Assembly (NCBI RefSeq): GCF_020880975.1
Contig: NZ_JAJIWP010000003.1
Span: 930,001 to 994,000 of the forward strand
Reading direction: 5' to 3'
From: Mucilaginibacter sp. UR6-1
GTDB taxonomy: Bacteria; Bacteroidota; Bacteroidia; Sphingobacteriales; Sphingobacteriaceae
DNA: 64,000 nt
Both the position numbers and the translations under genes were made by a program. The notes below the pieces were generated by a model, which saw only the letters and a list, made by a program, of their open reading frames with translations, was not told the DNA's origin and searched no databases. Each line of letters starts with the position of its first letter. The stretch's first letter is position 1. Positions 1 to 64,000 of this stretch are shown here, piece by piece.

Positions 1-55
1 AACTTCAAGTGATATCATTCAGGGTTTATAATGATCTAATATAACAATAAAAATA

Positions 56-1072
56 TCACTTGTTATTGGTGTTTTTATAGTAAAACTTCCCTTTTATTAA
101 GCGGTCTTGCTTCTCATTGTCGCAAACGGCATAGCTAAAGCCATCCTGCAGGGCAAAAGCGCCGTATTCGCCTTTTTTGTTGATGGCCAAAAAGCCTACC
201 TGTATTTGCTTGGCGGTATCGGGTTTCTTTTTTACAATGCGCATAACGGCCTCTTTGCAAGCCGCCTCGGGCGAGTAGCCCTGGCGCATAAGTTCAACCA
301 CTAAAAAGCTGCCCACGTTGCGGATCACTTCTTCGCCAACACCGGTTGAGGTAGCGCCGCCAACCTCGTTATCTACATAAAGCCCGGCGCCAATAATAGG
401 GCTGTCGCCTACACGGCCATGCATTTTAAAGGCCATGCCGCTGGTTGTACACGCGCCTGATATATTGCCTTTGGCATCAATAGCCAGCATACCAATGGTA
501 TCGTGGTTATACTGGTTGCCAGGTTTTTGGCTGTTTTCAATATTCATTACCGGCTTGTATTGTTTGGTTTCAAGCCATTTCTTCCATTCTTTTTCTGATT
601 CCGGGGTAAGCAGTTTTTCCCGTTTAAGGCCCTGCTCAACCGCGAATTGGGTTGCACCTTCGCCAACCAGCATTACGTGCGGGGTTTTTTCCATCACCAT
701 GCGGGCAACTTCTATGGGGTGCGCTATGTACTCCATGGCTGCTACGGCTCCGCAATTGCCTTTTTCATCCATTATACAGGCATCAAGGGTTACATGGCCG
801 TCGCGGTCGGGGTATCCGGCACGGCCAACAGTATGGTTGGTTAAATCCGCTTCGGGTATTTTTACGCCGGCTTCAACAGCGTCAAGGGCTCGCCCGCCCT
901 TGCCTAAAATTGTCCATGCTTCCTTATTGGCGGCAATACCAAAATCCCAGGTAGATATTACTACGGGCAATTTTGGCGCAACAAGGCTTAATGGTTTAGC
1001 AAAACTTGTTGATATTGAGGCGCAAGCGGCACTTGCTGATGATAGTTTAATAAAATTTCGGCGGGATATCAT
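56..1072 (-). CDS. Tat-exported N4-(beta-N-acetylglucosaminyl)-L-asparaginase family Ntn-hydrolase
   Basis: The 338-residue protein belongs to the aspartylglucosaminidase/isoaspartyl peptidase family, which autocleaves to expose an N-terminal threonine nucleophile. The cleavage motif HDTIGM is visible with Thr192 as the expected nucleophile, and glycine-rich substrate-binding segments follow (ACTTSG, GDSPIIGAG). The N-terminus MISRRNFIKLSS is a twin-arginine signal, so the enzyme should act in the periplasm. Family members release asparagine from GlcNAc-Asn left after N-glycan breakdown. The alternative is a plain isoaspartyl peptidase; sequence alone does not separate the two securely. It is transcribed away from the WYL regulator gene, with no obvious partner. 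Confidence 0.88.
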   Translation of the reverse strand: MISRRNFIKLSSASAACASISTSFAKPLSLVAPKLPVVISTWDFGIAANKEAWTILGKGGRALDAVEAGVKIPEADLTNHTVGRAGYPDRDGHVTLDACIMDEKGNCGAVAAMEYIAHPIEVARMVMEKTPHVMLVGEGATQFAVEQGLKREKLLTPESEKEWKKWLETKQYKPVMNIENSQKPGNQYNHDTIGMLAIDAKGNISGACTTSGMAFKMHGRVGDSPIIGAGLYVDNEVGGATSTGVGEEVIRNVGSFLVVELMRQGYSPEAACKEAVMRIVKKKPDTAKQIQVGFLAINKKGEYGAFALQDGFSYAVCDNEKQDRLIKGKFYYKNTNNK

Positions 1073-1208
1073 GGCGGAATATAGCTAAATATGTTAGTGC
1101 AAACAAAACCTGCATAAAATGTAAGTGATTTTTTACGCTGCGGGCTGTTGGTAAAAAGCGCAGGCGGATGATACAAAGCACAGGCCTTTTTTATTTAATT
1201 TCGGTGCG

Positions 1209-2147
1209 ATGAACCGTATCGACCGCATATCAGCCATATTGATCCAGTTACAATCGCGCAGGGTAGTAAAAGCTGCCGATATTGCCGAGCGTTTCGGTAT
1301 CAGCCTGCGTACGGTTTACCGCGATGTTAAAACCCTTGAAGAAGCGGGCGTACCTTTGATGGGCGAGGCCGGGGTGGGTTACTCCATTATGGATGGTTAC
1401 CGCCTGCCCCCGGTGATGTTTACCCGCGAGGAAGCAACGGCCTTTTTAACGGCCGAGAAGTTTATCGAAAAGCTTACCGACAATTCTACCACCAGCTATC
1501 ACCGCTCGGCGATGGACAAGATACGCGCCATACTGCGCACTGCCGAAAAAAATACGCTGGAAGATTTAGACGGGAGTATAGCTGTAGTAAAAAGCCGCAG
1601 CCAGCTTGGTGCAGATAACCAGGATCACATCCAAACCATTTTAAGCGCGATTGCTAAAAAGCGGGTGCTGGCACTCAATTATTTTGCTATGCACAGCCAG
1701 CAGCAAACCAGCCGCATGGTGGAGCCGGTGGGTATTTATTATCTTGAAAGTTACTGGCACCTGATAGCCTATTGCCGAATGCGTAATGATTACCGCGATT
1801 TCAGGCTCGATCGTATAAAGGGTATCAGCATTACTGATGATGTTTTTTCGGGCCAGCACCCGGCATTAAAGGATTATATTGACCAAACCGCCCGCGAGCA
1901 TAAGCTGGAAACGGTTATTATGCGCATACAGAAAAACGTATATCAATATCTTACCAATCAAAAATACTATAATGGTTTCGTGTCCGAAAAGTTGGATGGA
2001 GATGAATGGGAGATGACTTTTTTAACCACCTCCATTGAAGGCTTTGCCCGCTGGTTTATGATGTATGGCGATATGGCTACCATTATTACGCCTGATGTTT
2101 TAAAGGAGCGCATTCAGGAAATCGCACAGGCTATCGTTAAAAAATAA
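1209..2147 (+). CDS. HTH/WYL-domain transcriptional regulator (YafY type)
   Basis: This 312-residue protein has an N-terminal DeoR/HTH_11-type winged helix (residues about 5-60, recognition region RFGISLRTVYRDVKTLEEAG) and a central WYL domain around residues 140-220 (YYLESYWHLIAYCR, then FRLDRI). WYL domains bind small ligands or nucleic acid and control the attached HTH. The end (residues about 230-312) matches the usual WYL C-terminal extension. The start is the first ATG after a short gap and gives the expected HTH N-terminus. The AHSA1 gene about 100 bp downstream is a plausible partner or target, but no operator was recognised. Confidence 0.9.
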   Translation: MNRIDRISAILIQLQSRRVVKAADIAERFGISLRTVYRDVKTLEEAGVPLMGEAGVGYSIMDGYRLPPVMFTREEATAFLTAEKFIEKLTDNSTTSYHRSAMDKIRAILRTAEKNTLEDLDGSIAVVKSRSQLGADNQDHIQTILSAIAKKRVLALNYFAMHSQQQTSRMVEPVGIYYLESYWHLIAYCRMRNDYRDFRLDRIKGISITDDVFSGQHPALKDYIDQTAREHKLETVIMRIQKNVYQYLTNQKYYNGFVSEKLDGDEWEMTFLTTSIEGFARWFMMYGDMATIITPDVLKERIQEIAQAIVKK

Positions 2148-2248
2148 TTTCGGGATTTGCTTGCTGCTGACATAGGGTTGTCATTAGGCGGATGTTTTTT
2201 TGCACAAAACAGCAATTAAGCTGTTGTACAATTATACAACCCATCATC

Positions 2249-2671
2249 ATGACAGACATCACTTTAACCACCACTGTTGATTTTACTTCACCAAAAGAAA
2301 AAGTTTGGCAAGGATTGACCGATCCGGCACTGATCAAACAATACTTTTTCGGCACGCAACTTATTACTGACTGGACCATCGGCAGCCCCATCATCTGGAC
2401 AGGGGAGTGGGACGGTGTTGTGTATAAAGACAAAGGCACCGTGCTGGAAGTTATCCCCGGCGAATTTGCCAAATACAGCTACTGGAGCAGTATGTCGGGT
2501 ACGGAGGATTTGATCGAAAACTACCAGGTCGTAAGTTATCGCCTTAGCGATAATAACGGCGGTACCCGGCTAATCATTACGCAGGAAAATATTGCCGACG
2601 AAGAGAAGAAACAGCACTCCGAACATAACTGGCAAGCCCTTATGGCGGAGCTTAAAAAGCTGATCGAGTAA
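2249..2671 (+). CDS. SRPBCC/AHSA1-like domain protein
   Basis: The product is about 140 residues with the AHSA1/START-like fold signature: a first strand after MTDITLTTTVDF, the motif SPKEKVWQGLTDP, and a C-terminal helix (HNWQALMAELKKLIE). Such proteins bind hydrophobic ligands or assist Hsp90-like partners; the true ligand is unknown. An in-frame ATG exists 57 bp upstream at 2192, but the added residues are Cys-rich and unlike the family, so 2249 is preferred. The stop codon at 2669-2671 directly abuts the stop of the convergent dihydroorotase gene, leaving no intergenic base between them. Confidence 0.8.
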   Translation: MTDITLTTTVDFTSPKEKVWQGLTDPALIKQYFFGTQLITDWTIGSPIIWTGEWDGVVYKDKGTVLEVIPGEFAKYSYWSSMSGTEDLIENYQVVSYRLSDNNGGTRLIITQENIADEEKKQHSEHNWQALMAELKKLIE

Positions 2672-4018
2672 TTAAGCCTGCTGGTTGAACGCCATGCGCT
2701 GGCCGGACAGGTGATGGTTCACAAAATGACCGTCATCCCAAACCAAGTTGCCTGATACGATGGTACTTACCACACTTGACTTAAAAGTAGATCCTTCAAA
2801 GGGGCTCCAGCCGCATTGGTATAATATATTGTCTTTTTCAACCTGCCAGGGTTTGTTAAGGTCAACCAGTACCATATCGGCCCAGTAGCCTTCGCGTAAA
2901 AAACCGCGTTTATCAATACGGAAACAGGTGGCCACGTTGTGCGCCATCTTTTCTGTTATTTGCTCCAGGGTGATTTTGCCCTGATGGTAAAACTCCAGCA
3001 TGGCGGTTAAGGCATGTTGTACCAACGGGCCGCCTGATGGTGCCTGCATATAAGGCTGGGCTTTTTCTTCGATGGTATGCGGGGCATGGTCGGTGGCTAT
3101 CACGTCGATGCGTCCGTCTAACACTGCTTTAAGGATGCCCTCACGGTCGGCGGCGGTTTTAACGGCCGGGTTCCATTTAATGAGGTTGCCCTTGGTTTCA
3201 TAATCCGCATCACTAAACCACAGGTGGTGTATGCACGCCTCGGCAGTAATTTTTTTATCCGCCAGCGGGATGCTGTTATCAAAAAGGTGTGTTTCCTTTT
3301 CGGTTGAAATATGCAGTATGTGCAGCCTGGTGCCGTGCTTTTTAGCCAGTTCGACCGCCAGGGATGACGACAGATAGCAAGCCTCGGCACTACGGATCAC
3401 CGGGTGTAATGATATGGGGATATTTTCTTCGCCCAAAGTCATTTTATAATGATTGAGGTTATGCTTGATGGTGGCCTCATCCTCGCAATGCGTAGCGATC
3501 AGCATTGGCGAGTTGATGAAAATATTTTCGAGCGTGGTGCGGTTATCCACCAGCATATTGCCTGTTGATGAGCCCATGAACACCTTAATACCGCAAACGT
3601 TACGGGCATCGGTACGCAACACCTCCTTCAGGTTATCGTTACTGGCACCCATAAAAAAAGAGTAGTTAGCTAATGAGCTTTTATTGGCAATGGCGTACTT
3701 ATCAGCCAATAACTCCTGCGTAAGGGTATTAGGCACGGTGTTGGGCATCTCCATAAAAGAGGTGATGCCACCCGCAACGGCGGCCCTTGATTCTGAAAAG
3801 ATTTTGGCCTTGTGCGTTAACCCCGGCTCACGAAAGTGCACCTGGTCGTCAATACAGCCCGGCAGCAGGTGCAGCCCTTCGGCGTTGATCTCGGTATCGG
3901 CCCTGGCATCAATACTGGTATCAATGCGCTCAATAAAGCCGTCTTTAATCAGTATATCGCCATTGAATTGCTTGTTCTCGTTAACAATGGTTGCCGCTTT
4001 TATCAGTATGGATGCCAT
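2672..4018 (-). CDS. pyrC: Dihydroorotase (cyclic amidohydrolase)
   Basis: This 448-residue cytoplasmic enzyme interconverts carbamoyl-aspartate and dihydroorotate in pyrimidine synthesis. Amidohydrolase landmarks are present: DDQVHFREPG near residue 57, the carboxylated-lysine segment KVFMGSSTGN, metal ligands in ATHCEDE and HILHIST, and the catalytic ATDHAPH. In the first motif the usual HxH reads Q-V-H, so one canonical metal ligand is replaced. From memory this variant is common in Bacteroidota dihydroorotases, so the gene is probably functional. Allantoinase or hydantoinase is an alternative, but the length and FREPG motif favour dihydroorotase. Confidence 0.88.
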   Translation of the reverse strand: MASILIKAATIVNENKQFNGDILIKDGFIERIDTSIDARADTEINAEGLHLLPGCIDDQVHFREPGLTHKAKIFSESRAAVAGGITSFMEMPNTVPNTLTQELLADKYAIANKSSLANYSFFMGASNDNLKEVLRTDARNVCGIKVFMGSSTGNMLVDNRTTLENIFINSPMLIATHCEDEATIKHNLNHYKMTLGEENIPISLHPVIRSAEACYLSSSLAVELAKKHGTRLHILHISTEKETHLFDNSIPLADKKITAEACIHHLWFSDADYETKGNLIKWNPAVKTAADREGILKAVLDGRIDVIATDHAPHTIEEKAQPYMQAPSGGPLVQHALTAMLEFYHQGKITLEQITEKMAHNVATCFRIDKRGFLREGYWADMVLVDLNKPWQVEKDNILYQCGWSPFEGSTFKSSVVSTIVSGNLVWDDGHFVNHHLSGQRMAFNQQA

Positions 4019-4146
4019 GCGACAAAGATATTAAAAACCCCTCCTAAACGGCGAAGCCCTCATGAATTCCATTAAAAATTAATAATATGCGAATAATCCT
4101 GCCCGAGGGTGAGGACTTGAAAACTATTTTGGAATTGCTTAGCGAA

Positions 4147-4231
4147 ACCCCTCCCTGCCCTCCCCAGGGAGGGAGTTGAATATTATATTGAAATTTTATT
4201 TATTCCCTCCCCCGGGAGGGCAGGGAGGGGT
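4147..4231. repeat. Nested inverted repeat in the intergenic region
   Basis: Between dihydroorotase and the Nudix gene, an 18-bp perfect inverted repeat (4147-4164 and 4214-4231) is separated by about 50 AT-rich bases. Each arm contains its own small hairpin, CCCTCC-N4-GGAGGG, at 4158-4173 and 4205-4220. This C/G-run structure stands out from its surroundings and looks like a dispersed intergenic element or a double hairpin at the 3' end of the Nudix transcript region. No transposase or target-site duplication was identified. Confidence 0.7.
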
Positions 4232-4243
4232 CTTAACATCCTG

Positions 4244-4822
4244 CTATCGCTTCAAACCAAAAATCTCCGGATAAGCCAGTGCCGTTTTAAATATCAGGTT
4301 TAGCGAATCCGTTACCCAAATCTCGCCATCAATGGCTTTTTGCAGTACCTGGGGTGCAGGCAGGGTGATAACATTTATATCCTCGGTAATGTCTAACTTT
4401 TGTGCTGAATTGAACTCCGCATCAAACAGTACAAAGCCGTAGGTTATCTGCCTTAGTTTGGTTGGGTTGTTGGCTATCTTACCCATGGGTATCAGGCGGT
4501 CGGCAGTGGCTTTAATGCCTGTTTCCTCTTCCAGTTCGTTCAAAGCCGATTCAATGATGCTTTTGTTTTTTTGCTGCATACCGCCGGGCAGTTCAAGCAG
4601 TACCTGGCTTAAAGCATGTTTATATTGCTCAACCAATACCACCTCGTTGTTTTTGGTTATGGCCAGCACCTGTACCACATCGCCCAGTGGCGAAAAATAA
4701 TAGTCGTCAACAATGCTGCCGTTGGCCAATTCAACAGCATGTTTCAGTATCGGGAACCACGGGCTTGGCGATACATCCTCTTCGCTCAGTAACTTCCACG
4801 GCTTTATTTCTTTATCGGTCAT
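4244..4822 (-). CDS. Nudix hydrolase, ADP-ribose pyrophosphatase-like
   Basis: This 192-residue protein has a Nudix fold. The Nudix box runs from GGMQQKNKS to NELEEETGI (residues about 97-121). The catalytic core E-L-x-E-E and closing glycine are kept, while the first glutamate position is Lys and the usual Arg of REUxEE is Asn. The upstream YKHALSQVLLELPGG pattern is typical of ADP-sugar pyrophosphatases of the NudF group. It probably hydrolyses a nucleoside diphosphate linked to a sugar, in the cytoplasm. The two altered box positions make the exact substrate uncertain. Confidence 0.82.
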   Translation of the reverse strand: MTDKEIKPWKLLSEEDVSPSPWFPILKHAVELANGSIVDDYYFSPLGDVVQVLAITKNNEVVLVEQYKHALSQVLLELPGGMQQKNKSIIESALNELEEETGIKATADRLIPMGKIANNPTKLRQITYGFVLFDAEFNSAQKLDITEDINVITLPAPQVLQKAIDGEIWVTDSLNLIFKTALAYPEIFGLKR

Positions 4823-4951
4823 AATTTATTGTTCAGGATTTAATATTACCCCTAAAATATCAAATACAGCCGAACTAAATGGTCATTTATCATTATATCA
4901 TCAAATAGCGGGCAGGGTATTTACAGTTAAGCGCACCTTAAAAGAAAAAAC

Positions 4952-4959
4952 TATCTTTG
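4952..4959 (+). promoter_or_regulatory. -7 promoter element TATCTTTG before the helicase gene
   Basis: TATCTTTG matches the Bacteroidota -7 consensus TAnnTTTG exactly and lies only four bases before the ATG at 4964. A TTA near 4927 could serve as a weak -33 element. Transcription from here would start at or next to the start codon, implying a nearly leaderless mRNA. Confidence 0.6.
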
Positions 4960-4963
4960 CGGC

Positions 4964-6304
4964 ATGGCAGTAACTTTTGATGATTTTGATTTTAACCGGC
5001 AGATATTAAATGCCATTACCGATGCCGGTTATGAGCAGCCTACGCCCATACAGCAAAAGGCTATTCCACCCATTGCCAACGGGCAGGATGTAATGGGCAT
5101 TGCCCAAACCGGTACGGGCAAAACGGCGGCCTATGTGTTGCCCATCATCATGAAGTTGAAATATGCGCAGGGTGAAGACCCGCGCGCGCTGATTATAGCG
5201 CCAACCCGCGAGCTGGCCTTACAGATAGAAGAGAATGTGCGGACCTTTGCCACCTATACCGATCTGCGGGTAGTGGTGCTGTACGGCGGTATCGGCCCAA
5301 AAACGCAAATTGAAAATATTAATAAAGGGGTGGATATTATTGTAGCCACACCAGGCCGCTTTATGGATGTGTACCTTGCGGGGCATATTGTTACCAAGAA
5401 CCTGCAGGTGCTGGTGCTTGATGAAGCTGATAAAATGATGGATATGGGCTTTATGCCGCAGCTTAACCGTATTTTAGAGGTAGTGCCGCGCAAAAGGCAA
5501 AACCTGCTGTTCTCGGCCACCATGTCTGACAAGATACACCAGCTATCGGCTAACTTTTTAGAGCATCCAACCGTGGTTGAAGTTACGCCGCAGGCTACCC
5601 CGGCGGCAACAGTAACGCAAAAGCTCTATTACGTACCCAACATCAAAACAAAAATAAACCTGCTCAAAAAGCTTTTGGAAGAAGATGGCGAGATCAAAAA
5701 GCTGATCATCTTCTGCAAAACGCGTGTATCGGCAGAGGGGGTGTTCAGGTTTTTATCGCGTAAGTATAGCGAGGATGAAGTTAGGGTGTTGCATGCCAAC
5801 AAAGGCCAAAATACACGTATCAACTCCATTAACGCTTTTAAGGCTGATGAGGTGAAGATACTGGTGGCTACCGATGTGGCCGCACGCGGTATTGATGTGA
5901 ATGATGTTAGCCACGTTATTAACTTTGATGTGCCGATAGTGATTGAGGATTATGTACACCGCATTGGTCGTACAGGCAGGGCCTATCAATCAGGCGAGGC
6001 TATTACGTTTTGTAACCCGGCCGAGGAGTATTATATCCGTAAGGCGGAGAAATTGATCAGGCAGCAGATACCGGTACAGGCTATTCCGGCTGATGTATTT
6101 GTGGAGGATACACCTTACGAGGAGCGCCAGGATCAGGCCAGGGAGATCGACATGCAAAAGCGCCGTGAAAACCCCGACTTTAAAGGAGCTTTCCACGAGA
6201 AAAAAACGCTCAACCAAAAAAAGAAATTTGAGGCCGAAAAGGCAAAGCGAAACCCTCGCGTAGCCAAAAAACTGAGCACCAAGCGCTCATCAAAACGAAA
6301 ATAA
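4964..6304 (+). CDS. DEAD-box ATP-dependent RNA helicase
   Basis: This 446-residue helicase carries the full motif set: Q motif (YEQPTPIQQKAIP), Walker A AQTGTGKT, PTRELA, TPGR, DEAD (VLDEADKM), SAT (LFSATM), and the C-terminal motifs ARGID and HRIGRTGR. The last 60 residues are Lys/Arg-rich, as in RhlE-type cold-shock or ribosome-assembly helicases, and probably bind RNA. It unwinds RNA duplexes in the cytoplasm. It heads a tight run with the next three genes (gaps of 6-9 bp). The ATG is fixed by the conserved N-terminus and by the immediately preceding promoter element. Confidence 0.95.
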   Translation: MAVTFDDFDFNRQILNAITDAGYEQPTPIQQKAIPPIANGQDVMGIAQTGTGKTAAYVLPIIMKLKYAQGEDPRALIIAPTRELALQIEENVRTFATYTDLRVVVLYGGIGPKTQIENINKGVDIIVATPGRFMDVYLAGHIVTKNLQVLVLDEADKMMDMGFMPQLNRILEVVPRKRQNLLFSATMSDKIHQLSANFLEHPTVVEVTPQATPAATVTQKLYYVPNIKTKINLLKKLLEEDGEIKKLIIFCKTRVSAEGVFRFLSRKYSEDEVRVLHANKGQNTRINSINAFKADEVKILVATDVAARGIDVNDVSHVINFDVPIVIEDYVHRIGRTGRAYQSGEAITFCNPAEEYYIRKAEKLIRQQIPVQAIPADVFVEDTPYEERQDQAREIDMQKRRENPDFKGAFHEKKTLNQKKKFEAEKAKRNPRVAKKLSTKRSSKRK

Positions 6305-6310
6305 ACACCG

Positions 6311-6577
6311 ATGAAATTCAGGATTACACCTTTAAACATCGCCTCGGCGTTTTTAATTGTGCTTGCGGGTTATATTTGGATATACGGGGCAAGCATAACC
6401 GGCAGCCAGTACGAAAACTGGAGCGGTACCATTGTATGGATATTTTTACTGTTCGCCTTTGTAGTAGCCTTTCTGGATATTACCTTCCGCAACTTTTTTA
6501 AGGAAACACGCACGCTGTGGACCATTGAGCTGAGCTTTATAGCGCTGGTTATTATACTATTACTACTTGTTAAATAA
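6311..6577 (+). CDS. Small three-helix membrane protein, unknown function
   Basis: The 88-residue product has three hydrophobic stretches (residues about 5-27, 36-58 and 65-87) separated by short polar loops, so it should be an integral inner-membrane protein. I do not recognise a functional family. It lies six bases after the helicase gene and nine before gldC, and is probably cotranscribed with them. The linkage to gldC and a further membrane protein suggests an envelope role, but that is only inferred from context. Confidence 0.75.
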   Translation: MKFRITPLNIASAFLIVLAGYIWIYGASITGSQYENWSGTIVWIFLLFAFVVAFLDITFRNFFKETRTLWTIELSFIALVIILLLLVK

Positions 6578-6586
6578 TTATAAAAA

Positions 6587-6916
6587 ATGAAAAAAGCCGA
6601 AATAAAACTGACTATTGAACTTGACGATAATAACGTGCCCGAGAACATCCTGTGGGAGTCTACCGACTCGGATAATAAAGAGGCGTTGCCTGTAAAATCA
6701 ATGATGCTGGCCCTGTGGGATCAGAATTTTAAAAATACCCTGCGTATTGACCTATGGACCAAGGATATGCCGGTTGACGAGATGAAACGCTTTTTTTATG
6801 AAACCCTGCAAACCATGGGCGACAGCTTTTTACGCGCCACCGGCGAAACCAACATCGTTGAAGACCTGCGCGACTACTGTGCCCACTTTGCCGAAAAAAT
6901 GGAAATAACCCGTTAA
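6587..6916 (+). CDS. gldC: Gliding motility-associated protein GldC
   Basis: This 109-residue soluble protein matches GldC in length and pattern: an N-terminal strand KKAEIKLTIELDDNN, the motif NILWESTDS, central KSMMLALWD, and a C-terminal helix ending in YCAHFAEKMEI. GldC is associated with Bacteroidota gliding and SprA-linked secretion in Flavobacterium and is widespread in non-gliding relatives, where its role is unclear. It has no signal peptide or lipobox. It sits between two small membrane-protein genes in a compact operon behind the DEAD-box helicase. Confidence 0.88.
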   Translation: MKKAEIKLTIELDDNNVPENILWESTDSDNKEALPVKSMMLALWDQNFKNTLRIDLWTKDMPVDEMKRFFYETLQTMGDSFLRATGETNIVEDLRDYCAHFAEKMEITR

Positions 6917-6922
6917 TACACT

Positions 6923-7351
6923 ATGCGTATACCTTCATTACTTTCGCTGGTTGGTTTTATTGTAGTAATAGCGGCTACCTATTGCCCTATGCTGCGCCCT
7001 TTTGGTTTATTCAGCATGAATGTTTATGATATGAATAAACCTTTCGGTATGGTGATACTGCTGGTAGCTGTTATCGGCATGATCGGGGTGGTGTTCAATC
7101 AACTTAAAATTGCCCGTTTGGCCGCCTGGACAACGGTAACGTTATCGGCATTGCTGTATGTGGGCGCTTACTTAAAGGTGCACACCTCATTCAGTTTTTT
7201 GCCAATGTCATCGGTAGCGGCATATCTAACCTCAAAAATAAAATTTAAATGGGGTTGGTATGTGTTATTTACCGGCGCGGTACTGTGCCTGTCAATATTA
7301 TTTTCACGAAAATCGGTTGTGCCAAAAACCGGTAACGAAGTTGTTTCGTAA
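6923..7351 (+). CDS. Four-helix membrane protein, unknown function
   Basis: The 142-residue product has four predicted membrane segments (residues about 5-25, 40-62, 66-88 and 110-132) with short connecting loops. No catalytic motif or known family is recognised. It is the last gene of the run from the helicase, starting six bases after gldC. About 100 bp separate it from the following histidine kinase gene. Confidence 0.72.
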   Translation: MRIPSLLSLVGFIVVIAATYCPMLRPFGLFSMNVYDMNKPFGMVILLVAVIGMIGVVFNQLKIARLAAWTTVTLSALLYVGAYLKVHTSFSFLPMSSVAAYLTSKIKFKWGWYVLFTGAVLCLSILFSRKSVVPKTGNEVVS

Positions 7352-7448
7352 GCAGATTATTGATAGTTATGCTTAACCTTTTTAATGGTTTTGCGTATTA
7401 CAATATCTCAACTTTTTAAACATATTTGCAGTAAAATAAACCAAATCA

Positions 7449-10400
7449 ATGGTAAAGCTTTCTTTTCGCAATCAGGTACTTGCAGGCTTCGCAATATCAA
7501 TACTGCTTGTTTTTGTTGTTGCTATCCTGTCCTACAAAAGTATTAACCAGCTTGAGGATGATAATGTTAAGGTAGAACATACACAGCAGGTTATAAAAAC
7601 ATCAACCAGCCTTTTACAGGAGCTTATTGATGCCGAAACCGGTATGCGCGGCTATTGTGCAACGGGTAAAAAGCCTTTTCTTGACCCGTATAATTCGGCC
7701 ATACCAAGTATCGAGAGCGACCTGGATAAACTGCGAGGACTGATAGAGGATAACCCGGCACAGGTAAAAAGGGTTGAGGCTTTATATAAGCTTACCGGCG
7801 GGCAGTTAAGCATACTAAGCAACAACATAAAAACCCGCGATGATAAGGGCCTGGCTTACATGGTAGCCAATGATATGCTGATAAACGGCAAGGCCAATAT
7901 GGACAAGATTCGCAGTGTGATAGCTTCGGTAGTTGATACAGAGAACACCTTATTAATAAAGCGTAAAAATGCTACTCAGGCATCATCAACGCAGGCCATT
8001 TTTGTTATTGTTGTTGGTTCGGGCATATTTCTGGTTATCATCATTATCCTGTTTTACTACATACAGGGTACCTTTAACCGCCAAAAGAAGATTGAGCAGG
8101 AAATTACCGATGCCAATGTACAATTAGGCCAGGTATTACGCGAGAATGAAGCTAAAAATTGGCTGCTTACCGGTACAGCCCAGTTAAATGAAACCATGCA
8201 GGGCCAGCAAACCGAAAAGGAACTTGCAGCCAATGTTATACAAGAGCTATGCAATTATACAAAAGCGTTAACCGGTACTTTTTACCTGCTTAACGAGCAG
8301 GATGACAGGCTTGACCTGTATGGCTCATACGCTTTTCATAATCCTGATCTGCTTAAAAAATCTATTCGCATGTCCGAAGGGGTGCTGGGGCAGGTAGCTG
8401 TAGAGCAAAAAGCCGTGTTGGTTAAAGGCAAGCTGAACAGCAAACTCGAGCTTTCAACATCGCTGCTGCAAAACGAGTTGATAGAAAGCTTTTTAGTGCC
8501 TTTCTTTTATGATAAAAAATTAAAGGGCGTAATAGAGCTTGCTTACCAGGCAGAGGTACACGAGGCCGTTCGCGATTATATATTAACCATTACCAATGAT
8601 GTTGGTATAGCGGTTAACACCGCGCAGGCGCGTACCATTATGCACGATTTGTTTGAGGAAGTGCAGCAACAGGCCGAAGAACTGGAAGCGCAGCAGGAAG
8701 AGATGCGCGTTACCAATGAGGAACTGCTCAACAAAACTGAGATGCTGCAGGCTTCGGAAGAAGAGCTACGCGTACAACAGGAAGAGTTGCGCACCATTAA
8801 CGCCGAACTGGAAGAAAAAGCCAGTTTGCTTGAAGAGAAGAACCAGGCTATTGAGGAAGCCCGGCAGGCCATCAACCTCAAGGTTGAAGAGCTGGAAACC
8901 ACCGGAAAATATAAATCGGAGTTTTTGGCTAATATGAGCCACGAGCTGCGTACGCCGTTAAATAGTATATTGGTACTTGCCCGTATCCTGAAGGACAATA
9001 AATCAGACAACCTGAGCGAGGATCAAATAAAATATGCCAGCGTTATTTTCAATGCGGGCAATGATTTACTTACGCTCATCAATGATATTCTTGACCTCTC
9101 GAAAATTGAATCAGGCAAACTCGAAATGCAGAACGAGCATGTGCGCGTAAGCGATATACTCAAGGATATGGAAATGATGTTTGGCGAGGTGGCTGTGAAT
9201 AAAAAGATTAGCTACACCACCAGCGCCACTGCCAACATACCTTCAACCATATTTACTGATAAGGTAAGGGTGGAGCAGATCATCAAAAACCTGCTTTCAA
9301 ACGCCTTCAAGTTCACGTCAGAGAACGGCAGCATTATGGTAAACGCCACAGCCAATACGGCTGCAAGCACCGTTAGCTTCCATATTAAGGATACCGGTAT
9401 AGGCATTCCTGCTGATAAGCAAAAGCTCATATTCGAGGCCTTCCAGCAGGCTGACGGGTCAACCAGCCGTAAATACGGCGGTACAGGTTTAGGCCTGTCA
9501 ATAAGCCGCGAGCTGGCATTCCTGTTAGGGGGTAATATTTCACTGCAAAGTGAGCCGGGCGCGGGGAGCGAGTTTACGCTTACCATACCTTTCGCGGTTG
9601 AGCAAAAAGAAAATGCTGAAGAGGAGGTATTGCCAACAGTTGAAACATTTACGCCGCCAAAGGAATTTTTAAAACCGGCCGCTCAATTAGTCAAAAAGCC
9701 CAATGTTGAGCCATTGGTGGTTATTGTAGAGGACGATAAGAACTTTGCCGATATTCTGAAAGATTACTCGCGCGATCATGGTTATAAATCCATCATGGTG
9801 AACGAGGGTACCAACGCCGTACAGATCATTAAAGATAACCAGCCTGACGCGGTTATACTTGATATTATGTTGCCTGGTAAGGATGGCTGGCAGATATTGC
9901 GTGAATTGAAGCACGACGAAGCCACTATGCACATACCGGTGCACCTGATGTCGGCAGGCGAGGCCGCGGCTAACCGTGTACGCCGCGAGGGGGCTATCAG
10001 CTTCCTTAAAAAACCGATCGATACCAGCGCCCTTGATAAGCTGTTTACTGATATTATGCAGCAAAGCGGTTCCAAATTCAAGCAGATACTGCTTGTTGAG
10101 GACCACCAGGCGCAAAGCCAGGCCTTGAAGGATATGATGCAGGCGCAGGGAATTGAGGTTGACCAGGCGTTTGACGGTGAATCAGCCTTCAGAATGTTGC
10201 ACGAGAATGAGTACCAGTGCGTAATACTTGACCTTAACCTGCCTGATATTTCAGGGCTCGATCTGCTCGATAAAATAAAGGCGGTTGATAAGTTCCTGGA
10301 ATTGCCGGTTATCATCAACACCGCCATGGAGCTCGACAAAACATCGGTAACCAGGCTGATGCAGTATGCCAATGCCATGGTTATTAAAACCAACAAATCG

Positions 10401-10892
10401 TCAGACAGGTTGATCGATGAAGTTAACCTCTTCCTCAACAAGATCGCTGAATCATCAAAAAGCGAAGGTGAAAACACCTCGCCGAAGGCCAAATCCATAT
10501 CTAAAGGCAAGGAGGTAATCAAAAGCAAAAAAGTACTTATTGTTGATGATGACATGCGTAACATATTTGCCCTTAGCAGCGCCCTGCAAAGCTATGATAT
10601 GAACGTAGAGATTGCCAACGATGGGGAAGAAGCGCTTATTAAACTGGATGAGGTGCCTGATATTGACATAGTGCTGATGGATATCATGATGCCTAAAATG
10701 GATGGTTATGAGGCTACCCGGCAGATACGTAAGCAAAACAAATGGGCCAAATTGCCTGTAATAGCTTTAACAGCCAAGGCCATGAAGGATGACCGTGAAA
10801 AATGTATTGCAGCGGGAGCGAACGACTATATTACCAAACCGGTTGATATGGACAGGTTGATCGCCCTGATGCAGCTTTGGCTCGAAAGCTAA
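7449..10892 (+). CDS. Hybrid sensor histidine kinase: CHASE3-GAF-HisKA-HATPase-REC-REC-REC
   Basis: This is a 1147-residue membrane sensor. Order: TM helix (about 9-28), CHASE3 extracytoplasmic domain (35-175), second TM (about 182-208), GAF domain (260-390), a long Glu-rich coiled coil (400-480), HisKA with His498 in SHELRTP, HATPase_c (DTGIGIP and GGTGLGLS), then three receiver domains with phosphoacceptors at about Asp805, Asp928 and Asp1078. The second receiver is the most divergent (VILDLNLPDISG, ending NTAMELDK). Input is probably an extracytoplasmic cue through CHASE3. CheR starts three bases downstream, so the kinase, CheR, CheB and second kinase form one signalling operon. Confidence 0.95.
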   Translation: MVKLSFRNQVLAGFAISILLVFVVAILSYKSINQLEDDNVKVEHTQQVIKTSTSLLQELIDAETGMRGYCATGKKPFLDPYNSAIPSIESDLDKLRGLIEDNPAQVKRVEALYKLTGGQLSILSNNIKTRDDKGLAYMVANDMLINGKANMDKIRSVIASVVDTENTLLIKRKNATQASSTQAIFVIVVGSGIFLVIIIILFYYIQGTFNRQKKIEQEITDANVQLGQVLRENEAKNWLLTGTAQLNETMQGQQTEKELAANVIQELCNYTKALTGTFYLLNEQDDRLDLYGSYAFHNPDLLKKSIRMSEGVLGQVAVEQKAVLVKGKLNSKLELSTSLLQNELIESFLVPFFYDKKLKGVIELAYQAEVHEAVRDYILTITNDVGIAVNTAQARTIMHDLFEEVQQQAEELEAQQEEMRVTNEELLNKTEMLQASEEELRVQQEELRTINAELEEKASLLEEKNQAIEEARQAINLKVEELETTGKYKSEFLANMSHELRTPLNSILVLARILKDNKSDNLSEDQIKYASVIFNAGNDLLTLINDILDLSKIESGKLEMQNEHVRVSDILKDMEMMFGEVAVNKKISYTTSATANIPSTIFTDKVRVEQIIKNLLSNAFKFTSENGSIMVNATANTAASTVSFHIKDTGIGIPADKQKLIFEAFQQADGSTSRKYGGTGLGLSISRELAFLLGGNISLQSEPGAGSEFTLTIPFAVEQKENAEEEVLPTVETFTPPKEFLKPAAQLVKKPNVEPLVVIVEDDKNFADILKDYSRDHGYKSIMVNEGTNAVQIIKDNQPDAVILDIMLPGKDGWQILRELKHDEATMHIPVHLMSAGEAAANRVRREGAISFLKKPIDTSALDKLFTDIMQQSGSKFKQILLVEDHQAQSQALKDMMQAQGIEVDQAFDGESAFRMLHENEYQCVILDLNLPDISGLDLLDKIKAVDKFLELPVIINTAMELDKTSVTRLMQYANAMVIKTNKSSDRLIDEVNLFLNKIAESSKSEGENTSPKAKSISKGKEVIKSKKVLIVDDDMRNIFALSSALQSYDMNVEIANDGEEALIKLDEVPDIDIVLMDIMMPKMDGYEATRQIRKQNKWAKLPVIALTAKAMKDDREKCIAAGANDYITKPVDMDRLIALMQLWLES

Positions 10893-10895
10893 TTT

Positions 10896-11726
10896 ATGAA
10901 GGTACAGTTGAGTGGAATATCGCCCGAGGAGTTAAGTGAGCTGATCACCCTGATAAAGGGTGCGCACGGGTTTGATTTTAGTGATTACGGCAAGGCATCC
11001 CTTACCAGGCGTGTGAGCCGGATAATGAGCCTTAAAAAACTGTCGTTTTACGATCTGAAACATATGCTGGTTAATAACAGCGGCTTTTTTCAGCATTTTT
11101 TAGAGGAGATCACGGTTAACGTTACCGAGATGTTTCGCGATCCGAGTTTTTACCGCTCCGTGCAGGATCTGGTAATACCCTACCTTTCAACCTATCAGCA
11201 CGTTAAGATATGGACGGCGGGTTGTTCATCCGGCGAGGAAGTATATTCGCTTGCCATACTATTGCGCGAAGCCGGCATAAAGCAAAAATGCTTTATATAT
11301 GGTACTGATATAAATACCGAAGTATTGAAAGAGGCCCGCAAGGGAATTTACAGCTTTCGCAAAATAAAGAGTTACTCAGAAAACTATGCGCTCTCGGGTT
11401 TAAAAGGCTCATTAACCGATCATTTTACCATTATGTACGATGCCGCCACCATACATAGCGAGTTAAAGCAGGATACACTGTTTTCGGTACATAACCTGGT
11501 GTCTGACGGGGTTTTTAACGAGTTTCAGCTCATCACCTGCCGCAACGTATTTATTTACTTTGATAACCCCCTGCAGGAGCGCATACTTGAACTGTTTTAC
11601 AACAGCCTTGCACCCCATGGTTTTTTATGCCTGGGCTCAAAGGAAACCATACGGTCAGAAATGTTCCGTAAAAAATTTAAGGTAATAAACAGCAAAGAAA
11701 ATATATACCAGAAAATTGGCGCTTGA
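10896..11726 (+). CDS. CheR-type SAM-dependent protein-glutamate methyltransferase
   Basis: The 276-residue protein has the CheR N-terminal helical domain (residues about 10-75) and a SAM-binding catalytic domain with WTAGCSSGEEVYS and the downstream TCRNVFIYF motif. CheR methylates glutamates on chemoreceptors, yet no methyl-accepting protein or CheA/CheW is present in the window. Being next to hybrid kinases, it may modify the kinase coiled coil or act in an alternative sensory system, as inferred for Bacteroidota CheB/CheR sets. Its last codons overlap the receiver-less cheB gene by 11 bases, suggesting translational coupling. Confidence 0.9.
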   Translation: MKVQLSGISPEELSELITLIKGAHGFDFSDYGKASLTRRVSRIMSLKKLSFYDLKHMLVNNSGFFQHFLEEITVNVTEMFRDPSFYRSVQDLVIPYLSTYQHVKIWTAGCSSGEEVYSLAILLREAGIKQKCFIYGTDINTEVLKEARKGIYSFRKIKSYSENYALSGLKGSLTDHFTIMYDAATIHSELKQDTLFSVHNLVSDGVFNEFQLITCRNVFIYFDNPLQERILELFYNSLAPHGFLCLGSKETIRSEMFRKKFKVINSKENIYQKIGA

Positions 11727-12303
11727 TAACGAAATATTGCAACGTTGGCAAAAGGCCGAGGTGCTTTTGATAGGCGGCTCCGCGGGCTCGTTCAAGCTTT
11801 TTTTTAGTGTTGTTAAAAACATAGATGCGGACATAAACAAGATAATTATTTTGATTATGCACCGTAAAAAGAACTTTTTTAGTGAAATTGAAAAACTCTT
11901 TGCTGAGCATTCTCGTATATACCTCAAGGAAATTGCAGACAAGGATATACTACAAAAGAATACCATATACATTGCGCCTGCAAATTACCATACTTTGATT
12001 GAGAAGGAGGGTTACTTTAGCCTTGATGTTTCAGACCCGGTATGGTATTCCAAACCCTCAATTGATGTAACTTTTGAAAGCGCCGCCGATGTTTTTAAAG
12101 AGCGATGTGCCGCGATATTACTTTCGGGAGCCAACCAGGATGGTGCCGAAGGTTTATTGAAATTGAGGCAATGCGGATCGCTTACCATAGTGCAGGACCC
12201 AACAGAGGCTGAAATGGCAGAAATGCCCCGATCTGCTGTTGAACTGGATGCTGCCGACTTTGTTTTAAAAACGGAAGATATTATACAATTAATACGTACT
12301 TAG
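11716..12303 (+). CDS. Receiver-less CheB-type methylesterase
   Basis: The 195-residue protein contains only the CheB methylesterase domain. The nucleophile-region serine lies in GGSAGS, the histidine in MHRKK, and the aspartate in GANQDGAEG. The N-terminal receiver of classical CheB is missing, so activity is not controlled by direct phosphorylation of this polypeptide. No ATG lies upstream of the catalytic motif; a TTG at 11716 inside the end of cheR gives the natural N-terminus and an 11-base overlap. It would remove methyl groups added by the neighbouring CheR, making a self-contained adaptation pair. Confidence 0.85.
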   Translation: MALDNEILQRWQKAEVLLIGGSAGSFKLFFSVVKNIDADINKIIILIMHRKKNFFSEIEKLFAEHSRIYLKEIADKDILQKNTIYIAPANYHTLIEKEGYFSLDVSDPVWYSKPSIDVTFESAADVFKERCAAILLSGANQDGAEGLLKLRQCGSLTIVQDPTEAEMAEMPRSAVELDAADFVLKTEDIIQLIRT

Positions 12304-12331
12304 CAAAATATCCCATCTTACACAATTAGCA

Positions 12332-14275
12332 ATGACCCCTGTTAATATCCTTATTGTTGATGATAGAGAAGAGAACATTGTTGCACTTGAGGCATTGCTC
12401 AACCGCGACGATATTCGCATACACTCTACCACATCGCCCAACGAAGCTCTTAAAATTGCCTGGGATAATGCCATCTCTATAGCATTGGTTGACGTTCAGA
12501 TGCCCGAAATGGATGGCTTTGAACTGGTTGAAATGCTCAAATCAAATCCGCGCACACGCGATATCATGGTGATATTTGTTACCGCTATATCAAAGGAGGC
12601 TAAGTATGTGGTTAAAGGTTTAGGAGTAGGCGCGGTAGATTATTTGTATAAGCCGCTTGATCCGTATATCACATCGGCCAAGGTTGATTCGTTTGTACAG
12701 TTAGCCCGCTCGCGCGATGAGATCAAACAAAAGAATGAGGAGTTGCAAAACTACGCTACAGTAGTAAAAAATTCTGCCGATATAATTTGTACAGTTGATG
12801 CGCAAACCATGCGTATTATGAGCATAAATCCTGCCGCCGAACAAATACTGGGTTTTAAGCCATCTGAGCTTATTGATGCCAGTTTGGTTGACCGTGTGGT
12901 GGAGGGCGATCGCCCGGCGTTTCGTCAAAAACTTGCCGAAGTAATTAAGGACAGGTTAACCTACGCCGTATTTGAGTTTCAGTTTGAAACCTTTAACAAA
13001 AATGTGATATGGGGCGAGTGCAGGGCATCATACCGTAACAAAATGCTTTTCCTTAACATCAATGATGTTTCACCGCAAAAAAGCTATCAGCAGCAGCTCA
13101 TCAAATCAAAAGAAGCTGCCGAAATGGGCAAAAAGATAAAGGAAAACTTTTTGGCCAACATGAGCCACGAGTTACGCACGCCTATCAACGGTATTTTAGG
13201 TATAACCAACCTGCTGCGCAAAACGGAAGTGAATGAGCAGCAGATCAACATGCTTAACCTGCTCGAGGTATCATCCCAATCATTGCTTGGCGTGGTGAAT
13301 GACGTGCTGGATATTTCAAAAATAGAAGCCGGTAAGTTCAGCATTATACGTGCACCGCACAATCTGCACGATATTATTAAATCAGTGTACGGTCTGCTTA
13401 AATTCAAGGCCGATGAAAAAAATGTCGAGTTTGTGTTTGATATGGCATCTGATGTGCCTGAGCATGTGATGGTCGACTCGTTGCGCCTTAACCAGGTACT
13501 GATGAACCTGCTTAGCAACGCTATTAAATTTACCGAGCGTGGTTTTGTAAAGCTTAATGTTAAAGTGCTCGAAAAAACATCAGGAAGTGCTAAAATTGAA
13601 TTTTGTATAGCCGATAGCGGCATTGGCATTGCGGCGAATCACCTTTCAAAAATATTTGACTCGTTTGAGCAGGCTGAGGACGATACCTCGGTAAAATATG
13701 GTGGCACCGGCCTTGGCCTGGCCATCGTGAAAAAACTGGTTGAGCTTAAAGGCGGCGAGCTAAAAGTAAGCAGCAAGGTTGGCGAAGGCAGCGAGTTCAG
13801 GTTTATAAATTGGTACGCACTTGCCGAAATGCCTAAAGAAAAACAGGTACGCAGGCCAACTGAAAGCCTGTTGCCATTCAATAATGTACATGTTTTGGTT
13901 GCCGAGGATAACATGGTTAACCAGTTTATGATAAGCAAGTTGCTGAAAGATTGGAATATTGTTGCAGATATTGTTGACAACGGCCGCAAGGTGCTTGATA
14001 AATTGAGAGAAAGCGATTACGATATTATATTGATGGATACCCATATGCCCGAGATGGATGGCTATCAGGCGGCAAAATCTATCCGTATGGATTTTGAAGG
14101 CCCCAAGCGTTCCATCCCGATCATATCACTATCAGCCGCTACGTTAGATTACGAGCAGAAGGAAGCCTTATCCGCAGGAATGGACGATGTGCTTTCAAAA
14201 CCGTTCCAGCCGTTTCAACTGCACGAAAAAATTAGCAGGCTGTTAAAGAAAAGCCCGGTTAAAAAAACAACTTAG
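12332..14275 (+). CDS. Hybrid response regulator/histidine kinase: REC-PAS-HisKA-HATPase-REC
   Basis: This 647-residue protein has no membrane helix. An N-terminal receiver (Asp54 in LVDVQMPEMDG) is followed by a coiled coil, a PAS domain (residues about 145-255, SADIICTVDAQ), HisKA (His279 in SHELRTP), HATPase (DSGIGIA, GGTGLGLA) and a C-terminal receiver (Asp569 in LMDTHMPEMDG). It is a cytoplasmic relay component that could take phosphate from the upstream membrane kinase through its first receiver. It is the last gene of the signalling operon and its end overlaps the convergent ogt gene by 17 bases. Confidence 0.94.
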   Translation: MTPVNILIVDDREENIVALEALLNRDDIRIHSTTSPNEALKIAWDNAISIALVDVQMPEMDGFELVEMLKSNPRTRDIMVIFVTAISKEAKYVVKGLGVGAVDYLYKPLDPYITSAKVDSFVQLARSRDEIKQKNEELQNYATVVKNSADIICTVDAQTMRIMSINPAAEQILGFKPSELIDASLVDRVVEGDRPAFRQKLAEVIKDRLTYAVFEFQFETFNKNVIWGECRASYRNKMLFLNINDVSPQKSYQQQLIKSKEAAEMGKKIKENFLANMSHELRTPINGILGITNLLRKTEVNEQQINMLNLLEVSSQSLLGVVNDVLDISKIEAGKFSIIRAPHNLHDIIKSVYGLLKFKADEKNVEFVFDMASDVPEHVMVDSLRLNQVLMNLLSNAIKFTERGFVKLNVKVLEKTSGSAKIEFCIADSGIGIAANHLSKIFDSFEQAEDDTSVKYGGTGLGLAIVKKLVELKGGELKVSSKVGEGSEFRFINWYALAEMPKEKQVRRPTESLLPFNNVHVLVAEDNMVNQFMISKLLKDWNIVADIVDNGRKVLDKLRESDYDIILMDTHMPEMDGYQAAKSIRMDFEGPKRSIPIISLSAATLDYEQKEALSAGMDDVLSKPFQPFQLHEKISRLLKKSPVKKTT

Positions 14276-14750
14276 TTTGGCCGGTGCCGGCAATACGGGC
14301 CTCGTGCTCAAGCAGCCATTGCTTGCGCCACAAACCGCCTGCATAGCCGGTAAGGCTGCCGTCTGACCCGATAACGCGGTGGCAGGGTACCACTATCCAT
14401 AAATTATTCTTCCCGTTTGCTGAGGCGATAGCGCGTATGGCAAGCGGGTTTTTCATTTGGTTTGACAGGGTTGCATAACTGGTAGTAGTGCCATAAGGTA
14501 TTTGCAGCAGTTGCTGCCAAACCTTATGCTGAAACTCGGTACCGGCCTGTTTTATTGGTAAATCAAAATCCTTTCGTTCGCCGGCAAAATATTCATCAAA
14601 CTGTATAGCTACAGTTTTAAGCAGGGCGGTTTCGGGCTCATTTACTTCCAGTCCTTCCTCATCGCGTATGGATATGGCGCTGATGTAGCCGTCATCATCA
14701 GTAATGCGGGCTATACCAAGCGGGGTGCGGTAAAATAAATTCACAGGCAT
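14259..14750 (-). CDS. ogt: Methylated-DNA--protein-cysteine S-methyltransferase
   Basis: The 163-residue suicide repair protein transfers alkyl groups from O6-alkylguanine to its active-site cysteine. The motif PCHRVIGSDG is intact, preceded by the DNA-binding helix region (PYGTTTSYATLS, then NPLAIRAIASANG). Length and domain order fit Ogt rather than the larger Ada. The gene is monocistronic and its 3' end overlaps the convergent kinase gene by 17 bases. Confidence 0.93.
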   Translation of the reverse strand: MPVNLFYRTPLGIARITDDDGYISAISIRDEEGLEVNEPETALLKTVAIQFDEYFAGERKDFDLPIKQAGTEFQHKVWQQLLQIPYGTTTSYATLSNQMKNPLAIRAIASANGKNNLWIVVPCHRVIGSDGSLTGYAGGLWRKQWLLEHEARIAGTGQTKLFF

Positions 14751-14810
14751 AAGGGTAAAGTTAAAGCTTTTAAAAATGGCGGCAAAAGCAAATCACAAAC
14801 CTGTGCTTAT

Positions 14811-14818
14811 TATATTTG
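14811..14818 (+). promoter_or_regulatory. -7 promoter element TATATTTG before ccmB
   Basis: TATATTTG fits TAnnTTTG exactly and ends six bases before the ATG at 14825. The inferred start site is within a few bases of the start codon, as at the helicase gene. No clear TTG -33 element was seen. Confidence 0.5.
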
Positions 14819-14824
14819 CAGCCA

Positions 14825-15508
14825 ATGGAACTGATGGATCAAACACTTACCCTGTTAAAAAAGGAGATATTGCTGGAGTGGCGCTCAAAATACGCTTTTA
14901 ACGGCGTGCTGCTGTACGTGGTATCAACAGTGTTTGTATGCTATATAGCCTTTAGCCTGAGCGCCGGTTTTGCAGGCAGCAGCGGTTACCCCATAGTTTG
15001 GAACGTGCTTTTCTGGATCATCATGCTGTTCGCCTCGGTAAACGCCATCGCTAAAAGTTTTGTGCAGGAAAGCCGCGGGCGGTTGCTCTACTATTATTCC
15101 ATTGCAAGCCCGCAGGCCATAATTCTGTCTAAGATCATCTACAATATGTTATTAATGGCTTTGTTAAGCACGTTGGCCATCATCGTATATGTGGTTTTTT
15201 TTAAAAATGTGGTTGGCGATCCATTGTTGTATTTTACTTCGGTGATCATCGGCAGCATCAGCTTTTCAACGGTATTCACCATGATCTCGGCCATCGCCTC
15301 AAAGGCGGGCAATAATGGTACGCTGATGGCCATATTAAGTTTTCCGGTCATCATTCCGGTAATACTCATCCTTATACGTTTCAGTAAAAATGCTATGGAT
15401 GGGTTAGATCGCAGCCTTAACTATGGGCACATGGGCGCTTTGGCCGCAATAAACGCTATCGTTATCGCAACATCGCTGTTGTTATTCCCTTATTTATGGC
15501 GCGATTAA
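14825..15508 (+). CDS. ccmB: Haem exporter / cytochrome c maturation permease CcmB
   Basis: The roughly 227-residue product is a six-helix integral membrane protein with the CcmB pattern: an N-terminal cytoplasmic segment LLKKEILLEWRSKYAFNG, the loop AKSFVQESRGRLLYYY, and late helices with FPVIIPVILILIRF. With CcmA and CcmC it takes part in presenting haem for cytochrome c assembly. The ATG at 14825 is chosen over the upstream TTG at 14816, which falls inside the promoter element. No ccmA ATPase gene is adjacent. The next gene overlaps it by 13 bases. Confidence 0.88.
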   Translation: MELMDQTLTLLKKEILLEWRSKYAFNGVLLYVVSTVFVCYIAFSLSAGFAGSSGYPIVWNVLFWIIMLFASVNAIAKSFVQESRGRLLYYYSIASPQAIILSKIIYNMLLMALLSTLAIIVYVVFFKNVVGDPLLYFTSVIIGSISFSTVFTMISAIASKAGNNGTLMAILSFPVIIPVILILIRFSKNAMDGLDRSLNYGHMGALAAINAIVIATSLLLFPYLWRD

Positions 15509-16698
15509 AATATTTTACTTCATACCTCATTACCATTCTGCTTGTTGGGCTATACCATACGGCCATGGCGCAGGATGGTACCATTACGGGTAAAATAACC
15601 ACGGCAGGCGGTAAGCAACCCCTGGCAAAGGCAAGCGTATTTTTAAACAATGCCACTTTTGGTACCACCTCGGCTGATGATGGTACCTATACCTTGCGTG
15701 GGGTAAAACCCGGCCAGTACCAGTTAGTAGTTACCAGCGTGGGCTACCAGGAAGATGTGCAAACCATTATGGTAAGCAATAAAACCCTTACGCTGGATAT
15801 TGATCTCCGCCAAAAATCAATGATGCTGCGCGAAGTGGTGATCATGACGGATGCCGACTGGAAAAAAAACTACGAGATATTTAAGCAGGATTTTATAGGC
15901 ACGTCCGAAAATTCAAAAAAGTGTTACGTAGCTAACCCGCGCGTGGTAAGCCTGAGCTACAAAAGCTCAAAAAAAACATTAGAGGCTTATACCGATGAGT
16001 TTTTAGTGGTAGAGAACCGGGCGCTGGGCTACCGCGTGAAATACATGATCAATGATTTTAAGACCGATAAGCTGAACGGCATAGTATCATACGAGGGCAG
16101 GGCTTTGTTTGAGCAATTGCCCGGCAGCGAATCGCAAAAGCAAAAATGGCGCGAAAAACGTAAGGAGGCTTATTATGGTTCGGCCAAACACTTTTTCCGT
16201 TCGGTGTATTCAGATACATTTGAGGAGGATGGCTTTATTGTTAAGCCCTTTGTGCGCGAGATGAACCCGGCCCGGGCACCCGAAGAGTTGATACAGCGCA
16301 AGATCAAACAATTCAGTACAACCAACCGCGACTCGGCGAACTACTGGATCAACATGTCAAACATGCCCAAATATTACCACGAGATGCTGGGCAAAGAGGC
16401 GTTAAAGCTTAACCAGTTCTTTTTTAAAACCAATGACCCCGGGATATTTGGCATGGGGGTTAACAAGTATATGTTGTACGTTATCTACACCAAAAAACAT
16501 GAGGAAACCAATTTCAGGGATTTGTACCGGCCGCTGGATATGGAGAATTTTGAAACCAGTGTAATGACCTTCTCCAAACCCGTGCTTTATTTTGATATGA
16601 ACGGTCGTGTATTGCAGGATCCGCCCATGCTGGAGGGCACGTGGTCAAAAGCCAAGCTTGCCGAGCTGCTGCCGCTTGATTATATGCCCGGAGATTGA
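15496..16698 (+). CDS. Secreted protein with carboxypeptidase-D regulatory-like domain
   Basis: The 400-residue protein has an N-terminal signal peptide ending around AMAQD and then a CarboxypepD_reg-like beta-sandwich (residues about 28-110; ITGKITTAGG, VTSVGYQED), a module found at the front of many Bacteroidota outer-membrane proteins. The remaining 290 residues have mixed composition and no motif I recognise; the arrangement resembles DUF5686-related proteins without the porin part. It starts inside the end of ccmB (13-base overlap), so the two are probably translationally coupled, although a link to cytochrome maturation is only contextual. Confidence 0.75.
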   Translation: MARLKYFTSYLITILLVGLYHTAMAQDGTITGKITTAGGKQPLAKASVFLNNATFGTTSADDGTYTLRGVKPGQYQLVVTSVGYQEDVQTIMVSNKTLTLDIDLRQKSMMLREVVIMTDADWKKNYEIFKQDFIGTSENSKKCYVANPRVVSLSYKSSKKTLEAYTDEFLVVENRALGYRVKYMINDFKTDKLNGIVSYEGRALFEQLPGSESQKQKWREKRKEAYYGSAKHFFRSVYSDTFEEDGFIVKPFVREMNPARAPEELIQRKIKQFSTTNRDSANYWINMSNMPKYYHEMLGKEALKLNQFFFKTNDPGIFGMGVNKYMLYVIYTKKHEETNFRDLYRPLDMENFETSVMTFSKPVLYFDMNGRVLQDPPMLEGTWSKAKLAELLPLDYMPGD

Positions 16699-16774
16699 TA
16701 CAACATCATTAAAACGACGGAAAAGTTACCCTGCGCCGACAAGGCAACGGCCAAAGTTGTAGATTAAAAATTAC

Positions 16775-16782
16775 TACATTTG
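16775..16782 (+). promoter_or_regulatory. -7 promoter element TACATTTG before ccmC
   Basis: TACATTTG is an exact TAnnTTTG match, with a TTG at 16757-16759 as a possible -33 element (15-base spacing, shorter than usual). It lies 17 bases before the ccmC ATG and suggests that ccmCD can be transcribed separately from ccmB. Confidence 0.55.
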
Positions 16783-16799
16783 TCACCACAATATATTTT

Positions 16800-17471
16800 A
16801 TGAGATTTATTTATCAATCGTGGTGGAAGGTATTGGCGGTATTGCTGGTATTGTTTACCATCATTGCCGGATTTTTAATTACGGTACCACGTTTGCCAAT
16901 AGTGCACGAAACGGTTAGAAACACATTTTTTCATGTGCCTATGTGGATGGCCATGTTCATCGTATTTATTATATCGGTTGTTTACAGTGTTAAATACCTC
17001 CGTTCGGCAAATCCAACACATGATCTGATCGCTGTTGAATGTGTAAACGTAGGGGTATTCTTTTTTGTACTCGGGTTAATAACCGGTATGATATGGGCCC
17101 GCAATACCTGGGGCGAATATTGGAGTAACGACCCTAAACAGAACAGTGCGGCCATTGCTTTTTTGCTGTATTGTGCTTACCTGGTGCTACGTAATGCTAT
17201 TGATGAAGAGCAAAAACGTGCCCGTATATCAGCCATCTATAATATTTTTGCTTTCCCGGTGATGATTGTGCTGATTATGGTATTGCCCCGAATGACGGAT
17301 TCATTGCATCCGGGTAATGGAGGTAATCCTGCCTTTAGTAAAATTACTGATAACAACGTTCGTATAATTTTATACATAGGTTTTATTGCCTGGAGTTTAA
17401 TGGCTGTTTGGATAGCCACCCTGCGCTACCGCATCCGTTTAATTGAATACAAACAGAATTCCCTTGATTAA
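16800..17471 (+). CDS. ccmC: Cytochrome c biogenesis protein CcmC (haem-handling CcsA-type protein)
   Basis: This 223-residue inner-membrane protein has six hydrophobic helices and the haem-handling periplasmic motif around WGEYWSNDPKQ, with conserved histidines flanking it (IVHET near residue 39 and SLHPG near residue 165). CcmC holds haem at the periplasmic face for transfer to apocytochromes. Its stop codon overlaps the start of the ccmD-like gene. Several c-type cytochromes in this window are potential clients. Confidence 0.9.
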   Translation: MRFIYQSWWKVLAVLLVLFTIIAGFLITVPRLPIVHETVRNTFFHVPMWMAMFIVFIISVVYSVKYLRSANPTHDLIAVECVNVGVFFFVLGLITGMIWARNTWGEYWSNDPKQNSAAIAFLLYCAYLVLRNAIDEEQKRARISAIYNIFAFPVMIVLIMVLPRMTDSLHPGNGGNPAFSKITDNNVRIILYIGFIAWSLMAVWIATLRYRIRLIEYKQNSLD

Positions 17472-17683
17472 TGATGAAGAAGATATTATCCCTCATAGTT
17501 TTACTGCTGAGCTTTACCGCCGTTTTTGCGCAAAATGGTGCCGATATTGAAATGGCCGATACGCTGCGCAGCTCTGGTAAAATATACGTTGTAGTGGCTA
17601 CTTTGGCCATTATTTTCGTCGGTTTGGCCATTTATCTGTTCGCTATAGATAAAAGATTAAAAAAAGTCGAAAACGAAAAATAG
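17471..17683 (+). CDS. ccmD: CcmD-like small membrane protein
   Basis: The 70-residue product has a cleavable signal-like N-terminus (ending VFAQN) and one further membrane helix (residues about 38-58) followed by a basic tail DKRLKKVENEK, the layout of Bacteroidota CcmD-like proteins. CcmD stabilises the CcmABC complex. Its start overlaps the ccmC stop (TAATG), and a second ATG follows at once, so either methionine could be used. Assignment relies on position and topology more than on motifs. Confidence 0.75.
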   Translation: MMKKILSLIVLLLSFTAVFAQNGADIEMADTLRSSGKIYVVVATLAIIFVGLAIYLFAIDKRLKKVENEK

Positions 17684-17842
17684 TTCAAAAAATTAGCCTG
17701 TGTTGTTTAAACATTGGTTTAATTAGGTTGTTATGTAGTGTAGGCAAAACACTATGCGTTTTGACATTTGCAGTTGTGCTAAAATTTGTGTCAACTTTGC
17801 GCATATATTAACACCCAATTATTTACTCATACAAATATTTTT

Positions 17843-19273
17843 ATGTCAGATAATTCGATTTTAGCTCAGGATACCCACTTTTTTGGGGATGTATGCAAAA
17901 ATTTTGATTACGCCGCTAAATTTACCAAACACGATGCCGGCCTGCTCGATCAGATCAGGTCATGCAACAGCGTTTACCGTTTTCGTTTCCCGATACGCCG
18001 TGGCAATGGCTTTGAGGTTATTGATGCCTGGCGTGTAGAGCACTCTCATCATCAATCGCCAACCAAGGGCGGTATACGTTACAGCGAATTTGTAAACGAG
18101 GACGAGGTGATGGCCCTTGCCGCGCTCATGACCTACAAATGCGCCATAGTAAACGTACCGTTCGGTGGCGCTAAGGGCGGTATCCGTATCAATCCCAAAA
18201 ATTACAGCGTACAGGAGCTGGAGAACATAACCCGCCGTTATACGGTAGAATTAATCAAAAAGAACTTTATAGGCCCCAGCATTGACGTGCCCGCACCTGA
18301 TTACGGTACCGGCGAGCGGGAAATGAGCTGGATAGCCGATACCTATGCCACCATGAACCCCGGCCAGTTAGATGCTATGGGTTCGGTAACCGGCAAGCCG
18401 ATTGCCTTACATGGTATACAGGGCCGCCGTGAGGCTACCGGTCGTGGTGTGGCCATCGCCATACGCGAGTGTGTTGGCGTTGCTGAGGATATGCAGAAAC
18501 TGGGCTTGCCTACAGGTATTGCCGGCAAGCGCATAATTGTGCAGGGCCTGGGTAACGTAGGTTTTTACACCGCCAAGTTTTTACAGGAGTACGGCGGTAT
18601 TATAGTAGGCATTTGCGAGTTTGAAGGTGCTATCTACAATGCTGACGGCTTAGATGTGGAGGCCGTATTTCAGCACCGCAAAGCAATCGGATCAATATTA
18701 GGTTATGCCGGTGCCAAACAGGAATTCAAAAACTCAGGTGAAGGCCTGGAGCAGCCATGCGATATATTAGTACCTGCCGCTTTAGAGAACCAGATAACTG
18801 CTGAGAATGCAGGCCGCATACAAGCCAAGATAATTGCTGAAGGTGCAAACGGGCCAACTACGCCGGAAGCTGAGGCGATATTTTACGCCAAAGGCGGCAT
18901 CATCATCCCTGATATGTATGCCAACGCAGGTGGTGTAACCGTATCGTACTTTGAGTGGTTAAAAAACCTTTCGCACGTGGCCTTTGGCCGTATCAACCGC
19001 AGGTTTGAGGAAAATAACAACCTTAACCTGGTGAACATGATCGAAGGCATCACCGGTATTTCTTTAACCCCAACACAGCGTGCAACCATCGTTAAAGGTT
19101 CGTCAGAACTGGAGCTGGTTAACTCAGGTTTAGAGGATACCATGATCCGCTCATACCACGAAATTCGTGAAACTTATAAGTTAGAAAAGATTGATACCTT
19201 GCGTACCGCGGCTTTTGTTGGCGCTATCAACAAAATTGCCGTATCATACCAAAACCTGGGTGTTTGGCCATAA
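17843..19273 (+). CDS. Glu/Leu/Phe/Val dehydrogenase (glutamate dehydrogenase)
   Basis: The roughly 476-residue enzyme has the substrate-binding domain motifs PTKGGIRY and catalytic-lysine region [10 protein letters not shown], and a Rossmann domain with VQGLGNVGF, typical of hexameric glutamate dehydrogenases. It interconverts glutamate and 2-oxoglutarate with NAD(P), linking carbon and nitrogen metabolism. The ATG at 17843 is chosen: it starts a normal N-terminus, whereas the upstream TTG at 17786 adds 19 residues from promoter-like DNA. A strong hairpin terminator follows, so it is monocistronic. Confidence 0.94.
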
Positions 19274-19298
19274 CTAATAAGCAAAGAAAATATATATC

Positions 19299-19331
19299 AG
19301 CGCCGTTGCAGGTTTATGCAACGGCGCTTTG
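19299..19331 (+). terminator. Rho-independent terminator after glutamate dehydrogenase
   Basis: A perfect 12-bp GC-rich stem (19299-19310 and 19317-19328) with a six-base loop GGTTTA is followed by a T-rich stretch, 25 bases past the stop codon. Confidence 0.88.
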
Positions 19332-19433
19332 TTTTTACCTGAAATTATAACGTGTGTATGATATAATTGCCATTAGTTTCATTCAGATTTGCAACTCGTA
19401 AAAACAAATCGCTGCCTATCAAATTTATATTAA

Positions 19434-21446
19434 ATGAACCATCTGGCTAATTCAACATCACCATACTTACTTCAGCACGTTAATAACCCTGTAAACTGGT
19501 ACCCCTGGGGGCCGGAGGCTTTGCAAAAAGCAAAGGATGAAAATAAGCTCATACTGGTAAGCATTGGCTACTCGGCCTGCCACTGGTGCCATGTAATGGA
19601 GCATGAAAGCTTTGAGGACGAGCAGGTAGCCGCCGTTATGAACGAGTACTTTGTTTGCATTAAGGTTGACCGTGAGGAACGCCCCGACGTTGACCAGATA
19701 TACATGAGTGCCGTACAACTGATGACCGGCCGTGGCGGCTGGCCGCTTAACTGCATTTGCCTGCCCGATCAGCGGCCTATTTACGGCGGTACCTACTTCC
19801 GTAAAAATGAGTGGACATCATTACTTTTTAACCTGGCCGATTTTTATAAACAAAAACCACAGGAAGCGGAGGAATACGCGGTTAAACTAACCGAGGGTAT
19901 CAATCAATATGAGTCGGTTGATTTTATTGAGAAAACCGAGGATGAGTATAAGCTGAAAGATCTGCAAACCATTATCAATAACTGGAAAAAGTATTTTGAT
20001 AATGCAGAGGGCGGTTTTGGTGCCGCACCCAAGTTCCCGATGCCTAATAGTTGGATCAGCCTGCTGCGCTACGCGCATCTGAGCAAGGATGCCGAGGTAA
20101 CAGCCGCCGTTGATCTGACACTGAAAAAGATGGCTTACGGCGGGATATATGATCATGTGGGCGGTGGTTTCGCCCGTTACGCGGTTGACGGGCACTGGCA
20201 TGTTCCGCATTTTGAGAAGATGCTGTATGATAATGGTCAGTTGTTAAGTTTATATGCCGAAGCTTATACCTGGAAACCTGAACCGCTTTACAAACAAGTG
20301 GCTGCCGAAATAACTTCGTTCGTATTACGCGAACTTACATCAGAAGATGGCGGCTTTTACTCTGCACTTGATGCGGACAGCGAAGGGATAGAGGGCAAGT
20401 TTTATACTTTTACCAAAGCTGAATTATCTGGCATATTAGGTGAGGATGCTGATCTTTTCGGTATATATTATAATGCTACAAACGAGGGTAACTGGGAGGA
20501 GGAACACACCAATGTGTTTTTCCGTAACCGGGATGATGATGCGCTGTCGGCGGATCTGGATTTGCCGGTTGATGCCTTGCGCCAAAAAATAACGAGCCTT
20601 AAACAACGGTTACTAACTGCCCGTGCTGAACGGGTAAGACCCGGATTGGACAATAAGATATTAGCCTCATGGAACGGCCTGATGCTGAAGGGACTTAGTG
20701 ATGCCTACCGGGCGTTTAACGAGGATAGTTATCTGCAATATGCCTTATCTAACGCTAACTTTATTTTAAATAACCTGCTAACCTCATCGGGCAAACTATC
20801 GCGCCTGTATAAAAAGGATGTACCCGGCGGCGATGGGCTGGCTTTTTTGGATGACTATGCCAATGTTATTGATGCCTTTATCGCCTTATACGAGGTGACG
20901 TTTGATGAGCAATGGCTAACTGTTGCCCGTAACCTTGCTGATACAGCGATCAGTAATTTTTATGATAAAGCGGGCGGCATATTCTTTTACACCGCCGCGG
21001 ATGATGAAATGCTGATCGCCCGTAAATCTGAAATAATGGATGGCGTTACCCCGGCATCCAATTCAACCATGGCGCGTAATCTTAAAAAGCTGGGCTTGCT
21101 GTTTGATGATGAGCGATACCATGAAATATCGGCACAACTGCTGCGTAATATCATGCCTTACCTGGGTAAATATGGCTCGGTATATTCAAACTGGATAGCG
21201 CTGCTTACTGATGAAGTTTACGGTGTTTACGAGGTTGCTGTAACCGGAAGCGGTTTTGAAAGCTACCGCCGCGATATTGAAAAAAAATATATTCCTAACA
21301 AAATAATGTTGGGCGGCACCGCAGGAAGTTTACCTTTGCTGCAAGGGAAATTTGGGGATGAAACACAGATTTTTATATGCCGGGATAAAACCTGCGGCCT
21401 GCCATCCCTAACTGTTAACGAGGCTTTAAAACAAATTGAAGCCTGA
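19434..21446 (+). CDS. DUF255 thioredoxin-domain protein (YyaL / SPATA20 family)
   Basis: The 670-residue protein starts with a thioredoxin-like DUF255 domain (residues about 1-160) containing the CHWCHVME active motif and DREERPDVD, then a long (alpha/alpha)6-barrel-like region resembling N-acylglucosamine 2-epimerase or glycosidase folds ([24 protein letters not shown]). The family is nearly universal, but its biochemical role is not settled. It has no signal peptide, so it is cytoplasmic. A slyD-like gene follows 24 bp downstream and may be cotranscribed. Confidence 0.92.
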
Positions 21447-21470
21447 TTACTTATACTAAAAACGACTATA

Positions 21471-21971
21471 ATGAAAATTGAACCAAAGCACGTAGTATCA
21501 TTAACATATGATTTATATGTTGATAACGATGGTACCGAAGAAAAAGTAGAAAGCGCGACCGAGGAGCAACCACTTACCTTTTTATTTGGCGCAGGCCAGA
21601 TGTTGCCAAAATTTGAAGAAAATTTAAGTAGCCACTCAACCGGTGATACTTATGAATTTCGCCTGAGTGCTGAAGATGCTTATGGTGAATATGACGAAGA
21701 AGCTGTAGCCAATTTGCCTAAAGAAATGTTTGAGGGTACTGAAATTCCTGAGATTGGCAGCGTTATTCCGCTACAGGATAACAATGGCAACCGTTTTCGC
21801 GGCCAGGTAGTATCAGTAGCCGAGGATGCCGTTATTGTTGATTTGAACCACCCTATGGCAGGGCAGGAGCTGCACTTTAAAGGTACTGTACTTAACGTAC
21901 GCCCGGCAACCGAAGAAGAGTTATCTCATGGTCATGCCCATGGTGCCGACGGCCACCACGGTCACGAATAA
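21471..21971 (+). CDS. slyD: FKBP-type peptidyl-prolyl isomerase, SlyD-like
   Basis: The 166-residue protein has an FKBP fold interrupted by an insert-in-flap chaperone domain (residues about 70-130; SAEDAYGEYDEE and NHPMAGQELHFKG), as in SlyD. A C-terminal His-rich tail with several HGH motifs could bind nickel or zinc, as in Escherichia coli SlyD. It acts in cytoplasmic folding or metallocentre assembly. It ends just before a bidirectional terminator shared with a convergent gene. Confidence 0.92.
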   Translation: MKIEPKHVVSLTYDLYVDNDGTEEKVESATEEQPLTFLFGAGQMLPKFEENLSSHSTGDTYEFRLSAEDAYGEYDEEAVANLPKEMFEGTEIPEIGSVIPLQDNNGNRFRGQVVSVAEDAVIVDLNHPMAGQELHFKGTVLNVRPATEEELSHGHAHGADGHHGHE

Positions 21972-21981
21972 AATTATTTAT

Positions 21982-22020
21982 TTTAATAACAAAGGCGCTT
22001 AAAGCGCCTTTGTTATTAAA
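21982..22020. terminator. Bidirectional hairpin terminator between slyD and a convergent gene
   Basis: An 18-bp perfect stem (21982-21999 and 22003-22020) with a three-base TAA loop has a GC-rich core and A/T-rich outer arms, so either strand yields a U-rich tail. The stop codon of the reverse-strand gene at 22016-22018 lies inside the stem. Confidence 0.9.
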
Positions 22021-22702
22021 AGTATATTCGTCCACGGCTATCAAAGCGGCAGGTAATAATAACGGTCATGCCTACATTGTTGCCGTTTTTTGAAGCCGGT
22101 AAAAATACCTTGTCCTCTTCGGATAATGTGTCGAGCGGCATATCGGCTACCTTATTGATAAAACCACTTGGCGATACAACACGTATCTTAAAATCGGCAA
22201 GGCGCCCGCCGGGGCTAACCAGCAGTTCAACCACACCGGTCAGTATTGAATAATCTATTACTCCCAAATCAGGCGGTACAGCAATTTGCTTTACGTAGGC
22301 CATATAACCAAAGTATACGCTGCCCGGTTTTATCGGGGCTGTTATGGTATCAGTAGGCTTTATTTCATCGTCAATTACATAGCGTACGGCACGCATGGTA
22401 TCAACCGGCGATGAAAACATAATAGCATGTTTGCCATAATCATAGTTTTGCAGCAGTATGCCTTTTTTGCTGTAAAAATGCCATACACCTACACGTTTGC
22501 CACGGTTGTAGCGGCCGCTGGCAATGGCTATCTTTTTTTTATAGATAGCCTGATATAGCCCATGCCTTACTGACGGACTATCGGCCAGTACAGCATATCG
22601 CTCCTGTACATCCTGTATCAGCTTTTCATCCTTGTTTTGCGTTACCTGGGCATAGGTGTTTAATGCTACAGCGCATAGCAAAAGTGTAAATAAGTGTTTC
22701 AT
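22016..22702 (-). CDS. Secreted protein with MORN-like and TonB-C-like regions, unknown function
   Basis: The 228-residue protein has a signal peptide (MKHLFTLLLCAVALNTYAQ), a MORN-like motif (SGRYNRGKRVGVWHFYSKKG, residues about 66-85) seen in many Bacteroidota envelope proteins, and a C-terminal half (residues about 140-225) whose pattern, including LLVSPGGRLADFKI, resembles the TonB C-terminal or energy-transducer fold. It lacks the usual TonB transmembrane anchor and proline spacer, so it is unlikely to be a complete TonB. It lies just downstream of the TonB-dependent receptor gene on the same strand. Confidence 0.68.
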   Translation of the reverse strand: MKHLFTLLLCAVALNTYAQVTQNKDEKLIQDVQERYAVLADSPSVRHGLYQAIYKKKIAIASGRYNRGKRVGVWHFYSKKGILLQNYDYGKHAIMFSSPVDTMRAVRYVIDDEIKPTDTITAPIKPGSVYFGYMAYVKQIAVPPDLGVIDYSILTGVVELLVSPGGRLADFKIRVVSPSGFINKVADMPLDTLSEEDKVFLPASKNGNNVGMTVIITCRFDSRGRIYF

Positions 22703-22759
22703 TACCTATATAGATTCAAAATAGGAGTTTAGGTTTATTCTCTCAAAAATTAATTCTTG

Positions 22760-25549
22760 TTATCCACGGCGACCACCGCCGCCACCACCACCGCCGCCGC
22801 GGCCACCACGGTCAAAGCCACCTTCACGGCGTTCGCCCCGCCCGCCGCCCATACCGCGGCCGCCCGCAAATTTGCGGAAACGGTAGCTAAAAGTAAATAA
22901 AAAGTACCGGCCCAAACGGTTGGTTCGCGAGTCGACAGTAACGTTGCCGTTCACGGTACGGCTGATGCCGGTATTCTGGTTAAGCAGGTCAAACCCCTGC
23001 AGCCTGAACGAGGCCGAATTTTGCGCCAGAAACTGGTACTCTACATAAGTACTGATGATGGCCGGGTTAACACTGCGCGAGCCAAAGCCGCTGTTTATTT
23101 GTTTGGATACATTGTAACCTAATATCCAGCCATCAAAAAAATAACTACGGCCATCAAGCCCTATATTCCATGTGTTAACGTTGCGGTTAAGTGGGCGTTC
23201 ATCATTAGTTAAACTGTTTTTTGAGGTGTTAATGCTATAGCTGCCGCTTATCTCGGTATCCATCACGCTGTCAATATCCGCGCGAAATTTCAGCCCCTGG
23301 GTTAATACAAGGTTTTTTACCAGGTTGCGCTCACTTTCAATAAATGTTACCTGGTTATTGTAATTACTGCTGCCGTTTAATGATACCGTGAACGATTTAT
23401 TGGTAAACGGCTTGGTAGTAAAAGCGTAATTACCGTTTATTGAATAAAAGCCATCAGTATTAAGGTAGCGGGTTTCCTGTATCAACCTGCCCGTGCTTTG
23501 AGTTGCTGACGTATCATCAAGCCGTACCGGTTTGGTGTTTGATACGATGTTGTTAGCGGTAGTGTTGTAATCCAGATTAACAAATAACGAGTTACCGCTT
23601 TGCACATTAAACTGGTTAAAACGCAAGCTGTATCGCATGTTAAACTCGGGTTTCAAATCAGGGTTACCATAAACACGGTTTTGCGGGTTTGAAAGGTCGG
23701 GCTTAGGCTGTAACTGGTAAAAGCTTGGCTGCTGGTTTGATCCGTTAAAATTAAAGGTAAGCGTGCGGTTAGGCGTAAACTTGTATATAAAATTAGCGTT
23801 AGGTATATAATTCACCGTATTGCGCGATGTGCGCGTTCCCTGAAACTCGCCCTGTAAAGTTGTGGGCTGAAAACCCATACCCAAAGTAAAGTTGTATTTG
23901 GTTTTTATGCTCCGCAAATTCAAACCAAAACGATTGTTAATGAACTGGTAGTTATAAACCGTACTCAACGAGTCGACATAAGTGAGTTCATTGGTATAAG
24001 GGTTAATGCGGTAGTTAAAACGGTCGTTCTTGTTATCAGTATAGTTATAATTGTAATTAGCCTCTAAAAACGTAGTTTGGCCAAGCGGCTCGGTGTATGA
24101 CAGGCTTGCCCCAAAACGGTCTGTTGATCCCGCGGTATTTATTTGCTGATAAATAGTATCGCGCAAGCTGGTTTGTTGATTTTGGGCATTATATAGGTCC
24201 TGCGCGCTATTGGTATTGTCAGACGAGTTGAAGTTCAGGTTGATACTAACGTTACGCCCTTTTTTCTTAAAACGATGGTTAAACAAAAAGTTACCCCCAT
24301 AATTAGGCGAGCGGTTGCTGCTGTTGTTGTATTGCTGGCCAATATCGGTAATGCCGTTACGGTTATTGATAAAGTCGAGCTTATTATCACTGCCTGATGT
24401 GCTGATGTTCAGGTTAGGGCTTATCTTAAAAAAGTTAAGTGTATCCGGCTTAAATTCCAGGTTAAAGTCAACATGGTGGCTGGTGTTCCAATTGGTGTTG
24501 TTGCTTTGGTTGTTACGGGTAATAGCGCCCGAGGTATATAACTCTTCCCTAAGCGATGAGGTGATGGTATTACGGTCGTTATCATCAATACTGTAGCGGC
24601 CATCAAACTTAATTTTTTTGCCAAATTCATCGCTAAAGCGCACCTGCCCGGAGCGTTGCGTGTTGGTGCCGTTCTGGCTGCCATCGGTATTGTTAAAATT
24701 ACCTAATACCGATATCTGCTGCTGATCATTAAAATGATTGGCAAACACGCGGGTGTTAAACCTTTCCTCATTACCAACACCGGCGTTTACCCGACCAAAG
24801 TTACCAACGTTACGGTTCTTTTTTATGGTGATGTTCAATATTTTAGCAGGTTCGCCGGTTTTAATGCCGGTCAGGTTTGCCTGGTCGCCGTAATCATCAA
24901 TTACCTGTATGTTTTCTACAATGTCGGCAGGCAAGTTTTGGGTAGCGAGTTTTGGATCGCCGGCAAAAAAGTCTTTACCGTTTACACGCACTTTGGTAAC
25001 GGCCTTACCGTGCGCGTTAATGTTACCATCCTTGTCTACCTCAATACCCGGCATCTTTTTCAGCAGGTCTTCAGTAGGCGAGCCATCGCGCACTTTGTAG
25101 GCAGCGGCATTATACTCCACCGTATCCTGTTTTATAGTGATGGGTGGTTTTAACGCAGTTATATTTACTATGCCGAGCAGGTTAAACTGTGTTTTAAGTT
25201 TAATGGGTTTTAAATTGGCCGATGCCGCGTCGGTAAGTTTATAATCACCCTTAAATATTTCATAGCCAATGCCGGTTACCGTAAGTTTAAAAGTGGTGCT
25301 TTTTACTGCCGGAAATTTGAATTTGCCCTCCATATCGGTAGCAACGGTAACACTATCAGTAGGGGTAACCAGCTTTACGCTGATGCCGGGCAGGGTAACG
25401 TTCGTGCTGTCAATCACGCTGCCTGTAACCTCACGGCTGGTTTGCGCATGTGCTGTAAAGTATATTAATAGGGCTAAGGTGATAAGTACAAGTTTTTTCA
25501 ATTGGCAAAAGGGGTTAAAGTTCTGTATTTGACGTTGAAGATAACCCAT
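22760..25549 (-). CDS. TonB-dependent receptor-like outer-membrane protein with Gly/Arg-rich tail
   Basis: The 929-residue protein has a signal peptide, a CarboxypepD_reg-like domain (residues about 38-125), a plug region (KKMPGIEVDKDGNIN, VRVNGKDFF) and a large beta-barrel rich in Asn and aromatic residues, as in the OMP_b-brl_3 group. It probably imports a siderophore, peptide or other nutrient; the substrate is unknown. After the final barrel strand YFLFTFSYRFRKF there is a tail of about 35 residues rich in Gly and Arg. In most receptors the barrel ends with the last strand, so this extension is unusual. Confidence 0.88.
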   Translation of the reverse strand: MGYLQRQIQNFNPFCQLKKLVLITLALLIYFTAHAQTSREVTGSVIDSTNVTLPGISVKLVTPTDSVTVATDMEGKFKFPAVKSTTFKLTVTGIGYEIFKGDYKLTDAASANLKPIKLKTQFNLLGIVNITALKPPITIKQDTVEYNAAAYKVRDGSPTEDLLKKMPGIEVDKDGNINAHGKAVTKVRVNGKDFFAGDPKLATQNLPADIVENIQVIDDYGDQANLTGIKTGEPAKILNITIKKNRNVGNFGRVNAGVGNEERFNTRVFANHFNDQQQISVLGNFNNTDGSQNGTNTQRSGQVRFSDEFGKKIKFDGRYSIDDNDRNTITSSLREELYTSGAITRNNQSNNTNWNTSHHVDFNLEFKPDTLNFFKISPNLNISTSGSDNKLDFINNRNGITDIGQQYNNSSNRSPNYGGNFLFNHRFKKKGRNVSINLNFNSSDNTNSAQDLYNAQNQQTSLRDTIYQQINTAGSTDRFGASLSYTEPLGQTTFLEANYNYNYTDNKNDRFNYRINPYTNELTYVDSLSTVYNYQFINNRFGLNLRSIKTKYNFTLGMGFQPTTLQGEFQGTRTSRNTVNYIPNANFIYKFTPNRTLTFNFNGSNQQPSFYQLQPKPDLSNPQNRVYGNPDLKPEFNMRYSLRFNQFNVQSGNSLFVNLDYNTTANNIVSNTKPVRLDDTSATQSTGRLIQETRYLNTDGFYSINGNYAFTTKPFTNKSFTVSLNGSSNYNNQVTFIESERNLVKNLVLTQGLKFRADIDSVMDTEISGSYSINTSKNSLTNDERPLNRNVNTWNIGLDGRSYFFDGWILGYNVSKQINSGFGSRSVNPAIISTYVEYQFLAQNSASFRLQGFDLLNQNTGISRTVNGNVTVDSRTNRLGRYFLFTFSYRFRKFAGGRGMGGGRGERREGGFDRGGRGGGGGGGGGRRG

Positions 25550-25751
25550 AGTTTAACAGCCTTGCCTGTTGTAATATAAATGTTGCAGTAAATTAAAGGC
25601 AAAGGCAATTAAACCCTGAAATGTGCGTTAAAGGGTATATCTCTCAGCAAGTATATTCACGCGGGTTGTAAGATTTTTACATTAGTGTGATAAATTATAC
25701 TTACCTTCCCACTTTCCTAATAGTTTAAAAAATTAAATCCATTTCAAATTT

Positions 25752-26825
25752 ATGGCCTTTATTCATACGGTACTTGAAGCACCTGCATACGGTTGGCAGG
25801 ATAGCGATGGTAATCTTTCAAAACCTTCGCCGACCGAAATTCTAAAAGCATTTGCAAGCCGCATGAATGTTTTTAAAAACCGCCGCAACTGGCTGCCTTT
25901 AATGAGCTGGCTGATGGTTTTGGCGTTAACACCTTTCTTTCTGCTTTTTATATTCAAATATTTTAGCCTTAAACTGCTGCTTATCACCTTTTTATATAGT
26001 ATGGTGGTAATGGGTACGCATGGTACAATATGGTACCACCGCTATTGCACCCACAGGGCTTTTAAGTTCCGCAATAATTTTTGGCGTTTTGTTACACAAA
26101 ACCTTACACTCAAAATTATTCCTGAAGAAATATATGTGATCTCGCACCACGTGCATCACGCGCTGTCTGATCAGCCCGGCGATCCATATAACGCTACCGG
26201 CGGCTTTTTATACTGTTTTTTGGCCGATGCCAATCATCAGCCTATAAACCGTAACATGAGCGAGAGCGATTACAACCGCTGTGTAACCCTGATGAAGCAT
26301 ACCGGCGTAAAAGCCAACACTTATGCCCAGTATAAAAAATGGGGCACTGTAGCTAATCCGTTTTATACCGTAGCCGGTGTATTGTTAAGCTGGGGTTTTT
26401 GGTTCACTGTATTTTACCTGCTTGGTGGCATAGCTTTAGCTTGCGCTTTACTTGGCGCTGCCGGTTTTTGGGCGGTAGGTGTACGTACCTTTAATTACGA
26501 AGGCCACGGCAAAGGTAAGGATATGCGACGCGAAGGTGTTGACCATAACCGTAACGACATGTCGGTTAATCAGCTTTGGCCTGGTATTGTGGCAGGCGAG
26601 TGGCATAATAACCATCACCTGTTTCCAAAAAGCGCGCGTTCGGGCTTTAAGCCATACCAGGTTGATATGGCCTGGTACTATATAAAGGCTATGCACTTTT
26701 TAGGCGCGGTAACTTGTTACAACGATTCAAAGAAGCGCTTTTATCAGCAGTATTATAAACCGGTACCGGTGCCTGTGGTAGATAAGATATGCCCAAAAAC
26801 AGGGCTCCTCCTCACCGAAATATAA
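25752..26825 (+). CDS. Acyl-CoA / fatty acid desaturase
   Basis: The 357-residue membrane enzyme has the three histidine boxes of delta-9-type desaturases: HRYCTH (about residue 97), HHVHH (about 133) and HNNHH (about 283), which bind the di-iron centre. Hydrophobic segments flank the boxes (residues about 50-90 and 210-245). It introduces a double bond into acyl chains, adjusting membrane fluidity. It stands alone, with a clear terminator after it. Confidence 0.92.
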   Translation: MAFIHTVLEAPAYGWQDSDGNLSKPSPTEILKAFASRMNVFKNRRNWLPLMSWLMVLALTPFFLLFIFKYFSLKLLLITFLYSMVVMGTHGTIWYHRYCTHRAFKFRNNFWRFVTQNLTLKIIPEEIYVISHHVHHALSDQPGDPYNATGGFLYCFLADANHQPINRNMSESDYNRCVTLMKHTGVKANTYAQYKKWGTVANPFYTVAGVLLSWGFWFTVFYLLGGIALACALLGAAGFWAVGVRTFNYEGHGKGKDMRREGVDHNRNDMSVNQLWPGIVAGEWHNNHHLFPKSARSGFKPYQVDMAWYYIKAMHFLGAVTCYNDSKKRFYQQYYKPVPVPVVDKICPKTGLLLTEI

Positions 26826-26836
26826 GAATATAATAC

Positions 26837-26861
26837 AGCCACCCGCAAGGTGGCTTTTTTT
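26837..26861 (+). terminator. Rho-independent terminator after the desaturase gene
   Basis: A 7-bp stem AGCCACC/GGTGGCT (26837-26843 and 26849-26855) with loop CGCAA is followed directly by a run of seven Ts, 12 bases after the stop codon. Confidence 0.85.
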
Positions 26862-26980
26862 ATGCAGTCAGTTTTACAGCTATAAAGTTTCAATTTACCA
26901 CGGCAATGGTTACTTTAGTAGGGCAGATGCCGTTATGATGGGTTTGTGTTTTGCGGTGCCTGTATCAAACCAATTATATA

Positions 26981-27889
26981 ATGAACAATTCCAGGAGAAA
27001 TTTTTTAAAGGGTGCCGCTGTATTGGCTGCCGCCTCGGCCATACCGGGTAACCTGTTAGCCGCCGATAATAAGCTGCAGCGCACCGTTTTGCAGCTCTAT
27101 TCGGTACGTGATGAAATGCGTGCCGACCCGAAAGCTACGCTTAAACGCCTGGCCGAACTGGGCTACCGCCACGTAGAACATGCCAACTATGCCGACCGTA
27201 AATTCTATGGTTTTACCGTAAAGGAGTTTAAAGCCATATTGAATGATAATGGCCTTACCATGCCAAGTGGCCACACCACCATGGCGCGGCAGGATTGGGA
27301 TACTTCTAAAAACGATTTTACTGATAAATGGAAACAGACAGTTGAAGATGCCGCCGTTATTGGCCAGCGCTTTGTGATCAGCCCGTCATTATCAGGCGCT
27401 GCCATGATGGTTGATGAAATGAAGCCTTATATGGATCAGTTTAACAAATGCGGCGAGCTATGCAAAAAGCATGGCATGAAATTCGGCTACCATAACCACG
27501 ATTTTGAATTTGAACAGCGCGTTGGCGGTGTACTTTTGTTTGATTTTATGCTGCAAAATACCGATCCGGCGCTGGTTGCACAGCAATTGGATATGGGCAA
27601 TATGTACATGGCGGGTGCCAACGCGATGGATTATATCAAAAAATACCCAAACAGGTTTGAGCTGATGCATGTGAAGAACATGATCAAAGTAGGCGATGAA
27701 AACGGTAAACCCAAATACGAGAGCTGCCAGCTTGATAAAGGCTTACTGCCATTAAAACAGATACTTAAAGCCGCCCGTAAAACCGCCGGAACATCATATT
27801 TTGTGATAGAGCAGGAAGAATACCAGGGTTTGGGCCAAAGCGAAAGTGCGGGTATCGATCTGCAGGTGATGAAAAAATGGGGCTATTAG
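26981..27889 (+). CDS. Tat-exported sugar phosphate isomerase/epimerase-like TIM barrel
   Basis: The 302-residue product begins NNSRRNFLKGAAVLAAA, a twin-arginine signal, followed by a xylose-isomerase-like TIM barrel (LQLYSVRDEM, GYHNHDFEFE, LDMGNMYMAG, HVKNM). The fold binds a divalent metal through Glu, Asp and His residues and is used by isomerases, epimerases and 3-keto-glycoside lyases. Periplasmic export makes a phosphorylated substrate unlikely. The ATG at 26981 is chosen over an upstream TTG because it starts exactly at the Tat signal. It opens a same-strand cluster of oxidoreductases, so a role in keto-sugar processing is inferred. Confidence 0.85.
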   Translation: MNNSRRNFLKGAAVLAAASAIPGNLLAADNKLQRTVLQLYSVRDEMRADPKATLKRLAELGYRHVEHANYADRKFYGFTVKEFKAILNDNGLTMPSGHTTMARQDWDTSKNDFTDKWKQTVEDAAVIGQRFVISPSLSGAAMMVDEMKPYMDQFNKCGELCKKHGMKFGYHNHDFEFEQRVGGVLLFDFMLQNTDPALVAQQLDMGNMYMAGANAMDYIKKYPNRFELMHVKNMIKVGDENGKPKYESCQLDKGLLPLKQILKAARKTAGTSYFVIEQEEYQGLGQSESAGIDLQVMKKWGY

Positions 27890-28018
27890 TAACTTATTTA
27901 TCGCATAATACTTTTTTAATAATAAAGTTATTATGTTTGAAAAACACGGCTTATCATAGCCGAACCTAAGTTTAGCGCCCTGTTAGCGTTAAATTATCAA
28001 TACTGATAAAAAGTTTTA

Positions 28019-28570
28019 ATGGACAGAAGAGTTGCAATAAAAAATCTGGCATTGGTATTAGGCGGAGCTACGCTTTTTCCGAAGGATATACTTGCGGGCG
28101 GCAAAAACCTCATTCAGCTAAACAATTTGAGCATCAGCCCGGCGCAGGAGAAACTGCTGGCTGAGGTTGCCGAAACTATCATTCCTAAAACTACAACTCC
28201 CGGCGCCAAAGATATGGGCCTGCACCTGTTTGCACTGCTTATGCTTAACGATTGTTATGGCAAGCAGGATCAGCAGCAGTTTACCGAAGGCTTAAAACAA
28301 TTTGCCGCCATCGTTGCAAAACAGAGTGCCAAACCATTCGCCCTGTGGCCGCAGGCGCAGCGTGAGGCGCTGTTGCTTTCTATCGAACAAAAAAACGATC
28401 TCCCTGCCGAACTGAACAGGTTTTACCGCATTACCAAGGATAAAACAGTGCAGGGCTATACGCAATCAAAATATTTCATGACAAAAAAGGTGGTTTACGA
28501 ACTTGTGCCAAGCAGGTACAACGTGAACGTGCCTGTTAAAACTAAAAATACAGCAGTTAAGCATGGCTAA
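28019..28570 (+). CDS. Gluconate 2-dehydrogenase subunit 3 family protein (small subunit of GMC dehydrogenase)
   Basis: The 183-residue protein starts MDRRVAIKNLALVLGGA, a Tat-like signal, and carries the subunit-3 domain (residues about 35-165, including VAETIIPKTTTPGAKDMG). In membrane-linked sugar dehydrogenases this subunit carries the signal that exports the flavoprotein partner. Its last eight bases overlap the GMC gene, fitting a stoichiometric complex. Confidence 0.9.
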   Translation: MDRRVAIKNLALVLGGATLFPKDILAGGKNLIQLNNLSISPAQEKLLAEVAETIIPKTTTPGAKDMGLHLFALLMLNDCYGKQDQQQFTEGLKQFAAIVAKQSAKPFALWPQAQREALLLSIEQKNDLPAELNRFYRITKDKTVQGYTQSKYFMTKKVVYELVPSRYNVNVPVKTKNTAVKHG

Positions 28571-30281
28571 TTTGAACATCGACAGCGTTAAGGAACGCAC
28601 ATTTGATGCCATTGTTATTGGATCGGGAATAAGCGGGGGTTGGGCTGCGAAGGAATTGACAGGTAAAGGCCTTAAAACACTGGTGCTTGAGCGTGGCCGC
28701 GATGTTAAGCATAATGTTGATTACCCAACCACCAACATGTATCCCTGGGAGTTTAAACACCGTAACGAAATGCCATTGGCCGTACGGGAGGAAAATCCTA
28801 TTGTTTCACGCTGCTACGCTTTTCATGAGGATGCGGCTCACTTTTTTGTAAAGGATAAGGAGCATCCTTATATACAGGAAAAACCTTTTGACTGGATACG
28901 TGGCTACCAGGTAGGCGGTAAATCGTTACTGTGGGCACGCCAAACCCAGCGCTGGAGCGACTTTGACTTTGAAGGCCCTGCACGTGATGGCTTCGCTGTT
29001 GACTGGCCTATACGCTACGCAGACATTGCACCGTGGTACAGCTACGTCGAAAAATTTGCCGGTATATCAGGCAATAAGGATGGCATTGCCGAACTCCCCG
29101 ATGGTGAGTTTTTACCGGGTTTTCCTTTAAACACGGTCGAAAAATATTTTAGCGATCACGTTAAAAAAACATATAATAACCGCCACGTCATCAGCGCGCG
29201 TTGCGCGCACCTTTCAAAACCGGAGCCCATCCATTTTGAACAGGGCAGGGTGCAGTGCCAAAACCGGGTGCTTTGCCAGCGTGGTTGTCCGTTTGGTGGT
29301 TACTTCAGCAGCAATGCCTCAACCATCCCTTGGGCCATGAAATCAGGTAACATGACTTTGCGCCCGTTTTCAGTAGTGCAATCGATTATCTACGATGAAA
29401 GCAAAGGAAAAGCTACCGGCGTACGTGTTATCGACACTAATACCAACGAAGTTATAGAGTATTACGCCCGCATTATTTTTGTTAATGCCGCGGCGCTTAA
29501 TACTAACATGATATTGCTTAATTCTACCTCAAACCGTTTCCCCAACGGTTTGGGTAATGATAGCGGCGTGCTGGGTAAATACGTAGCATTCCACCTGTAT
29601 ACAGCTACCGTTAATGCCGATGTAGATGGCTTTACCGAGTTTAAAACCGAAGGCCGTAACCCTGCCGGCGGCGGCTACATTCCCCGGTTCCGCAATGTTC
29701 AAAAGCAGGAAACCGACTTTTTACGTGGCTATGCTGCCGGTTTAGGCGCGTACCGCTCAACCCATACTGATTCATCAGGCGTAGGCAGTAAACTGAAAAA
29801 CGCCCTGGGCAGTCCTGAACTGGGCGGCTGGAAGGTTGGCTCGCACATGATGGGCGAAACCATACCTAAGGAAAGCAACTACGTAAAGCTGGATAAGGAT
29901 CAGAAAGATCAATGGGGTATGCCGTTGCTGCGCATCTCGGTTGATTATGATGATAACGACCGCAAAATGACCAATGACTACCTGGAGCAGGTAAGCGAGA
30001 TGTTTGAAACCGCGGGCTTTAAAAACATCCGTAAAGAAATAACCAAGGGCAAAGCACCGGGTTTGGACATTCATGAAATGGGCGGTGCCCGTATGGGGCA
30101 CGATCCTAAAACATCCGTACTCAACAAATGGAACCAGGTACACACCTGCAGCAACGTTTTTGTTACTGATGGCGCCAGCATGACATCCACCGCATGCCAA
30201 AACCCATCATTAACCTATATGGCATTTACCGCCCGCTCGGTTGATTATGCCGTAAGTGAAATGAAAAAAGGAAACCTTTAA
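28563..30281 (+). CDS. GMC-family FAD-dependent sugar dehydrogenase (glucoside 3-dehydrogenase-like)
   Basis: The 572-residue flavoprotein has an N-terminal FAD-binding motif VIGSGISGGWAAKEL, the segment GGKSLLWARQTQRWS, and C-terminal HEMGGARMG and CQNPSLT motifs of the GMC active site. Cysteines 232, 238 and 242 form C-x5-C-x3-C, a possible iron-sulfur ligand set as described for glucoside 3-dehydrogenase large subunits. There is no signal peptide, so it probably leaves the cytoplasm bound to the Tat-bearing small subunit encoded just upstream. It would oxidise a sugar hydroxyl, perhaps at C3, and pass electrons to a cytochrome c; a candidate is encoded 4 kb downstream. Confidence 0.9.
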   Translation: MANLNIDSVKERTFDAIVIGSGISGGWAAKELTGKGLKTLVLERGRDVKHNVDYPTTNMYPWEFKHRNEMPLAVREENPIVSRCYAFHEDAAHFFVKDKEHPYIQEKPFDWIRGYQVGGKSLLWARQTQRWSDFDFEGPARDGFAVDWPIRYADIAPWYSYVEKFAGISGNKDGIAELPDGEFLPGFPLNTVEKYFSDHVKKTYNNRHVISARCAHLSKPEPIHFEQGRVQCQNRVLCQRGCPFGGYFSSNASTIPWAMKSGNMTLRPFSVVQSIIYDESKGKATGVRVIDTNTNEVIEYYARIIFVNAAALNTNMILLNSTSNRFPNGLGNDSGVLGKYVAFHLYTATVNADVDGFTEFKTEGRNPAGGGYIPRFRNVQKQETDFLRGYAAGLGAYRSTHTDSSGVGSKLKNALGSPELGGWKVGSHMMGETIPKESNYVKLDKDQKDQWGMPLLRISVDYDDNDRKMTNDYLEQVSEMFETAGFKNIRKEITKGKAPGLDIHEMGGARMGHDPKTSVLNKWNQVHTCSNVFVTDGASMTSTACQNPSLTYMAFTARSVDYAVSEMKKGNL

Positions 30282-30320
30282 AATCAATTAAGTTAAATAA
30301 ACTATACATCAGTACTTACC

Positions 30321-31769
30321 ATGACAAAAGAAACTGAAAACAATTCGAGAAGAAGTTTTATTAAAAGCGGGGCGATAGCAGCCGCCTCTTTCATGATTGT
30401 GCCACGCCATGTGCTTGGCGGTAAAGGCTTTATAGCACCAAGCGATAAGCTGATTGTTGCCGGCGTAGGTGCAGGCGGTAAAGGTAAAAGCGATATTGCC
30501 AACTTTTACAAAAGCGGTAAGGCCGAGATAGCTTACCTGTGCGATGTTGATGATCGTGAAGCGGCAGAATCTGTAAAGAACTTTCCGAAAGCTAAATACT
30601 ACAAGGATTGGCGCAAACTGCTTGAAAAAGAACACAAGCATATTGATGCCGTTTCGGTTTCAACGCCCGATCATAACCACGCCATTATCGGCCTGGCAGC
30701 CATGCAGCTTAAAAAGCACGTTTACATACAAAAACCATTAACCCACGATATTTATGAGGCCCGTATTTTAACTGAGGCTGCTAAAAAATATAAGGTAGTA
30801 ACCCAAATGGGTAACCAGGGTTCATCAGGCGATGGTGTAAGGCAGTTAAAGGAATGGTTTGATGCAGGCCTGATAGGTGATGTTAATACCATTTACTGCT
30901 GGACAGACCGCCCCGTATGGCCACAAGGTATTCCATGGTCAAAAAACAAGGCATCGGTTCCAAAAGAACTGGATTGGGACCTTTGGCTGGGTACAGCTCC
31001 TTACAAAGATTATATTGAAAAATTAGTGCCGTTTAACTGGCGCGGCTGGTGGGATTACGGTACAGGCGCTCTTGGTGATATGGGCTGCCACATTATGGAG
31101 CCTGCCTTCCGTTTGCTTGATCTTACTTATGTTAAGGATGTACAATCAAGCGTGGGTACGGTTTATACCGACATTTTCAGGAAAGGTTATTTCCCTGAAA
31201 GCTGCCCTCCATCAAGCCACATTACCTTAACATTCCCTAAAACCGCCAAAACACAGGGCGATGTTACCGTACACTGGATGGATGGCGGCATTCAGCCTGA
31301 AAGACCGGCAGAGCTTGCCCCTAATGAAACATTTGGCGATGGCGGCAACGGTATGCTGTTCATTGGTTCAAAAGGTAAAATGATGGCCGGTACGTACGCG
31401 GTTAACCCGCAACTGCTGCCATTGTCACGCACTAAAGAGGCCAATGTTCCGCAAACTGTTAAGCGTGTTAAAGGCGGCGACGAAGGGCACTATGCACAAT
31501 GGGTTGAAGCTTGTTTAGCAGGTTACGGTAAAATGGAAGTAAGTTCACCGTTTGAGATCGCTGGTCCGTTAACTGAAGCGTTGCTGATGGCCAACCTTTC
31601 TATCAGAGGCCATGCTGTTGAGGTAAAGAATGACAAGGGTGAAAGCTCATTCCCTGGTAATGATATTAAACTGATTTGGGATAACCAGAACATGAAGGTA
31701 ACCAACTTTGATGCCGTTAACCAGTTTGTAAAACGCGAATACCGCGAGGGTTGGAAACTGGGTGTTTAA
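30321..31769 (+). CDS. Tat-exported Gfo/Idh/MocA family oxidoreductase
   Basis: This 482-residue protein starts NNSRRSFIKSGAIAAAS (Tat signal), then a Rossmann domain with GVGAGGKGKSDI and the conserved substrate-binding motif YIQKPLTHD. The C-terminal alpha/beta domain includes DMGCHIMEPAF. Family members bind NAD(P) tightly and act on sugars; exported ones are inferred to carry cofactor through Tat and may catalyse redox-neutral steps such as glycosidic-bond cleavage with internal hydride transfer. It follows the GMC gene by 39 bp and is probably in the same operon. Confidence 0.9.
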   Translation: MTKETENNSRRSFIKSGAIAAASFMIVPRHVLGGKGFIAPSDKLIVAGVGAGGKGKSDIANFYKSGKAEIAYLCDVDDREAAESVKNFPKAKYYKDWRKLLEKEHKHIDAVSVSTPDHNHAIIGLAAMQLKKHVYIQKPLTHDIYEARILTEAAKKYKVVTQMGNQGSSGDGVRQLKEWFDAGLIGDVNTIYCWTDRPVWPQGIPWSKNKASVPKELDWDLWLGTAPYKDYIEKLVPFNWRGWWDYGTGALGDMGCHIMEPAFRLLDLTYVKDVQSSVGTVYTDIFRKGYFPESCPPSSHITLTFPKTAKTQGDVTVHWMDGGIQPERPAELAPNETFGDGGNGMLFIGSKGKMMAGTYAVNPQLLPLSRTKEANVPQTVKRVKGGDEGHYAQWVEACLAGYGKMEVSSPFEIAGPLTEALLMANLSIRGHAVEVKNDKGESSFPGNDIKLIWDNQNMKVTNFDAVNQFVKREYREGWKLGV

Positions 31770-31819
31770 TTACGCCCGTCGCCTGAGCGAATAAATATCT
31801 GAGAATATAAACACAACCG

Positions 31820-32971
31820 ATGAAACTGAAATTAGCAATGATTGGCGGTGGGCAGGGTGCCTTTATTGGCGCTATCCACCGCATTGCCTCACGTATTGAT
31901 GACCATTATGAACTGGTGGCCGGTGCATTCAGCAGCAATGCCGAAAAATCACGCGCCAGCGGCTTAGCACTTGGTGTATCGCCTGAGCGCGCCTACACTT
32001 CGTACCAGGAGCTTATTGAAAAAGAAAAGCAACTGCCCGAGGATGAACGCGTACAGGTGATCAGCATAGTAACGCCTAACCACGTACACTTTGAGCCAAC
32101 CAAACTGGCTCTGGAGAATGGTTTTCATGTGATATTGGATAAACCCATGACCTTCTCGTTAAACGAGGCAAAGGAACTGGAAAAGGTGGTAAAGAGCAGT
32201 GGTAAGCTGTTTTGCTTAACGCATACCTACACCGGTTATCCAATGGTTAAAGAGGCAAGGCAACTCATTGCTTCAGGCAAAATTGGTAAAGTACGTAAAG
32301 TTTATGTGGAGTATCCGCAGGGATGGTTAAGCACCTTTTTAGAAGGAGAGGACAACAAACAGGCCTCATGGCGTACCGACCCGGGCAAGAGCGGTATTGC
32401 CGGTGCCATGGGCGATATTGGTACCCATGCCTTTAACCTGGCTGAATACGTTAGCGGCCTGCAAACCACTAAGCTAAACGCCGATATTAATGTAGTAGTT
32501 GAAGGCCGTAAGCTGGATGATGACGGCGCGGTGTTGTTGAAATATGACAATGGTGCAAGCGGCGTGCTTATGGCTACACAAATTGCAGCGGGCGACGAAA
32601 ATAACGTTAAGATTCGTGTTTATGGCGAAACAGGCGGAATAGAGTGGCAGCAGGACATAGCGAATACATTATTGGTCAAATATCTGGATAAGCCAACCGA
32701 AATATGGCGCACCGGCGGCGGTTACACAAGTAGCTATGTAACCGGTAACATGCGTGCGCCTGCCGGTCACCCCGAAGGTTACCTGGAAGCATTCGCTAAC
32801 CTGTATAAAAATTTCGCCTTAACAGTTAAAGCAACCATTGAGGGTAAAGAAGCAGAGGCCGTATGGCTTGATTTTCCGGGTGTGGAAGAGGGCGTACGCG
32901 GTATGGCGTTTGTTGAGAATGTGATCGCCTCGGGCAAATCGGATAAAAAATGGACTGATTTTGTGATCTAA
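31820..32971 (+). CDS. Cytoplasmic Gfo/Idh/MocA family sugar oxidoreductase
   Basis: The 383-residue protein lacks a signal peptide and begins directly at the Rossmann fold (AMIGGGQGAFIGAIH). The motif VILDKPMTFS carries the conserved Lys-Pro pair, and GDIGTHAFNLAEY holds the likely catalytic histidine. It should oxidise or reduce a sugar or inositol carbon with NAD(P). Lying between an exported paralogue and a TIM-barrel isomerase gene, it may reduce a 3-keto sugar after import. The exact substrate cannot be read from sequence. Confidence 0.9.
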   Translation: MKLKLAMIGGGQGAFIGAIHRIASRIDDHYELVAGAFSSNAEKSRASGLALGVSPERAYTSYQELIEKEKQLPEDERVQVISIVTPNHVHFEPTKLALENGFHVILDKPMTFSLNEAKELEKVVKSSGKLFCLTHTYTGYPMVKEARQLIASGKIGKVRKVYVEYPQGWLSTFLEGEDNKQASWRTDPGKSGIAGAMGDIGTHAFNLAEYVSGLQTTKLNADINVVVEGRKLDDDGAVLLKYDNGASGVLMATQIAAGDENNVKIRVYGETGGIEWQQDIANTLLVKYLDKPTEIWRTGGGYTSSYVTGNMRAPAGHPEGYLEAFANLYKNFALTVKATIEGKEAEAVWLDFPGVEEGVRGMAFVENVIASGKSDKKWTDFVI

Positions 32972-32988
32972 AACCAATAAAAACATAT

Positions 32989-34044
32989 ATGAGAACCATT
33001 AAAGGACCCGGAATATTTTTAGCACAGTTTGTTGGCCCTAACGCGCCGTTTGATAACCTGAAATCTATTTGCGATTGGGCAAAGGGTTTAGGCTACAAAG
33101 GTGTGCAACTGCCAACCAATGATCCGCATTATATCGACATACAAAAAGCTGCCGAAAGCCAAACTTATGCCGACGAAATAAAAGGCATTGTTAACGAGGC
33201 CGGTTTAGAGATCACCGAACTTTCAACCCACCTGCAAGGTCAGTTGGTTGCCGTTAACCCGGCTTACGATCAGTTGTTTGACGCCTTTGCGCCCGAGCAA
33301 TATCGTAATAACCCAAAAGCCCGTCAGGAGTGGGCGGTACAGCAGTTAAAATATGCTGCTAAGGCATCGCAAAACCTGGGTTTGAATGCGCACGTAACCT
33401 TTAGTGGCGCGCTGATATGGCAAACCGTTTACCCATGGCCGCAGCGCCCTGCGGGTTTGGTTGATACCGCTTTTACCGAGCTGGCCAAACGCTGGGAACC
33501 TATCCTGAACGTGTTTGACGAGCATGGCATCGACCTTTGCTACGAGATTCACCCGGGTGAGGATCTGCATGATGGTATTACTTATGAGATGTTCCTTGAA
33601 AAGGTGAACAATCATAAGCGTGCATGCTTATTATACGATCCATCGCACTTTGTGCTGCAATGCCTGGATTATCTGGAATACATCGACATTTACCACGAAC
33701 GGATCAAAATGTTCCACGTTAAGGATGCCGAGTTTAACCCGACCGGCAGGCAGGGTGTATATGGAGGTTATCAAAACTGGGTTGACCGTGCAGGCCGTTT
33801 CCGCTCGTTAGGTGACGGGCAGGTTGACTTTAAGGCTATATTCAGCAAAATGGCAGCTTACGATTTTGAAGGCTGGGCCGTGTTGGAGTGGGAATGTGCC
33901 CTTAAACACCCGGAAGATGGCGCGCGCGAAGGTGCCGAGTTCATCAAGAGCCACATCATCCACGTAACCGATCACGCCTTTGACGACTTTGCGTCGGCCG
34001 GCGGCGATGAAGCGTATAACAGAAGATTGCTGGGGTTGGAGTAA
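32989..34044 (+). CDS. Cytoplasmic sugar phosphate isomerase/epimerase-like TIM barrel
   Basis: The 351-residue protein is a xylose-isomerase-like TIM barrel without signal peptide. Visible pieces are the first strand region GIFLAQFVG, LCYEIHPGEDLHDG, LYDPSHFVLQ, KMFHVKDAEF and VLEWECALKHPEDG; the Glu/Asp/His residues in these form the expected metal site. It starts 17 bp after the Gfo/Idh/MocA gene and ends at a terminator. It may interconvert keto sugars formed by the neighbouring dehydrogenases. Confidence 0.9.
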   Translation: MRTIKGPGIFLAQFVGPNAPFDNLKSICDWAKGLGYKGVQLPTNDPHYIDIQKAAESQTYADEIKGIVNEAGLEITELSTHLQGQLVAVNPAYDQLFDAFAPEQYRNNPKARQEWAVQQLKYAAKASQNLGLNAHVTFSGALIWQTVYPWPQRPAGLVDTAFTELAKRWEPILNVFDEHGIDLCYEIHPGEDLHDGITYEMFLEKVNNHKRACLLYDPSHFVLQCLDYLEYIDIYHERIKMFHVKDAEFNPTGRQGVYGGYQNWVDRAGRFRSLGDGQVDFKAIFSKMAAYDFEGWAVLEWECALKHPEDGAREGAEFIKSHIIHVTDHAFDDFASAGGDEAYNRRLLGLE

Positions 34045-34055
34045 ACCTCACCCAA

Positions 34056-34082
34056 CCCTCTCCATAGGAGAGGGCTTTTTTT
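34056..34082 (+). terminator. Rho-independent terminator inside the sugar-oxidation cluster
   Basis: An 8-bp stem CCCTCTCC/GGAGAGGG (34056-34063 and 34067-34074) with a three-base loop is followed by C and seven Ts. It separates the dehydrogenase/isomerase operon from the cytochrome c gene. Confidence 0.88.
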
Positions 34083-34104
34083 ACAAGTAGCTTAAACTAT
34101 ACCT

Positions 34105-34611
34105 ATGAAAAAACTCTTTATACTACTTGCCGCAGGGCTGCTATTTGCATCATGCGGTGGTGAAAGTAAAACTAATACCGGGGATGCCGATACCACGGCA
34201 GCCGATGGTACAGAAGTAGCCGCTCCTGACTCTGTTGCGGATAACGATACTTTGATCGCTGCCGACAAACCGGTGTCGCCACCGGCTGAAAAGCAAGAGC
34301 AGCCAGAACAAACCGAGAAGCCGGAAAAGAAAGAAAAGCCTGAATTGGCTGCCGGTTCGGCAAAGGGTGGTGAGTTGATCAAAGCGAGCGATTGCCTTAC
34401 CTGCCATAAAGAAGATGTTAAACTGGTGGGCCCGGCTTATGCCGATGTTGCTAAAAAGTACCAGCCAACCGCGGCTAATATTGATATGCTTGCCGATAAA
34501 GTGATTGCCGGTGGCTCGGGCAACTGGGGCCAGATACCCATGAGCCCGCATCCTAATGTGTCAAAAAATGATGCAAAAGAGATGGTAAAGTATATATTAG
34601 CGGTTAAATAA
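34105..34611 (+). CDS. Lipoprotein c-type cytochrome
   Basis: The 168-residue protein has a lipoprotein signal (LLFASCGG, lipidated Cys near residue 17), an acidic and Pro/Glu/Lys-rich linker (residues about 25-90), and a single-haem cytochrome c domain with CLTCH and a distal methionine in IPMSPHP. The linker would tether the haem domain at a distance from the membrane. It is a natural electron acceptor for the GMC dehydrogenase encoded upstream, as cytochrome c subunits serve related sugar dehydrogenases. Confidence 0.88.
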   Translation: MKKLFILLAAGLLFASCGGESKTNTGDADTTAADGTEVAAPDSVADNDTLIAADKPVSPPAEKQEQPEQTEKPEKKEKPELAAGSAKGGELIKASDCLTCHKEDVKLVGPAYADVAKKYQPTAANIDMLADKVIAGGSGNWGQIPMSPHPNVSKNDAKEMVKYILAVK

Positions 34612-34637
34612 CAATTAAACCAAACAAACCATAAAAA

Positions 34638-35879
34638 ATGACCTTTACTAACCGCTTTAAATTATCAGCCATGATGTTCCTGGAGTTTTTCATCTGGGGT
34701 GGCTGGTTTGTTACGCTGGGCACGTATCTTAAATCGCTTAATGCTACTGATTTTCAAAATGGGGTTGCTTATGCTACCCAATCATGGGGGGCTATCATTG
34801 CGCCGTTCATTATCGGCCTGATTGCCGATAAATATTTTTCAGCTCAAAAAGTATTGGGCGTATTGCACCTGATAGGCGGTGCGCTGCTATGGTATGCCAC
34901 AACAATTACCAACTTTGATGGCTTTTACCCTGTAATTTTAGCTTATATGATTGTTTACATGCCTACATTGGCTTTAGTAAATTCGGTAGCATTTAAGCAA
35001 ATGAAAGATCCGAGCAAGGAGTTTCCGCCAATACGTGTATTGGGTACTTTCGGTTGGATAATAGCAGGCGTTACCATTGGCTGGTTAGGCTGGGAAAAAA
35101 GCAACCAACTGGTGCTTACCTTTAAAATGGCCGGTACGGCATCGCTATTGTTAGGTTTGTTGAGCTTTACTTTGCCTGACACGCCTCCGGCTAAAAAGGG
35201 TCAAAAAACCACCTTTGGTGATATTATCGGTCTGGATTCTATCGGCTTGTTAAAAAATAAATCGTACCTCACATTTTTCCTGGCATCGGTGGCTATCTGT
35301 GTGCCTTTGGCATTTTATTACAACTTTACTAACCGCTTTTTAAACGAGGTAGGTATGGAGAAAGCTGCCGGTATACAAACAGGCGGTCAAATTTCTGAAT
35401 TATTATTTATGATCCTGATGCCATTGTTCTTTGTACGTTTAGGGGTTAAAAAGATGCTTGCTTTTGGTATGCTTGCCTGGGTAATACGTTATGTGTTTTT
35501 TGCATACGGCAATGCCGATACCAATTATTATATGCTGATTGCAGGTATTGTTTTACATGGTATCTGTTATGATTTCTTTTTTGTTACAGGCCAAATTTAT
35601 ACCGATAACCTGGCAGGCGAACGTTTTAAAAGTGCTGCACAGGGTTTTATTACCCTTGCTACCTATGGCGTAGGTATGCTTATTGGTTCTTACATTTCAG
35701 GCCCGATAGTAGATCACTGGAAAATAGGTGAAAATGCGCATAACTGGCAATCAATATGGTTGGTGCCTGCAGGTATAGCTGCTGTGGTACTTTTAGTATT
35801 CCTGTTGCTGTTCAAAGATAAAAAACACGTTGAAACACAGCCCGGTGTTGATGCCGAGGACGCCGAAATTGTATTGTAA
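34638..35879 (+). CDS. MFS permease, nucleoside:H+ symporter-like
   Basis: The 413-residue integral membrane protein has about 12 hydrophobic helices and N-terminal features of the nucleoside/H+ symporter branch (LSAMMFLEFFIWGGWFVTLG, then APFIIGLIADKYFS). It is encoded 26 bp after the cytochrome gene and before another Tat-exported isomerase gene, so in this setting it more likely imports the keto-sugar or monosaccharide product than a nucleoside. Confidence 0.82.
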   Translation: MTFTNRFKLSAMMFLEFFIWGGWFVTLGTYLKSLNATDFQNGVAYATQSWGAIIAPFIIGLIADKYFSAQKVLGVLHLIGGALLWYATTITNFDGFYPVILAYMIVYMPTLALVNSVAFKQMKDPSKEFPPIRVLGTFGWIIAGVTIGWLGWEKSNQLVLTFKMAGTASLLLGLLSFTLPDTPPAKKGQKTTFGDIIGLDSIGLLKNKSYLTFFLASVAICVPLAFYYNFTNRFLNEVGMEKAAGIQTGGQISELLFMILMPLFFVRLGVKKMLAFGMLAWVIRYVFFAYGNADTNYYMLIAGIVLHGICYDFFFVTGQIYTDNLAGERFKSAAQGFITLATYGVGMLIGSYISGPIVDHWKIGENAHNWQSIWLVPAGIAAVVLLVFLLLFKDKKHVETQPGVDAEDAEIVL

Positions 35880-35934
35880 TTAAACTAAACGACAAATACT
35901 TAATCAAAGTAAATAACAATAAAAAATATTGCAC

Positions 35935-36807
35935 ATGACAAACAGACGTATATTTTTAGGTCAGGCCGGTTTACTGGGCGCGGCCATGCTTTTAAGGCCC
36001 GATCTGTCATCGGCCAAGGGTGTAAGTAAAGTTGGTTTACAACTTTACAGCCTGCGCGATTACCTGCCAAAAGACGTAAAAGGCGTTACCGAAAAGATTG
36101 CCAAAGCGGGTTATAAAGAGGTTGAAACCTATGGTTACTCCAAACAAAATGGGTTTTGGGGTTTAGATGCCAAAGCTTACGGTCAGTTGCTGAAAGCTAA
36201 CGGACTGGTTTCGCCAAGCGGGCATTACGGTATCGAATCATACTTCCGTGATGGTAGCGATAAAGAGATCAATGAAGCCATTGAGGCTGCTAAGATCATC
36301 GGTTCAACCTACGTGATATTACCATGGATGGGCGGCGAACTGATTGATACGGTTGACAAGTGCAAAGCTATGGCGCAAAAATTCAATAAGGCCGGTGAAA
36401 TGGTAAAAAAAGCCGGACTTAAATTTGGTTACCATAACCACAACTTTGAGTGGAAACCGGTTGGCGATACCTCATTTTATGATGTATTGTTAAAGGAAAC
36501 TGATGTTAACCTTGTTACCCTTGAGCTTGACCTGTACTGGGTTTACCGTTCAAATCTTGATCCGGTTAAAATGCTTAACGAAAACCCGAACAGGTTTAAA
36601 CTTGTGCATGTAAAGGATGCCGATAAAGCTAACAAAGAGCTTAACACAGAGGTGGGCAAAGGGTTAATAGACTATAAAGCGATTTTTGCCGCTGCACAAA
36701 AAGCGGGTGTAAAACACTTTATAGTTGAGCAGGAAAACTTTACCAATATTGATCCTTACGTGAGCATTGGCGAAAGCATTTCATACGTAAAAACATTATC
36801 TATATAA
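35935..36807 (+). CDS. Tat-exported sugar phosphate isomerase/epimerase-like TIM barrel
   Basis: The 290-residue protein starts MTNRRIFLGQAGLLGAAM, a twin-arginine-type signal, and continues as a TIM barrel (LQLYSLRDYLP, FGYHNHNFEW, LELDLYWVYR, HVKDADK, IVEQENF). It is a paralogue of the first isomerase of the cluster: both share the pattern GYHNHxFE and an exported position. ATG 35935 is used because the upstream TTG only adds two residues before the signal. The DUF1080 gene follows 13 bp later, pairing two exported proteins. Confidence 0.85.
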   Translation: MTNRRIFLGQAGLLGAAMLLRPDLSSAKGVSKVGLQLYSLRDYLPKDVKGVTEKIAKAGYKEVETYGYSKQNGFWGLDAKAYGQLLKANGLVSPSGHYGIESYFRDGSDKEINEAIEAAKIIGSTYVILPWMGGELIDTVDKCKAMAQKFNKAGEMVKKAGLKFGYHNHNFEWKPVGDTSFYDVLLKETDVNLVTLELDLYWVYRSNLDPVKMLNENPNRFKLVHVKDADKANKELNTEVGKGLIDYKAIFAAAQKAGVKHFIVEQENFTNIDPYVSIGESISYVKTLSI

Positions 36808-36820
36808 AAAACCAATTACT

Positions 36821-37588
36821 GTGAATAATAAAACTATACTGACACTGCTGCTTGCTTTTGGCAGCGTATCGGCATTTGCGCAAAACGCCAAACCCGAGGA
36901 TACCGAGGTTTGGGAGCCTGTACCTAAAGTGGTTACACCGGGAAAAACTACCGCCGAAGCACCATCAGACGCTATTGTGCTGTTTGACGGAAAGAACCTT
37001 AACGAATGGGCATCAGCCGATGATAACAGCAAACCCGCTAAATGGGATGTGGCTGGTGGTGCCCTTACTGTGAAAAAAAGCGAAGGGGGCATAGTAACCA
37101 AACGTAAATTCACCAATTACCAACTGCACGTTGAATGGCGTGTGCCTGCTAATATTACCGGCACAGGGCAGGGCAGGGGTAACAGTGGTATCTTCTTAGC
37201 CTCAATAGGCAAAGGCGATGCAGGTTACGAGTTACAAGTGCTCGACTCATACAATAATAAAACATACGTTAACGGTCAGGCCGGTAGTATTTATAAGCAA
37301 TTTCCGCCGCTGGTTAACCCAACCCGCAAACCGGGCGAGTGGCAAACCTACGATGTGATCTGGACCGCGCCAACCTTTAACGAGGATGGCAGCGTGAAAA
37401 CCAAGGCCTATGTTACGGCTTTCCTGAACGGGGTACTGGTACAAAATCATACCGAACTGTTAGGCCCAACCCAATATATTGGCAAACCATCGTACCAAAA
37501 GCATGGTGCGGCACCAATTTACCTGCAAGCACACGGCGACCCAAGCGAGCCGCTAAGTTTCAGGAATATTTGGGTTAGAGAGTTATAA
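36821..37588 (+). CDS. Secreted DUF1080 (3-keto-disaccharide hydrolase-like) protein
   Basis: The 255-residue protein starts at a GTG and has a Sec signal peptide (LLLAFGSVSAFAQ). The rest is a DUF1080 concanavalin-like jelly roll: VLFDGKNLNEW, GNSGIFL, YELQVLDSYNN, EWQTYDVIW and a C-terminal FRNIWVREL. The domain is annotated in databases as 3-keto-disaccharide hydrolase, which fits a cluster with a sugar 3-dehydrogenase-like enzyme. Some family members are only carbohydrate-binding, so catalysis is not certain. A terminator follows and closes the cluster. Confidence 0.88.
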   Translation: MNNKTILTLLLAFGSVSAFAQNAKPEDTEVWEPVPKVVTPGKTTAEAPSDAIVLFDGKNLNEWASADDNSKPAKWDVAGGALTVKKSEGGIVTKRKFTNYQLHVEWRVPANITGTGQGRGNSGIFLASIGKGDAGYELQVLDSYNNKTYVNGQAGSIYKQFPPLVNPTRKPGEWQTYDVIWTAPTFNEDGSVKTKAYVTAFLNGVLVQNHTELLGPTQYIGKPSYQKHGAAPIYLQAHGDPSEPLSFRNIWVREL

Positions 37589-37612
37589 GCTTAATATATA
37601 ATAAATTATTTT

Positions 37613-37642
37613 AAGGCCATGCGTAAGCATGGCCTTTGTTGT
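37613..37642 (+). terminator. Terminator closing the sugar-oxidation cluster
   Basis: A 10-bp stem AAGGCCATGC/GCATGGCCTT (37613-37622 and 37627-37636) with a GTAA loop, a GNRA-type tetraloop in RNA, is followed by a T-rich tail. Confidence 0.85.
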
Positions 37643-37720
37643 TTATTGCAGATGTACTTAAACACGAGTATAGTTGGCAAACTTAAAATCTTCAGCATTG
37701 TTGTTACGCAATACACTGAT

Positions 37721-38806
37721 ATGAACCGCCTTCAAAAAAAACTCGAAAAAATCGGTCGCGACCCTAAGGTAACCGCCAAAGCCGTAGGTTTACGTTACGT
37801 AACCGATACCATGCCGGGATATACCCGCAAAAAATCAGGCAAGGGTTGGAGTTTTTATGATGCCGATGGTACTTTGGTTAAAGATAAGGAACTGATAGCA
37901 CGGTTTACCAGGCTGGTAATACCGCCCGCATATACCAATGTTTGGATATCGCCGCAGGAGAACGGGCACCTCCAGTTTACCGGCGTTGATGCCGCCGGGC
38001 GCAAACAGTACCGCTATCATCCTGAATGGAATAAGATCCGCAATCAATCAAAATACTATCGCCTGCAAACTTTCGCGGCACATCTGCCCGCCATCCGCGA
38101 ACAGGTAGACAAAGACCTGGCACGCCGAAACCTCGGTTATGATAAGGTGGTGGCGCTGGTTGTACGGTTAATGGAACTGACGAGCATACGCGTGGGTAAT
38201 GAATCCTATAAAAAGCTGTACGGGTCTTTCGGCCTAACTACCTTGCAGGATAAGCACGTAAAGATAGAAGGCTCGAACATGCGTTTTGAGTTTAAGGGCA
38301 AAAAGGGCGTGTACCAAAAAATATCGCTGCAAAGTAAAAAGCTGGCACGGCTGGTTAAACAATGTCGGGATATTCCGGGTAAGGAGCTGTTTCAGTTTTA
38401 TGATGACGAAGGTAAACGCTGCACTATTGATTCGGGCGATATAAATACCTACCTTAAAAATATTACCGGTGAGGATTTTACCGCCAAAGATTTTCGTACC
38501 TGGGCAGGCAGCGTGAGCGCCTTGTTCGCCTTTAAGGAGGCCGGTGAGTATGATAACGCGACTGACTGTAAAAAGAAGATTGTAAGCGTACTGGATGAAG
38601 TGGCCGTAGTTTTAGGTAACACCCGTACCGTTTGCAAAAAATATTATGTGCATCCGCTGGTAATAAAAACTTACGAGGACGGAACGCTCTTTAAATACAT
38701 TGGTCATTTAGATGAAGATAAAGAAGAAAAAGCGTCTGAACTACGAACCGCTGAAAAGGCATTATTGAGTATACTTGAAAATGAAAAACTGGCGCAGGCC
38801 AGTTAA
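37721..38806 (+). CDS. DNA topoisomerase IB (poxvirus-like)
   Basis: The 361-residue enzyme belongs to the small bacterial TopIB family, which relaxes supercoils through a 3'-phosphotyrosine link. Landmarks are YRYHPEWNKIRNQSKY, the active-site region VRLMELTSIRVGNE, DFRTWAGS, and the catalytic tyrosine context CKKYYVHP near the C-terminus. The first in-frame ATG (37619) lies inside the preceding terminator; the ATG at 37721 gives a natural N-terminus (MNRLQKKLEKIGRDP). These genes have a patchy distribution in bacteria. Confidence 0.93.
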   Translation: MNRLQKKLEKIGRDPKVTAKAVGLRYVTDTMPGYTRKKSGKGWSFYDADGTLVKDKELIARFTRLVIPPAYTNVWISPQENGHLQFTGVDAAGRKQYRYHPEWNKIRNQSKYYRLQTFAAHLPAIREQVDKDLARRNLGYDKVVALVVRLMELTSIRVGNESYKKLYGSFGLTTLQDKHVKIEGSNMRFEFKGKKGVYQKISLQSKKLARLVKQCRDIPGKELFQFYDDEGKRCTIDSGDINTYLKNITGEDFTAKDFRTWAGSVSALFAFKEAGEYDNATDCKKKIVSVLDEVAVVLGNTRTVCKKYYVHPLVIKTYEDGTLFKYIGHLDEDKEEKASELRTAEKALLSILENEKLAQAS

Positions 38807-38853
38807 GTTTAGCTATGCACTATATTTACTAATTATACACTAATCACAATTAA

Positions 38854-39699
38854 TTGGCTGCAATAACTACCATTATCACCGGTGCAACATCAGGCATTGG
38901 TAAAGAAACCGCGCTCGCGCTGGCTAAAAAAGGGCATGGCCTGTATCTGTTAGTTCGGGATATGGTGCGCGGCGATGAACTGGCCAGGCAACTTACCGAA
39001 CAAACGGGCAACAAGGAGATATTTTGCGTTAAGTGTGATCTGGCTGATCTGCATAGTGTATATGCCGCCGCGGAGAAACTTAAAAGCAGGCTGTTTGCTA
39101 TTAATGTGCTTATAAATAATGCCGGTGGAATGTTTCCGCAGCGGGAGGTAAGTAAGGATGGATTAGAGATGACCTTAGCCGTAAACCACTTAGGGCATTT
39201 TGCCCTGTTTCATCACCTGTTGCCATTATTAGTGAAAGGGCAGGCCCGTATAATCAGCCTCAGTTCAGAAGCGCATCGTATTGGTAAGGCTAATTTTGAT
39301 GATATTAACAGTGAAAAGGCGTACTCGCCTATGAAGGTTTATGCTGTGGCCAAACTGTTCAATGTTTATTTCACCAAGTCAGTGGCTGAAAAGTATAAGG
39401 ATAAAGGTATTACCGCCTTCGCGGTTCATCCGGGCGTGGTAAATACATCGTTTGGTGCAGGTACAGGTGGCATCACAGGCTTTTTGCTTTCGCTGGCCCG
39501 GCCGTTTATGATCACTGCCGAACAAGGTGCGCAAACACCGGTTTATTTGGCCACCCAAAGCGGCTTGCATACTAAAAGCGGCATGTATTTTAAAAAGCGC
39601 AACCCAGCCAAGGTATCCTCAGCAGCCAATGATGATGCCGCCGGGGAAAAACTTTGGCAACTGAGCGGGCAGATGTTAAAGCAGCATCAGCCTGTGTAA
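38854..39699 (+). CDS. SDR-family oxidoreductase, retinol-dehydrogenase-like
   Basis: The 281-residue protein has the classical Rossmann motif TGATSGIGK at its extreme N-terminus, the NNAGG motif, catalytic Ser in SLSSEAHR and YAVAKL (YxxxK). The C-terminal FAVHPGVVNTSFG is typical of retinol dehydrogenase or WW-domain oxidoreductase relatives. No ATG precedes the nucleotide-binding motif, so the TTG at 38854 is taken as the start. Substrate is unknown, and the neighbours give no clue. Confidence 0.85.
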   Translation: MAAITTIITGATSGIGKETALALAKKGHGLYLLVRDMVRGDELARQLTEQTGNKEIFCVKCDLADLHSVYAAAEKLKSRLFAINVLINNAGGMFPQREVSKDGLEMTLAVNHLGHFALFHHLLPLLVKGQARIISLSSEAHRIGKANFDDINSEKAYSPMKVYAVAKLFNVYFTKSVAEKYKDKGITAFAVHPGVVNTSFGAGTGGITGFLLSLARPFMITAEQGAQTPVYLATQSGLHTKSGMYFKKRNPAKVSSAANDDAAGEKLWQLSGQMLKQHQPV

Positions 39700-39776
39700 C
39701 AGTGTTGGTATATTTACGATATCGGGCTTAAAATTTCGGGCGGCTTACTATATTTACTGCTCAATCACACCCTAAT

Positions 39777-40211
39777 ATGTTTATCAGCAAAAAAACATTT
39801 ATCACTATTGGTTTACTGGCGGTTGTTGCCGCTACGTCCATGATGTCGTTTAAAAGCGAAGCACCCGCCGAAGAAAAAAAGTTCAAAAACCTTAAAGTAT
39901 TACCCAAAAACATTACCGAAGACCAAATGCACGAGGTGATGGAAGAGTGGGAGCATGCCCTGGGGGTGCGCTGTAGTTTTTGCCACGTGCGCGATACAGC
40001 CACCCGTAAGATGGATTGGGCGAGTGATGCCAAACCCGAAAAGGAAATGGCCCGCAGCATGTATAAAATGACGGCCATGCTTAATAAAAAATACTTTCAT
40101 GCCAAAAAGAATGAACTGGGTATGATGGCTGAGGAAGGTGTGAACTGCAATAGCTGCCACAGGGGGAACGCGCATCCGGAAGTTGAGCCTGCAAGCAAAA
40201 AAAAGGAATAG
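39777..40211 (+). CDS. Di-haem c-type cytochrome (reaction-centre cytochrome c subunit-like)
   Basis: The 144-residue secreted protein has an N-terminal hydrophobic signal or anchor (residues about 6-24) and two haem-binding motifs, CSFCH near residue 66 and CNSCH near residue 124. The segment KNLKVLPKNITEDQMHEVME is characteristic of the small c-type cytochromes that share a domain with the photosynthetic reaction-centre cytochrome subunit. Bacteroidota lack such reaction centres, so it is a periplasmic electron carrier of unknown partner. Confidence 0.88.
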   Translation: MFISKKTFITIGLLAVVAATSMMSFKSEAPAEEKKFKNLKVLPKNITEDQMHEVMEEWEHALGVRCSFCHVRDTATRKMDWASDAKPEKEMARSMYKMTAMLNKKYFHAKKNELGMMAEEGVNCNSCHRGNAHPEVEPASKKKE

Positions 40212-40358
40212 TTTAGCTTGCACAATTTAGTGAGATACTATTTAATAAACATCAATTTAGTAGCAAAAAACTAAAACAAGCGGCGTAGTAAACAGGTTAT
40301 AGTGTTATAAAAGCAGCCCGCAACCAGGCTGCATATTTATCACCAAATATACATCGCC

Positions 40359-40703
40359 ATGGAAAATTACGAAACTTTAGTGGATGCTACTAACGACCTT
40401 TTAAAAAGGGGATATACAGCCAATCTGAGTATGGATGAAGACTCAGTAAATGATAAGGAACGCGGCCTTGAAATGCTGCCTGATGAGTTTGAGATAGACG
40501 AGTTTTATCGTTTTGAAGGGCCAAGTAGCCCATCAGATACATCGATTGTGTATGCCATCAGTTCCGAAAAATATAACCTGAAAGGTGTTTTGGTAAACGC
40601 TTATGGTGTTTATGCCGATAATGCCAGTGGTGCGCTTTTAGCCAAGCTGCACCATAACCAGGTGAGTGATAACTTACACGGTGAGGACAGGCCTAAAGCT
40701 TAA
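40359..40703 (+). CDS. Small conserved acidic protein, function unknown
   Basis: The 114-residue soluble protein has a helix (ETLVDATNDLLKRGYT), an acidic middle (MLPDEFEIDEFYRFEG) and a strand-rich end (IVYAISS, KGVLVNAYGVYA). Proteins of this type occur widely in Sphingobacteriaceae and, as I recall, are often labelled phosphoribosylpyrophosphate synthetase. That label looks wrong: the protein is far too short and lacks the PRPP-binding motif. A strong terminator follows. Confidence 0.72.
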   Translation: MENYETLVDATNDLLKRGYTANLSMDEDSVNDKERGLEMLPDEFEIDEFYRFEGPSSPSDTSIVYAISSEKYNLKGVLVNAYGVYADNASGALLAKLHHNQVSDNLHGEDRPKA

Positions 40704-40746
40704 TGCCCCAAACAGGAGCCGAAATAACAAAATTAAGCTTTACTAA

Positions 40747-40781
40747 AAAATAGCGACGGATTTAATATCCGTCGCTATTTT
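40747..40781. terminator. Bidirectional hairpin terminator
   Basis: A perfect 15-bp stem (40747-40761 and 40767-40781) with loop TTAAT and A/T-rich ends can terminate both the small acidic protein gene and the convergent helical-repeat gene, whose distal TAG (40775-40777) lies inside it. Confidence 0.88.
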
Positions 40782-40888
40782 GTTTTACGTGCATTGAGTT
40801 TTTTTAGTATCATTTTTCCGCGGGTTTGTATGGCGGCAGTGCCGTCGCGCATTAAAAATTCCATTTGGTTGGCAAGTTCATCGGCTAT
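40775..40888 (-). pseudogene. In-frame coding remnant downstream of the TGA (C-terminus of the helical-repeat gene)
   Basis: Directly after the TGA, in the same frame, 37 codons read IADELANQMEFLM, then RDGTAAIQTRGKMILKKL and a basic end, finishing at TAG in the shared terminator. There is no ribosome-binding site or start at its beginning; the first ATG is nine codons in. The amphipathic helices and the exact fit between TGA and terminator suggest a severed C-terminus of the upstream gene rather than an independent gene. Confidence 0.6.
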
Positions 40889-41344
40889 TCAGTTATAACG
40901 GTTACAAAGATTGAGCAATGCTTCGGCTGATGAGGCTTTTACCGCTACAAGTATTTCAGGATCTATCAGCCAGTCAAAAAGCTTTTCAACTACCGGTTCC
41001 AGGTTAAGTCTTGCTAATTTTTCTTTAACCTTTGCAGATGCCTTTGAGCCGGTAAGCCGTATGATAGTATTGGCATAATGCCGCTGGCTGCTGGGGTATT
41101 TAACGTCAGCAAACCGTTGAAACAAATAATGTAATTCATTTATAAGTTCATCAGCATTTGCGATGACGAGGTTCTCCAGCAGCCATGATGCCCTGAAGGC
41201 GATATTTTTATCATGATGAAACGTAATATCTATCAGTTCCGGCAACGGAAATTTATGCTCGCGCATAAGTGCTGTGAGCGATAATACCCTGGCTTTGCCA
41301 ATGGTGGCCGAGATATGTTTAATGAGTTCGCCTTGTGTAAGCAT
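40889..41344 (-). CDS. HEAT-like helical-repeat protein, apparently truncated by a TGA
   Basis: The reading frame encodes about 151 residues from ATG 41344 (MLTQGELIKHIS), all helical, with a HEAT-like pattern (ITFHHDKNIAFRASWLLENL, EILVAVKASSAEALLNL). An upstream in-frame ATG at 41377 adds 11 residues and is less likely. The frame stops at TGA 40889-40891 after LCNRYN but continues open for 37 further codons to a TAG inside the terminator. The continuation looks like the natural last helices, so the gene may have suffered a TGG-to-TGA change. Function is unknown; HEAT-type proteins usually bind proteins. Confidence 0.7.
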   Translation of the reverse strand: MLTQGELIKHISATIGKARVLSLTALMREHKFPLPELIDITFHHDKNIAFRASWLLENLVIANADELINELHYLFQRFADVKYPSSQRHYANTIIRLTGSKASAKVKEKLARLNLEPVVEKLFDWLIDPEILVAVKASSAEALLNLCNRYN

Positions 41345-41392
41345 AACGTTAATGCGGTCAATATTACAAAAAACCAACCCAAACGCTTTTGT

Positions 41393-41400
41393 TAAATTTG
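41393..41400 (+). promoter_or_regulatory. -7 promoter element TAAATTTG before pirin
   Basis: TAAATTTG is an exact TAnnTTTG match 32 bases before the pirin ATG at 41433, in the divergent region with the helical-repeat gene. No well-spaced TTG was seen. Confidence 0.5.
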
Positions 41401-41432
41401 TAAATTACCAGGGTAAATATATCTGCACATTT

Positions 41433-42326
41433 ATGTCAAACATCAGCCTGATTATTGAAGAGCGCCCGCGCGACATTGGTAACTTTTTAGTTGGCCGCCT
41501 GTTGCCCTTCAGCAGTAAACGCATGGTAGGGCCTTTTATCTTTATCGATCACATGGGGCCTGCCAGGCTGAGCGGTTATCAAAATATTGATATCGCGCCG
41601 CATCCGCACATTGGCCTGTCAACGCTTACATATTTGTTTGAGGGCGCTATTATGCATAAGGACGGTATGGGCTCGGAGATGGAGATAAAACCCGGCCAGG
41701 TAAACTGGATGACAGCGGGCAAAGGTATAGCCCACTCCGAACGTACGCCCGAATACCTGCGCACATCCGAAAAACAGTTGCACGGTTTGCAGATATGGGT
41801 AGCCCTGCCCAAACACCTGGAGCAAATGGAGCCGGAGTTTTACCATGCCGAAGCTGATGTGTTGCCTGAGTGGGAGCATGGCGGTGTAAATTATAAACTG
41901 ATAGCGGGTAGGTTTGCTGGCAAAGCATCTCCGGTGCCGGTATACAGTCCGCTGTATTTTTTAGAGTTAAAAAGTAACGGCAGGCAAACCGTTAAAATAG
42001 GTGCCGAACTTTATGGTGAATGCGGGCTTTATATTTTAGAAGGAAGTATAGAAAGCGAAGGCACAACCTATCAGCCTAAAGAATTACTGGTGGCCAAAAA
42101 CAGCCGGCTTTGCGAGTTTACCATGGCCGCGGGTACCACCATTTACTTTTTTGGTGGTGAACCTTTCCCGGAGGGCCGCTTTATTTACTGGAACTTTGTG
42201 GCCACCAGCCAGGAGCTTATAGAACGGGCTAAGCAAAAATGGCGTGATCAGGAGTTTGCCCCTGTGCCCGGCGAAACGGATTTTATACCATTACCACCCG
42301 AGCCCAGGGGACTGAAGTTTAAGTAA
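41433..42326 (+). CDS. Pirin-family bicupin protein
   Basis: The 297-residue cytoplasmic protein has the pirin N-terminal cupin with the metal-binding motif HPHIGLSTLTYLFEG (His at about residues 54-56) and GKGIAHSE, followed by a second cupin (residues about 165-275). Pirins bind iron; some oxidise flavonoids such as quercetin, others act as regulators. The ATG at 41433 is used because the longer upstream frame runs back over the neighbouring gene. It ends two bases before the stop of the convergent amidase gene. Confidence 0.9.
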   Translation: MSNISLIIEERPRDIGNFLVGRLLPFSSKRMVGPFIFIDHMGPARLSGYQNIDIAPHPHIGLSTLTYLFEGAIMHKDGMGSEMEIKPGQVNWMTAGKGIAHSERTPEYLRTSEKQLHGLQIWVALPKHLEQMEPEFYHAEADVLPEWEHGGVNYKLIAGRFAGKASPVPVYSPLYFLELKSNGRQTVKIGAELYGECGLYILEGSIESEGTTYQPKELLVAKNSRLCEFTMAAGTTIYFFGGEPFPEGRFIYWNFVATSQELIERAKQKWRDQEFAPVPGETDFIPLPPEPRGLKFK

Positions 42327-42328
42327 GC

Positions 42329-43312
42329 TTAATCAAAAGCTAAAAAATCATTACTCACCCATTTGTTGTCCATACCAATGCGGCTCCATTTATTTTTTTG
42401 CTCAACGATGAATAGTTCCTGCCCTTTGGTATAAGCGCCCACCTTTTCAAACGATGTGCCGGGGCCGGTACGCACGTTGAGCGTGTTGGCTGTAACAGTG
42501 GCATGTTTAACCCCGGCGGTAAATTTGGCGGCTACCCAGTGCTGCTGGCTTGCTGATATGCGGTACCAACCGCTTTTCTCCTCGTAAACGCGTAATACGG
42601 CACCTAATGTGGCAGCAGCCCTGTCATTTGCCTTAGCGCTCGACGGATCGGGCCTGGTGCGTATATTGAGCGAGCTTGCGGTTACCATAGCGTACTTAAT
42701 AATTTGCCCTGTTATTTGCGGCGTTGGCTGTGTAAGTACTGCTACCAGGGGCAAAAAATTATTCTCGCAATCGCTTACCTTATTGCCGCCAAAAAAGGCC
42801 GTACCGGGGCAGCTTTTATTGTTTTTGGTGCCGTTGTTACGCTGGCCGCTGGTAAGGTCAAACCAATGGTGGTAAACAATTGAATTGGTATTTACCGGTA
42901 AGCTAAAGCGGGTACAAAGCTTAGCGGTTATGCGTACAATGGTATCACGCTGTTCAACGGTCATGCTGTCTTTTCCGGTATCAAAGTTCCCCAGGTTTTC
43001 TATACAAATGGCATTGGCGTTTTGGCCGGTTATGCAGGCGGGAGATTTTTCAAGCGATCTGCCAGTAAGTATCGCACCATCCGGAAAGGTGGTGAAATGC
43101 TGCCCTATGGCCGCCCAGCCGTTATGGTTAATGTGATAATCCTGCATGCCCTTTTGCAGCTCAAAGTGGTTATTGCCTTTAAATAGCTGGTATGAAGGGC
43201 TGTAAGTGTGGTGTTGTTGCACGGTGAGTACAGTGCGCGCAACCTTTAACGAGTCTATCCAGGCCTCAAATTCCTGGATATCCATTTTGGTGAATCCAAA
43301 TTTTGTTGTCAT
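42329..43312 (-). CDS. N-acetylmuramoyl-L-alanine amidase (Amidase_2) with two SH3-like domains
   Basis: The 327-residue protein has an Amidase_2/T7-lysozyme-like domain (residues about 25-185) with zinc-ligand candidates in QQHHTYSPS and YHHWFD and the closing KSCPG motif, then two bacterial SH3 domains (about 205-262 and 270-325; ASSLNIRTRPDP and ANTLNVRTGPGT). It should cleave the amide bond between muramic acid and the stem peptide. No Sec, Tat or lipoprotein signal is seen at its N-terminus, which is odd for a peptidoglycan hydrolase; it could be released by lysis, exported by another route or miss an upstream part. Confidence 0.86.
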   Translation of the reverse strand: MTTKFGFTKMDIQEFEAWIDSLKVARTVLTVQQHHTYSPSYQLFKGNNHFELQKGMQDYHINHNGWAAIGQHFTTFPDGAILTGRSLEKSPACITGQNANAICIENLGNFDTGKDSMTVEQRDTIVRITAKLCTRFSLPVNTNSIVYHHWFDLTSGQRNNGTKNNKSCPGTAFFGGNKVSDCENNFLPLVAVLTQPTPQITGQIIKYAMVTASSLNIRTRPDPSSAKANDRAAATLGAVLRVYEEKSGWYRISASQQHWVAAKFTAGVKHATVTANTLNVRTGPGTSFEKVGAYTKGQELFIVEQKNKWSRIGMDNKWVSNDFLAFD

Positions 43313-43607
43313 GATGTGTGTTTATGTGAGATCTAAGTCAAAAACAGAAAATATGCAGGGAAAGCCCTGCAAAAAAATTGTTATAAAGTTTGGGTTGGTT
43401 ACGTAGAAATAGGGGGAGTGAACCGGTATAAAATTGTAATGCTAATATACAAAAAAAGCGCTTTATTACCAAGGTGTAAACACGCTAACCTTACCGTATA
43501 AACACGGTTGTTAACGCTTAACATGGGTTAACAAAACCTTAATGCAATTAAGTAACAAGCTTAATAATCAGCGCATAGTTTTGGCGCTTATACATTAAGT
43601 TCAAACT
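43313..43607. other. Intergenic region without a recognised gene
   Basis: About 295 bases lie between the divergent amidase and choice-of-anchor genes. I see a short hairpin GCAGGG/CCCTGC (43355-43360 and 43365-43370) in the amidase leader and two GTTAAC palindromes near 43510 and 43528. No open frame, RNA gene or convincing promoter was recognised. Confidence 0.5.
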
Positions 43608-45164
43608 ATGAAATATCCTTTACTATTTATCTCATTATTGCTGATTGGCTTTACAAGCTGTACAAAAGACGAAACCGCACCTGAAACTGAAAAACCCGAA
43701 GAGGAATTTTTTGTGAACGAAAACCCGGCCACTTTTGCCGAGATTGGTTCAATTGATATCGGCGATGTGGGCGCTGCCGAGATCTCGGCGTTCGACCCAT
43801 CAACCAACCGCCTTTTTGTGGTTAATAACGATGAAACCAAAGGTGAAGTTAACCGCATTGACGTGCTTGACTTCAGCGATCCTAAAAACATGAAGCTGAT
43901 CCATTCTATCAGTATGCAGCCTTACGGCGGCGCGGTTAATAGTGTAGCCGTTTTTGATGGCAAGCTTGCCGCCGCTATCGAATCAACCGATAAACAGGCC
44001 AACGGTAAAGTAGCGGTTTTTAAAACCGCCGATTATACCGAGATCAAAAAGATAGATGTAGGCGCACTGCCGGATATGGTTACCTTTTCACCCGATGGTA
44101 AGTTCATCATTACCGCTAATGAAGGTGAACCCAATACTGATTTTACCAATGACCCTGAAGGCTCGGTATCTATTATCGCTGTTGATAATAATTATGCTGT
44201 AACCACGCTTAACTTCGCGCCATTTGCAGGCAAACAAACTGAACTTGCTGCCAAAGGTTTCCGCATTTTTGGCCCGGGTGTTACAAATGATTTTGCTAAG
44301 AACATCGAACCGGAATATATCACCGTTTCATCAGATTCAAAAACGGCCTGGGTAACTTTGCAGGAGAATAATGGTATAGCCAAAATTAATCTGACTACCA
44401 AAACCATTACCGATATATTTCCGCTCGGGTTTAAAGATTATAATGCCGACGGTAATGAGATTAACGTTAGCGATAAAGATGATAATAGCGTAGCCTTAGC
44501 TAAATGGAATGTAAAAGGAATTTATATGCCAGATGCTATTGCCCTGGTTGAATCAAATGGCACCCCGTATCTGTTCACCGCTAACGAAGGTGATGCACGT
44601 GAGTACGATGCCTTTAAGGAAGCTGAACGTGTAAGTAAATTAAAACTTGATGCTGCCGCGTTTCCAAATGCTGCCGATCTGCAAAAGGAAGGGCAGTTAG
44701 GGCGTTTAAACGTTACCAAAACTTTGGGCGATGCCAACGGCGATGGTAAGTATGAAGCACTTTACTCATTTGGCGCCCGTTCTTTCAGCGTATGGAACGG
44801 TAGTACCGGTGCGCAGGTGTTTGATAGCAAGAATGAGCTTGACGTTAAGGCCATTGCTTTCGGTGCCAACACTTATGATGACGGCCGCAGTGATGATAAA
44901 TCAGTGGAGCCTGAAGGTATCACCGTTGGTAAGGTTGGTAACAAAACTGTAGCCTTTGTAGGCATGGAACGTGCTGACGCGGTTGCGGTTTATGATGTTA
45001 CCGATCCAACCAAACCATCATTCCTGCAATTTTTTAAATGCGGCGATGCGCCCGAAGGTGTATTGTTTATCCCGGCTAAAAACAGCCCTACTAAAAAGAG
45101 CTTGTTGGTAGTAAGCAGCGAAAACGATGGTGTAGTAAAAGTATATACGCCAAATACAATCTGA
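43608..45164 (+). CDS. Choice-of-anchor I family lipoprotein, beta-propeller-like
   Basis: The 518-residue protein starts with a lipoprotein signal (LLIGFTSCTKD). The body shows beta-propeller-like repeats (FDPSTNRLFVVNNDETK, FSPDGKFIITANEGEP, TVSSDSKTAWVTLQEN, LFTANEGDARE) matching the choice-of-anchor I domain, often found with alkaline phosphatase or nuclease genes. It is likely exposed in the periplasm or at the surface. Catalytic activity is not evident. A strong terminator follows. Confidence 0.88.
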   Translation: MKYPLLFISLLLIGFTSCTKDETAPETEKPEEEFFVNENPATFAEIGSIDIGDVGAAEISAFDPSTNRLFVVNNDETKGEVNRIDVLDFSDPKNMKLIHSISMQPYGGAVNSVAVFDGKLAAAIESTDKQANGKVAVFKTADYTEIKKIDVGALPDMVTFSPDGKFIITANEGEPNTDFTNDPEGSVSIIAVDNNYAVTTLNFAPFAGKQTELAAKGFRIFGPGVTNDFAKNIEPEYITVSSDSKTAWVTLQENNGIAKINLTTKTITDIFPLGFKDYNADGNEINVSDKDDNSVALAKWNVKGIYMPDAIALVESNGTPYLFTANEGDAREYDAFKEAERVSKLKLDAAAFPNAADLQKEGQLGRLNVTKTLGDANGDGKYEALYSFGARSFSVWNGSTGAQVFDSKNELDVKAIAFGANTYDDGRSDDKSVEPEGITVGKVGNKTVAFVGMERADAVAVYDVTDPTKPSFLQFFKCGDAPEGVLFIPAKNSPTKKSLLVVSSENDGVVKVYTPNTI

Positions 45165-45193
45165 TTTTTCCTCAACCTTATACAATTTAACTG

Positions 45194-45223
45194 AAAATGC
45201 CCGCTTTATGCGGGCATTTTTTG
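45194..45223. terminator. Terminator between the choice-of-anchor gene and the AraC regulator
   Basis: An 11-bp stem AAAATGCCCGC/GCGGGCATTTT (45194-45204 and 45210-45220) with loop TTTAT is followed by Ts on the plus strand; the flanking A-run could also serve the reverse strand. Confidence 0.88.
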
Positions 45224-45234
45224 TATGCGGCAGC

Positions 45235-46101
45235 TTAGTTGCGCACAAAGGTTTTTTGGTAACCCAACGGGCTTTTGCCCGTTATCTGCTTAAAGTATTT
45301 ATGAAAACTGGCAAAGTTGTAAAAGCCGCTTTCATAGCATATCTCCTTAACATTAAGCTGATTATCTATCAGTAGCTTGCAGGCGTGCCCCACGCGTATC
45401 TCATTTATAAATTGCGAGTAAGTTTTATGGCTGCGCGATTTAAAGAACCGGCAAAAGGAATTAGGGCTTACGTTGGCAATGGCGGCTATCTCGTCCAGCT
45501 TAATTTTATTTTTAAAATTGGCGATGGTGTAGTTGTAAATGGCATTAATGCGGTCTTTCTCAGCCTCCTGAAAGTTGTAATGAAAACCCATGGATGCCAG
45601 TGCCTGCCGTTGCGGGTGGCTGCCCAGTGCTGTGATCACCTGCATCAGCAGCATTATTTTAGCGGGCCCTTCGTTTGAGATGATGTTCTCTATCAACCTG
45701 CCTATCTGTTCATCCGTGCCGCCGGTTAGCCTGATGCCCCTTTTTGAATTATCCAGCGTATCTTTAATAGCTTTATTCTCGGGCAGGTTTAAAAATACAT
45801 CGCCCCAAAAGTTATCATTAAAATGTACCACAAATACATCCGCTGTTGATGGTCCTCCGGCAAAGTACTCGTCATCAAACTTCCAGTAATGGGGCAGGTT
45901 AGCGCCAACAAGCACTACGTCGCCCGTTTTAAAGTGCTCAATGCTGTCGCCTATAAACTGTGTGCCGCTGCCACTTTTAAAGTACACCAGTTCAGCTTCC
46001 TGATGATAATGCCAGTGGCTGTTTACATCGGGTTCCGTATCGCGCCGGGCGCTAAAGGAGTGTACAATATTGGTTGATACTTTTAATAGTTGGGGTTTCA
46101 T
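45235..46101 (-). CDS. AraC-family transcriptional regulator, probable control of the fucose locus
   Basis: The 288-residue protein has an N-terminal cupin sensor (residues about 20-120; SHWHYHQEAELVYFKSG) and a C-terminal AraC double HTH (residues about 185-288; NFKNKIKLDEIAAIANVS, ending YNFASFHKYFKQITGKSP). Such regulators bind sugars through the cupin and activate nearby sugar genes. The ATG at 46101 is preferred over one at 46158, whose extra residues are hydrophobic and unlike the family. It is divergent from the fucose operon across about 200 bp, so that operon is its likely target. Confidence 0.88.
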   Translation of the reverse strand: MKPQLLKVSTNIVHSFSARRDTEPDVNSHWHYHQEAELVYFKSGSGTQFIGDSIEHFKTGDVVLVGANLPHYWKFDDEYFAGGPSTADVFVVHFNDNFWGDVFLNLPENKAIKDTLDNSKRGIRLTGGTDEQIGRLIENIISNEGPAKIMLLMQVITALGSHPQRQALASMGFHYNFQEAEKDRINAIYNYTIANFKNKIKLDEIAAIANVSPNSFCRFFKSRSHKTYSQFINEIRVGHACKLLIDNQLNVKEICYESGFYNFASFHKYFKQITGKSPLGYQKTFVRN

Positions 46102-46304
46102 TACTGTTACAATCAGTTTATAAAAATATAAAATAAGCGTAAAATACCTGCTAAACAAAAACTAAACCTTATACAATACAATATCGCTTAATAATAGGAT
46201 AAAAAACAATAATTTTTAATTTATGTCTTTACCTTTATTTGTAACATTACTTTTATAAAACCTCCCTTTATAACCGGGGTTATTATTAAACCATCCACAA
46301 GCAC

Positions 46305-46637
46305 GTGAAAAAATACTGCCTTACTATTGATCTGCATGATGATCCGGGACTGATAGCCGCCTATGACGACTGGCACAAAAAAGTTTGGCCCGAGGTGTTA
46401 CAGAGTATTACCGGCAGCGGTATTGAAAGTATGGAGATATACCGCTTTGCCAGCAGACTGTTCATGATAGTGGAAGCAAATGATAGCTTTAGTTTTGAGG
46501 CAAAGGCAAAAGCTGATGCGAACAATCCTAAAGTACAGGAATGGGAAAACCTGATGTGGAAATTCCAGAAACCCATGCCGCAGGCCAAACCCGGCGAAAA
46601 ATGGATGCTGATGGATAAGATATTTGAATTGAAGTAA
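46305..46637 (+). CDS. L-fucose/L-rhamnose mutarotase (cytoplasmic)
   Basis: The 110-residue protein belongs to the RhaM/FucM dimeric alpha-beta-barrel family: CLTIDLHDDPGLIAAYDDWH, then SMEIYRFASRLFMIVE and the C-terminal Trp-rich stretch. It speeds anomer exchange of 6-deoxy sugars, supplying the form used by the dehydrogenase. It starts at GTG 46305. It is first in the operon, 10 bp before the UxaA-family gene. L-fucose is favoured over L-rhamnose by the downstream enzymes. Confidence 0.88.
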   Translation: MKKYCLTIDLHDDPGLIAAYDDWHKKVWPEVLQSITGSGIESMEIYRFASRLFMIVEANDSFSFEAKAKADANNPKVQEWENLMWKFQKPMPQAKPGEKWMLMDKIFELK

Positions 46638-46647
46638 AAACGCTAAA

Positions 46648-48312
46648 ATGCCCGACAGTAATTATATAACTTATATACAAATACACCCCGCCGATAATGT
46701 ATTGGTTGCCCTTACCAACCTTGCCGTTGGTACGCCTGTACAATTTAATGGCAACAATTTTTCTTTGGTTACCAATGTTGCTGCCAAGCATAAGTTTACT
46801 ATAAGTAACCTCAACGCCGGCGATGAAATATTTATGTACGGCGTACTGGTTGGTAAAGCAAATCAGCCTATACCACAGGGTAGCGCAATTACGGTTGATA
46901 ATGTAATACATGCCGCGGGCGAATATCATTTAGGCGATCGTAAAACCGAATGGCACAAACCGGATGTGTCGGCATTTGAGGGGCGCACTTTTATGGGCTA
47001 TCACCGTGCTGATGGCTCGGTAGGTACAGGCAATTACTGGCTTGTTATTCCGCTGGTGTTTTGCGAAAACCGTAACATCAACGTGCTAAAAGAGGCCCTT
47101 ACCGAAAAACTGGGCTTTACCAGGCCACGTGGTTATACCAGCGAGGTTGATAAACTGGTTGATATGTACCGCACCGGCCAATCGGTAAAGGAAATATTAC
47201 AGGCCGACCTTGAATTGACTCCTGAAAATAAATCAGCTAACAAGTTGTTCCCTAATATTGATGGTATAAAATTCATTAATCATGATATGGGTTGCGGCGG
47301 CACGCGTATCGACTCGGATGCGCTTTGCGGATTGCTTGCAGGATATATAACACACCCTAACGTAGCAGGTGCTACCGTATTAAGTTTAGGCTGTCAGCAC
47401 GCGCAGGCCAGTATTTTATGTAATGAAATAGCTAAACGCGATGCTGACTTTAGCAAACCGCTATATATTTTAGAGCAACAGCAGTTGGGTACCGAAAGTA
47501 CCTTATTGCAGCAAGCCCTGAAGCAAACTTTTGCCGGGCTGATTGAAGCCAATAAGGCCGAAAGGCAACCCGCACCGCTGTCAAAACTTTGCGTGGGTTT
47601 GGAGTGTGGTGGTTCTGACGGGTTTTCAGGTATTTCGGCCAATCCTACATTGGGCTATTTATCAGATATACTGGTGAGTCTGGGCGGCAGCGTTATTCTG
47701 GCCGAATTTCCGGAACTGTGCGGGGTAGAGCAGGAGCTGAGCGACCGCTGTGTTGATATACCAACGGCCGAAAAATTCATGCACCTGATGCGTACTTACA
47801 ACGCCCGGGCAGAGGCTGATGGTTCCGGCTTTTACGCCAACCCGTCACCTGGAAATATAAAGGACGGATTGATCACTGATGCTATTAAATCAGCAGGAGC
47901 GGCCAAAAAAGGTGGTACATCACCGGTAGCCGCCGTGCTCGATTATCCGGAGAAGGTAACCAAACCTGGTCTTAACCTGCTATGCACACCCGGCAGCGAT
48001 GTGGAAAGCACTACGGCCGAGGTAGCATCAGGCGCCAACATTGTGTTGTTTACCACAGGCTTAGGTACGCCAACAGGCAATCCGGTAACGCCGGTTATTA
48101 AGGTGGCTACCAATACCGCGCTATACAAACGTATGCCCGATATTATTGATATTAACTGTGGTACCATCATTGAGGGTGAAGAAACTATTGCGCAGGCTGC
48201 CGAGCGTATGCTTAATTATGTAATAGACGTAGCCAGCGGTAACATCACGCCAAAAGCGGTAAAATTAGGTCAGGACGATTTTATCCCCTGGAAAAGAGGG
48301 GTATCATTATAA
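46648..48312 (+). CDS. UxaA-family (altronate dehydratase-like) sugar-acid dehydratase, candidate L-fuconate dehydratase
   Basis: The 554-residue protein is a full-length UxaA type: an N-terminal SAF domain (residues about 1-100), then the catalytic GD_AH_C part with YHRADGSVGTGNYW, HDMGCGG, SLGCQHAQ and GLECGGSDGFSG. Family enzymes are iron-dependent dehydratases of altronate or galactarate; in the Campylobacter jejuni fucose locus a UxaA-type protein is assigned to fuconate dehydration. Here no uronate isomerase or tagaturonate reductase is nearby, while all neighbours are fucose-pathway genes. An enolase-type fuconate dehydratase is also encoded at 59047. Confidence 0.87.
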   Translation: MPDSNYITYIQIHPADNVLVALTNLAVGTPVQFNGNNFSLVTNVAAKHKFTISNLNAGDEIFMYGVLVGKANQPIPQGSAITVDNVIHAAGEYHLGDRKTEWHKPDVSAFEGRTFMGYHRADGSVGTGNYWLVIPLVFCENRNINVLKEALTEKLGFTRPRGYTSEVDKLVDMYRTGQSVKEILQADLELTPENKSANKLFPNIDGIKFINHDMGCGGTRIDSDALCGLLAGYITHPNVAGATVLSLGCQHAQASILCNEIAKRDADFSKPLYILEQQQLGTESTLLQQALKQTFAGLIEANKAERQPAPLSKLCVGLECGGSDGFSGISANPTLGYLSDILVSLGGSVILAEFPELCGVEQELSDRCVDIPTAEKFMHLMRTYNARAEADGSGFYANPSPGNIKDGLITDAIKSAGAAKKGGTSPVAAVLDYPEKVTKPGLNLLCTPGSDVESTTAEVASGANIVLFTTGLGTPTGNPVTPVIKVATNTALYKRMPDIIDINCGTIIEGEETIAQAAERMLNYVIDVASGNITPKAVKLGQDDFIPWKRGVSL

Positions 48313-48321
48313 TTATAAACC

Positions 48322-49086
48322 ATGTTCAGTTTACAAAATAAAGTAGCGGTAATTACAGGCGGCGGCAGCGGTATTGGCAAAGCCATATCATTGTTATTTG
48401 CCAGGCAAGGTGCCGCGGTACATATTATCGAACTAAATGCCGATGCGGCGGCTGACGTTGTTGCCGAGATAAACGTGGCAGGTGGCAAAGGGCAGGTTCA
48501 TGCCGGTAACGTTACCGATCAGGCTGCCATAGCTTCGATATTTAACAGCATTGGTAAGGTTGATGTACTGGTGAACAACGCGGGCATTGCTCACGTAGGT
48601 AATCTGGAAAATACCAGCGAAGCTGACTTTGACCGTATTTACCAGGTGAACATAAAAGGCGCTTACAACTGTTTATATGCTGCCGTACCATTAATGAAGC
48701 AGCATGGTGGCGGCGCTATACTCAATATGGCCTCGATAGCCGCGCATGTGGGTATTACCGACAGGTTTGCCTATTCCATGAGCAAGGGTGCCATCTTCGC
48801 CATGACGTTATCCGTTGCGCGCGATTACCTGGCTGCTAATATTCGCTGTAACAGCATATCCCCGGCAAGGGTACATACTCCTTTTGTAGATGGTTTTATC
48901 GCCAAAAACTACCCGGATAACCAGGCGGAGATATTTGAAAAACTATCAAAAAGTCAGCCCATAGGCCGTATGGCCAAACCGGATGAGGTGGCCTCACTTG
49001 CCCTGTATTTATGTTCAGACGAGGCCGGATTTATCACCGGTACTGATTACCCGATTGATGGTGGTTTTATTACGTTAAATAATTAG
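48322..49086 (+). CDS. SDR dehydrogenase, probable 2-keto-3-deoxy-L-fuconate dehydrogenase
   Basis: The 254-residue protein is a classical SDR: TGGGSGIGKA cofactor motif, NNAGIAHVG, catalytic Ser in MASIAAHVG and YSMSKGA. The downstream NSISPARVHTPFVDGF segment is what I recall from 2-keto-3-deoxy-L-fuconate dehydrogenases. It would oxidise 2-keto-3-deoxy-L-fuconate at C4 with NAD to the 2,4-diketo acid, the substrate of the FAH-family hydrolase encoded next, 15 bp downstream. Assignment among the three SDRs of the locus rests on this motif and gene order. Confidence 0.8.
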   Translation: MFSLQNKVAVITGGGSGIGKAISLLFARQGAAVHIIELNADAAADVVAEINVAGGKGQVHAGNVTDQAAIASIFNSIGKVDVLVNNAGIAHVGNLENTSEADFDRIYQVNIKGAYNCLYAAVPLMKQHGGGAILNMASIAAHVGITDRFAYSMSKGAIFAMTLSVARDYLAANIRCNSISPARVHTPFVDGFIAKNYPDNQAEIFEKLSKSQPIGRMAKPDEVASLALYLCSDEAGFITGTDYPIDGGFITLNN

Positions 49087-49101
49087 ATCTGATCTGCATA
49101 T

Positions 49102-49959
49102 ATGAAATTAATTAGATATGGTGCCGCCGGTCACGAAAAAACCGGTGTACAAATTGAAGGGGTTAACTATAGTACTGCCGGTTTTGGCAACGATTATCAC
49201 GAGCAATTTTTTGAGAATGGCGGCATCGAAGCACTTGCTGCTTACCTGAAAGATAACCAGGATAAGCTTGAAAAAATTGATGACAACGAGCGCCTGGGCA
49301 GCCCTATAGCCCGTCCGTCAAAAATAGTGTGCATCGGTCTTAACTATGCCGATCACGCGCACGAAACCAATGCACCGCTGCCACCCGAGCCGGTGATCTT
49401 TTTTAAAAGTACCACCTCACTTACAGGCCCTTTTGATAATGTGGTGATCCCTAAAAACTCGGTAAAAACTGATTGGGAAGTGGAGCTGGCAGTAGTTATA
49501 GGCAAAAAAGCATCATATGTTGAAGAAGCTGAGGCTGCTGATTACATAGCAGGTTATGTACTGCATAATGATGTATCTGAACGTGAGTTTCAGTTAGAGC
49601 GTAACGGTACCTGGGATAAAGGCAAGGGCTGTGATACCTTTGCGCCAATGGGGCCATTTTTAGCTACGCCGGATGAACTGAGCGACATTAATAACCTTAG
49701 CTTGTGGCTAAAGGTGAATGGCGAAACCATGCAAAACGGCAGCACCTCAAACCTGATATTTAACATACCCTTCCTGGTATCATACGTAAGCCAGTTCATG
49801 ACATTATTGCCGGGCGATGTGATCTCTACCGGAACTCCGGCAGGTGTAGGGCTTGGCTTTAAGCCGCCTGTGTACCTTAAACCCGGCGATGTGATGGAGT
49901 TGGGTATTGACGGATTGGGCTCATCAAGGCAGCAAGTGGTAGCGTATGAAAAAAATTGA
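49102..49959 (+). CDS. FAH-family hydrolase, probable 2,4-diketo-3-deoxy-L-fuconate hydrolase
   Basis: The 285-residue protein has the fumarylacetoacetate hydrolase fold: CIGLNYADHAHE, the divalent-metal E-x-E motif in DWEVELAVVIG, NDVSEREFQ, and GDVISTGTPAGVG. In the non-phosphorylating fucose pathway this family splits 2,4-diketo-3-deoxy-L-fuconate into pyruvate and L-lactate, which explains lutABC further down the operon. Its last 14 bases overlap the lactonase gene. Confidence 0.88.
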   Translation: MKLIRYGAAGHEKTGVQIEGVNYSTAGFGNDYHEQFFENGGIEALAAYLKDNQDKLEKIDDNERLGSPIARPSKIVCIGLNYADHAHETNAPLPPEPVIFFKSTTSLTGPFDNVVIPKNSVKTDWEVELAVVIGKKASYVEEAEAADYIAGYVLHNDVSEREFQLERNGTWDKGKGCDTFAPMGPFLATPDELSDINNLSLWLKVNGETMQNGSTSNLIFNIPFLVSYVSQFMTLLPGDVISTGTPAGVGLGFKPPVYLKPGDVMELGIDGLGSSRQQVVAYEKN

Positions 49960-50779
49960 TTCGCACCAGCATTTCTGGTTGTATAACCCGGTAAAGGAAG
50001 CCTGGATAACCGACGATATGGCGGTGATTCAACGCGATTTTTTACCGGCTGATGTGTTTGAACTGTTGCAGTATAATAATATTGATGGCTGCATAGCGGT
50101 ACAAGCCGACCAGAGTGAGGCGGAGAATGAATTTTTATTAGACCTTGCTAAAACAAACCCTTTTATTAAAGGTATTGTTGGCTGGATTGATCTGCAGGCG
50201 GAGAATATTGAAGAAAGATTAGCTCACTATCAGCAGTATGAACTGGTAAAGGGTTTCAGGCATATTGTACAGCCCGAGCCGGAGGGATTTATGCTTACGC
50301 CTGAGTTTAAACGAGGTATATCAAAACTGGCCCTGCACGGATATACTTATGATATCATCATAGGTAACATCCAGCTAAAAGAGGCTATTGAATTGGTAGC
50401 CGGATTTCCGGAGCAAAAGTTTGTGGTCGATCATCTGGCTAAACCGAATATCAAGTCAGGAGAAATTGATGGATGGAAAAAAGACATTCAAACAATAGCA
50501 TCCTTCAAAAATGTATATTGCAAAATATCAGGCTTTTGTACCGAGGCTGATTGGTATCACTGGAAGCTGGAGGACATTGTTCCATACCTTGATGTGGTTT
50601 TCGCCGCATTTGGCACAGATAGGGTAATGTATGGGTCAGACTGGCCGGTGAGTTTACTGGCCGGTGGCTATAACCGGGTTATACAAAGCCTGAAAACGTA
50701 TGTGCAGCAACTTACCCCGCATGAGCAGGATTTGTTTTGGGGCGGTAATGCTGCCGATTTTTATAATTTAGATATATAA
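49946..50779 (+). CDS. Amidohydrolase-family lactonase, probable L-fucono-lactonase
   Basis: The 277-residue protein is an amidohydrolase_2 type with the first metal motif DSHQHFW, FRHIVQPEPEGF, VVDHLAKP and a C-terminal MYGSDWPVS. Members of this cog3618 group hydrolyse L-fucono- or L-rhamnono-lactones. It would open the lactone made by the L-fucose dehydrogenase encoded immediately downstream. It begins within the FAH gene end, so translation is probably coupled. Confidence 0.88.
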   Translation: MKKIDSHQHFWLYNPVKEAWITDDMAVIQRDFLPADVFELLQYNNIDGCIAVQADQSEAENEFLLDLAKTNPFIKGIVGWIDLQAENIEERLAHYQQYELVKGFRHIVQPEPEGFMLTPEFKRGISKLALHGYTYDIIIGNIQLKEAIELVAGFPEQKFVVDHLAKPNIKSGEIDGWKKDIQTIASFKNVYCKISGFCTEADWYHWKLEDIVPYLDVVFAAFGTDRVMYGSDWPVSLLAGGYNRVIQSLKTYVQQLTPHEQDLFWGGNAADFYNLDI

Positions 50780-50791
50780 AGCTGAACCTTG

Positions 50792-51574
50792 ATGGATCTG
50801 CAACTTAAAGATAAAGTTATTATAGTAACCGGCGGAGCCAGGGGCATAGGTAAGGGCATTGCTTTGGTATTAGCCAAAGAGGGTGCCACAGTAGCCATTG
50901 TTAGCCGTACCGAAGGCGAGAACCTGAAAACGCTTGCCGAAATTGAAGCGGCAGGTGGCAAAGGCTTTCAGGTTGTGGCCGAGCTGTCAGACCCTGCTGC
51001 CAGCAAGCAAGCCATTGATGCTGTTGTTGCTGAATTTGGCCGTATTGACGGGCTGGTGAACAATGCCGGTGAAAATGATGGTGTGGGGCTGCAAAACGGC
51101 AGTTACGAAAAATTTATGCAATCGATGCACAAAAACCTGGTGCACTATTATATGATGGCGCATTATGCTATCCCTTACCTCATCAAATCGCAGGGTAGCA
51201 TTGTGAACATCAGTTCCAAAACTGCCGATACAGGGCAGGGAGGTACATCGGCCTATGCGGCATCTAATGGTGGCCGTAACGCGCTTACCCGCGAATGGGC
51301 GGTTGAATTATTGCCGCATAACATCCGTGTAAATGCCGTAGTTGTTGCCGAGTGTTATACCCCGCTTTACGAGCGCTGGATACAAACACTTGATAATCCG
51401 CAGGAAAAACTAAAAGAGATCACCTCGAAAATACCACTGGGTAACCGCATGACCACTACCGAGGAGCTGGGCAATACGGTAGCGTTTCTGTTATCACCGG
51501 TATCGAGCCATACCACCGGGCAATTGATCTATGTTGATGGGGGATATGTGCATTTAGACAGGGCAATATCATAA
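50792..51574 (+). CDS. SDR dehydrogenase, probable L-fucose dehydrogenase
   Basis: The 260-residue SDR has TGGARGIGKG, NNAGENDG, catalytic SSKTADTG and YAASNGGRNAL (the Y-x3-N variant of YxxxK). The region SKTADTGQGGTSAYAASNGG is like L-fucose dehydrogenases of Burkholderia and the Campylobacter FucX type, as I recall them. It oxidises L-fucose at C1 to the lactone. The ATG at 50792 is chosen; the TTG just before it would add one residue. In the active-site tetrad the lysine position reads Asn in YAASN, so the catalytic base should be checked by alignment. Confidence 0.78.
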   Translation: MDLQLKDKVIIVTGGARGIGKGIALVLAKEGATVAIVSRTEGENLKTLAEIEAAGGKGFQVVAELSDPAASKQAIDAVVAEFGRIDGLVNNAGENDGVGLQNGSYEKFMQSMHKNLVHYYMMAHYAIPYLIKSQGSIVNISSKTADTGQGGTSAYAASNGGRNALTREWAVELLPHNIRVNAVVVAECYTPLYERWIQTLDNPQEKLKEITSKIPLGNRMTTTEELGNTVAFLLSPVSSHTTGQLIYVDGGYVHLDRAIS

Positions 51575-51586
51575 ATATTTGTGCAG

Positions 51587-52327
51587 ATGAAAGTCGGGTT
51601 ATTTGTTCCGTGCTATATAAACCAGTTTTACCCCAAGGTAGCTATTGATACACTGGAGCTTTTGGAAAAACTGGGGCTTGAGGTAGGTTATCCGCTAAAC
51701 CAAACCTGTTGCGGGCAGCCTATGGCCAACTCGGGTTATGAGCACTTAACCGGTTCAACCAACGAGTTGTTTACCCAAAACTTTGCCGGGTACGATTATA
51801 TTGTTTCCCCATCCGGTAGCTGTACGCTGCACATTAAGGATCATTTACATTCTGATAGATATCCCGCCGAATCGAAGAATATTCGCTCCCGCATTTATGA
51901 GCTAACCGAGTTTTTAACAGATATCATTAAGGTCGATAATATTAAAGCCAGCTTTCCGCATAGGGTAGGGCTGCATCAAAGCTGCCATGGGCAGCGCGGC
52001 CTCAAACTCGCCCAAATGACGGAACTTACCGCGCCTGCCTTCTCCAAACCCGAGCAATTGCTCAAAATGGTTGAGGGTATTGAGTTGGTACCTTTAACCC
52101 GTGCCGATGAATGCTGCGGCTTTGGCGGTACGTTTTGCGTTGCCGAAGAAGCAGTATCTGTAAAAATGGGAAAGGATCGCGTAGCCGACCACATAAAAAA
52201 CAATGCCGAATATATTACCGCGGCCGATATGAGTTGCCTTATGCATATGGAAGGTATCCTGAAACGCCAGAAAAGCCCGGTAAAAGTGGTGCATATTGCC
52301 GAAATTTTAAATGCTGCCATGGTATGA
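51587..52327 (+). CDS. lutA: L-lactate oxidation subunit LutA (Fe-S oxidoreductase, CCG domains)
   Basis: The 246-residue protein has two cysteine-rich CCG motifs: CCGQPMANSGY (about residue 40) and CCGFGGTFCV (about residue 176), with SCHGQRG between, and begins MKVGLFVPCY as LutA/LldE does. With LutB and LutC it oxidises L-lactate to pyruvate on the cytoplasmic side. A GTG six bases upstream is a possible alternative start. It overlaps lutB by four bases. Confidence 0.92.
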   Translation: MKVGLFVPCYINQFYPKVAIDTLELLEKLGLEVGYPLNQTCCGQPMANSGYEHLTGSTNELFTQNFAGYDYIVSPSGSCTLHIKDHLHSDRYPAESKNIRSRIYELTEFLTDIIKVDNIKASFPHRVGLHQSCHGQRGLKLAQMTELTAPAFSKPEQLLKMVEGIELVPLTRADECCGFGGTFCVAEEAVSVKMGKDRVADHIKNNAEYITAADMSCLMHMEGILKRQKSPVKVVHIAEILNAAMV

Positions 52328-53706
52328 GCCTGACAAAAGATCACGCGGCATTAGCCCAGGTTTTTAATAACGATGAAGAACGTGTAGACTGGCACGATGA
52401 AACCTTGTGGTTTGTGCGTGCCAAGCGTGATCGCGCCAGTCATGGCATACCTGACTGGGAATTGCTGCGTGAAACAGCATCCCGCATCAAACATAACGTA
52501 CTATCAAACATGCACAATTATTTAGTGCAGTTTGAAGAAAATGCGCTTGCCAACGGCATCAAAGTGCATTGGGCTGCTGATGCTGCCGAGCATAACGCCA
52601 TAGTATTATCTATCCTGAAAGAAAAAGGTATTGAGCGCATGGTGAAAAGCAAATCAATGCTTACAGAGGAATGCCATCTGAATGATTTTTTGCAGGATAA
52701 TGGTGTTGAGGTAATTGATTCGGATTTGGGTGAACGCATTGTTCAGTTAGCCAAGGAGCCGCCAAGCCATATCGTATTACCCTGCATCCATAAGAAAAAG
52801 GAAGAAATAGGCGATATATTCCATGAGCATCTGGGCACAGCGGCAGGAGAATCTGACCCGCAGATACTGACCGAAACCGCCCGACAACACCTGCGCGAAA
52901 TATTTTTAACCCGGCGTGCCGCGCTAACCGGCGTAAATTTCGCCATTGCCGAAACAGGCGAGTTTGTGGTTTGCACCAACGAAGGTAATGCTGATATGGG
53001 TGCTCACCTGGCCGATGTACATATAGCAAGCATGGGTTTTGAAAAGCTGATCCCGCAGCGTAAACACCTCAGTGTATTTCTGCGCCTGCTAACCCGCAGC
53101 GCTACCGGGCAGCCTATTACTACGTATTCAAGTCATTTTAAAAAGCCGCGCCCCGGCCAGCAAATGCACATTATAATTGTTGATAATGGGCGCAGCATAC
53201 AATTAAGCCGTGAGGATTTTCGTAACTCATTAAAGTGCATACGTTGTGGCGCTTGTATGAATACCTGCCCGGTTTACCGCCGTAGCGGGGGGCATAGTTA
53301 CCATACGGCTGTGGCGGGGCCGATTGGCTCTATACTGGCACCCAACCTGGATATGGAAAAATATGCCGACCTGCCATTCGCTTCAACGCTTTGCGGGTCG
53401 TGCACAAACGTATGCCCTGTTAAAATCGATATTCACGATCAGTTGTATAAATGGCGGCAGGTGATCGTAAAAAATGGTTACTCCACCAAAACCAAAACAG
53501 CCATGATGAAGGGCATGACCCTGGCTTTATCATCCCCGGCAATATTTAACCTGTCGGGTAAGGCTGGCCGGTTGGCTTTAAAATTTATTCCGTTTGCGGT
53601 AAACAATGGCCTTAACCCCTGGTACAAACAGCGCGATATGCCAACGCCACCCGAAGGCTCATTTACCGACTGGTATAAAAAGAACCGGAAAGGAGGAAAA
53701 CCATGA
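52324..53706 (+). CDS. lutB: L-lactate oxidation subunit LutB (ferredoxin-like Fe-S protein)
   Basis: The roughly 460-residue protein has a DUF162-like N-terminal domain and two [4Fe-4S] motifs, CIRCGACMNTCPVYR and CGSCTNVCPVKI, near residues 305-370, as in LutB/LldF. The ATG at 52324 overlaps the lutA stop in an ATGA junction and is preferred to the longer upstream frame, which runs back through lutA. The end overlaps lutC in the same ATGA manner. Confidence 0.92.
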   Translation: MSLTKDHAALAQVFNNDEERVDWHDETLWFVRAKRDRASHGIPDWELLRETASRIKHNVLSNMHNYLVQFEENALANGIKVHWAADAAEHNAIVLSILKEKGIERMVKSKSMLTEECHLNDFLQDNGVEVIDSDLGERIVQLAKEPPSHIVLPCIHKKKEEIGDIFHEHLGTAAGESDPQILTETARQHLREIFLTRRAALTGVNFAIAETGEFVVCTNEGNADMGAHLADVHIASMGFEKLIPQRKHLSVFLRLLTRSATGQPITTYSSHFKKPRPGQQMHIIIVDNGRSIQLSREDFRNSLKCIRCGACMNTCPVYRRSGGHSYHTAVAGPIGSILAPNLDMEKYADLPFASTLCGSCTNVCPVKIDIHDQLYKWRQVIVKNGYSTKTKTAMMKGMTLALSSPAIFNLSGKAGRLALKFIPFAVNNGLNPWYKQRDMPTPPEGSFTDWYKKNRKGGKP

Positions 53707-54281
53707 GCCGCGAAAAGATATTGAATGCCATCAGGCAAAACCAACCTGAATATCAGCCTTTGCCGGAGGAGGTTAACTTCTACTTTGAAGATGTTGATCT
53801 GATAGAAAAATTTAAACAGGTATTGGAGTTTATTGGCGGCAGGCTGCACGCGGTAAGTAATTATACTGAAGCAAAGGCGTATCTCGAATCGATTATGCCG
53901 CCGGCAGGGCGATGGATAACGGCTGTTCCTGAATTTCAGGATCATGCCACGTTGATTGAACCCGGAGATCCGCACTTGCTTGAAAATGTAGATGTAGCCA
54001 TTATAAAAGCCCACTTTGGCGTTGCCGAAAATGGCGCTGTTTGGGTAACGGAAGAACTTATGGGCGCACGTGCTTTGCCCTTTATTACCCAGCACCTGGT
54101 TATACTGTTAAACAAAAACAACATAGTGCCGCTAATGCAGCAGGCTTACCGGTTAATAGGCAATGTGGAGTACGGTTATGCCGCGTTTATCGCAGGTCCG
54201 TCAAAAACCGCTGATATTGAACAGTCGCTGGTAATAGGGGCGCATGGCCCGCGCAGTTTAACTATTATTTTAACAGATTAG
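53703..54281 (+). CDS. lutC: L-lactate oxidation subunit LutC (DUF162)
   Basis: The 192-residue protein matches LutC/LldG: an N-terminal helix MSREKILNAIRQNQPEY and the DUF162 core with DVAIIKAHFGVAENGAVWV, ending in the GPSKTADIEQSLVIGAHGP signature. It completes the lactate oxidation complex. Start overlaps lutB (ATGA). Its place at the end of the operon fits lactate produced from fucose. Confidence 0.92.
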   Translation: MSREKILNAIRQNQPEYQPLPEEVNFYFEDVDLIEKFKQVLEFIGGRLHAVSNYTEAKAYLESIMPPAGRWITAVPEFQDHATLIEPGDPHLLENVDVAIIKAHFGVAENGAVWVTEELMGARALPFITQHLVILLNKNNIVPLMQQAYRLIGNVEYGYAAFIAGPSKTADIEQSLVIGAHGPRSLTIILTD

Positions 54282-54361
54282 CAATCTCAAAGTATTATTG
54301 ATCAGTTAATTACTTGATTGAAAAATTTAATGGTTAAATTTTTATATTTTGAAAATATATG

Positions 54362-54369
54362 TAAATTTG
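54362..54369 (+). promoter_or_regulatory. -7 promoter element TAAATTTG before galactokinase
   Basis: TAAATTTG is an exact TAnnTTTG match ending 18 bases before the galactokinase ATG. It suggests a separate promoter for galK after lutC. No well-spaced TTG was found. Confidence 0.5.
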
Positions 54370-54387
54370 ACAGTTAACACAATTATA

Positions 54388-55551
54388 ATGACCGTAACAG
54401 ATATCTTCAAAAGTATTTTTGAGGCGGAGCCTTTAGTGGTGCAATCGCCGGGGCGTATTAACCTTTTGGGTGAACATACCGATTATAACGAAGGCTTTGT
54501 ATTGCCTGCCGCAGTAAATAAATATGCTACGGTTGCTATAAGCGCTAATAATACCGGCAATATTGTAATGCACTCGGTGCAGTTTAATAAAACGGTAACC
54601 TTGCCATTGGCAGAGATTGCCCCGCAAACCGAAAATTCATGGACAAATTATGTATTAGGTGTAACCGACGGCCTGATACATGGCGGCAAAAAGGTAACCG
54701 GTTTTAATATCGCTGTTGATGGTGATATTCCAATCGGTGCGGGTATGTCATCATCGGCAGGCATATCATGCGCGGTGGCTTTCTCTTTGAATGAATTATT
54801 TAGCCTGGGTTTAAGCCGTGAGCAGTTAGCTCGTACCGCCCAATGGGCCGAGCATAACTACGCCGGTGTGGCCTGTGGCATTATGGATCAGTTTGCCAGT
54901 TTATTTGGTAAGGCTAATCACTTAATCCAACTGGATTGCCGCAGCATTGAATATAAATATGTGCCTATTGAGATGGAAGGTTACGCGCTGGTATTGTTTA
55001 ATACTAACGTAAAACACAACCTGGCCTCAACTGAATATAACCAGCGCCGCCAGCAATGCGAAAAAGGCGTAGCCCTGGTAAAAGAAAAATATCCGCAGGT
55101 AAACAGCTTGCGCGATGTAACTATGGCTATGCTGCATGAACTGGTAGAACCGGTTGACGTATCAACCTTTACCCGTTGTAAATACGTGGTTGAAGAGAAT
55201 GCACGCCTGCTTGCCGGTTGTGAGGATTTGCGTAGCGGCGATCTGATTGCCTTTGGTAAAAAGATGTATGCTACACATCACGGTTTATCGGCAGAATATA
55301 ATGTAAGCTGCCCTGAGCTCGACTTTTTAGTTGATGCGGTAAGGGAGGATGCCGATGTATTAGGCGCGCGTATGATGGGTGGCGGCTTTGGCGGCTGCAC
55401 TATCAACCTGATTAAAGAAGAAGCCATAGACAGAATAGCTACAGACCTGGCACCTAAATATGAAGCCGCTATGGGCAAACCGCTTACCACGTACGTGGTA
55501 TTAACCGGCGATGGTACTTCAATCGTATCAAAACCTGTAGTTGCAGCTTAA
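54388..55551 (+). CDS. galK: Galactokinase
   Basis: The 387-residue GHMP kinase has the galactokinase signature GRINLLGEHTDYNEGFVLP, the phosphate loop PIGAGMSSSAGISCA and the third motif MGGGFGGCTINL. It phosphorylates galactose at C1, entering the Leloir pathway. The ATG at 54388 is used; the earlier TTG lies upstream of the promoter element. The galactose could come from the alpha-galactosidase encoded convergently, with a shared terminator between them. Confidence 0.95.
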   Translation: MTVTDIFKSIFEAEPLVVQSPGRINLLGEHTDYNEGFVLPAAVNKYATVAISANNTGNIVMHSVQFNKTVTLPLAEIAPQTENSWTNYVLGVTDGLIHGGKKVTGFNIAVDGDIPIGAGMSSSAGISCAVAFSLNELFSLGLSREQLARTAQWAEHNYAGVACGIMDQFASLFGKANHLIQLDCRSIEYKYVPIEMEGYALVLFNTNVKHNLASTEYNQRRQQCEKGVALVKEKYPQVNSLRDVTMAMLHELVEPVDVSTFTRCKYVVEENARLLAGCEDLRSGDLIAFGKKMYATHHGLSAEYNVSCPELDFLVDAVREDADVLGARMMGGGFGGCTINLIKEEAIDRIATDLAPKYEAAMGKPLTTYVVLTGDGTSIVSKPVVAA

Positions 55552-55571
55552 CCACTTAACTAACAAATAAT

Positions 55572-55607
55572 AAAAAGGCCGGATGTGTAAACATCCGGCC
55601 TTTTTTG
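55572..55607. terminator. Bidirectional terminator between galK and alpha-galactosidase
   Basis: A perfect 15-bp stem (55572-55586 and 55591-55605) with a GTAA loop has a GC core and A/T arms giving a U-run on either strand; both convergent genes end within 25 bases. Confidence 0.9.
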
Positions 55608-55623
55608 TAGTATAGGGTTTGGG

Positions 55624-57834
55624 TTATTTCGCTTCGTTAATTTGCAGTACCACGCTGTTACGCCCGGCTTTAACATCGGGATTGTAACCAATGGTCATCA
55701 GGAATTCGCCGCTATAGGTTTTCGTCGCATCCGGCGATGAATTACTGCCCGGGTACAGGTTGATCTCCTTTAAAGTATAACGCTTTGCCGCATCCAGGCC
55801 TTTAAGTTTTATCGGTAGTTTGCTGCCTTCGTCATAACGATTGTTCACCAGGTAATTGAACATTACGCCGCTGCTTTTCGCCTCATCAATATACATAATT
55901 GAGGCTACACTGTTTTTGCGCGGATCAGCCAAACGGTATTGTTCACCATGCCAGATGATATCTTTTAACTGGTTATAATTTTTGATAGCATCCTGGCAAA
56001 ATTTGAGTTCATCGCCGCTGAGCTTGCTTACCACAATATCAAAACCCAGTTTACCCATCATAGCTACATCCACACGGAATTTTATAGGCTGCTTGCCCCA
56101 ATCGGTTACGTGATTTGAGCTGGTAATGGCAGGGTAGAAGTAAGAGTATTCCCATTGAATGAAGATCCTTTCCAGCGGATCGGTATTATCGCTCGGCCAA
56201 AACTCGGTAAAGTATTTCAAAGCGGCATAATCAACACGGCCGCCACCACCTGAACATAACATCATGGGTACTTTAGGGTATTTAGCACGTATACGCTCCA
56301 ATACCTTATAAAGCCCGCGCATGTACTCAATATAAAAATGCGACTGGTTTTTTAGGTGTGCCGAGTAAGCATTAAATATCACCGCGTTACAATCCCATTT
56401 GATATAAGCCAGGTCAGGATTTTTGGTAAACAAGTCATCCACAATGCTGAAAACAAAGTTCTGCACCTCCGGGTTGGCCAGGTCAAGCACCAACTGATTA
56501 CGAAAGTAATGTTCGGCACGTTTTGGCTGTTTAATTACCCAGTTAGGGTGCTTCTCATACAGCTCGCTTTTAGGGTTAACCATTTCAGGCTCCAGCCAAA
56601 TACCAAACTTAACCCCGTTTGCTGATGCTTCTTTTACTAATGATGCCACACCGTTCGGCAGTTTCTTTTTATTCTCTTGCCAGTCGCCTAAACCTGCATT
56701 GTCGCCATTGCGCGGATATTTGTTGGCAAACCAGCCGTCATCAAGCAAAAACATATCAACGCCAAGCTTTTTGGTGTCTTTTATCAGTTCAAAAAGCTTT
56801 TGTTCCTCAAAATCAAAGTAGGTGGCTTCCCAATTGTTTAACAGGGTAAGGCGGTTACCGTTGCCATCCAGTATGCGGTAGTTGCGCGCCCAGTGCTGCA
56901 ATTTTCGGCTGGCATCACCCTTGCCCTTATCGCTCATGGTATATAAAAAGGCAGGCGTGGTAAACACCTCGTTGGGTTTTAAGGTATAGGCTGATGCATA
57001 ATTATTGGCACCGGCTATAATGCGCAGGTTATCCTGGTTATCCAGTTCCAGGTCGGTACGGAAGTTTCCGCTCCACTCCACCGAGCCGTACAGCACAGTT
57101 CCTTCGTCTTCGGTAGCCGGTTTATCTAACGATACCATGAAAACCGATGGCTGAAACAGGTTAGCCCTTGTGCCCAGCTTGGTATCCAAAGTTTTGATGC
57201 CGTGGGTAATCAGGCTTTCTTCGGGTTGCATCTCTTTGGCCCAATCGCCGTGGTATTGGGTAAGGTAGTATTTAGACGCCTTTAAATACAGGTTGGCCGA
57301 AGCGAATTTTTGCAGCACCACATTGCTCTTTTCGGTATGTTTAATACTGCTCCATTGCTCAACTACATCCTCGTTAAAGTATGATTTATAGTAAAGGGTA
57401 ACCTCAAAATTGTAAACCGGATCTTTAAGCACCACGCTTAACAGCGATACATTAGCATCAACCTTGCTTACTTTATGACTCACATACCGCAGGTCGAGCG
57501 AGTTGTTGCCGTCGGCATGGGTTACGGTAATGGCCGGTTCAAAATATCCGCGCGAGCCGGAGGTTGAATAAGCTGAGTTTGAGGTATTGTCGGTATAATC
57601 AGCAGTTTGTTTATATACAGCCGGTATTTGTGCATATGCCGCGGCATCGCTTAATTTTTTACCGAGATAGATGGTGCCTACGTCTTTTTTACTGTCAACC
57701 TGTAAAACAAGCGCGTTGTTTTTAGTTTCAACACGTATGGTGATATCCTGGGCCCATGCGGTGCAGGATATGCCCAGGGCGAGCGCGAGCGTTGTAAAAG
57801 TTTTAAAGTTGATAATTGGTTGGTTAGCGTTCAT
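55624..57834 (-). CDS. Secreted alpha-galactosidase, GH36-type
   Basis: The 736-residue enzyme has a signal peptide (cleavage likely after CTAWAQ), an N-terminal beta-supersandwich, the (beta/alpha)8 catalytic domain and a C-terminal beta domain. The nucleophile is Asp481 in YIKWDCN and the acid/base Asp535 in SGGGGRVD; FLLDDGWF and WLEPEMVNP are also diagnostic. It releases terminal alpha-galactose in the periplasm. The position next to galK and within a fucose locus suggests a glycan carrying both sugars. The roughly 420-bp gap upstream is a divergent promoter region. Confidence 0.92.
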   Translation of the reverse strand: MNANQPIINFKTFTTLALALGISCTAWAQDITIRVETKNNALVLQVDSKKDVGTIYLGKKLSDAAAYAQIPAVYKQTADYTDNTSNSAYSTSGSRGYFEPAITVTHADGNNSLDLRYVSHKVSKVDANVSLLSVVLKDPVYNFEVTLYYKSYFNEDVVEQWSSIKHTEKSNVVLQKFASANLYLKASKYYLTQYHGDWAKEMQPEESLITHGIKTLDTKLGTRANLFQPSVFMVSLDKPATEDEGTVLYGSVEWSGNFRTDLELDNQDNLRIIAGANNYASAYTLKPNEVFTTPAFLYTMSDKGKGDASRKLQHWARNYRILDGNGNRLTLLNNWEATYFDFEEQKLFELIKDTKKLGVDMFLLDDGWFANKYPRNGDNAGLGDWQENKKKLPNGVASLVKEASANGVKFGIWLEPEMVNPKSELYEKHPNWVIKQPKRAEHYFRNQLVLDLANPEVQNFVFSIVDDLFTKNPDLAYIKWDCNAVIFNAYSAHLKNQSHFYIEYMRGLYKVLERIRAKYPKVPMMLCSGGGGRVDYAALKYFTEFWPSDNTDPLERIFIQWEYSYFYPAITSSNHVTDWGKQPIKFRVDVAMMGKLGFDIVVSKLSGDELKFCQDAIKNYNQLKDIIWHGEQYRLADPRKNSVASIMYIDEAKSSGVMFNYLVNNRYDEGSKLPIKLKGLDAAKRYTLKEINLYPGSNSSPDATKTYSGEFLMTIGYNPDVKAGRNSVVLQINEAK

Positions 57835-58254
57835 TCTATAAAAATAATATTTAATAGGTAATTACTGTCGTTAATACGGATAATTGGTTTATTGCTTTTA
57901 CAGCAATAGATAAAGCCGATTGGTTGTATCAGGCACGCCCAAACCTAATACCTGCGGCTCTGTAATCAAATGGATAATTCTATAAATTAAATGGATTATT
58001 TAGGCATATATCAGCTATGAAAAGTGATAGTGTTTGAAAATTCCACTATTTGTGAATGGTATTGTCCATCAAAAAAAATGTATCCTCTATTCTTAATGCT
58101 CGTGGCAGGCCGTTATTTTGAAACCGTCAGCAAACCAATTTAATAAACCAATAATAATCAGTTAAGTATTATTTAAGTAGCGCTCATGGCACGGCCGTGT
58201 TAAAATCTTGTTGACTTTTTTTGATGATAACAATATTAAAAACCACGCATAGCA
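57835..58254. promoter_or_regulatory. 420-bp divergent control region of alpha-galactosidase and the second fucose operon
   Basis: No gene is visible. The region holds two direct copies of AAATGGATWATT (57968-57979 and 57989-58000), 21 bp apart start to start, which is two helical turns and typical for AraC-type dimers. The same ATGGATTATT word recurs, in inverted orientation, upstream of the susC-like gene. No clean TAnnTTTG element was found. Confidence 0.5.
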
Positions 58255-59028
58255 ATGCAGTTATTACAAGATAAGGTAGTTTTTATAACCGGCGGTACCG
58301 AGGGTATTGGCTTTGAATGTGCCAAGGTTTACCGCGATGCCGGGGCGGCACTGGCCATTGTATCAAACAATCGTGAAAGCATACAAAAAGCGTCGGTTAC
58401 GCTTAATGGCGATGATGTGTTATACCTTTATGCCGATGTATCAGTACCCGAGCAGATAGCGCAGGCGGTTGATACCGCTGTGTTAAAGTTTGGCCGTATT
58501 GATGTGGTGCATAACAACGCCGGTATATCCGATCCCTCAAAAAACCTGCACGAAACTACAGATGACGAATGGCAGCGCCTTTTTGATGTAAACGTTAAAG
58601 GTATATTCAATACCACGCGCCATACCATACATCAGCTTATAAAACATAAAGGCAATATTTTAAATACAGGCAGTATGGCCGGCGAAATAGGGCAGGAGAT
58701 ACACGCGGCTTACAGTGCTACCAAAGGTGCTATAAGCGCGCTCACCAAATCAATGGCTATTGATTATGCGCCGCATGGTATCAGGGTAAATGCTATTGCC
58801 CCTGCCGGGGTGTGGACCCCCATGCTGCGCAGTTGGAGCGAACAGCAGCCCAGCCCAGCATCTATCGAGAAATACCTGGATAGCATACACCTGCTGGGCT
58901 ATTGCCCTGATGCCGATGTAATTGCCGATGCCTGCCTGTTCCTGGTATCAACACCATCCCGATTTATAACCGGCTGCATATTACCCGTAAGCGGTGGTGC
59001 CGAACTGGGTTATCGCCGTAGTAATTAA
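58255..59028 (+). CDS. SDR-family oxidoreductase of the second fucose operon
   Basis: The 257-residue SDR has TGGTEGIGFE, NNAGISDPS, catalytic Ser in TGSMAGEIG and YSATKGA (YxxxK). It starts the operon ahead of the enolase-type fuconate dehydratase gene (19 bp gap). It could be a second L-fucose or keto-deoxy-fuconate dehydrogenase, or act on another 6-deoxy sugar such as D-arabinose or L-galactose, which related pathways also accept. Its role relative to the other two SDRs cannot be settled from sequence. Confidence 0.85.
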   Translation: MQLLQDKVVFITGGTEGIGFECAKVYRDAGAALAIVSNNRESIQKASVTLNGDDVLYLYADVSVPEQIAQAVDTAVLKFGRIDVVHNNAGISDPSKNLHETTDDEWQRLFDVNVKGIFNTTRHTIHQLIKHKGNILNTGSMAGEIGQEIHAAYSATKGAISALTKSMAIDYAPHGIRVNAIAPAGVWTPMLRSWSEQQPSPASIEKYLDSIHLLGYCPDADVIADACLFLVSTPSRFITGCILPVSGGAELGYRRSN

Positions 59029-59046
59029 CCGCTTAACGCTAATTAA

Positions 59047-60270
59047 ATGATTAAAAATATACAAATAAAAGATGCCCGTTATCAGTTGGATGGCAACGCC
59101 GGGAGTGATGCCATCCATCGTGATCCGGTATATTCATATGCGGTAACCTTGCTGCATGATGATAGCGGTATTACCGGTACCGGGCTGGCTTTTACCCTGG
59201 GCAAGGGTAATGAGCTGGTTTGCGCTGCCGCAAAATTTTATGCCGATAAACTGAAGGGGTTAGATATTGAAGAGGTGATGAGCAACTTCGGCGTGTTGTT
59301 TAATAAGCTGGCTAATGAGCAGCAGTTCAGGTGGTTGGGGCCGCACAAAGGGGTGGTTCATCTGGCGCTGGCCTCGGTAACCAATGCCTGTTATGATCTT
59401 TGGGCTAAAAAGCGTGGCGTGCCGCTATGGAAACTGCTTACTGAGCTATCTCCCGAACAAATAGTTAACACGCTTGACCTGAGTTACCTGGAAGATGAGT
59501 TGACGGCCGGGCAGGCCATACAACTCATCACCGAGCAACACAAAGGGTTAGCTGAACGGGAATTGATAACACAGCAGGGCTACCCTGGTTACGATACGTC
59601 AATCGGGTGGTTTAATTACAGCGACGAAAAAGTACGCGAGAATTGCCTGAAAGCCGTTGCCGAAGGCTTTACCGCCATGAAGCTGAAGGTAGGCTCGGCC
59701 GACCCGCAGAGAGATATACGCCGGGCGCATATTGTACGTGAAACCGCCGGTGATGCTGTAAAGGTGATGCTGGATGCCAACCAGCAATGGAACCTGCCGC
59801 AGGCTATCAGTATTTGTAATGAGTTAAAGAGCATGAACCCTTACTGGGTAGAGGAACCAACACACCCCGATGATGTACTTGCCCATAAAACACTTGCCGA
59901 AGCCATTGCCCCGGTAAAGCTTGCCTTGGGGGAGCATGTGCCTAACAGGGTAATATTTAAAAATTACCTGCAAACCGGTGCCGCCTCATTTATTCAGGTT
60001 GATGCGGTGCGTGTGGGTGGGGTTAGTGAATTTATTACCGTTAGTTTACTTTGCAAAAAGTATAGCGTACCGGTGGTACCCCATGTGGGCGATATGGGGC
60101 AATTGCACCAGCACCTTGTTTTATTTAACCATATCAAATTAGGTCACGAAGCCTTATTTTTAGAGCATATTCCGCACTTGCAAAAGCACTTTGTTAACCC
60201 GGTGATAATTGAGAACGGATTATACCAAACCCCACAGGCCCCAGGCAGTAGCTGCGACCTTAAAGCATAA
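59047..60270 (+). CDS. fucD: L-fuconate dehydratase, enolase superfamily
   Basis: The 407-residue enzyme is a mandelate-racemase-type enolase: Lys212 and Lys214 in MKLKVG, metal ligands in LDANQQWN, EEPTHPDD and GEHVPN, and a His in PHVGDMGQLHQHL. The N-terminal capping domain includes DPVYSYAVTLLHDD. It matches L-fuconate dehydratase (human ENOSF1 relatives) in length and motif layout. It would make 2-keto-3-deoxy-L-fuconate, the same reaction that the UxaA-family protein may catalyse. The symporter gene follows 12 bp later. Confidence 0.9.
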   Translation: MIKNIQIKDARYQLDGNAGSDAIHRDPVYSYAVTLLHDDSGITGTGLAFTLGKGNELVCAAAKFYADKLKGLDIEEVMSNFGVLFNKLANEQQFRWLGPHKGVVHLALASVTNACYDLWAKKRGVPLWKLLTELSPEQIVNTLDLSYLEDELTAGQAIQLITEQHKGLAERELITQQGYPGYDTSIGWFNYSDEKVRENCLKAVAEGFTAMKLKVGSADPQRDIRRAHIVRETAGDAVKVMLDANQQWNLPQAISICNELKSMNPYWVEEPTHPDDVLAHKTLAEAIAPVKLALGEHVPNRVIFKNYLQTGAASFIQVDAVRVGGVSEFITVSLLCKKYSVPVVPHVGDMGQLHQHLVLFNHIKLGHEALFLEHIPHLQKHFVNPVIIENGLYQTPQAPGSSCDLKA

Positions 60271-60282
60271 TAAAACGGTAGC

Positions 60283-61935
60283 ATGATAAGTTTAGCAGAT
60301 ATTATTATTACAGGGCTGTATATTTTAGGCATTGTCATCATCGGCTTATGGTCGGGTATAAGGCATCAGCATAAAAACAAAAGCAAGGGCGCGGCAGGCG
60401 AGTATTTTTTGGCCGGCAAAACCCTGCGCTGGCCTACTATCGGGTTGGCTTTGTTCGCTACCAATATATCATGTGTGCACTTGGTAAGCCTGGCGCAAAG
60501 CGGTTTTGATACAGGCTTACTCAACGGCAATTTTGAGTGGATGGCATCATTCACGCTTATTTTGCTGGCGCTGTTCTTTGTGCCGTTCTATATCCGATCG
60601 GGCGTTACTACGCTGCCCGATTTTCTGGAAAAACGGTATGATCGCGCCAGTCGGGATTGGCTGGCTTTCGTATCGGTTATTTCGGCAATCATTATACACA
60701 TCGCCTTTTCACTATTGGCTGGCGGTATTGTGCTGCAAACGCTGTTCGGGGTTGATATGTATACCAGCGTTATCATCATCTCGTTGTTAACCGCCCTGTA
60801 CACCGTTGCCGGGGGCTTAACGGCTGTAGTGGTTACCGAATCAATACAAACCATTGTTTTATTAGCAGGTGCGGTAATTATGTGCGTGGCGGCATGGGTA
60901 AAAATGGGCGGCTGGGAACCTATGGTTGATGTGTTGCAGCAACATGGTCAAATGAGCAAACTCTCTATGATGCGCCCGCATGGCGATAGCAGCGGAATGC
61001 CCTGGTACACGGTATTTTTGGGCTACCCGGTGCTGGGTATCTGGTATTGGTGTGCCGATCAAACCATTGTGCAGCGTGTTTTGGGTGCTAAGGATAAGGA
61101 TCACGCGCGTGTAGGGTCATTGTTTTGCGGATTTATTAAGATACTGCCCGTATTTATATTCGTATTGCCGGGCTTATTCGCCTATGCACTATCCCAAAAG
61201 GGATTGCTTGACGTATCGGCCTTAAAAACCATAGTTGATGGCAAAGCGGTGGTGAACAGTAAGGGAATTTATACGCTGATGATAACGCAGCTTATCCCTA
61301 AAGGATTGGTAGGCGTATTGGTAGCCGCGCTGTTATCCGGTTTAATGAGCCAGATCTCGGGCGCGTTAAACTCCATATCAACGCTGGTAAGTTATGATAT
61401 TTACAAACGTTATAAACCGCAGGCTACAGACAGGCAACTGGTTAAAACCGGTAAAATAGCCGCGGGTGTAGCCATGCTGGTATCATTATTTATGTTGCCG
61501 CTGCTTAATAGTTACGAGAGTATATTTAACGGCCTTAATGATATTATTGCCCATATAGCACCACCCATCACCTGCGTATTTTTGTTAGGTATATTCTGGA
61601 GAAAAGCATCCGCGGCATCATCAAAACTTACTTTGTGGTTTGGCTCGCTGTTGGGCGTAGTGGTGTTTATAACTTCAAAGCTAATGCCCGCTTCAGTAAT
61701 AGGGCAAATCCCATTCATGATGATGGCCTTTTACCTTTTTTGCGCCTGCGTGCTGATGCAGGTATTATTCTCGTTTATATACCCTGTAAAGCATACAGTT
61801 GAAAGCCAAAAATTATACTGGAACTCTCCGTTAGAGGCCCTCAAAGGTGATAGCTGGAAGGGGATAGGCAATTACAAAGTGTTATCAGTATTGTTATTGC
61901 TGATCATGTCGGTACTGTTTTATTTATTCAGATAA
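60283..61935 (+). CDS. SSS-family sodium:sugar symporter
   Basis: The 550-residue membrane protein has 13-14 hydrophobic helices and SGLT-type motifs: GLALFATNISCVHLV, TTLPDFLEKRYD, YWCADQTIVQRVLGAKD and SGLMSQISGALNSIST. It couples sodium influx to solute uptake. Clustered with fucose genes it is probably the L-fucose (or related sugar) importer; no FucP-type MFS permease is present in this locus. A lipoprotein mutarotase gene follows four bases later. Confidence 0.9.
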   Translation: MISLADIIITGLYILGIVIIGLWSGIRHQHKNKSKGAAGEYFLAGKTLRWPTIGLALFATNISCVHLVSLAQSGFDTGLLNGNFEWMASFTLILLALFFVPFYIRSGVTTLPDFLEKRYDRASRDWLAFVSVISAIIIHIAFSLLAGGIVLQTLFGVDMYTSVIIISLLTALYTVAGGLTAVVVTESIQTIVLLAGAVIMCVAAWVKMGGWEPMVDVLQQHGQMSKLSMMRPHGDSSGMPWYTVFLGYPVLGIWYWCADQTIVQRVLGAKDKDHARVGSLFCGFIKILPVFIFVLPGLFAYALSQKGLLDVSALKTIVDGKAVVNSKGIYTLMITQLIPKGLVGVLVAALLSGLMSQISGALNSISTLVSYDIYKRYKPQATDRQLVKTGKIAAGVAMLVSLFMLPLLNSYESIFNGLNDIIAHIAPPITCVFLLGIFWRKASAASSKLTLWFGSLLGVVVFITSKLMPASVIGQIPFMMMAFYLFCACVLMQVLFSFIYPVKHTVESQKLYWNSPLEALKGDSWKGIGNYKVLSVLLLLIMSVLFYLFR

Positions 61936-61939
61936 AGAG

Positions 61940-62353
61940 ATGAAAAATATTATTTACAGCATAGCGTTGTGTGTGTTAGCGTTTATTGCCGGATGCAAAC
62001 CACCGGCGCCCAAGGTGATACGCTATGGCATGGTTACCGGTATAAAACCTGATAAAATAGCCTATTACAAAAAGCTGCACGCCGCGCCCTGGCCGGGTGT
62101 GGTTAAAAAAATAGCCGAGTGCAACATTCATAATTACTCTATATATCTGCAAAAAATAGATGACAAGTATTACCTGTTCAGCTATTTTGAATACACCGGG
62201 AATGATTTTGATGCCGATATGCAAAGGATGGCTGCTGATAGCCTCACGCAAAAATGGTGGAGAGAAACCGATCCAACCCAATTACCCTTGCCCCGGGCTT
62301 TGGCCAAACATGAGGTTTGGACTAATATGCCCGAAGTTTTTCATACCCCCTGA
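61940..62353 (+). CDS. Lipoprotein L-rhamnose/L-fucose mutarotase-family protein
   Basis: The 137-residue protein has a lipoprotein signal (VLAFIAGCKPP, lipidated Cys near residue 19) and then a RhaM-like domain (YGMVTGIKPDKIAYYKKLH, NIHNYSIYLQ, YYLFSYFEY). It is thus anchored at the outer face of the membrane, while the mutarotase encoded at 46305 is cytoplasmic. It may convert sugar anomers before transport by the adjacent symporter. Confidence 0.85.
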   Translation: MKNIIYSIALCVLAFIAGCKPPAPKVIRYGMVTGIKPDKIAYYKKLHAAPWPGVVKKIAECNIHNYSIYLQKIDDKYYLFSYFEYTGNDFDADMQRMAADSLTQKWWRETDPTQLPLPRALAKHEVWTNMPEVFHTP

Positions 62354-62668
62354 AAGTTTTTCAATGTTAAACGTTTTAGCACTTTTAGTATTTAATTACG
62401 CAATCGATTTATGTTAACTGTAGCTAAAATTTTAGCTTAAAATTGCGCTGAAATGGAAAATGGTTTTACCATAATGGAATAATCCATTATAATAAAAGGA
62501 TAGGTCATTTATCCCGCTAAGGCGTTGGTATACATTTGTTTTATAAGCCAAAATAAAATAAGAACAATTTAGTGTAAAGGCATTGCATACAGTAATGCTA
62601 CCCGAATGTAGGATATAAGCCTGCACGGCCATTTTATTGCATTTTTTAACCAATTATTCACCCTTTTT
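62354..62668. promoter_or_regulatory. Control region upstream of the susC-like gene
   Basis: This 315-bp gap has no gene. A perfect inverted repeat ATAATGGA/TCCATTAT with a four-base spacer (62471-62490) lies about 40 bp before a TACATTTG -7 element (62531-62538), leaving a leader of about 130 bases. The repeat contains the ATGGATTATT word also found twice in the alpha-galactosidase/fucose control region. Confidence 0.5.
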
Positions 62669-64000
62669 ATGAGTAAACTTTACAATTTAAGTAAGCGCCA
62701 TCTGGTGTTTAAAATCCCCCGGACAGTTTTGCCGGTAGCATGTTGTTTGCTGCTTTTTGCAATGCTCATGGCATTGGCACAAAGTAGTATTGCACAAAAC
62801 CGCATTACAATTACCGGTACTGTAACTGATACAACAGGCGGAATTATTGCCGGTGCTAACATAACAGCGCTAAACAAAAACGGCAAAGCCACGTCAACAG
62901 ATGCCAACGGCAAATTCGTTTTGGATGTTGAGGCCGGTACTGTTTTAAAGGTTTCCTTTGTTGGTTATCAGGATAAGCAGGTAACAGTTAGCGCCGATCA
63001 GCGTACCTATAAAATTGTTATTAAAGAGAATGTAGCCCTTGCCGAAGAGGTAATAGTTACCGCCTATAGCCGCAAGCAAACGCGTGAAGCCTTGGTGGGC
63101 TCGGTAACTACGGTAAAACCCGGAAACTTAAAAATACCGGCCAGTAACTTAACAACCGCGCTTGCGGGGCAGGTTGCCGGTGTAATTGCTTACACACCAA
63201 GCGGGCAGCCGGGGCAGGATAATGCCAACTTCTTCATTCGCGGGGTAACCACCTTTGGTTATAAGCGCGACCCATTGATTTTAGTTGATAACGTGGAGCT
63301 TACCTCGTCAGATCTGGCGCGTATACAGGTTGATGATATTGAGAGCTTTTCGATATTGAAAGATGCCAGCGCTACAGCCCTTTACGGTGCACGTGGCGGT
63401 AACGGTGTTATTTTGGTGAAAACCAAGGAGGGAAAGGTAGGTAAGGCCCAGATCAACTTCAGGCTGGAGAATTCAATATCGCAATCAGCCAAAACCATTG
63501 AGCTGGCCGACCCGATAACCTACATGCGTTTATTTAATGAGGCTACAATAACCCGTAACCCGCTGGCACCACGCCCATTTACTGAGAACCAGATATTGAA
63601 TACGCAGGCCACACTGGCCGGTGCGCCGGGCAGCAACCCGTATGTATATCCGGCGGTTGACTGGATCGATATGCTGTTTAAGGATCGTACCAATACCCAG
63701 CGCGCTAACCTCAACATCAGCGGTGGCGGCGGTGTAGCTAAATATTACTTTGCCGGCTCGTATTCAAATGATAACGGTATTTTACGTACCGACATCCGTA
63801 ACAATAATAATAACAACGTAAAGTTCACCAATTACCAGTTACGCTCAAACATCAACGTTAACCTTACTGATAAAACAGAATTGGTATTGAGGTTATCAGG
63901 TAATTTTAACGAATACAACGGTCCGCTTACTAACGATGCATCCTTTTCAACCGACTTGTACAACGTGGCCATGCACACCAGCCCGGTACTTTTCCCGGCG
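62669..64000 (+). CDS. SusC/RagA-family TonB-linked outer-membrane receptor (5' part)
   Basis: The open frame runs from ATG 62669 to the window end, giving 444 residues of a protein usually about 1000 long. It has a long signal peptide (ending SSIAQN), a CarboxypepD_reg-like domain (residues about 52-130; DANGKFVLDVEAG, SFVGYQDKQV), a TonB-box-like segment (EEVIVTAYS), and the plug with NFFIRGVTT and LYGARGGNGVILVKTK, classical for SusC. It should import oligosaccharides with a SusD partner, expected downstream outside the window. Context suggests a fucose- or galactose-containing glycan. Confidence 0.95.
   Translation, partial: MSKLYNLSKRHLVFKIPRTVLPVACCLLLFAMLMALAQSSIAQNRITITGTVTDTTGGIIAGANITALNKNGKATSTDANGKFVLDVEAGTVLKVSFVGYQDKQVTVSADQRTYKIVIKENVALAEEVIVTAYSRKQTREALVGSVTTVKPGNLKIPASNLTTALAGQVAGVIAYTPSGQPGQDNANFFIRGVTTFGYKRDPLILVDNVELTSSDLARIQVDDIESFSILKDASATALYGARGGNGVILVKTKEGKVGKAQINFRLENSISQSAKTIELADPITYMRLFNEATITRNPLAPRPFTENQILNTQATLAGAPGSNPYVYPAVDWIDMLFKDRTNTQRANLNISGGGGVAKYYFAGSYSNDNGILRTDIRNNNNNNVKFTNYQLRSNINVNLTDKTELVLRLSGNFNEYNGPLTNDASFSTDLYNVAMHTSPVLFPA

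Follow-up and report, generated by a model that had tools for sequence, protein, structure and literature searches.

Probable recent Trp-to-stop mutation in an accessory gene for a predicted HEAT/ARM-like helical-repeat protein of Mucilaginibacter sp. UR6-1

Background

The closest described counterparts of the gene considered here are the recent bacterial nonsense alleles surveyed in PMC7918605, which makes the case that constrained in-frame stops in bacteria are common and short-lived, and estimates independent hits at the same codon to be rare, at about 0.015 of orthologous stops. Our gene resembles those alleles in having a single in-frame stop, a frame that is intact on both sides of it, a dN/dS well below 1 and an apparently short life, and differs from them in the independent mutation of this codon in another species. 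A TGA at a conserved tryptophan site also recalls UGA reassignment of the genetic code 4 type, and the Hirsh-type G24A variant of tRNA-Trp promotes UGA readthrough according to PMC13092985. At the level of the encoded protein, the nearest likenesses are HEAT/ARM-like alpha-solenoids, such as designed armadillo repeats and the archaeal HEAT-like TON_1937, which share the all-alpha repeat architecture of the predicted model.

A reading frame interrupted at a conserved tryptophan

The window, by which we mean the whole stretch of 64,000 nucleotides analysed, comes from a genome of 4.57 Mb in 12 contigs (completeness 99.97). A first-pass annotation had described a helical-repeat gene split by an in-frame TGA, after which the frame stays open for 37 codons and closes with a TAG inside a terminator, and this description was borne out, with the frame running from an ATG at 41344 on the minus strand, a strand that the annotation had left unstated (Table 1). 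The junction reads RYN-stop-IADEL and the tail IADEL...ARKTK, and the TGA replaces residue 152 of an intact protein of about 188 residues. The closing TAG sits within an inverted repeat whose hairpin is common to the convergent 114-aa ORF; the repeat scan lists this hairpin in the plus orientation, and the T-run of the minus strand was taken from the sequence by eye. Neither Pfam nor NCBIfam gave a match at E <= 0.1 for the product of that convergent ORF. The plus strand also has, at 39777-40211, a gene for a small cytochrome of c type with kinship to the cytochrome subunit of photosynthetic reaction centres (NF033196, PF02276), although the genus is not known to be phototrophic.

Table 1. Features surrounding the in-frame TGA, in window coordinates
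Feature	Position	Strand	Basis or remark
Truncated ORF, 151 codons + TGA	40889..41344	-	Predicted HEAT/ARM-like helical repeat protein; orthologues and fold
In-frame TGA, codon 152	40889..40891	-	Trp in 73/76 genus copies read, 1 Leu, 2 TGA including the window
Conserved 37-codon tail past the TGA	40778..40888	-	Matches the two C-terminal helices predicted for the full-length orthologue
TAG closing the frame beyond the TGA	40775..40777	-	Sequence
15-pair inverted repeat, T-runs on both sides, terminator-like hairpin between two convergent genes	40747..40781	.	Repeat scan
Divergent neighbour, pirin-family cupin gene	41433..42326	+	PF02678, PF05726
Convergent neighbour, 114-aa protein	40359..40703	+	ORF list

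That 37 codons happen to stay open would by itself say little, and it is the orthologue alignment that makes the shared frame certain: three relatives with 76-79% identity are full length over residues 1-189 and have the same tail end, which rules out a chance open frame beyond the TGA. With the read-through protein as query, orthologues were found in 130 of 149 Mucilaginibacter genomes at E <= 1e-20, and 233 of 301 genomes of the family gave a match at E <= 0.001. Residue 152 was read directly in 76 of the 130 genus copies, the window counted among them and two loci from other genera (L028 and L073) excluded; the other 54 matches contained no stop. Rather than ending at the same TGA and lacking the tail, the orthologues read here retain the tail and, with few exceptions, tryptophan at the site, as the earlier suggestion of a TGG-to-TGA change had anticipated; the lone leucine is in L047 (G343), and the only TGA besides that of the window is in a second species, G348. 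The tail is conserved at least as well as the head, with a majority-residue conservation of 0.70 after the stop, 0.66 before it and 0.975 at the site itself. The closest relatives (L003, L004 and L005) have TGG at the site and lack the stop, which is accordingly the derived state; the closest named relatives with the gene are Mucilaginibacter sp. JRF (79% protein identity) and M. roseus (78%).

Outside the genus, no TGA was seen at the tryptophan site in group g14, which we take to be Pedobacter (119 of 145 genomes matched), or in group g16, presumably Sphingobacterium (84 of 93 matched). The stops listed for Pedobacter lie in matches that reach the end of the protein, and from this reach they were taken as terminal. 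In Sphingobacterium G466 there are two stops, both terminal and beyond the tryptophan, which is present at its site; G463 has a degraded copy with several stops that gave no match when the site was read, and the matches of the other flagged Sphingobacterium copies reach the protein's end. A compensating second copy was ruled out in the window's genome, which has a single match at E <= 0.001. Tandem second copies of 33-40% identity occur in some congeners (G162:C86, G204:C2, G246:C265, G177:C13 and G311:C1).

Predicted fold of the intact protein

The helical-repeat character ascribed to the protein from its sequence is upheld by structure prediction: the AlphaFold2 model for the full-length JRF protein, built from a five-row alignment, is all alpha with ten helices (mean pLDDT 90, pTM 0.86). 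Foldseek searches of the PDB matched it weakly to armadillo and HEAT-like solenoids, with a best E of 1.8e-3. The TGA coincides with the beginning of the helix predicted for residues 151-167, and truncation there would remove the last two helices. Unlike the solenoids that it resembles, the protein has no Pfam match over cut-off, a HEAT/ARM profile included, all Pfam matches being below it, and three orthologues gave no NCBIfam match at E <= 0.1. A sequence search of the PDB returned a single match at E 0.4, which was not taken as meaningful, and a literature search on Mucilaginibacter and HEAT repeats returned nothing. The model thus describes a HEAT/ARM-like helical-repeat protein that belongs to no curated family, and the predicted fold allows no more than a guess at a role in binding or as a scaffold.

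TGA as a stop codon

TGA is a normal stop in this genome. The release factor RF2 is present, and of the 56 ORFs in the window that reach 100 codons without overlapping one another, 10 end in TGA. Among the 42 tRNA genes found, all 42 of which were identified by ARAGORN, none has a UCA anticodon, and the one tRNA-Trp gene has the anticodon CCA. A search of the genome for tRNA-Sec gave nothing over cut-off and eight sub-threshold matches, which ARAGORN calls as Ser, Leu, Tyr, Gly and Phe tRNAs, and selenocysteine insertion was rejected on these grounds. The same searches listed three tRNA-Cys(GCA) genes, at G000:C5:705464 (L140), C1:403314 (L146) and C1:762027 (L149), one of them with a low score, 47.5 bits, in the tRNA model.

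In-frame stops were surveyed across 204 kb of the contig, by comparison with M. roseus (154 ORFs, 58,848 codons) and with G168 (143 ORFs, 54,265 codons). Both relatives agreed on one in-frame stop alone, that of the helical-repeat gene, and three further flags, among them G000:C6 806525-806854 (G168 only), were raised by one relative each. A first ORF list had included overlapping antisense ORFs, and its many flags were superseded by a non-overlapping survey. Among the flags that this second survey raised on window targets, those at 34658-34095 and 46646-46251 were dropped because they are antisense to or overlap longer genes on the other strand, and that at 43417-42335, raised by G198 only and close to the N-terminus, was read as a difference in start site. 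Small or single-relative flags were also seen in G198, G348 and G082 and were left unused. Reassignment of UGA to tryptophan was rejected because this genome, unlike those using code 4, keeps RF2 and lacks a UCA tRNA among its 42, has one in-frame site only and ends many ORFs with TGA.

Constraint on the tail and age of the stop

The branch leading to the window was examined with a branch-specific codon model fitted to six sequences by a purpose-written script in which the parameters were lightly penalised, on a GTR+G tree topology in which one internal branch has a support of 61. On this branch omega is 0.20 for the codons ahead of the stop and 0.075 for those of the tail, and an omega of 1 in the tail is rejected, being worse by 4.1 lnL units. 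The fit loses 3.1 lnL units if the tail is allowed to drift neutrally over the final 25% of the branch, and 12.3 if it does so over the entire branch. If the whole gene rather than the tail alone is relaxed, the cost relative to the best-fitting fraction is 1.2 lnL units for a quarter of the branch and 2.6 for half of it, so that the limit set on the age of the stop is weak. No relaxation of constraint is detectable in the tail, as is expected if the stop is very recent or the tail still translated. Either the stop arose recently, then, or translation still reaches the tail at times, and the codon-model data fit both.

Repeated breakage in the genus

The TGA of G348 (L067:593-1138, G348:C30), a distant congener, lies at the same tryptophan codon and is also followed by an intact tail. 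The loci closest to it, those of G082 and G300 (79% and 78% nucleotide identity), have TGG there, and this TGA is thus independent of the one in the window. Nonsense codons occur elsewhere in the same gene at residue 90 (G174, L096), at residue 82 in G373 (L045), a fragmented draft of 710 contigs in which the stop could be an error, and at codon 4 of the alignment in G305 (L087), at the very start of the gene, where another start may bypass it. Frames are split between pieces in G288, G131, G195, G334 and G359, giving at least five frameshifted copies, and G357, in which the C-terminus differs after residue 158, was not put in any class. At least nine genomes of the genus with a reported completeness of 99 or 100 were without a match at E <= 0.001. 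For any given pair of nonsense events, the probability of striking one and the same codon is 0.010-0.034 according to the transition bias assumed, and five nonsense events make ten such pairs, so that one shared codon is unremarkable, the more so in a gene that breaks repeatedly by nonsense and frameshift alike. The helical-repeat gene is an accessory gene that has been broken or lost repeatedly within the genus.

Explanations for the stop

Of the three origins offered in the first-pass annotation, namely a recent nonsense mutation, a sequencing error and programmed readthrough, the first stands as the best, and the last is without positive support. We consider it very probable that a recent Trp-to-stop mutation has truncated this accessory gene for a HEAT/ARM-like protein. 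Against this reading, the constrained tail would also fit continued low-level translation, the TGA of G348 at the same codon is a mild oddity, and the limit on the age of the stop is weak should the whole gene have relaxed after it. Its main rival is an error of sequencing or assembly, in which the genome would really have a sense codon and the gene would be intact, as might be suspected from a tail that has no sign of decay; a single doubly supported in-frame stop in some 59,000 codons is likewise what a rare error would leave. Substitution errors of such a kind are rare in modern consensus sequences, however, the assembly looks good by its contig number and completeness, and just one such event appears in 204 kb, so that an error seems unlikely and the base is probably called correctly.

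A functional readthrough of the UGA, with tRNA-Trp inserted usefully often so that the full-length protein is lowered rather than abolished and the tail stays under selection, would account for the constraint on the tail and for the independent TGA followed by an intact tail in G348, but a recent mutation accounts for the constrained tail equally well. The frequency of constrained in-frame stops in bacteria, as argued in PMC7918605, would also favour it, but at this site the TGA is not conserved, being confined to two of the 76 genus copies read, with two independent origins, and absent from what was seen of the site in Pedobacter and Sphingobacterium. Folding of the 80 nt downstream of the TGA is no more stable than that of shuffled sequences (z 0.60), and a conserved readthrough element was rejected, the stop being neither conserved nor followed by an unusual RNA structure. 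Programmed readthrough is thus unsupported, and functional readthrough in the broader sense is very unlikely. The tRNA-Trp itself offers one further point in its favour. The lineage's tRNA-Trp(CCA), at L133:1501-1572 (G000:C6:267307-267378), has A24 when numbered by sequence, as does the Hirsh-type variant, with U11-A24 in the D-stem and G27-U43 atop the anticodon stem in our own numbering. It is identical in 10 of 11 genomes checked, nine of Mucilaginibacter and one of g14, and 94% identical in Sphingobacterium G016; being common to genomes with intact copies, and not specific to those that carry the stop, it does not explain this stop. That an A24 tRNA-Trp, the only one seen in the family, makes Trp-to-UGA mutations leaky and tolerated, and so recurrent at the same tryptophan here and in G348 as a reversible damper of expression, is highly improbable, and would, if true, be the only reading with a wider meaning. 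Least credible of all is a selected truncation, in which loss of the last two helices would be advantageous or regulatory and would have been selected on two occasions. That a TGA arose twice, independently, in the same codon, and that the cut lies where a predicted helix begins, could be read in this way, but the nonsense codons at 4, 82 and 90 fit indiscriminate breakage, and among ten pairs at the above chance per pair one coincidence is not surprising.

On the nonsense reading, then, the conserved tryptophan codon would have mutated to TGA in this genome, and ribosomes would terminate there through RF2 to give a 151-residue product without the last two solenoid helices, which make up the conserved final fifth of the protein. 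Such a product would probably be unstable or inactive, and a small full-length fraction might still arise from the ordinary leakiness of UGA. The locus would then show with unusual clarity how a gene looks just after it has been broken, in a gene that recurrent loss marks as accessory. For annotation, the ORF is better marked as truncated or as a possible pseudogene than as a 151-aa protein.
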